Shown one piece after another: positions 1 to 22,016 of a DNA stretch of 22,016 nt. The notes under the pieces were generated by a model. That model made no database searches. It saw only the letters and a list, made by a program, of their open reading frames with translations, and had not been told where the DNA came from. The stretch is from a virus. The stretch is from positions 1-22,016 of the IMG/VR virus record IMGVR_UViG_3300025872_000345; one strand, 5' to 3'. Positions within the stretch are counted from its first letter, which is position 1. Each line of letters begins with the position of its first letter. The position numbers and the translations under genes are program-made.

Positions 1-2028
1 AAGGCCCGGGCGCTGCGCGGCGCAGTGAAGAAACTTTGCGCCGAAAAGCGGCGCGCTTTGCTGACCCGTGTTACCGACGACGGAGACGGGGGACCTCTCC
101 CGTCTCTCGGGCTCTGCCTGGGCATCGCGGGTCCTCCTCCTTCGGTGGTGGACAACACGTTGCTTGAGCAGCTCCGAGTGCCGCGCGGCTATGTCGTCGA
201 CGGTTCGGGTGTCTGGAAGATGTCCCCGACCAGCGACGGTGAGTCGGTCTCAACCAAGATCGCATCGGTGCCCATCTTCATTGTTGGGCGCACGCACGAT
301 GTGCTGACGGGGGAGGCGAAGCGGCAAGTGGCGTGGCGCACGCCGGCCGGATGGACGGTGCGCGCGATCCCACGCGGCGTGCTGATGAACTCGCAAAAGC
401 TCATCGGACTCGCCGACCTTGAAGCCCCCGTGACGTCGAACACTTCAGCTCTGCTGGTTGGGTTCCTGTCCGAGTTCGAGGCCGAGAACATGCACCGCTT
501 CGGTGCAAGTCAGGCGGCGAGCCGGATGGGGTGGGTCCAGCAGAACGGGGTGAACGGGTTCCTGCTACCGGACGAGTACTACTCCCCGGTGGAAGGGGCC
601 GAGCCGATGGAGCTGATCCCGCCGGAAGGCATGGACAACTTCCTGGACGGCTGGCGCAAGGCGGGCGACTGGGATGGGTGGCTCGCCGCGGTAGACAAGG
701 CATCTGACTTCGCCCCGATGTGGGTTGCCTTGTACGCCGCGGCGGCCGCCCCGCTGCTTGAGATCGTCGGCTGTCCCTCGTTCATCGTCGACTTCTGCGG
801 CGAGACGACGGGCGGCAAGACGACCGCTCTCCGGCTGGCGGCCTCGGTGTGGGGTCGCCCGTCGGACAACGGCGTGACCGCGATGTACTCCTGGGACTCA
901 ACCAAGGTGTACATCGAGCGGACGTGCGGGTTCCTGTCCCACCTTCCGGTCATCCTCGACGAGACGAAGCGGGCGAAGAGCCCGCAGATCGTGCGCGACG
1001 TCATCTACGACTTCGCGAACGGGCAGGGCAAGGGTCGCGGTTCCATCGGCGGGACGCGCCAGACGGCGTCGTGGCGCACGGTCATGCTGACCTCCGGCGA
1101 GAGCGCGGCGACGGGCTTCAGCCAGGACGCCGGGACGCGCGCCCGCGTGCTGAGCATCGAGGGCAAGCCCCTCGGCACCGACCGCGCCGTCGGCGGGCAG
1201 GCGTCGGAGTTCATCACGAAGACGGTCCTGTCCCACTACGGGCACCTGGGCCGGAAGGTGATCCACTACCTCGTCAGCGTGGCGCAGCAGCACGAGGACC
1301 TCCGGCATGTGTGGGCGCAGACGCGCGACCACTACGCCATGATGGCGCGCACGGCCGTCTCCCGGCGGCACGCGCAGTACCTCGCCACGCTCCACATCGC
1401 CGCGGAGATCGTCCACGGGTTGGGCGTCCCCCGGCCTCGGTGCGGCGAGCCGCTGACGCTGCTGCTGGAAGCCGTGAAGGAAGCGGAGGTCGACGCCGAC
1501 CGTCCGCTCGCCGCGCTCACGGAGGTCGTGACCTGGGCCGCTGCCAACCAGACTCGGTTCTGGGGCCGCCATGAGATCAACCGGGAGGGCCACCCGGCCG
1601 TGCCGCCCCGCGGTTGGTACGGGAGCTGGGAGAACGTGACGGAGTGGAAGTACATCGCCATCCTTCCGGCTGTCATCCGCGAGGTGCTGGAGAAGCCGGG
1701 GTACGGGGTCGACGAGGTCATCTCCCGGTGGCAGGAGCGCGGCTGGCTGTTCATGACGTCGATGCCGGCCCCTCGGACCCGGGTCGTGCGGGTGCAGGGC
1801 GAGGGCATGCGCGCCTACTGCATCTCCCGTGCGGCCGTGGAGCTCGCGCTCCAGGACCCGACGGACGCGCCGCTGGCCTCGCCGGAGCTGGTGTTCACCC
1901 CCGGCGGCGACGCCCTGGGTGACGTCGCGGTCTCGCCGGAGGGTTCGCCGGAGGAGGGTCCGTCGGACCTCGAGCTCGAGCAGCGGCTGGCCGACTCGGC
2001 CCGTGCGGTGGACGAGGGCGAGGCGTGA
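1..2028 (+). CDS. DUF927-type P-loop ATPase (helicase-like), 5' partial
   Basis: The reading frame is open from the window edge. A GTG at 25 is the first possible start, but no SD precedes it and eight codons upstream are open, so the gene probably begins outside the window. Numbering from that GTG (667 residues), a Walker A motif GETTGGKTT lies at 259-267, followed by an AASVWG segment. A Walker B-like VILDE is at 309-313. After that come a YDFANGQGKGR segment and an arginine-rich SGES/GTRARVL region. This order is typical of DUF927 proteins, found in phages, plasmids and islands, where they are thought to act as replicative helicase-like ATPases. The last 60 residues are acidic and probably disordered. 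A role in phage DNA replication is inferred. The family call is fairly secure; the biochemical activity is not shown. Confidence 0.8.
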   Translation, partial: KARALRGAVKKLCAEKRRALLTRVTDDGDGGPLPSLGLCLGIAGPPPSVVDNTLLEQLRVPRGYVVDGSGVWKMSPTSDGESVSTKIASVPIFIVGRTHDVLTGEAKRQVAWRTPAGWTVRAIPRGVLMNSQKLIGLADLEAPVTSNTSALLVGFLSEFEAENMHRFGASQAASRMGWVQQNGVNGFLLPDEYYSPVEGAEPMELIPPEGMDNFLDGWRKAGDWDGWLAAVDKASDFAPMWVALYAAAAAPLLEIVGCPSFIVDFCGETTGGKTTALRLAASVWGRPSDNGVTAMYSWDSTKVYIERTCGFLSHLPVILDETKRAKSPQIVRDVIYDFANGQGKGRGSIGGTRQTASWRTVMLTSGESAATGFSQDAGTRARVLSIEGKPLGTDRAVGGQASEFITKTVLSHYGHLGRKVIHYLVSVAQQHEDLRHVWAQTRDHYAMMARTAVSRRHAQYLATLHIAAEIVHGLGVPRPRCGEPLTLLLEAVKEAEVDADRPLAALTEVVTWAAANQTRFWGRHEINREGHPAVPPRGWYGSWENVTEWKYIAILPAVIREVLEKPGYGVDEVISRWQERGWLFMTSMPAPRTRVVRVQGEGMRAYCISRAAVELALQDPTDAPLASPELVFTPGGDALGDVAVSPEGSPEEGPSDLELEQRLADSARAVDEGEA

Positions 2029-2312
2029 CGTCGCGCTCCCGGCCCGTCCAGGTCGAGGGCTACGACGTCCTCGACTGCGGGATCCGCGAGACGGCCGCGG
2101 GCCCCGCGCGCTACGTGCGGTTCCACCGGATGGACATGCGCCCGATGGGCTACCGGGAGTTGTGGGAGGTCTTCGACCTCGCATGCCCCGGTTGCTGGGG
2201 CGTGCAGTCGTTCCCGCCCGCAGCCCAGCTACAGGACGGGGCGAACAAGTACCACCTCCTCGTCTTCGACGAGGCGCCCGCAGGCTTCCACCTGTGGCCG
2301 CCGGGGCGCTGA
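2025..2312 (+). CDS. Small protein of unknown function coupled to the DUF927 gene
   Basis: This 95-residue product starts at a GTG overlapping the upstream stop as GTGA, which implies translational coupling. I do not recognise a family. The sequence is compact, with aromatic and cysteine residues in the middle (LACPGCWGVQSF, a CPGC pair) and a C terminus reading FDEAPAGFHLWPPGR. A single CxxC pair is not enough to claim a zinc site. It is the last gene of the plus-strand unit and is followed by a strong hairpin terminator, so it probably works with, or is simply co-expressed with, the replication ATPase. Confidence 0.65.
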   Translation: MTSRSRPVQVEGYDVLDCGIRETAAGPARYVRFHRMDMRPMGYRELWEVFDLACPGCWGVQSFPPAAQLQDGANKYHLLVFDEAPAGFHLWPPGR

Positions 2313-2387
2313 CAGGCTAGTGGCTCGGTGAGCGTAGCCCCGGGCCTGTCGGCGCCGGAGCACGGGAACCTCTACTCCGACGCTCGA

Positions 2388-2416
2388 CGCCCCGACAGGA
2401 TGGTCCTGCCGGGGCG
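2388..2416 (+). terminator. Hairpin terminator after the DUF927 operon
   Basis: A 13-bp stem with one mismatch (CGCCCCGACAGGA pairing with TCCTGCCGGGGCG) and a 3-nt loop is followed by TTTCGCTT. It lies between convergent units (plus genes end at 2312, the minus gene ends at 2483). The surrounding 170 bp contains no gene. A second weaker inverted repeat (GAAGTGT at 2441-2447 and ACACTTC at 2469-2475) may serve the minus strand. Confidence 0.7.
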
Positions 2417-2482
2417 TTTCGCTTCGGGGCTCGTTGTGTCGAAGTGTATACCCGGAGCCCCTCGGTAGACACTTCTTGCGGG

Positions 2483-2929
2483 CTAGCCCTCGGCGACCTC
2501 GTCCGCGTCGTCGGGGTCGCTCCAATCGAGGCTGATGAACGAGGGCTCGCCCGCGATGTCACCGGATCTGGAGGGCGCGTACCGGAGCAGGCTCGCAGCC
2601 AGCCAGCCCATCACCGCCTCGGAGCACTTGTCCGCGGCTGCCTTGTCCCCACCCTCGGCGGCCGCCTCCTGGGCGTTGAACCACAGGGCGGTCCCCGCGG
2701 TCACGGGCACGTCGACCTCCGCGGACACGCGGACGTACGTGACGTCCTCGTCGGCGTCCTCCGGGGCGCGGCGCCCCTCCTTATCGAGGAGGTCCGCGAG
2801 GCCGCGCAGGGCAGCGCCCAGCGCCTCGCGCGGGGAGCTCCCGCCCGCGCTGACGGACAGGCCGGGGAAGGTCACGGTGACCCTGTCGTCGGTCATGGTG
2901 TAGGCGATGGCGCCGCTGAGTCGGGTCAT
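2483..2929 (-). CDS. Acidic protein of unknown function, last gene of the minus-strand cassette
   Basis: Start chosen at the ATG at 2929, preceded by GAGGTGA seven bases upstream. A longer frame reaches 2959 but has no SD. The product has 148 residues. The N-terminal part reads as a beta-hairpin (AIAYTMTDDRVTVTFPGLSVSAGG) followed by a helical segment with REALGAALRGLADLLDKEG. The centre has strand-like segments, and the C terminus is strongly acidic (DWSDPDDADEVAEG). The N terminus resembles the general shape of small HicB-like antitoxin domains, but no toxin partner is adjacent, so I do not assign it. The SD overlaps the stop codon of the upstream 23-residue gene, so the two are coupled. 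Confidence 0.7.
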   Translation of the reverse strand: MTRLSGAIAYTMTDDRVTVTFPGLSVSAGGSSPREALGAALRGLADLLDKEGRRAPEDADEDVTYVRVSAEVDVPVTAGTALWFNAQEAAAEGGDKAAADKCSEAVMGWLAASLLRYAPSRSGDIAGEPSFISLDWSDPDDADEVAEG

Positions 2930-2933
2930 GGTG

Positions 2934-3005
2934 TCACCTCGTGAGTCGAATGAGGGCAACGCCCATCAGGGCGTAGAACGCGATCATGTAGACGTACTCT
3001 TCCAT
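2934..3005 (-). CDS. 23-residue single-pass membrane peptide
   Basis: The predicted peptide is MEEYVYMIAFYALMGV followed by ALIRLTR. It has an acidic start, about 14 hydrophobic residues and a basic end, which fits one transmembrane helix with its N terminus outside. The ATG follows the upstream stop in the arrangement TGA-C-ATG, with GGGGA as SD. Its own stop lies within the SD of the next gene. This spacing matches the other junctions of the cassette, which argues it is a real gene despite its length. Function unknown; a small regulatory or holin-like membrane peptide is possible but speculative. Confidence 0.5.
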   Translation of the reverse strand: MEEYVYMIAFYALMGVALIRLTR

Positions 3006-3006
3006 G

Positions 3007-3453
3007 TCAGTCCCCGCTGTCGTGGGAGGACCGGAAGCCGCAGTCGGGACACTCCGACGTGCGGTACGTGCTGCTGTGCTCCGTCGTCCACAGGTTGGGG
3101 TGCTGGCAGCTCGTGTCCCAGCGGGCGAACCGGCCCGGGCTCGGCACGGGGCTGTCACTCCACGTCGAGCGCGCGGCCCACCCGCTGCGGGGCGTGGACC
3201 AGTAGAGGGTCCAGTGTCCGTTCTCGGCGTGGAACTCCCGGTTCCACACGCGGCGCCCCTCGATCAGCACGGGCGTGCGGCCCATGAAGTCGAGTAGCTT
3301 CGCGTCGTCGGCCCCGACCAGGGTGAACCCCTCGGGGAGACGGGTGTAGCGGAGGTCGACGGGAACCTCGGGCGGGGCAGTCCGGTCGAGGAGGTCGCGG
3401 CGAGCCGGGGTGTCCGTCCCGGCGAGGTGGATGGTCGTGAAGAAGATGGACAT
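3007..3453 (-). CDS. Unknown protein with C-terminal putative zinc-binding motif
   Basis: Start at the ATG at 3453, preceded by GGAG and two bases after the upstream stop (TGACCATG). The product has 148 residues. The N terminus (MSIFFTTIHLAGTD) is followed by a mixed region. A tryptophan- and serine-rich stretch comes next, then a C-terminal cluster with C116, H118, C135 and C138 (CQH ... CPDCG) that looks like a small zinc ribbon. I do not recognise the family. Position in the coupled cassette suggests co-expression with its neighbours. A nucleic-acid-binding role is only a guess from the zinc motif. Confidence 0.7.
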   Translation of the reverse strand: MSIFFTTIHLAGTDTPARRDLLDRTAPPEVPVDLRYTRLPEGFTLVGADDAKLLDFMGRTPVLIEGRRVWNREFHAENGHWTLYWSTPRSGWAARSTWSDSPVPSPGRFARWDTSCQHPNLWTTEHSSTYRTSECPDCGFRSSHDSGD

Positions 3454-3455
3454 GG

Positions 3456-4142
3456 TCAGTTCTCCAGGCTGCGAAGGGCGGCGGCGCGGAGCTTTGCCTT
3501 GTAGGCGCGCTCCGACAGGTTGTTGGGCTCGGTCACGGTGACCCACGCACGGTTCCCGCGGGTTTGCCAGCGGTCGACGAACGCACGGAGACGGGCGTCC
3601 TCGACCGACGCGAACTCCTCCAGCCCGCTGAAGAACTCGCGCACCCGGGCGGGTGCGTCGGTCAGGCGAAGCCACGTCCCGCGGCCGCGACGGCGCACGA
3701 CCACGACGAGCCCGACGATGGAGTCGCTGAACTGAACCTGCCAGCGCACGCTACGGTCCCTTGCTCGCGCAACGTAGTAGTTGCCGACGGGGTCTTCCCC
3801 ATGCTGAACGACCCAGCGGGCGTAGGACTTCCACCGCTCCTTGACGCTGGCGTGCTCGCCCGCGCGGTCGAACGTACCGTAGGGGTACTCGTCCACGAAG
3901 CTCCAATCGCCGTCGGTGTCGACGGTGTGCTCCGTCTCGTACAGGTTGCCGTCGGCGTCGAGGCGCAGGCCCCACACCGACCACGTCTGATGCCACGTCT
4001 CGCAGTCGTCGCACCAGTGGACGTCGGCGTCGGCGCCTTCGACGGAGTCGGGGGTGTACTTCCATTCCTCGCCCGCCGCGAGGGCGGCGAGCGCCTCGTC
4101 GGGGAGGAAGAGGTGCTCGGGGTTCATGTGCTTGAGGTTCAT
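3456..4142 (-). CDS. Unknown tryptophan-rich acidic protein
   Basis: Start at the ATG at 4142, directly after the upstream stop (TGACATG) with GGAGAAC as SD. A second ATG five codons in is a weaker alternative. The product has 228 residues. A CDDC pair (44-47) sits in an aspartate/tryptophan-rich region (VHWCDDCETWHQTWSVWGLRL). A DADGNLYETEHTVDTDGDW segment that reads like beta strands follows. Residues about 130-165 are also strand-like (VRWQVQFSDSIVGLVVVVRR), and the last 60 residues are helical and basic. No family recognised. The frame extending further upstream to 4337 is rejected because it overlaps a better-supported gene. Confidence 0.7.
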   Translation of the reverse strand: MNLKHMNPEHLFLPDEALAALAAGEEWKYTPDSVEGADADVHWCDDCETWHQTWSVWGLRLDADGNLYETEHTVDTDGDWSFVDEYPYGTFDRAGEHASVKERWKSYARWVVQHGEDPVGNYYVARARDRSVRWQVQFSDSIVGLVVVVRRRGRGTWLRLTDAPARVREFFSGLEEFASVEDARLRAFVDRWQTRGNRAWVTVTEPNNLSERAYKAKLRAAALRSLEN

Positions 4143-4143
4143 G

Positions 4144-4554
4144 TCAGTTCTCCTTGACGCTGCGCGCGTCGTGGCGATTGAAGCAGTCAACGAACTCGGC
4201 CCAGCGGGGACTGCTGGGGTGGTGCCCCTCCGGGCAGTTGTCCAGCTCGGCCCACAGGTCGGCCGGAACGTCCGCGACCGCCAGCTCCACCCGACGGGCG
4301 AGGTCACGGGCCTGGGTGGGCTTGCCGCTGTCGACACGCCACGCGCGGCCGCACACGACGACGGCGACCACGACCTCGCGGGGCGCGTGGGTCGCCGTGC
4401 TGCGGTGCAGGACGATGCGACCCGACAGGTGGACCCATGCGTGGAAGCTGGGCAGCGGCACGAAGTGCGACGCGGGGTAGACGAGGCGTCCGCTGTAGGC
4501 GAGGGAGGGTCGCGCCGACATGGGCGGGAGCTTGGTGTTGTAGACGGCGGGCAT
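4144..4554 (-). CDS. Unknown small protein of the minus-strand cassette
   Basis: The start is the ATG at 4554, one base after the upstream stop (TGACATG), with a purine-rich SD inside the preceding gene. The product has 136 residues. It begins MPAVYNTKLPPMSARPSLAY, has a strand-rich middle (REVVVAVVVCGRAWRV at about 59-74) and a helical stretch ending in DNCPEGHHPSSPRWAEFVDCF. Its last codons, GAG AAC TGA, form part of the next gene's SD. No known family recognised; an intracellular soluble protein is likely from the absence of a signal or membrane segment. Confidence 0.65.
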   Translation of the reverse strand: MPAVYNTKLPPMSARPSLAYSGRLVYPASHFVPLPSFHAWVHLSGRIVLHRSTATHAPREVVVAVVVCGRAWRVDSGKPTQARDLARRVELAVADVPADLWAELDNCPEGHHPSSPRWAEFVDCFNRHDARSVKEN

Positions 4555-4555
4555 G

Positions 4556-4759
4556 TCAGGACTCTTCCGTGCTGGTGGAGGGGAGCTGCGCGGCGACGAT
4601 GTCGGCAGCCTTGTCGAAGGCCGCCGCGGAGCCGCGGGCGAAGTCGACGGCGGCGGGGCTAGTGCCCGCGGACCATTCGGCGACGAGGGCGCGCTGGCTC
4701 TCGGCCACCTTGCGGAGGGTGTTGACGAGGAAGACGAGGGTGTCGGTGTCGGTTGGCAT
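4556..4759 (-). CDS. Small helical protein, first gene of the distal minus-strand block
   Basis: A 67-residue product starts at the ATG at 4759, with GGAG eight bases upstream in the minus-strand leader. It is predicted to be almost entirely alpha-helical (LVFLVNTLRKVAESQRALVA ... FARGSAAAFDKAADIVAAQL), with a short acidic tail ending TEES. It is the first gene downstream of the palindromic promoter near 4.8 kb, so it leads the six-gene block running to 2483. No family recognised. Confidence 0.65.
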   Translation of the reverse strand: MPTDTDTLVFLVNTLRKVAESQRALVAEWSAGTSPAAVDFARGSAAAFDKAADIVAAQLPSTSTEES

Positions 4760-4783
4760 GTCGGGGCTCCGGGTTGCAGACAG

Positions 4784-4811
4784 AAGTTACCACGATGGTA
4801 AGAACAGGCAA
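4784..4811 (-). promoter_or_regulatory. Predicted promoter with palindromic operator (4787-4801)
   Basis: On the minus strand TTGCCT (4811-4806), a 16-bp spacer and TAACTT (4789-4784) form a moderate sigma70-like promoter about 25 bp upstream of the gene starting at 4759. A perfect 6+3+6 palindrome, TTACCA-CGA-TGGTAA, occupies the spacer and the edge of the -10 box, the place expected for a repressor site. The 180-bp gap 4760-4939 otherwise holds only a hairpin near 4904. Confidence 0.45.
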
Positions 4812-4903
4812 GGGAAGAAAGCGGTCCCGCTCGACCCCGCGTGGGGAGAAGCATGAAGAAGAGCCACGCAACAGAGGGGGCGGGACCGCCAAGGCGAAGG
4901 GGG

Positions 4904-4925
4904 CCAGCCCGTTACCCGGGGCTGG
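4904..4925 (-). terminator. Possible terminator hairpin after the DUF932-like gene
   Basis: CCAGCCC (4904-4910) pairs with GGGCTGG (4919-4925) around an 8-nt loop, immediately after the stop at 4940. In the minus direction the stem is followed by CCCCCTTCGCCTT rather than a clean T-run. Termination may therefore be weak, and the downstream block may receive read-through as well as its own promoter. Confidence 0.4.
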
Positions 4926-4939
4926 CGGCGGGGGTGCGC

Positions 4940-6388
4940 CTACTCGGCGGCGCGCTGGGCGAGGACCGGGACGAGCTGGCCAGCGGCGCGCTCGATGCGC
5001 CAGCGGGCGATCTCGTCGAGCAGCCCTTCGTGCGCGCCGCGGGTGAACGCGTTGACCACGTCCGCGAGGCTGTCCCCGGGCTCGACGGCGAAGGCGGCCT
5101 CGACGGCGCGGGTCAGCGTCTCGCGCGGCACGTCCGCGTCGAACTCCCCGGAGGCAACGAGCGCCTTGGCCGCGCTCAGGCCCGACGTGTGGACCTTGCC
5201 GCCCAGGCGCATGGCGCTGACGGGCGTGTCGCGCAGCGTGCCCCAGCTCGACAGGAAGAAGCGGGCCGCCTCGTCCGTGCGGCCCACGACCTGCGCGACG
5301 TCGAGCTTGACGCGCTCCAGCCCCGCGGCCGTCAAGTCCTGCGTCCTGCTGCCACGGTGGACGCGCCGCAGGTCGTCACCGAACTCCGCGATGGTGCAGT
5401 TGATGCACACGATCCGCGTGAACGTGTTACCAGCGCGGTGGCTGCCGCTGCCCGCGTCGTTCGACCGTGCGGACAGGCCCGTTTCGAAGACGTCCCCGAC
5501 TGCGGGTCGGAGCGTCTGCGGGGCGTGCCATGTCGCGCGGATGGACAGGTCCGTCGTGGCCGGATCGTACGCGACGACGCCCCGGGGGTCCGGGAGCTTC
5601 AGCGCGTCGAGCGCCTCGACGTACGCGCCCAGGACGCGGTTGCCATCCATTGGCATGTACGAGGGGCTCACCGTCGCGAACGCCTGCCATTCCCCGTCGA
5701 GGTTGCGGATGCGGAGGCGCACGTCGCGCTCGCTCTCCTCTGGGTAGAAGTCCGCGAGGCGGGCCAGCTGCGCGTTGACTGCCTCGCGCCGCGTCTCGAC
5801 GTCGAGCAGGGCGAGGAACTGCCACGCGCTGGGGAACGCCTTGGGGAAGCGCTGGACGAGGGAGCGCAGCGCCGCGGCCTCCAGCCGGAGCGGGGTCTTC
5901 CCCCGGGTGAGGCGGCCCTCGCCGTCGAGGCGAAGCAGGGAGGCGTCGCCGACGCGCACGTCCACCCGCTGCTCCTGCGTGATGCGACGGGCGACCTCGC
6001 GCGCCACGTCCCGGAAGGCCGGGAGGTCAGCGTGGCGGCGGGCGAGCGAGGCGTACTTCGCCTTGCCGCTGTCGAGCATCTCGGTGCCCGCGGCGAACCA
6101 CGTACCGGCCGGAGCGAAGCCCTTGGCGCGAAGCCACGCCTCCTGCGCGGCGATGCGCTTGGCGGCCTCGGGGTCCACGTCCACGCCCGCGCGGAGAGCC
6201 TGGGCGGGGGCCGCCACGGGCGCGGCGACGGGTGCGACGGGGGCCTCGACAGTCGGGACGGTCGGGGCGTCGGGGGCGACGAGGCGGCCCGTGAAGCCCG
6301 CCGCCGCGTAGGCGCGCATGGCCTCCTCGCGGGGGAGGACGGTGCTGGTGCCGTCGGCGGCGATGTAGGTGAGCTGGTCGGGGTTCAT
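4940..6388 (-). CDS. DUF932-like phage/plasmid protein
   Basis: The product has 482 residues and starts at the ATG at 6388 with AGGAG eight bases upstream. The N terminus is followed by an alanine/proline/valine-rich linker (about 41-66). The large C-terminal part is mixed alpha/beta. Residues 300-347 carry FETGLSARSNDAGSGSH ... TFTRIVCIN followed by RRVHRGS. This resembles the conserved core of DUF932 (phage/plasmid-related) proteins, where an aligned segment ends in a VC-N motif before a histidine-containing segment. DUF932 proteins are common on phages, plasmids and islands, but their function is not established. The match is from memory of the family pattern and is moderate. The gene stands alone between two coupled blocks of small genes, with hairpins on both sides. 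Confidence 0.6.
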   Translation of the reverse strand: MNPDQLTYIAADGTSTVLPREEAMRAYAAAGFTGRLVAPDAPTVPTVEAPVAPVAAPVAAPAQALRAGVDVDPEAAKRIAAQEAWLRAKGFAPAGTWFAAGTEMLDSGKAKYASLARRHADLPAFRDVAREVARRITQEQRVDVRVGDASLLRLDGEGRLTRGKTPLRLEAAALRSLVQRFPKAFPSAWQFLALLDVETRREAVNAQLARLADFYPEESERDVRLRIRNLDGEWQAFATVSPSYMPMDGNRVLGAYVEALDALKLPDPRGVVAYDPATTDLSIRATWHAPQTLRPAVGDVFETGLSARSNDAGSGSHRAGNTFTRIVCINCTIAEFGDDLRRVHRGSRTQDLTAAGLERVKLDVAQVVGRTDEAARFFLSSWGTLRDTPVSAMRLGGKVHTSGLSAAKALVASGEFDADVPRETLTRAVEAAFAVEPGDSLADVVNAFTRGAHEGLLDEIARWRIERAAGQLVPVLAQRAAE

Positions 6389-6442
6389 GGCTTGACTCTC
6401 CTGTCGTGGGGTTGGGTGACTCGGTGCTAGACCGACTCAGGG

Positions 6443-6466
6443 GCAGCGGGAGGAGGCCCCCGCTGC
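6443..6466 (-). terminator. Hairpin between the paralogue block and the DUF932-like gene
   Basis: GCAGCGGG (6443-6450) pairs with CCCGCTGC (6459-6466) around an 8-nt loop, 13 bp past the stop at 6479. No T-run follows in the minus direction, so it could be a weak terminator, an attenuator or an mRNA end-protecting hairpin. An imperfect inverted repeat (GACTCGGT 6418-6425, ACCGACTC 6431-6438) lies right beside it, upstream of the DUF932-like gene. Confidence 0.35.
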
Positions 6467-6478
6467 GCCTGCGACGAA

Positions 6479-6790
6479 CTAGAGAATGGTGAGCTTGGAG
6501 TTGGCGAGGGGGATGCGGACCCGGGCTCCGCGGAAGTCGGCGTCGTCGGCGGCCTCGTCGAAGAGCCAGCCCGTCAGGAAGACGGGGAAGCCTGCGGCCT
6601 CGTCGTCGTCCTGATCGAACGTGTCGACGACGACGTCCTGCACGACGGTGTCGAGGCCCGCGGCGTCGAACTGCTCGACCCGGACGGTCCAGCCGTGCAG
6701 CACCCTCAGAACGTGACGGACGGTGTCACCGTCGGGCCCGCCGTCGGCGAAGCCAAGGGTGAAGTTGAGCCAGGAGCGAGGCGCGGTCAT
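6479..6790 (-). CDS. Acidic protein of unknown function
   Basis: A 103-residue product starts at the ATG at 6790, overlapping the upstream stop as ATGA, with GGAGG seven bases before it. It contains a strand-rich N-terminal half (SWLNFTLGFADGG, VLHGWTVRVEQFDAAG) and a very acidic centre (VDTFDQDDDEAAG). Its end reads GARVRIPLANSKLTIL. It may be a small beta-rich domain. The SD is encoded within the Gly-Gly codons at the C terminus of the gene upstream. No family recognised; a longer frame to 6994 is rejected because it lacks an SD and runs through two overlapping genes. Confidence 0.65.
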   Translation of the reverse strand: MTAPRSWLNFTLGFADGGPDGDTVRHVLRVLHGWTVRVEQFDAAGLDTVVQDVVVDTFDQDDDEAAGFPVFLTGWLFDEAADDADFRGARVRIPLANSKLTIL

Positions 6791-6966
6791 GGGGAACCTC
6801 CGAACGTGAGTGTGATGTCGTGAAGGCGGCGCCCGTCGGGCGTCGTGTAGCTGCGGACCTTGAGCCAGCCGCGCGCCCCGTGGGCGGCGACGACCTCGTC
6901 GAGGAAGGCGTAGAACCCGCCAGCGCAGGGACGGTCCTCGACTGTGATGCGGCGGCTGCGGCTCAC
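6787..6966 (-). CDS. 59-residue coupled protein of unknown function
   Basis: The start is a GTG at 6966 overlapping the upstream stop as GTGA, with a strong GGGAGGTG SD. A longer frame to 7215 lacks an SD. The short product starts with a basic VSRSRRITVEDRP. A helical segment (FYAFLDEVVAAHGARGW) and a beta-like segment (LKVRSYTTPDGRRLHDITLTFGG) follow. The stop overlaps the next start as ATGA. Both junctions fit the cassette's pattern, which supports it as a real gene. The LKVRSYTTPDG part faintly recalls the WELRV segment of the neighbouring paralogues, so it could be a shortened relative; this is uncertain. Confidence 0.6.
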   Translation of the reverse strand: MSRSRRITVEDRPCAGGFYAFLDEVVAAHGARGWLKVRSYTTPDGRRLHDITLTFGGSP

Positions 6967-7340
6967 GCGGCACCTCCCGGAAGGGCGGCGACAATCGCCC
7001 TGACCGCGGCGACGATCACGGGGATGTCGTCGTGGATGTCGGCGCGAAGCTCGCCCAGGTTCTCCGCGAGGAGCGGGTCGAACCATAGTCGGCGCTCCCC
7101 GTTGTAGGGGTCCAGCTCCAGCTTGCGGTCGAGGACGAGGTCCACGAACACGGGCACCTCGTCGCGCTCCGCGCCCGACCCACGGGGCCACACGCGGAGT
7201 TCCCACCCCGACCACCCCTCGTCCCCGTGGACGGAGACGACGCCGTCGGAGTCACGGTCGGCGGGGACGCCCGCCGCGACGAGGGCGCTGACGATGTGCT
7301 CGCCCGCGGCGAGGATCGCGTCGTCGAGGTCGCCGATCAT
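6963..7340 (-). CDS. Paralogue 3 of the MIG/GGAA family, unknown function
   Basis: A 125-residue product starts at the ATG at 7340 (ATGA overlap, SD GGGGGTG). It shares an evident domain with the two genes just upstream. A helix ILAAGEHIVSALVAAG is followed by a strand pair DGVVSVHGD ... WELRV, then FVDLVLD and a helical C terminus ending PGGAA. The three copies therefore arose by duplication. The domain is acidic and small, with no catalytic motif that I recognise. The conserved GGAA end is at least partly imposed by the SD of the next gene being written in those codons. Confidence 0.7.
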   Translation of the reverse strand: MIGDLDDAILAAGEHIVSALVAAGVPADRDSDGVVSVHGDEGWSGWELRVWPRGSGAERDEVPVFVDLVLDRKLELDPYNGERRLWFDPLLAENLGELRADIHDDIPVIVAAVRAIVAALPGGAA

Positions 7341-7633
7341 GCTGCACCCCCGTCGAGGTATTCGAGGGTCGCGCGGACACGGTCCACGATGTCGTCGGGC
7401 AGGGGCTCCAGCCCCTCGACGAGCGTGTGGCGCTCGCCCTCGACCTCGTCGTCCTCGACGGTGATGTCGACGAGGACCGTGTCGCCGTCGAGCCACGGGT
7501 AGAGGCGCAGCTTCGCGCCCACGGTGACGACACCGTCGCCCCACACCGCGGCATCGATGCCCGCCGCGACGAGCGCCGCGGCCAGCATCACGCCCGTGGC
7601 CTGCACCTCCCCGCTGAAGTCGGCGCCGATCAT
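7337..7633 (-). CDS. Paralogue 2 of the MIG/GGAA family, unknown function
   Basis: A 98-residue product with start at 7633 (ATGA overlap; SD GGGGGTG inside the previous gene). It has the same plan as its neighbours: helix ATGVMLAAALVAAGIDA, GDGVVTV strand, LRLYPW, DTVLVDITVE and a C-terminal helix ending DGGAA. It is the shortest copy and lacks the VHG...WEL insertion. The junction sequence around its start is repeated exactly, over 22 bp, at the start of the next copy (7331-7352 and 7624-7645), a sign of relatively recent tandem duplication. Function unknown. Confidence 0.7.
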   Translation of the reverse strand: MIGADFSGEVQATGVMLAAALVAAGIDAAVWGDGVVTVGAKLRLYPWLDGDTVLVDITVEDDEVEGERHTLVEGLEPLPDDIVDRVRATLEYLDGGAA

Positions 7634-8337
7634 GCTGCACCCCCGACGTCGCGGAAGAGGTCGCGGACCTGCTCGACGACGAGGTCGAGGTCCTCGACCG
7701 GGAGGCTCGACGCCAGCGCCGTCTCGACGGGCGCGTCACCGTAGGCGTCGGGATGCACGCCGATGATGTCGACGAGGAGGTGGTCGCCGTCGGGATCGTG
7801 CTCGACGCCGACGCACACGCGAAGCTCCCAACCGTCGCGCCAGCCGTGGACCTCGACGATCCCGTCCCCGTAGTCGGAGACGCGGAAGCCCGCGGCGCTC
7901 AGCGCCACGACGATGCGCTTCCCGGCGGCGTCGCACACCTCGTCGTCCGCGACAGCCTGGGCGATGGCGGCCTCGTCGTCGAGAGCTTGGTAGCGGCTCA
8001 GGTCGACGGACTGCACCCGCCGCGCGAGCGCGACGAGGTAGTCCAGCTCCGCACGCGCCGCGCGCTCGCCCTCGGTGGGCCACCAATCGGGCTTGTCGGC
8101 GGCGTCGAAGAACTGCTCCGTCGCTTCGAGGAAGTCGTGCGTCTCGCCCCACTCGGCGAGGGCGAACTGCGCGACGAAGCGGGACGTGAGGTCACCGACG
8201 AGCTCGACCACCTCGACGGAGGTCGGGTAGCGGCGCGAGGTGGAGTCGCACAGTGCGGCCTGCACCATGCGGGAGAACTCGACGGTGACGGCGAGGTCAG
8301 GGGAGGGCGCGGCCCAGCGGGGAAGGGGGGTGTTCAT
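7630..8337 (-). CDS. Two-part protein with C-terminal MIG/GGAA-family domain (paralogue 1)
   Basis: A 235-residue product starts at the ATG at 8337, two bases after the upstream stop (TGATCATG) with GGAG as SD. Residues 1-130 form a helical, acidic N-terminal part. It includes FVAQFALAEWGETHDFLEAT and a KPDWWPTEGERAARAELDYL stretch, and it is absent from the two downstream paralogues. Residues about 133-235 are the shared domain: AAGKRIVVALSAAG, YGDGIVEVHG, WELRV, LLVDIIG and the end VGGAA. This copy may be the parent from which the stand-alone domains were duplicated, or a fusion. No known family recognised. Confidence 0.7.
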   Translation of the reverse strand: MNTPLPRWAAPSPDLAVTVEFSRMVQAALCDSTSRRYPTSVEVVELVGDLTSRFVAQFALAEWGETHDFLEATEQFFDAADKPDWWPTEGERAARAELDYLVALARRVQSVDLSRYQALDDEAAIAQAVADDEVCDAAGKRIVVALSAAGFRVSDYGDGIVEVHGWRDGWELRVCVGVEHDPDGDHLLVDIIGVHPDAYGDAPVETALASSLPVEDLDLVVEQVRDLFRDVGGAA

Positions 8338-8339
8338 GA

Positions 8340-8555
8340 TCAGGACTCCATGCTGGTGATGATGGATGCCGCGTCGCGCTCGGCCTGCGCGACGACGTCG
8401 GGGGTGAGGGCGAGGCGGGCGAGGTCGGAGAGGACGTGGAGATCGACGATCTCCTCGACCGACTCGCCCGTGGTGTCGGCGGCGAGGACCGCCGCGATGA
8501 ACTGCTGGAGGACGCGCGCCGCGAGGTCGACGTCCGCGAGGGGGTAGGGGGGCAT
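8340..8555 (-). CDS. Small helical protein, first gene of the proximal minus-strand block
   Basis: A 71-residue product starts at the ATG at 8555, with GGAG six bases upstream. It is predicted to be entirely helical (VDLAARVLQQFIAAVLAAD, VEEIVDLHVLSDLARLAL, VVAQAERDAASIITSM). It is acidic and has no membrane segment. It leads the six-gene block 8555-6479 and is the first gene downstream of the promoter and repeat cluster at 8.6-9.1 kb. A DNA- or protein-binding regulatory role would be typical for this position but nothing in the sequence shows it. Confidence 0.65.
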   Translation of the reverse strand: MPPYPLADVDLAARVLQQFIAAVLAADTTGESVEEIVDLHVLSDLARLALTPDVVAQAERDAASIITSMES

Positions 8556-8611
8556 GCTTGGCTCCGTCGCTCGCTCTGGCTGGCTGCTAGAGAACTGTCG
8601 GCGACGCCCCT

Positions 8612-8640
8612 TGTATGCCCCGCCGTTACCAGCGCGTCAA
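8612..8640 (-). promoter_or_regulatory. Predicted promoter of the proximal minus-strand block
   Basis: On the minus strand TTGACG (8640-8635), a 17-bp spacer and CATACA (8617-8612) give a plausible sigma70-like promoter about 57 bp upstream of the ATG at 8555. The spacer contains TGGTAACG, one copy of the GTTAC motif that clusters through the rest of the intergenic region. Binding of a factor there would block RNA polymerase. Confidence 0.45.
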
Positions 8641-8826
8641 GTGCCCCGACGAACTTTTCTCTGGCTGCCCGTCAGGTCGACCCCTCGGCGCCCCGACCCC
8701 CTCGCGTAAGGCAAACGGATGCGCCGAAACGCGTCGCGACCTACTGCGACGGCGTGCCGACGTGTTACACCCGTAAGTCCCTGCCACGACTCGAGAACTC
8801 GAGGGCGGCTCGAGCCTCGGAGACCC

Positions 8827-8862
8827 CCTGTAACAGCACCGTAACGGACGCGCTGTTACAGG
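8827..8862. repeat. 11-bp-stem inverted repeat built from the TGTAACA motif
   Basis: CCTGTAACAGC (8827-8837) is the exact reverse complement of GCTGTTACAGG (8852-8862). The 14-nt centre itself holds a CCGTAACGG copy. A second, looser arrangement (GCTGT...ACAGC) spans 8902-8920. It is the most symmetrical part of the motif cluster. Confidence 0.7.
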
Positions 8863-9211
8863 ATCGGTCAACGATCCCGCGTACTTAGGCCAGCAAACGC
8901 CGCTGTAACGGTGTAACAGCGCGACGACATGGACATATAGGGGCCTTCGCGCGTAAGATCGGCCCTACACGATCACGATCTTGACGCGAACGAGAGGACT
9001 ATACGGAGATCGATCATTAGCTATAGTGTTACACTTTGGTAAGGGCTTAGGATCGCGGTCCTGCCTAGCAGATCGCCGTAACACCCCGTCGTCACGACTT
9101 TTTTGCTCTAACCGGGGTCGCCTGTTACACGAACAATATCAACACCTTGGCACGTCAATCGCGGAAGCCATGTCACACGTCGGGGCGTAAGCCCTTGAAA
9201 GGAGCGGAAGA

Positions 9212-9754
9212 ATGAAGCCCACCGTCAACGTCAAGCCCACGGCGGTCCAGCCGCAGGCGCTCGCAGCGCCCTCCCTCCCGGCCGCCCCGGTCGCCCTGCC
9301 CGTCGTGGTCGCCCCGGCCGCGGAGGCCGAGGTCGTCGCGATGCTGACCGAACGCACGTCCGCAACGGCCGAGCAGCGCGCAGTCGCCTCGCAGCTGCTC
9401 GCCGCCGGCTACACCGTCACCCAGGTCGCCCGGCGGCTGAAGGTCCGGGAGGTCACGGTCTGGGGCTGGACATCCGACCCGGACGTGAAAGCCGCCGTCG
9501 AGGCGGGCCGGGAGCACCGCCGGAAGGTGCTGGGGCAGGGGCTGGAAGTCGCAGCCGCGGACGCGCTGACGGCCCTCTCCGACATCGTGTCTGACTCGTC
9601 CGTCATGCCCCGGGACCGGCTGAAAGCCGCCGAGTTGATCCTAGACCGGGCCGGACTGACGGACCGTCCGGCCGCCGCCGCGTCGGTTCAGGTGGACGTG
9701 TCCTTCGACGAGCGGCTGGCCCGGATCGCGGCTAGCGCCACTGGGAAGCCCTAG
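9212..9754 (+). CDS. Helix-turn-helix protein resembling phage small terminase subunits
   Basis: A 180-residue product starts at the ATG at 9212 with AAAGGAG eight bases upstream. The N terminus (about 1-45) is an alanine/proline/valine-rich tail. A helix-turn-helix follows: QLLAAGYTVTQVARRLKVRE then VTVWGWTSDPDVKAAVEAGR (about 62-98), with a tryptophan in the recognition region. The C-terminal half is helical, with RDRLKAAELILDRAGL (about 133-148). This order matches phage HTH proteins of the phBC6A51/small terminase type. TerS recognises the packaging site and loads TerL. Here the gene is about 9 kb from terL and next to the motif cluster at 8.6-9.1 kb, so a transcriptional or replication regulator is a real alternative. 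Confidence 0.65.
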   Translation: MKPTVNVKPTAVQPQALAAPSLPAAPVALPVVVAPAAEAEVVAMLTERTSATAEQRAVASQLLAAGYTVTQVARRLKVREVTVWGWTSDPDVKAAVEAGREHRRKVLGQGLEVAAADALTALSDIVSDSSVMPRDRLKAAELILDRAGLTDRPAAAASVQVDVSFDERLARIAASATGKP

Positions 9755-9772
9755 GACGCGCGCGAGGGGGTA

Positions 9773-9794
9773 GGGGGCTGGTAGGGTAGCCCCC
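9773..9794 (+). terminator. Possible terminator hairpin after the HTH gene
   Basis: GGGGGCT (9773-9779) pairs with AGCCCCC (9788-9794) around an 8-nt loop, 19 bp after the stop. No T-run follows, so intrinsic termination is doubtful. Confidence 0.35.
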
Positions 9795-9989
9795 CGGCCC
9801 CCCGCGTGCCTTGGCGGGCCGTTTCCGGGCCGGGAACAGGGGTCCGGCTTCCGGGTCCGTCCGGCAGGGGTCCGTCCGGCCGGGGGAGAGGCTCGCCGGG
9901 GGAGGGGAGCGCCGGGAGGGGTGCCGTCCGGCCGGACCGTGCGTAGCTGGCCGCCCGCCGGGAGGGCCAGGACGACACCCGCCGGGGCT

Positions 9990-10048
9990 TGTGACAGAAT
10001 GTCACACGCTGCACGATCCGGAATAGTGGACCACGTCACCCCCGGATC
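9990..10048. promoter_or_regulatory. Paired palindromes in the centre of the GC-rich block
   Basis: TGTGACA-GAA-TGTCACA (9990-10006) is a perfect 7+3+7 palindrome of operator form. Nine bases further, GATCCGG (10015-10021) and CCGGATC (10042-10048) form an inverted repeat enclosing GTGGACCAC (10026-10034). The AT-rich patch CATATTGTAG follows. This looks like a protein-binding or structured site, but no adjacent gene start explains it. Confidence 0.5.
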
Positions 10049-10358
10049 GGCATATTGTAGTGTTCATGCGTCGCGACGGGCCGCCGGACCGGACCGCCGG
10101 ACGGGCCGCGTAGCTGGCGCGCAGCTAGCCGCCGGACCGCCCCGGGGGAGCGCCGGACGGGCAGCCGGACCGCCGGACGGACCGCGGCGCCGGGGGAGCG
10201 CGCCGGGGGAGCGCCTCGCGCGGGCGCACGGGCGCGCGGGCGCCGGGGGACCGCGGCGCTAGTGGAGGCTCCAGACGGGCGCCTCCAGACCGGGGCGCCA
10301 CGGGCGCCCCGGGCGACGGGCGACGGGCGCGCCTCCCTGGCTCCCGGGCGCATGCGAA

Positions 10359-10391
10359 AGGCCCCCGCCGCGGGCTACGCGACGGGGGCCT
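10359..10391 (-). terminator. Intrinsic terminator of the Gp88-like operon
   Basis: In the minus direction a 9-bp perfect stem (AGGCCCCCG with CGGGGGCCT) is followed by TTTCGC, 22 bp past the stop at 10413. Confidence 0.65.
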
Positions 10392-10412
10392 AGGGGCGGC
10401 GCGGGGTAGGGG

Positions 10413-11438
10413 CTAGGCTACGGGCGCGGCCGTCGCGTGGCGGGCTTGACGCGCGCGCATGGCCGCGCGTGCCCGCGCGAGCATGCTATCCGCGGCCGCG
10501 CACGCCGCGGCGCCGCGGGTGTAGTGTCCATGCGACGCAATGGCCACGACGGGGCCCGACCCGCCGTTGCATGCGCCACAATCGGCGCACCCGATATCGG
10601 TGGCGCGCTCCCGCGACGCGGGACAGTGTAGGTATCCCGTGCGGCCGTCCGTCCCCGCGCCCGCGGCAAGCGCTACCGCGCCGTCGATCTCCGCGGGGAG
10701 GCGCGGATCGACGACTAGGAACGGCCGCCAACCATGACGCACGGCTAGCTCAGCTTCCGCGACGGTATGCGCGGAAGCCATTGCGTATTCGCTTCCGTAG
10801 CTAGCCCACGCGCTATCCGGGCGCGTCCCGCGCACGTATTCAAGCCAGCGCCGCGTGTAGGCCGTCGCGACGCCCCGACGGCCGGACGGGCGCGACGTCC
10901 CGCGCGCCGCGTCAAGGATCGGCGCGTGGACGCTAAGGGGCGCCGCGGCCGGGTCGCCCCAAGCGCCCGCGCGCACGCCCGCAATGCGCCCGGACGCGAC
11001 GCTGTCGGCAACCCACGCCGCGACGGCCGCGGGGGTGGCGTCCGGGTAGGCGCCGCGCACGACGGCGCGGGCTACCTCGGGCGGGCCGTTGCGGACGTAG
11101 CACGGGTCCGTCGGGAGCGCGTCCCCGTCGACGCCCGCGGCCAGGGCGGGACGTTTCCCGCAGCTGCCGCACGCGCCCGCGTCGCACCCGCCCGCGAGGT
11201 TGCGCGACCACGCGCGGTAATCCGCGGCGCGGGCGCCGCGCGCCGTTGATCCCGTGATCCCTTGCAGCATGGCCACGGGGATCACGTAGGACTGTGCCAG
11301 CGGACGGCTCCCGCTTGTCTTAGCGTTTCGCGACGATCCACGTAGGCCCGTCACGACGACCACGACGGGCGCGCCGTCGATCAGGGACGGACCGCGGTAC
11401 ACGACAGCGCCCCGGGGCATGGTGAGGCGCGGCTTCAT
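10413..11438 (-). CDS. Cysteine-rich phage protein resembling the Gp88 family
   Basis: A 341-residue product starts at the ATG at 11438, overlapping the upstream stop as ATGA, with GGTGA as SD. The N terminus carries VYRGPSLIDGAPVVVVVTGL and SRNAKTSG. A first cluster (C85, C90, C93, C113; GACGSCGKR ... PCYV) and a GAWGDPAAAP segment (158-167) follow. A TAYTRRW stretch (192-198) and a second cluster (C272, C284, C287, C290; HCPAS ... CADCGAC) complete it. I recall this order from a family of phage proteins related to mycobacteriophage Gp88, of unknown function. The two cysteine clusters probably bind metal. Codon choice is extremely GC-biased, like the flanking non-coding DNA. The C terminus is arginine/alanine-rich and may be disordered. 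Confidence 0.65.
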   Translation of the reverse strand: MKPRLTMPRGAVVYRGPSLIDGAPVVVVVTGLRGSSRNAKTSGSRPLAQSYVIPVAMLQGITGSTARGARAADYRAWSRNLAGGCDAGACGSCGKRPALAAGVDGDALPTDPCYVRNGPPEVARAVVRGAYPDATPAAVAAWVADSVASGRIAGVRAGAWGDPAAAPLSVHAPILDAARGTSRPSGRRGVATAYTRRWLEYVRGTRPDSAWASYGSEYAMASAHTVAEAELAVRHGWRPFLVVDPRLPAEIDGAVALAAGAGTDGRTGYLHCPASRERATDIGCADCGACNGGSGPVVAIASHGHYTRGAAACAAADSMLARARAAMRARQARHATAAPVA

Positions 11439-11674
11439 AGCGTCACCACGAAGCCGACGAAGCCGACGAAGAGGACCGCGACGAAGATGAACGCCGCGCG
11501 GTCCGCGGCGCGTACGGTCTGAAGTTGGCGCGCCCGTTCGTAGGCGGCCGCGCGGGTCGGTGGCGGCCCATCGACCCACGCGTCGATCCACGTTGCGCCC
11601 GTGACGGGCGCGTGACGGTACACGCGGGCGCGGGGGGCACCGGGGGAAGTGGGAAGATCGGTTTCGGTGTGCAT
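11435..11674 (-). CDS. Small C-terminally anchored membrane protein
   Basis: A 79-residue product starts at the ATG at 11674, with AGGAAG as SD and a promoter 57 bp upstream. The first 55 residues are soluble. Residues about 60-79 (AAFIFVAVLFVGFVGFVVTL) form one hydrophobic helix ending exactly at the C terminus, so the protein is probably a tail-anchored inner-membrane protein. It overlaps the Gp88-like gene by 4 bp (ATGA) and is presumably co-translated with it. A phage membrane function (superinfection exclusion, lysis) is possible but not shown. Confidence 0.65.
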   Translation of the reverse strand: MHTETDLPTSPGAPRARVYRHAPVTGATWIDAWVDGPPPTRAAAYERARQLQTVRAADRAAFIFVAVLFVGFVGFVVTL

Positions 11675-11730
11675 GCTTCCTACCTGTAGTCGGGCGCGGG
11701 ATGCGCCCACGATCCTAGGACCGTGCGTGC

Positions 11731-11758
11731 AGTCTATCGGCGCTTGCCACGGTGTCAA
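11731..11758 (-). promoter_or_regulatory. Sigma70-type promoter for the Gp88-like operon
   Basis: On the minus strand a consensus TTGACA (11758-11753), a 16-bp spacer and TAGACT (11736-11731) are found. A leader of about 50 bases runs to the SD and ATG at 11674. This is the best -35 match that I saw in the window. Confidence 0.65.
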
Positions 11759-12333
11759 GCTCACGCGTGCGCGATCTTTCCCGCGGCGCCGCGCGGCGCG
11801 TCCAGGCTCGCGCGGCCGCGGCGCGTCCCGCCCGTGCGGTAGCAGCGCGAGCGAGCGACGGTCGCGCGGTGGAGATGCATCTCCAGCGGCGCGCGACGCC
11901 CGACGGGCCGCGGCGCCCGACCGCCCTCCCGCCTAGCCATGCGACGCGGCGCGCTCGCCCGCGTCCCCGCTTGCCGATCCCGCCCACCCGCACGCGGGGA
12001 GGTAGGCCCCGCCTGGCTCCCCGACGCACGCGAGCACCCGCGCGTCGCGACGCCCACGGCCGCGACGGCGCCCCCGGCCCGGCGCCGCGCGCCGCACCCC
12101 CCCACCATGCCGCAATCAACCATCATGGGACCCATCACCCAGGGTGGTTTCCTGGCGCGAGATATTTCTCAACTACCTTACCACCGCGGTACATAGCACG
12201 ACCGCTGGCGCGGCCGCGCTCTGCCGGCCGGCGGCCCTGACGAGGCTCGTCGCCCGTAGCTTGACGCGCGTGGCTCGAGGCTTCCCCGCCACGGTGCGAC
12301 TTGTTATACCAACACGGTTCACTAGGAGCCCCC
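11759..12333. other. 575-bp GC-rich intergenic region with a 16-bp palindrome
   Basis: No gene is supported between the divergent starts. TGGAGATGCATCTCCA (11870-11885) is a perfect 16-bp palindrome in otherwise CG-alternating DNA. A small CACCC-A-GGGTG hairpin is at 12136-12146. From about 12150 the DNA becomes less GC-rich (GAGATATTTCTC, TTACCACCGCGGTACATA). This stretch, together with TTGTTATACC at 12301, may hold the promoter of the plus gene at 12334. A clear -35/-10 pair was not found. Confidence 0.45.
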
Positions 12334-13341
12334 ATGACTGACGACACACCGACCATCGACCTCCCCCTCGCCCTCCGCACCCGCAACGCCCTCATCAAGG
12401 CAGGTCTCACGACCTGGAAGGACATCAAGCTCGCGGACCTCGATGCGGTCGACGGGCTCGGCGCCAAGGGCGTCGACACCATCCAGGCGCTCTGGGAAGC
12501 CGAGGTCGGGGACCAGGCCCCGACGCTGACGCCGAAGGACGAGGCCGTCATCGACGCCTGGATGAGCAAGGTCAAGGTCGGCCCGGCCAGGGGCCAGGTC
12601 GAGGCCGAGACGCCAGAAGAGACCATCGCCAAGGGCCAGAAGCGGCACACCGTCGCGTCGATGATCGACACGGCCATGCGCGGCGGGCTCGAGCGGCTGA
12701 CGGAGACGGAGCGCAGCCTCGAGCGCGCCAACCGCGGTGGGCTGGCGCTCGAGGAGCTCAACCGACGCAACGAGGCGTTTCGCGCCCAGGGCGGCTGGGT
12801 CGAGACGGCCACGGGATCGGGGCTACTGGCTCTTCAGCTCGAGTCCGACATCCAAGCACGCATCCGGGCTCTTATCCCTACTATCAAGGGGCTCCCGCAC
12901 GTCAAGGAGTTGGGCGTCGTGGTGGACGAAAAAGTCGTCGGCCGGATGGCCCTGATCCGCGGGCTCGACGCGCTCGAGAAGAGCAACGGCCAGGCGGCCG
13001 CACCTGTCGCTGCGAAGCAGGTCGACACGCAGTCGGACGAGCCGGTCGTGCCTGTCCAGGACGGCGAGCGGTACGCCACGCCCGAAGGCTGGAACAAGGT
13101 GTCGCCGACGGAAGCGGTCCCCGCGTCGCAAGCGGATGTTCATTCGTACTACCAGGCTTACGGCTGGGAGCGGTACTGGGGCAAGGTAGACTCGACGACG
13201 TTCTACTTCTACTGGTGCCCTGAGAAGCTCAACCAGGATGTAGCACCGTTCCCTGGTAGTGACAAGGGGGGTCGCAAGATCGCCATCCAGTCGACGCCCT
13301 GGGGGCCAGGGCACATCCTCCCCGCGGGCTGGAACACCTGA
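12334..13341 (+). CDS. Protein with RNAP alpha-CTD/helix-hairpin-helix-like N-terminal domain
   Basis: A 335-residue product starts at the ATG at 12334 with AGGAG five bases upstream; an upstream in-frame TTG at 12301 is rejected. Residues about 7-52 (IDLPLALRTRNALIKAGLTT ... GLGAKGVDTIQALW) follow the pattern of the C-terminal domain of bacterial RNA polymerase alpha and related helix-hairpin-helix folds. The middle (about 85-210) is helical and charged. The C terminus holds a pair of aromatic segments (YYQAYGWERYWGKVD, TTFYFYWCPEK), suggesting a small beta domain. Proteins with such HhH modules bind DNA or other proteins; a role here in transcription or a virion-associated function is inference. 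It is convergent with the fibre-like gene. Confidence 0.65.
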   Translation: MTDDTPTIDLPLALRTRNALIKAGLTTWKDIKLADLDAVDGLGAKGVDTIQALWEAEVGDQAPTLTPKDEAVIDAWMSKVKVGPARGQVEAETPEETIAKGQKRHTVASMIDTAMRGGLERLTETERSLERANRGGLALEELNRRNEAFRAQGGWVETATGSGLLALQLESDIQARIRALIPTIKGLPHVKELGVVVDEKVVGRMALIRGLDALEKSNGQAAAPVAAKQVDTQSDEPVVPVQDGERYATPEGWNKVSPTEAVPASQADVHSYYQAYGWERYWGKVDSTTFYFYWCPEKLNQDVAPFPGSDKGGRKIAIQSTPWGPGHILPAGWNT

Positions 13342-13349
13342 AACGAAAA

Positions 13350-13381
13350 GCCCCGGAGAACCGCGAACGGCGCTCCGGGGC
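13350..13381. terminator. Shared terminator hairpin between convergent genes
   Basis: GCCCCGGAG (13350-13358) pairs with CTCCGGGGC (13373-13381) around a 14-nt loop. In the minus direction it is followed by TTTTCGTTTC, a good terminator for the fibre-like gene. The same stem sits nine bases after the plus-strand stop, so it may serve both strands. Confidence 0.7.
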
Positions 13382-13397
13382 CCCGGCCTGTCAGTGA

Positions 13398-13907
13398 TTA
13401 GGCGACGGGAACGACGGTCAGGTAGACCTCGACCGACGCCAGACCACCGGCCTTGACCACGTCCACCTTCACCACGGCGCCCGCGGCGATGGTGTTGTTG
13501 GCGTGGTCGATGGTCGTCGGACGGCTGACGCCCTTGTCCGAGGTGTTGTTCATGGCGTTGGTGATCGCCGTGCCGGCGGCGTTCTTGATCGTCACGCTGT
13601 TGCCGGCGTTGCCCGCGCCGACCTGGATGACCTGGGCGTCGAGGACTTCGCACTTGAAGGGCACCGTGAGGTCGTAGATGGCGCTCGCGGCGTCCGCGAT
13701 GCTCGCCCCGATGATGACCTGCACCCCAGGCGTCACGGGCTGCGGCGTGCCGACGACGCCCACCGCATTGGTGAGCGTGGCGATCTTGCTGCCGTTGATG
13801 GCGCCCGCCGCGATCTTGGCCGCCGTGATGACGCCAGACGCGAGCTTCTCAGTGGTGACTTCTCCGTCGCGAATGAAGCGACGCGTGATCCAGCCGTACG
13901 TAGCCAT
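13398..13907 (-). CDS. Capsid- or tail-fibre-like structural protein
   Basis: A 169-residue product starts at the ATG at 13907 with AGGAGGT seven bases upstream, an unusually strong SD fitting an abundant protein. The N terminus contains a repeat-like collagen/fibre stem (TTEKLASGVITAAKIAAGAI then NGSKIA). The C-terminal 110 residues are a beta-rich domain (AIYDLTVPFKCEVLDAQVI, NSVTIKNAAG, VVKVDVVKAGG, VEVYLTVVPVA). Phage head-fibre, decoration and tail-fibre proteins share this form. Its location in the head cluster favours a head fibre or decoration role, but a tail position cannot be excluded. It is monocistronic, divergent from the acidic/transglycosylase pair. Confidence 0.65.
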   Translation of the reverse strand: MATYGWITRRFIRDGEVTTEKLASGVITAAKIAAGAINGSKIATLTNAVGVVGTPQPVTPGVQVIIGASIADAASAIYDLTVPFKCEVLDAQVIQVGAGNAGNSVTIKNAAGTAITNAMNNTSDKGVSRPTTIDHANNTIAAGAVVKVDVVKAGGLASVEVYLTVVPVA

Positions 13908-13937
13908 GCCTACCTCCTTGTCTCAGGCCAGGCGAGA

Positions 13938-13973
13938 TTGCCCAGACCTCATGGCGGTGCTATCATAGCACCG
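13938..13973 (+). promoter_or_regulatory. Promoter with palindrome over the -10 box
   Basis: TTGCCC (13938-13943), a 17-bp spacer and TATCAT (13961-13966) form a good plus-strand promoter 16 bp upstream of the SD for the gene at 13989. The -10 box lies in a perfect palindrome CGGTGCTA-TCA-TAGCACCG (13955-13973) in the 81-bp gap between divergent genes. This could be a repressor operator, or a 5' hairpin if transcription starts earlier. Confidence 0.55.
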
Positions 13974-13988
13974 ATCCAGGGAGATTCC

Positions 13989-14267
13989 ATGCGCGGACCG
14001 ATGATCACGCTCATCATGGCGAAGAAGAAGGCCGCGGGGCCTGGCGGCTACTTCGACACGGACGAGGAGCCGGAGGAGATGGAGGCCGAGGACTCCGAGG
14101 AGACCGAGGAAGAGGACATGGAGGACGAGGGAGAGGACGAGGAGAAGACCGTCCCGGAAGGCAAGGCCGGCTCCCCTGATGAGCTCCGTGCGATGGCCGA
14201 GAAGCTCATGGCGCACGCCGACAAGATGGACAAGGCAGCGCGCGCCAAGAAGTCGATGGGCTTCTGA
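13989..14267 (+). CDS. Highly acidic small protein
   Basis: A 92-residue product starts at the ATG at 13989 with GGGAG seven bases upstream; in-frame ATGs at 14004 and 14019 are less well placed. The centre is a run of aspartate and glutamate (about residues 25-53) followed by a basic helical tail (RAMAEKLMAHADKMDKAARA ... KKSMGF). The stop is one base before the next start (TGAGATG), so it is coupled to the lytic transglycosylase. Its function is unknown. The acidic segment could imitate DNA or bind a basic partner during assembly; this is only a suggestion. Confidence 0.6.
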   Translation: MRGPMITLIMAKKKAAGPGGYFDTDEEPEEMEAEDSEETEEEDMEDEGEDEEKTVPEGKAGSPDELRAMAEKLMAHADKMDKAARAKKSMGF

Positions 14268-14268
14268 G

Positions 14269-14958
14269 ATGGCAAAGCCCACGACGGGGCCGGAGGCGGT
14301 ACGCGAGGAGATGACCCTCGCGGAGAAGCAGGAGAAGGCGCAGCAGATGCTCGACGACATGCCGCTGCCTCCGGTCAAGCCCGAGAACATGACCCGCCTG
14401 CGCGCCGCCCTGGAGCACACCTACTCGGGAGGCCGGTACGCGAAGCTCCAGAAGGTGGCCCAGGAAGTCGGCGTCGACCCCGACGACCTGGTGGTCTTCA
14501 CGACCATCGAGAAGCGGCGGGCCGAGGACATGGACAACCCTGGGGTGTCCTCTGCCAAGGCTTCGGGGGAGTTCCAGATCATCCCCGACACGCGCCGCAG
14601 GTTCGCCCACATCACCGACCCCGATCCGTACGTGCGGGACGCCAAGATCGCGGCGCACATGTTGAAGGACATCCAGACGCGCCTTGTGCCCTCTCGCAAG
14701 TTCCTGGTCGCCGCCTACAACACGGGCGAGGGGACCCTCCGCAAGTGGGCCTCTGGAGAGAAGAAGGAGCTCCCCCAGGAGACCATCAACTACCTGGCCT
14801 ACGAGCCGGAAGTGGTCAAGATGATCGCTGCGAGGAAGCAAGAGCGCCAGCGCCTGCGCGAGTCGAACGCTGCCCAGTCAGCGGTGACGCCTCCCATCCC
14901 AGAGCCTGAGTACGGGTTGGGCGTCGCCGCCAACTACTGGCGAGGCAAGCCCTTCTAG
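14269..14958 (+). CDS. Lytic transglycosylase-like (SLT-type) peptidoglycan-cleaving protein
   Basis: A 229-residue product starts at the ATG at 14269. Residues about 60-185 read as a soluble lytic transglycosylase domain. The probable catalytic Glu81 (FTTIEKRRAEDMDNPGVSSA) is followed by the GEFQIIPDT motif (100-108, the usual G-x-x-Q-I-x-P-x-T site) and AAYNTGEGT (148-156). Such enzymes cleave the MurNAc-GlcNAc bond with formation of 1,6-anhydroMurNAc. In phages they act as virion-associated enzymes at entry or as endolysins. There is no signal peptide and no holin beside it, and the neighbours are head genes, so a virion-associated role is more likely. The stop overlaps the stop of the convergent scaffold candidate in the palindrome CTAG. 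Confidence 0.7.
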   Translation: MAKPTTGPEAVREEMTLAEKQEKAQQMLDDMPLPPVKPENMTRLRAALEHTYSGGRYAKLQKVAQEVGVDPDDLVVFTTIEKRRAEDMDNPGVSSAKASGEFQIIPDTRRRFAHITDPDPYVRDAKIAAHMLKDIQTRLVPSRKFLVAAYNTGEGTLRKWASGEKKELPQETINYLAYEPEVVKMIAARKQERQRLRESNAAQSAVTPPIPEPEYGLGVAANYWRGKPF

Positions 14959-15803
14959 AAGTCGGACTGGGCCGCGCGCCGCATGGAGTCCATGATCTCC
15001 TTGTAGCTGCGGGTGTCGGCCTGCTCGGTGGTCGCGGTGCGGTTCGCGCCCATGTTCGCCATCGCCAGGTCCGCGGGAAGCGGCTCAGGCGTGGCGGGAG
15101 CGCCGTACTTCGCGCGCACCATCGTCACGGCGTCCTCGGGGTCCGCGCCGCCGGTGCAGAGCACGCAGAACATGTAGAAGGCGTCGTCGTTGTCGTAGAC
15201 GTCCTTCGCCTCGCTGGTGAGCCAGGTCTCGACGTCCGTCACGGCCGCCTCGACGCGCTGCTCCTCGGCGACACGCTGCTCGTACTGCCACTGCTCGACC
15301 TGTTGGCGGTACTGCTCGCGCTCCTGCTCGAGCGTGGAGTACTTGTTCGACCACTCGTCGACCGCCTTGCGGCTGTTCTGGTCGTACTCCTCGCGCAGCG
15401 CCTGGAGGGCCGCTTCGTGGGCCGCCTTGATCTGCTCGATCTCCTTCTGCTTGGCGGCGAGAGGGTCCGCGTCGCCCGTCAGCCAGCGCTGGACCTCCAG
15501 CTCCTGCTGACGAAGCGTGGCTTCCTTCCGGTCCAGCTCGCGGCGCCGGGACGCCGTCTCCTGGAAAGCCTTGGAGAAGCCACGCTCGAAGTTGCGGTAC
15601 TTCTGCTCGAACCCACGAACGAGCGTGTTGCGGGTGGGCTCGTCGAGTCGGCTGATCCAGTCAGCCTTCTGGAGGGCGTCGAGCTCGCCGTTCCAGTCGT
15701 ACACCTGGGGCGCAGCCTCTTCGACGGGGGCCTCTGCGGGCGCCTCGACGGCTGGAAGCTGGGTCTCGGGGGTCTGGTTCTCGTCATTCGTGGGGTCGAA
15801 CAT
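14955..15803 (-). CDS. Candidate scaffolding protein with long coiled coil
   Basis: A 282-residue product starts at the ATG at 15803 with AAGGAG six bases upstream. The first 35 residues are acidic and proline/alanine-rich. Residues about 70-190 form a long charged helix, probably a coiled coil (ASRRRELDRKEATLRQQELE ... AKQKEIEQIKAAHEAALQAL). The C terminus ends in a short helix with RSYKEIMDSMRRAAQSDF. Phage scaffolding proteins have this composition, and the gene lies after terL and portal in the head block. Usually the coat gene follows, but here it is about 6 kb away on the other strand, so the assignment is moderate. Confidence 0.55.
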   Translation of the reverse strand: MFDPTNDENQTPETQLPAVEAPAEAPVEEAAPQVYDWNGELDALQKADWISRLDEPTRNTLVRGFEQKYRNFERGFSKAFQETASRRRELDRKEATLRQQELEVQRWLTGDADPLAAKQKEIEQIKAAHEAALQALREEYDQNSRKAVDEWSNKYSTLEQEREQYRQQVEQWQYEQRVAEEQRVEAAVTDVETWLTSEAKDVYDNDDAFYMFCVLCTGGADPEDAVTMVRAKYGAPATPEPLPADLAMANMGANRTATTEQADTRSYKEIMDSMRRAAQSDF

Positions 15804-15822
15804 GGGGCTCCTTGGGGTTGAA

Positions 15823-16242
15823 CTACATCGACATCGGGGGCTCGGGCATCATCGGGGCCTTCATGCCCTCCGACTCGCCCTTCATCTCGTCCTCGCTCCC
15901 CGCCGCGGTCTTCTCGAGCTGCATGCGGAGGGCCATGTCCTTCTCGAGCATGGTGGCGAGCTCGGCCGGCGTCTTGCCCGCGAGCTTGTCCATCGACTGG
16001 GCGGCATCGTACATCGCCTGCGCCTTCTCCATCGGGATGTCGAGCGCCTCGGCGAGGGGGCCGACGTCCACGGAGCCCTCGGCAGACGAGCCCTCGGGCA
16101 TCGTGGAGGAGAACTTCTCCTCCTTGGGCAGCGCCGGGCCCTCGCCGACGCCCGCCTTGCCGAGGATGCTGTCGATCTCGGAGACGAGAGGGGCGATGTC
16201 CTTCTTGGGGTCGAGGCTCTTGGGAAGCTGTTCAGCGGCCAT
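15823..16242 (-). CDS. Acidic head-region protein of unknown function
   Basis: A 139-residue product starts at the ATG at 16242 with AGGAGAAC as SD. It has an acidic, serine/proline-rich first half, a helix pair in the middle (VDVGPLAEALDIPMEKAQAM, SMDKLAGKTPAELATMLEKD) and a methionine/proline-rich C terminus (MKGESEGMKAPMMPEPPMSM). I do not recognise a family. Its place between the portal and scaffold genes suggests an assembly role. Confidence 0.65.
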   Translation of the reverse strand: MAAEQLPKSLDPKKDIAPLVSEIDSILGKAGVGEGPALPKEEKFSSTMPEGSSAEGSVDVGPLAEALDIPMEKAQAMYDAAQSMDKLAGKTPAELATMLEKDMALRMQLEKTAAGSEDEMKGESEGMKAPMMPEPPMSM

Positions 16243-16310
16243 GATGTTCTCCTAGCACGGATTGAGAGAACCGGGGAGGTATGGAGAGACGGGCGGCCCG
16301 GTCCGCTTCG

Positions 16311-16553
16311 TCAAACTGGGTAGTTGCTGGGGTCCTGCATCAGCTCGAAAGCGACGGGGAGCCCATGCATGATGGTCAACCGCCTCGGTACATACCTGCG
16401 CTCGGCCGTTTCGCGGTCCTCGACGACACTGACGTCCTGGTCTGCCAGCTCTTTCACGATGCGGAGGTCGCGAAGGTTGGCCCGAGCGGCCTCCTGGGCC
16501 TCCTGGAGGTTGATCCTGGCGCCCGACATGCTGAACCTGGGGGTCCGAATCAC
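16311..16553 (-). CDS. Small head-region protein of unknown function
   Basis: An 80-residue product is assigned from a GTG at 16553 that overlaps the upstream stop as GTGA, with AAGGTG five bases before it. An ATG at 16529 (72 residues) with a weaker SD is an alternative. The first half is helical (ARINLQEAQEAARANLRDLR), and the second half includes ERRYVPRRLTIMHGLPVAFE. A small portal-adjacent assembly or head-completion protein would fit the position, but no family match is evident. Confidence 0.55.
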   Translation of the reverse strand: MIRTPRFSMSGARINLQEAQEAARANLRDLRIVKELADQDVSVVEDRETAERRYVPRRLTIMHGLPVAFELMQDPSNYPV

Positions 16554-17032
16554 TTCACACCTTCTGCCTTGGCCTGCTTCGCGGCCTTCGCGGGGTCCTG
16601 GTTGGCCCTGAGCGCCCCGTTCGTGGCCTCCAGGACCTTCCGGTTCATCGCTTCGACGCCCTGACGGAGCAACTTCTCGTCCTGGCCCGCCTTCTTCTTG
16701 CGCTCGAAGCTCTTGTGACGCATCTCCTCGATGCGCGCGGTCTTCTGGTTGCGCGTTTCGGGGATGAACTCGACCCTCGAGGTGGGGTGGCGCTGCTTGA
16801 TCACGTCCATGTTGCGGTCGAAGTCCTCCTTCGTCTCCGCTTTGCCCAGCACACCCATGTCGATGGGGGTGAACGAGCCGTATCCGTGGCCGTAGACCTT
16901 CGGCGCCTGGCCGTGGGACCAGTCAACGACGCGCGATCCGGCGCACGAGGGGCAGTTTGGTGGGGTTCCGGCGTACCGGACGTCGCTTTCGACCACCTTG
17001 CAGGCGTCGCAGCGCAAGTCGTTGAGAGGCAT
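16550..17032 (-). CDS. Zinc-ribbon protein (FmdB-like N terminus)
   Basis: A 160-residue product starts at the ATG at 17032 with AGGAGCCCC as SD. The N terminus holds two CxxC pairs, C8/C11 and C27/C30 (RCDAC ... NCPSC), in the arrangement of short FmdB-type zinc ribbons. A basic helical C-terminal half (ARIEEMRHKSFERKKKAGQD, AMNRKVLEATNGALRANQ) follows. Small zinc-ribbon proteins next to portal genes are common in phages; their role is not known. It is 18 bp after the portal stop and overlaps the next gene by 4 bp. Confidence 0.65.
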   Translation of the reverse strand: MPLNDLRCDACKVVESDVRYAGTPPNCPSCAGSRVVDWSHGQAPKVYGHGYGSFTPIDMGVLGKAETKEDFDRNMDVIKQRHPTSRVEFIPETRNQKTARIEEMRHKSFERKKKAGQDEKLLRQGVEAMNRKVLEATNGALRANQDPAKAAKQAKAEGVK

Positions 17033-17050
17033 GGGGCTCCTGGGGGTAGA

Positions 17051-18829
17051 TCAGGTCAGCGGCGAGGGCCCGCCGACGATGGCCGCGCCCGCGGGAGGCG
17101 GTCCAGGGGCCATCTGGGCCTGCTGCGCCTCCGCGGGGGTCAACTGCGCGCCCTCGGGCGGCCCGGCAGGGGCCTGGCCGGCCTGCATGGCGAGCTGCGC
17201 GAGCATTTCGGGCGGGATCGTGGGGAGCCCAGGGGGTAGACCCGGTCCCGCGGGGGCCGGAGCGCCCTGGGCGGCCGCCATCTGCTGCATCATCGCCTCT
17301 TCCTGCGCCTTCAGCTCCTCTTCGGGCACCAGGAGACGGGCCGGCAGGCCGACGCTGTTGATCAGCTCCTCGATCAGCATCCGCTTGTTGATGTTGGGGT
17401 CCTGCGCGAGCACCGGGAGGAGCTTCAGCAGCGTCTCCGACATGACCGAGGGGTTCTGACGGATGGGGTTGTAGCTGACCATCTTGAAGACGACCTCGAC
17501 GTCGGCCAGGTTGGCGACCGAGACCTCTTCCCAGCCCTCGGAGCCCGTCACGCGGACGAGCTTGGCCTTCTTCATGTGCTTCCGCGCCAGGTAGAAGCAC
17601 TTCTCGGCGACGTCCTCGATGGCCGTGTTGATGTGACCCTCGCGCGTGGCGAGACGGGTCCGCATCTGGGCGTCAATGATGGCCATCTCGGTCGCCGTGC
17701 GGGCGCCGGCCACCTGTCCGCGGGCCGCCTCGGCCAGGGCGCTGATGAACGCGGCGTCGGCCTCCTGGCGGTTGACGAAGTTCTCGACGCCCACCGGGAC
17801 CTGGGGCATCGGCATCTCGTAGAACAGCGTGCCCAGGGAGCGGATGCCCTCCGAGTTGGTCGGGCTGATGGGCACGAACGAGCCCGTCGCCGCCTCGACC
17901 GCCTTGTTGAGGTCCTCCTCGGTGATGAGCTCGCTGTTGAACAGGATGCGCGGGATCATCAGGTAGACGATCTGCTTCATGTGCGTGAGCAGGTCGTTCA
18001 TCGTCTCCTGCTGGTTCAGGACGAGCTGGACCTCGGAGAGACCGTTGCAGTCCACACCCGACTGGTTCAGGCTGAACATCGAGTAGGGCACGAAGGTCAG
18101 GGGAGCCTCGAACACCACGGCGTCCGCGCTCGCGACGTAGTGCTGCACGACCCTGTGCTCGACGTCGTAGTACTCCCACACCGTGATCCACTGGAACGCG
18201 TCGCGGATGGAGGCGGCGTCGCTGTTCTTGTAGTCGTCGGTGATCCAGCGGGGGTAGCGGTCGGGCTTGATGTCGGCCAGCTTGTCGGTCTTGTACTTGC
18301 CCGACTTCACCTTCGCGACGAACTCCTCGAACGGCATCACGACCGCCTCGATCCAGTAGCGGATGTCGTCGACATCGCGCGCCGTCTGGTCGAAGAAGAT
18401 GGCCCCAGGCTCGAGGACGCGGATGGCGGGACGGTCCTCCTGCTCGTTCCAGCCGACCTTGAACACGCCACGCTTGCAGAGCACGGCGTCGATGAGCGCG
18501 GTCGCCGCGCGACGACGGATCTTGCTCGCGTCGAAGATGTACTCCATCAGCCCGTTGACCAGGGGCACAGCGTCCTGCGACGCCTTGGTGCGCGGGTTCG
18601 CCGCGACCTGGGGGTTGGGGCCGAGCAGCGAGCTGATGGCCGTGTCGGCGATGGCGTAGATCATGTTCTTCGAGCAGAGGAACGAGGGGATTGCTCCGTC
18701 GGCGATGTTCACGTCGTTGCGCGACGTGAAGAACTCGCCGCGGTAGTACCGCCGCGCCTTGTCGAAGTTCTTCTTCTCGTACCGCTCGTAGTGGCGGCGG
18801 TGACGTTCGATCAGGCTGGCGAGCTTCAC
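17051..18829 (-). CDS. Phage portal protein
   Basis: The 592-residue product is assigned from the GTG at 18829, which overlaps the terL stop as GTGA and has GGAG six bases upstream. A TTG two codons earlier sits only two bases from the SD and is rejected. The portal forms the dodecameric ring through which DNA is packaged. Features typical of the family are an N-terminal helix-rich region (RHRRHYERYEKKNFDKARRY), a SSLLGPNPQVAANPRT segment and a DAVLCKRGVFKVGW strand. An acidic turn (FFDQTARDVDDIRYW), a long helical stem and a C-terminal glutamine/alanine/proline-rich tail (about 500-592) complete it. The tail is longer and more proline-rich than is common. It follows terL directly, as in most tailed phages. 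Confidence 0.8.
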   Translation of the reverse strand: MKLASLIERHRRHYERYEKKNFDKARRYYRGEFFTSRNDVNIADGAIPSFLCSKNMIYAIADTAISSLLGPNPQVAANPRTKASQDAVPLVNGLMEYIFDASKIRRRAATALIDAVLCKRGVFKVGWNEQEDRPAIRVLEPGAIFFDQTARDVDDIRYWIEAVVMPFEEFVAKVKSGKYKTDKLADIKPDRYPRWITDDYKNSDAASIRDAFQWITVWEYYDVEHRVVQHYVASADAVVFEAPLTFVPYSMFSLNQSGVDCNGLSEVQLVLNQQETMNDLLTHMKQIVYLMIPRILFNSELITEEDLNKAVEAATGSFVPISPTNSEGIRSLGTLFYEMPMPQVPVGVENFVNRQEADAAFISALAEAARGQVAGARTATEMAIIDAQMRTRLATREGHINTAIEDVAEKCFYLARKHMKKAKLVRVTGSEGWEEVSVANLADVEVVFKMVSYNPIRQNPSVMSETLLKLLPVLAQDPNINKRMLIEELINSVGLPARLLVPEEELKAQEEAMMQQMAAAQGAPAPAGPGLPPGLPTIPPEMLAQLAMQAGQAPAGPPEGAQLTPAEAQQAQMAPGPPPAGAAIVGGPSPLT

Positions 18830-20499
18830 GACCAACTCCGGGATGCAGGGCTGAAGGGGTTCCTGGCGGCACGCGCCTGCATGCTCTTGAACCGGTCCAG
18901 GTCGCTGATGGTAACGCGCGGACCGTCGGTCTGCTCGACTTCTTCGTTGGCGACAGGCGACCCATCAGAGACGAACTTCCGTCGGCTCAGGATGTCTCCT
19001 GCCATGACCGCGGTGCGCGCCAAGTCGAAGTGCTTGGTGTTGCCTTCGCCGTCGCCGCGACGCTCGCGGCGGGACCCGTCGTAGTCTAGGAGCTGGTGCA
19101 GCAACGTGCGGGAGCGGATGGTGATGTCGTTCTCACGCAGCATGCGGACCAGGCGAGCCTCGGCTTCCTGGATGCGCTTGTCGGTGGCGTACCAACCTGG
19201 GTGGTTGCGGTCGGTCCAGAGCAGGTTCTTCGTCCCGCGGTCCTTCAACGTGGCGATGCAGGCCGCGGCGTTGGACTCGACCGCGAGCATCGCCGTGCCG
19301 TTGTAGCGGCGCTGCACCACCAGCAGCCTGCGCGCGAACGTGCCTGGGTCCTCTCGGCCTTCCCAGACCGCCACCTCGCGGCGCTCCTCGGTGTCCCAGA
19401 CCGTCAGCGCACTGTAGTCACCCGAGCTGCCGAAGCCGGCGGGGTCCGCGCAGACCAGGTACTTCCGGCCAGGCCGCGGGTGCTCCATCTCCCAGCTACC
19501 GTGCGGGGCGTTCGTCGGAGGCGCGATGCAGTCCTCCTGCCGGGCGCGCAGCACGTCGATGGGCATGACCGGGTTGGTCTTCCCGAGCCAGCCGTCGTAG
19601 GGGTCGGACGGGTACTTGCAGGAGAACAGGCGCGGGTCGCCGACGAACTCGGTCCGCAGACCCTGCCGACGGAACGCCAGGTTCTCCAGCGTCATGCCCT
19701 TGTGCATCTTCAGGTACGCCATCTCCTCGTCGGTCGGGATGAACCCCTCGACCGGAGAACGGCACGACGGGTCGAGCCACCACTCAAGGAACACGGGGTG
19801 GAAGCGGCTGGCGCCCTGGGGGTCGAGCGCGTTGCGCCACATCGTCTCGTAGTGGGAGCCCGAGGCTCCTGGCGTCGACTCGAGGATGACACGGGCGTTG
19901 GGACGCTTGTTGACCGCGGGGAAGATGTTGATGGCGGCCTTCTGCTGCCACTGCGCCTCACCGAACTCGGTGATGAGCAGGCGGTCGATGGAGCGACCGA
20001 CGGCGGGAGAGCGCCCGCCCGCCGTCAGGACCTTGATGCCGCCGCCGTGGCAGAAGTGGATCTGCGTCGTGCCTGGCTTGCGCCCGTTCTCGACGGGCAC
20101 CTTCACGTCTTCCGGCAGCCGGTTGTACGCGAACAGGATGCGCTCGAAGATGTCCTCGGCCGTGTCCTGGCGCTCGGCGATGAGCACGCCCTTCACACCC
20201 TCCAGGTACATGCAGTCGCGCAGGAGCAGCATGACCGAGGGCGTCGTGATCTTGGCCTGACGGAACTTGCTGGTGATGACCCACCTGTGGTCCGAGCAAG
20301 CCTGGAGGAACTTCATCTGGATGTTGGTGGGGTCGAGGTAGCCTATGCTCTCGTCTTCCCTCACGATCTGGCACATCGACACGAAGGCCCACGGCGTGCT
20401 AAACATCGCATGGACCTTGCTCATGTTGAGGTGCGGCATCGACACCAGCTTCGCCCCGTTGGGGAGCGCGGCGGGGGCCACCGAGGACGGCTTCACCAT
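18826..20499 (-). CDS. terL: Terminase large subunit (packaging ATPase and nuclease)
   Basis: A 557-residue product starts at the ATG at 20499 with AGGAG eight bases upstream. An N-terminal ATPase has a divergent Walker A-like SKFRQAKITT (77-86) and an acidic Walker B LLITEFGEA (174-182), with ESTPG (207-211) as coupling motif. A C-terminal RNase H-like nuclease follows: CADPAGFGSSGDYSAL with Asp352, AVESN with Glu408 and KHFDLA with Asp492 as the likely metal ligands. TerL cuts concatemers and drives DNA into the prohead through the portal. The gene starts 44 bp from a divergent plus-strand gene and overlaps the portal gene as GTGA. No small subunit is adjacent. Confidence 0.85.
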   Translation of the reverse strand: MVKPSSVAPAALPNGAKLVSMPHLNMSKVHAMFSTPWAFVSMCQIVREDESIGYLDPTNIQMKFLQACSDHRWVITSKFRQAKITTPSVMLLLRDCMYLEGVKGVLIAERQDTAEDIFERILFAYNRLPEDVKVPVENGRKPGTTQIHFCHGGGIKVLTAGGRSPAVGRSIDRLLITEFGEAQWQQKAAINIFPAVNKRPNARVILESTPGASGSHYETMWRNALDPQGASRFHPVFLEWWLDPSCRSPVEGFIPTDEEMAYLKMHKGMTLENLAFRRQGLRTEFVGDPRLFSCKYPSDPYDGWLGKTNPVMPIDVLRARQEDCIAPPTNAPHGSWEMEHPRPGRKYLVCADPAGFGSSGDYSALTVWDTEERREVAVWEGREDPGTFARRLLVVQRRYNGTAMLAVESNAAACIATLKDRGTKNLLWTDRNHPGWYATDKRIQEAEARLVRMLRENDITIRSRTLLHQLLDYDGSRRERRGDGEGNTKHFDLARTAVMAGDILSRRKFVSDGSPVANEEVEQTDGPRVTISDLDRFKSMQARAARNPFSPASRSWS

Positions 20500-20521
20500 C
20501 TAGGTCTCCTGAAGGTATGCT
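20492..20521 (+). promoter_or_regulatory. Weak candidate promoter for the plus-strand head genes
   Basis: TTCACC (20492-20497), an 18-bp spacer and TATGCT (20516-20521) lie just before the SD of the gene at 20544 and overlap the terL start and SD on the other strand. A TAACACGGTAACAGG stretch (20521-20535) holds another GTAAC core. The terL promoter, if in this gap, is not evident. Confidence 0.3.
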
Positions 20522-20543
20522 AACACGGTAACAGGAGGTCGAC

Positions 20544-20768
20544 ATGGCCAAGAAGTGGATCCAGGAAGCCATCAAGAACCCCGGCGCGTTGCGCGAGAAG
20601 ATGGGCGCGAAGGAAGGCGAGACCATCCCCAAGGGGAAGATCTCGGCCAAGATCTCCGAGCTCCAGGGCGAGGCGAAGGGTGACAAGGAGCTCTCCGCGG
20701 CCAAGCGTACCATGCTCAAGCAGCTCGTCCTGGCGCGCACGCTGGGCGGCATGAAGAAGGGGGAGTGA
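20544..20768 (+). CDS. Conserved small basic phage protein
   Basis: A 74-residue product starts at the ATG at 20544 with a strong AGGAGGT SD. The N terminus reads AKKWIQEAIKNPGALREKMG followed by AKEGETIPKGK, and the C-terminal half is helical and basic with RTMLKQLVLARTLGGMKKG. Short proteins with a KKWI-x-x-AI-x-x-PGALR start are, to my knowledge, common in phage head regions; their role is unknown. It is the first gene of a coupled plus-strand series leading to the coat gene. Confidence 0.7.
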   Translation: MAKKWIQEAIKNPGALREKMGAKEGETIPKGKISAKISELQGEAKGDKELSAAKRTMLKQLVLARTLGGMKKGE

Positions 20769-20917
20769 TGGACAACAGCTCCCTCAACGTCACGCTCTCC
20801 GAGCCGCACCAGGACGTGAAGAACACCACGCTGCCCGACCTCCAGGCCGCCAAGGCGAAGCAGAAGCGTGCGATGCTGAAGAAGCTCGTCGTGAAGGCAG
20901 CCTCCAGTGGCCGATAG
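20768..20917 (+). CDS. 49-residue basic protein coupled between two head genes
   Basis: The ATG at 20768 shares its A with the upstream stop (TGATG), with GGGGGAG just before it. The product begins MDNSSLNVTLSEPHQDVKNT and ends with a lysine-rich helix (AAKAKQKRAMLKKLVVKAAS). The helix resembles the C-terminal helix of the preceding gene (ISAKI ... KRTMLKQLVLART), so a shared ancestry is possible. The stop lies 11 bp inside the next gene. The gene is short but fits the coupling and base-composition pattern of its neighbours. Confidence 0.55.
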   Translation: MDNSSLNVTLSEPHQDVKNTTLPDLQAAKAKQKRAMLKKLVVKAASSGR

Positions 20918-21278
20918 CTTCAAGCCACCCCCCAGCGTTCGCGCGGCCGCCATCCGCGGCTTGATGCTCCGACGCGAGCAGTCGAAGTCGCAGAAGGCCG
21001 GCCTGGACACCAAGCAGGCGTCGGCGCAGGGCATCGGCTCCGGTGTCCAGCGCGCCTCCGACCTCAAGTCGGGCGCGGCGCTCAGCGAGTCCACGGTGCG
21101 CCGGATGAAGAACTACTTCACGAGGCACGCCAGCAACTACAAGCTCGACCCGGGCAAGTCCCCCAAGGAAGACAAGGGGTACGTGGCCGGCCTCTTGTGG
21201 GGTGGAGACGCAGGTCGAGGTTGGGCCAACAACATCGTCGCGCGCCTCGACGCGCGCCGGAAGGCAGGACGCCGATGA
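20907..21278 (+). CDS. Conserved phage protein with LS-x-x-TVRRM/LLWGGD motif
   Basis: A 123-residue product is assigned from the GTG at 20907, overlapping the previous gene by 11 bp. AAGG lies ten bases upstream, so the SD is weak and the start less certain than most. It carries LRREQSKSQKAGLDTKQASA, ASDLKSGAALSESTVRRMKN with YFTRH, and LLWGGDAGRGWANNIVARL. I recall this signature from phage proteins near head genes, sometimes fused to proteases or portals, without a known activity. The stop overlaps the next start as ATGA. Confidence 0.65.
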   Translation: MADSFKPPPSVRAAAIRGLMLRREQSKSQKAGLDTKQASAQGIGSGVQRASDLKSGAALSESTVRRMKNYFTRHASNYKLDPGKSPKEDKGYVAGLLWGGDAGRGWANNIVARLDARRKAGRR

Positions 21279-21697
21279 ACCGACGCGAGGCACTCCGCAA
21301 GGTCTACTCCAACCCCGAGCTCAGGGAGCGCATCAAGAAGCGCATCCTGGCCGGGGGCAAGGGCGGCCGCCCAGGTCAGTGGTCCGCGCGCAAGGCCCAG
21401 ATGGTCGCCCAGGAGTACAAGGCCAAGGGCGGCGGCTACCGCGGCGGCCCCTCCAAGGGCCAGTCCAGCCTCAAGCGCTGGACGAAGCAGGAGTGGACCA
21501 CGCCGTCGGGCAAGCCCAGCACGCAGGGCTCCAAGGCCACGGGCGAGGTCTACGCGCCGAAGAAGGCCATCGAGACCCTACGCTCGAGCCCGGGCGGGAT
21601 GGCGAAGCTCGCCGAGGCCACGCGGAAGAAGCGCGAGGCTACTCGGAAGGGCGAGCAGTTCGCTCGTCACGGTCTTCACGAAGGCAAGGATCGCTAA
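21275..21697 (+). CDS. DUF5872-like basic phage protein
   Basis: A 140-residue product starts at the ATG at 21275 (ATGA overlap, GGCAGGA upstream). It is very basic. After a helical N terminus the sequence has KGGRPGQWSARKAQMVAQEY, SSLKRWTKQEW, SGKPS and EVYAPKKAIETLRSS. The W...KQEW...SGKPS...Y-x-PK order matches, from memory, the DUF5872 family of phage and bacterial proteins of unknown function. Basic charge and head-gene context suggest nucleic-acid or scaffold contact, which is inference. It is the last gene before the leader of the coat gene. Confidence 0.6.
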   Translation: MNRREALRKVYSNPELRERIKKRILAGGKGGRPGQWSARKAQMVAQEYKAKGGGYRGGPSKGQSSLKRWTKQEWTTPSGKPSTQGSKATGEVYAPKKAIETLRSSPGGMAKLAEATRKKREATRKGEQFARHGLHEGKDR

Positions 21698-21921
21698 CGT
21701 GGACCCTCTCACCCTCACCCTCTAACTCAAAAAAATCTTTGTGCAACCCCTTGCGCGACAATAACCGCAGCGGTACTCTCATCGTGCACCTACAAGGTAG
21801 CTTCGGGTAGCCGCAAGGTCCGTCGACTCCGGGTAGGCAGGCGCAGCACTGGGTCCATCCCTCTCTGACCAGGTCGGTCAGGGCCGCTACGCGCCTGCCG
21901 ACCATTCCACTGGAGTCCACA
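21698..21921 (+). promoter_or_regulatory. Structured leader and possible promoter of the coat gene
   Basis: This 224-bp gap has no gene. An A-rich tract (21729-21735) is followed by TTGCGC (21751-21756), a 17-bp spacer and TACTCT (21774-21779), a weak promoter candidate. Further on, GGCAGGCGC (21836-21844) pairs with GCGCCTGCC (21891-21899). Inside it CTGACC (21865-21870) pairs with GGTCAG (21876-21881). This nested stem ends 22 bp before the ATG, with the SD GGAG (21912-21915) outside it. A leader that stabilises or times coat mRNA is plausible. Confidence 0.5.
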
Positions 21922-22016
21922 ATGGCCATCTCCACCGAAGTTCTGAACACCACGTTCGCGGACCTCCGCGGCCCCCTGATCAACTCGTTCATCCGCTCGA
22001 ACGAGCTCCTCGACGC
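21922..22016 (+). CDS. Probable major capsid protein, 3' partial
   Basis: Only the first 31 codons are in the window, from the ATG at 21922 with GGAG as SD. The N terminus reads MAISTEVLNTTFADLRGPLI followed by NSFIRSNELLD. The VL-x-TT-x-x-x-LR start with an asparagine-leucine pair a little later resembles the N termini of many phage coat proteins. It is also the position, after a structured leader, where an abundant protein is expected. The call rests on a short segment and gene context. The gene runs out of the window. Confidence 0.5.
   Translation, partial: MAISTEVLNTTFADLRGPLINSFIRSNELLD

Follow-up and report, generated by a model that had tools for sequence, protein, structure and literature searches.

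A mirror-symmetric GTTAC iteron cluster as the probable replication origin of a tailed phage with a SaPI Rep-like DUF927 helicase

The window analyzed here is an entire IMG/VR record, a 22,016-bp fragment that opens inside the gene of a DUF927 helicase and also carries genes for a portal (17051-18835) and a terminase large subunit (18826-20499), both on the minus strand. The longest relative reached via the helicase measures 76 kb, so the window corresponds to roughly one third of a genome. Portal and terminase searches found no close isolate, a helicase search against GTDB species genomes found no relative, and positions 8300-9800 have no DNA-level similarity to isolated phages. Three contigs (L104, L105 and L106) encode portals 94-100% identical to that of the window and end short of the intergenic region described below.

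Within this 656-bp intergenic region, which precedes a gene encoding a helix-turn-helix (HTH) protein, the word GTTAC or its complement GTAAC occurs ten times between positions 8625 and 9128, as the first-pass annotation had counted; only six of the 16 copies in the contig lie elsewhere. Dinucleotide shuffles of the intergenic region (n = 2000) contain a mean of 1.6 copies and a maximum of 7. An unbiased scan of all 5-mers ranks TGTAA and GTAAC, which occupy the same sites, as the two most clustered in the contig, and the longer word TGTWACA occurs six times in the cluster region and nowhere else in the contig. The lowest-GC 300 bp of the contig coincides with the cluster. The 504-bp extent originally assigned to these ten copies is better divided, since the copy at 8625, found in a CGTTACC context 139 bp from its nearest neighbor, is peripheral and the compact cluster therefore comprises nine copies (Table 1). 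The 11-bp-stem inverted repeat reported at this locus is exact. A promoter predicted around the peripheral copy, at 8612-8640, was not recovered: no sigma-70-like site was reported there, the only one reported being a 9/12 match at 8930-8959.

Table 1. Features of the proposed origin and associated genes, in window coordinates.
Feature	Position	Strand	Basis or remark
Proposed replication origin, nine GTTAC/GTAAC iterons around an AT-richer core	8764..9128		Counts; clusters of relatives
Peripheral GTTAC copy, probably outside the compact origin	8625..8629	+	CGTTACC context
Iteron GTTAC	8764..8768	+	TGTTACA
Exact 11-bp inverted repeat CCTGTAACAGC/GCTGTTACAGG	8827..8862		Two iterons as arms, a third (8841) in the loop
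Inverted-repeat arms	8827-8837 and 8852-8862		
Iteron	8830..8834	-	TGTTACA on the minus strand
Iteron	8841..8845	-	
Iteron, left outer copy	8855..8859	+	TGTTACA; inner pair 50 bp away
Left inner pair, first iteron	8905..8909	-	
Left inner pair, second iteron	8913..8917	-	8-bp period
AT-richer, GATC-rich core, proposed melting region	8918..9027		53% GC against 69% for the contig, hence AT-richer rather than AT-rich
Right inner iteron	9028..9032	+	GTGTTACAC
Right outer iteron	9078..9082	-	50 bp from the inner one
Right outermost iteron	9124..9128	+	
DUF927 + HTH_56 (Cch) helicase, 5' end missing at the contig edge; putative initiator	25..2028	+	Pfam, PDB profile, Foldseek
HTH protein, terminase-small-subunit-like; cluster neighbor and rival binder	9212..9754	+	HTH_23 and PHROG terminase small matches

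Other short words are also unevenly distributed around this locus. CGTAAG occurs four times in the intergenic region (8556-9211) and once elsewhere, and these copies could represent either degenerate iterons or a further motif. GATC reaches 16 per kb at 8600-9150 against 4 per kb in the rest of the window; it is about 2-11 times denser at the cluster in six of eight high-GC genomes (noted for the clusters of L016, L017, L018, L023 and L027) and is absent from the G001 cluster. Repeats of CCGGA, CCGGC and CGGAC are dense at about 9790-10230, just downstream of the HTH gene, and similar words cluster after the HTH gene in L063 and L067, near 32.5 kb in G005 and near 39.4 kb in G014.

Equal motif density elsewhere, or lack of conservation in relatives, had been named in advance as evidence against the cluster, and neither was found. 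A comparable GTTAC cluster of 5-14 copies is present in 14 of the 16 near-complete (65-76 kb) relatives (G004, G006, G010, G014, G015, G016, G017 and G019-G025) and in several of the partial relatives scanned (G001, G002, G005, G008, G018, G027, L063 and L090). These relatives span 49-70% GC, and their helicases share 46-100% identity with the query, so that common descent of intergenic sequence without selection is unlikely to account for the recurrence. Not only in the window but also in seven of the eight high-GC relatives having a cluster (G001, G002, G004, G005, G008, G010 and G014), no 300-bp stretch of the contig has a lower GC content than the cluster; in G006 the cluster ranks second-lowest in its contig. 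In several high-GC relatives the cluster occupies the same place as in the window, between the homologs of the genes at 4940-6388 and 10413-11591, while the HTH gene of these relatives is located beside the helicase gene. We also considered whether any AT-rich intergenic stretch would carry such words, and rejected this because the high-GC genomes contain at most three copies in any 500-bp window outside the cluster.

The two near-complete relatives lacking the cluster, G007 and G011, reach a GC minimum at the equivalent location (47100-47450 and 44450-44850, respectively). Inspection of G007 for an alternative iteron yielded none that was convincing; the G011 region contains three GTTATCGC words and one GTTAC. 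In L084, twelve GAAAC/GTTTC words at 15123-15600, upstream of the HTH gene, take the place of GTTAC, apparently a switched iteron resembling the GTTTC type of the phage FP_Epona. Cumulative GC skew shows no consistent turn at the cluster and provides no independent evidence of an origin.

Closer examination of the layouts reveals a recurrent and roughly mirror-symmetric geometry, in which same-strand pairs 7-9 bp apart flank an AT-richer core of about 95-125 bp and opposite-strand copies follow at 41, 49-52 and 14 bp. Written as strand and offset, the G019 layout is <20 >34 <75 <83 [119 bp] >202 >210 <251 >265, a mirror image about its center; that of the window is <216 >230 <280 <288 [115 bp] >403 <453 >499. 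The Roseburia phage Jekyll, with <0 <9 [96 bp] >105 >113 >121 <162, repeats the same 41/49-bp arm. Sixteen clusters taken as representatives contain 20 same-strand pairs spaced 7-9 bp apart (4.2 expected), 18 opposite-strand pairs at 48-52 bp (7.0 expected) and 12 opposite-strand pairs at 13-14 bp (3.1 expected). None of 2000 random placements reached the observed count in any of these three distance classes, which were chosen after viewing the layouts, so that the counts describe the pattern rather than supply a clean P value. The high-GC clade of G001, G004 and G002 has inner pairs that face the other way and keeps the arms of about 50 bp.

The truncated helicase gene lies 6.6 kb from the cluster in the window, and the separation is likewise several kilobases in the high-GC relatives. 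Its product matches the Pfam families DUF927 (3e-47) and HTH_56 (Cch) (8e-7). A profile search of the PDB returned only two matches, namely the SaPIbov1 Rep (8tch, 1e-34) and the SCCmec Cch (5dgk, 2e-19), with alignments that extend into the C-terminal region. An AlphaFold model (mean pLDDT 81.5) retrieved the same two proteins as its top structural matches in Foldseek (8TCH, E=3e-30; 5DGK, E=3e-24). The predicted C terminus contains winged-helix-like elements (helices 548-556 and 562-571, strands 586-601), and about 116 columns of the model also resemble 5vfx, a pCW3 relaxosome accessory protein solved with oriT DNA. Among the ten proteins of this contig fragment scanned with Pfam, none matches a plasmid-type Rep initiator (Rep_3 or RepA_N). 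Upstream of the helicase in L016, the products of 22-1161 and 5504-7327 resemble, by eye, a family-A DNA polymerase and an AAA/SMC-like ATPase.

DUF927 helicases only about 22-30% identical to that of the window occur in isolated phages and a satellite, in which a strongly clustered word coincides with the end of the helicase gene or comes shortly after it. GGTTAC follows it in the Thermoanaerobacterium phage THSA-485A (ten copies), in AC844P1 and in the gut phage scaffolds L170 and L172. GTAACA follows it in Jekyll and, after one small gene, in the Ruminococcus phage phiRg507T2. In FP_Epona the downstream word is GTTTCACC (ten copies), in phiAH14b GGGAAC (eleven copies) and in the staphylococcal satellite record PT1028 AGTTCCC (nine copies). 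A group of about 70% GC with a distant DUF927 helicase (L099-L103) has a well-formed TGCGTACC/GGTACGCA iteron region directly downstream, and the phage Rollin and scaffold L171 have no clear cluster after the helicase gene. The position of these clusters links GTTNC iterons with the helicase and not with another shared neighbor.

A precedent for such an arrangement exists in staphylococcal pathogenicity islands, whose Rep uses its C-terminal domain to recognize an iteron origin that closely follows the rep gene, and is related in its SaPIbov1 form to the DUF927-containing Cch (PMC7581432). In phage-inducible chromosomal islands (PICIs), the origin always has an AT-rich region with an iteron set on either side, and plasmid replication can be driven by a rep-ori segment (PMC6092414). 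Judging from anatomy and comparison, namely the cluster itself, the way it recurs and is laid out in relatives, its association with the DUF927 family, and the kinship and predicted fold of the helicase, we infer that the cluster is very probably the replication origin, of the SaPI Rep kind, of a tailed phage of about 70 kb and is probably recognized and opened by the phage's own DUF927 helicase. An iteron origin had been one of the options entertained at first, and it is well supported by the mirror-symmetric layout, the GC minimum, the genomes with SaPI Rep-like helicases and the post-helicase clusters of the isolates. In the mechanism we propose, the C-terminal winged helix of the helicase would bind the GTTAC iterons, and the two mirror-image iteron sets would place a pair of oppositely facing helicase rings that melt the AT-richer core between them, from which replication could start bidirectionally.

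The HTH protein encoded at 9212 was initially favored as the binder of these motifs, and the iterons could then be its operator (or origin), controlling its own gene and the divergent genes. In the window its gene begins 84 bp past the cluster; the gene also directly follows the cluster in seven relatives (L063, L067, L068, L085, L090, L091 and L093), and has single GTAAC copies upstream in L007 and L008 as well; TGTWACA is also nearly palindromic, like a dimer site. The gene is present in most relatives whose contigs reach far enough, yet it is unlinked from the cluster in seven others: it lies kilobases away in G001, G004, G005, G006, G008, G010 and G014, as it does in relatives with the HTH gene after the helicase gene. 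The protein's recognition helix does not vary with iteron type, being similar between L084, with GAAAC iterons, and L093, with GTTAC, as it is between G011 (no cluster) and G010/G008; the cluster regions of the isolates encode no convincing HTH homolog (best E 0.11). Moreover, up to 14 copies around a GC minimum are unlike an operator. We therefore regard the HTH protein as a weaker binder candidate than the helicase, given how many relatives have its gene and the cluster far apart, and an operator as unlikely; the protein may have a secondary role, for example through the timing of its own transcription by the origin.

That the same protein matches terminase-small PHROGs and, weakly, a ParB-like family would also fit a packaging (pac/cos) or partition site bound by an HTH/terminase-small protein. 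The motif nevertheless follows the helicase gene in phages whose terminase genes lie elsewhere (THSA-485A), the terminase large subunit gene of the window is about 10 kb from the cluster, and no plasmid-type partition genes were found among the proteins scanned, which leaves such a site highly improbable. Binding by the helicase is itself a proposal, and its gene is unlinked from the origin, so one can also imagine an origin recognized by another host or phage protein, with the DUF927 helicase loaded secondarily. GTTNC iterons, however, follow the DUF927 gene in Thermoanaerobacterium, Roseburia, Ruminococcus, Anaerostipes, Faecalibacterium and Pseudomonas phages and in a satellite of staphylococci, although these hosts have little else in common, and we give this arrangement hardly any credence. 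Recognition-helix residues of the helicases, compared with the iteron letter, yield no clean code.

Recognition by the DUF927 helicase may extend to a more general rule. On balance, we lean toward the view that DUF927 helicases of phages and satellites share a mirror-symmetric origin code built on GTTNC (GTTAC, GTTTC or GTTCC), and that in a widespread family of 65-76-kb phages the origin moved away from the initiator gene with its motif and geometry kept. As both the iteron (GTTAC, GTTTC or GTTCC) and the winged helix vary across many sequences, DNA recognition and opening by these helicases are directly testable. A sizeable family of uncultivated phages gains a probable replication origin and a likely initiator, and the SaPI-style replicon with a self-loading helicase would extend from satellites to full phages. 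A search of non-subscription literature combining phage, iterons, origin of replication and MCM-like matched only PMC7581432, and an earlier description is possible.

Among known systems, the SCCmec Cch (5DGK) resembles the window helicase in its DUF927 and Cch HTH domains and in its fold. Direct-repeat binding has been shown for Cch2, which belongs to another helicase family, in a paper that describes no origin for the DUF927 Cch. The SaPIbov1-type Rep/ori of PICIs shares with the window a DUF927-family initiator helicase with a C-terminal DNA-binding domain, as well as short iterons arranged in two sets on either side of an AT-rich stretch (PMC6092414, PMC7581432). In contrast to those satellites, the window derives from a tailed phage that encodes a terminase and a portal of its own, its iterons have a GTTAC core and a recurrent mirror-symmetric spacing, and its proposed origin is remote from the helicase gene rather than directly downstream, the position seen in the isolates. 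THSA-485A, Jekyll and phiRg507T2, whose annotations do not call the iteron regions origins, differ from the window in having iterons (almost) directly downstream of a helicase gene whose product is about 22-25% identical, and match it in combining a DUF927/MCM-like helicase with GTTAC iterons and similar 41-52-bp arms.
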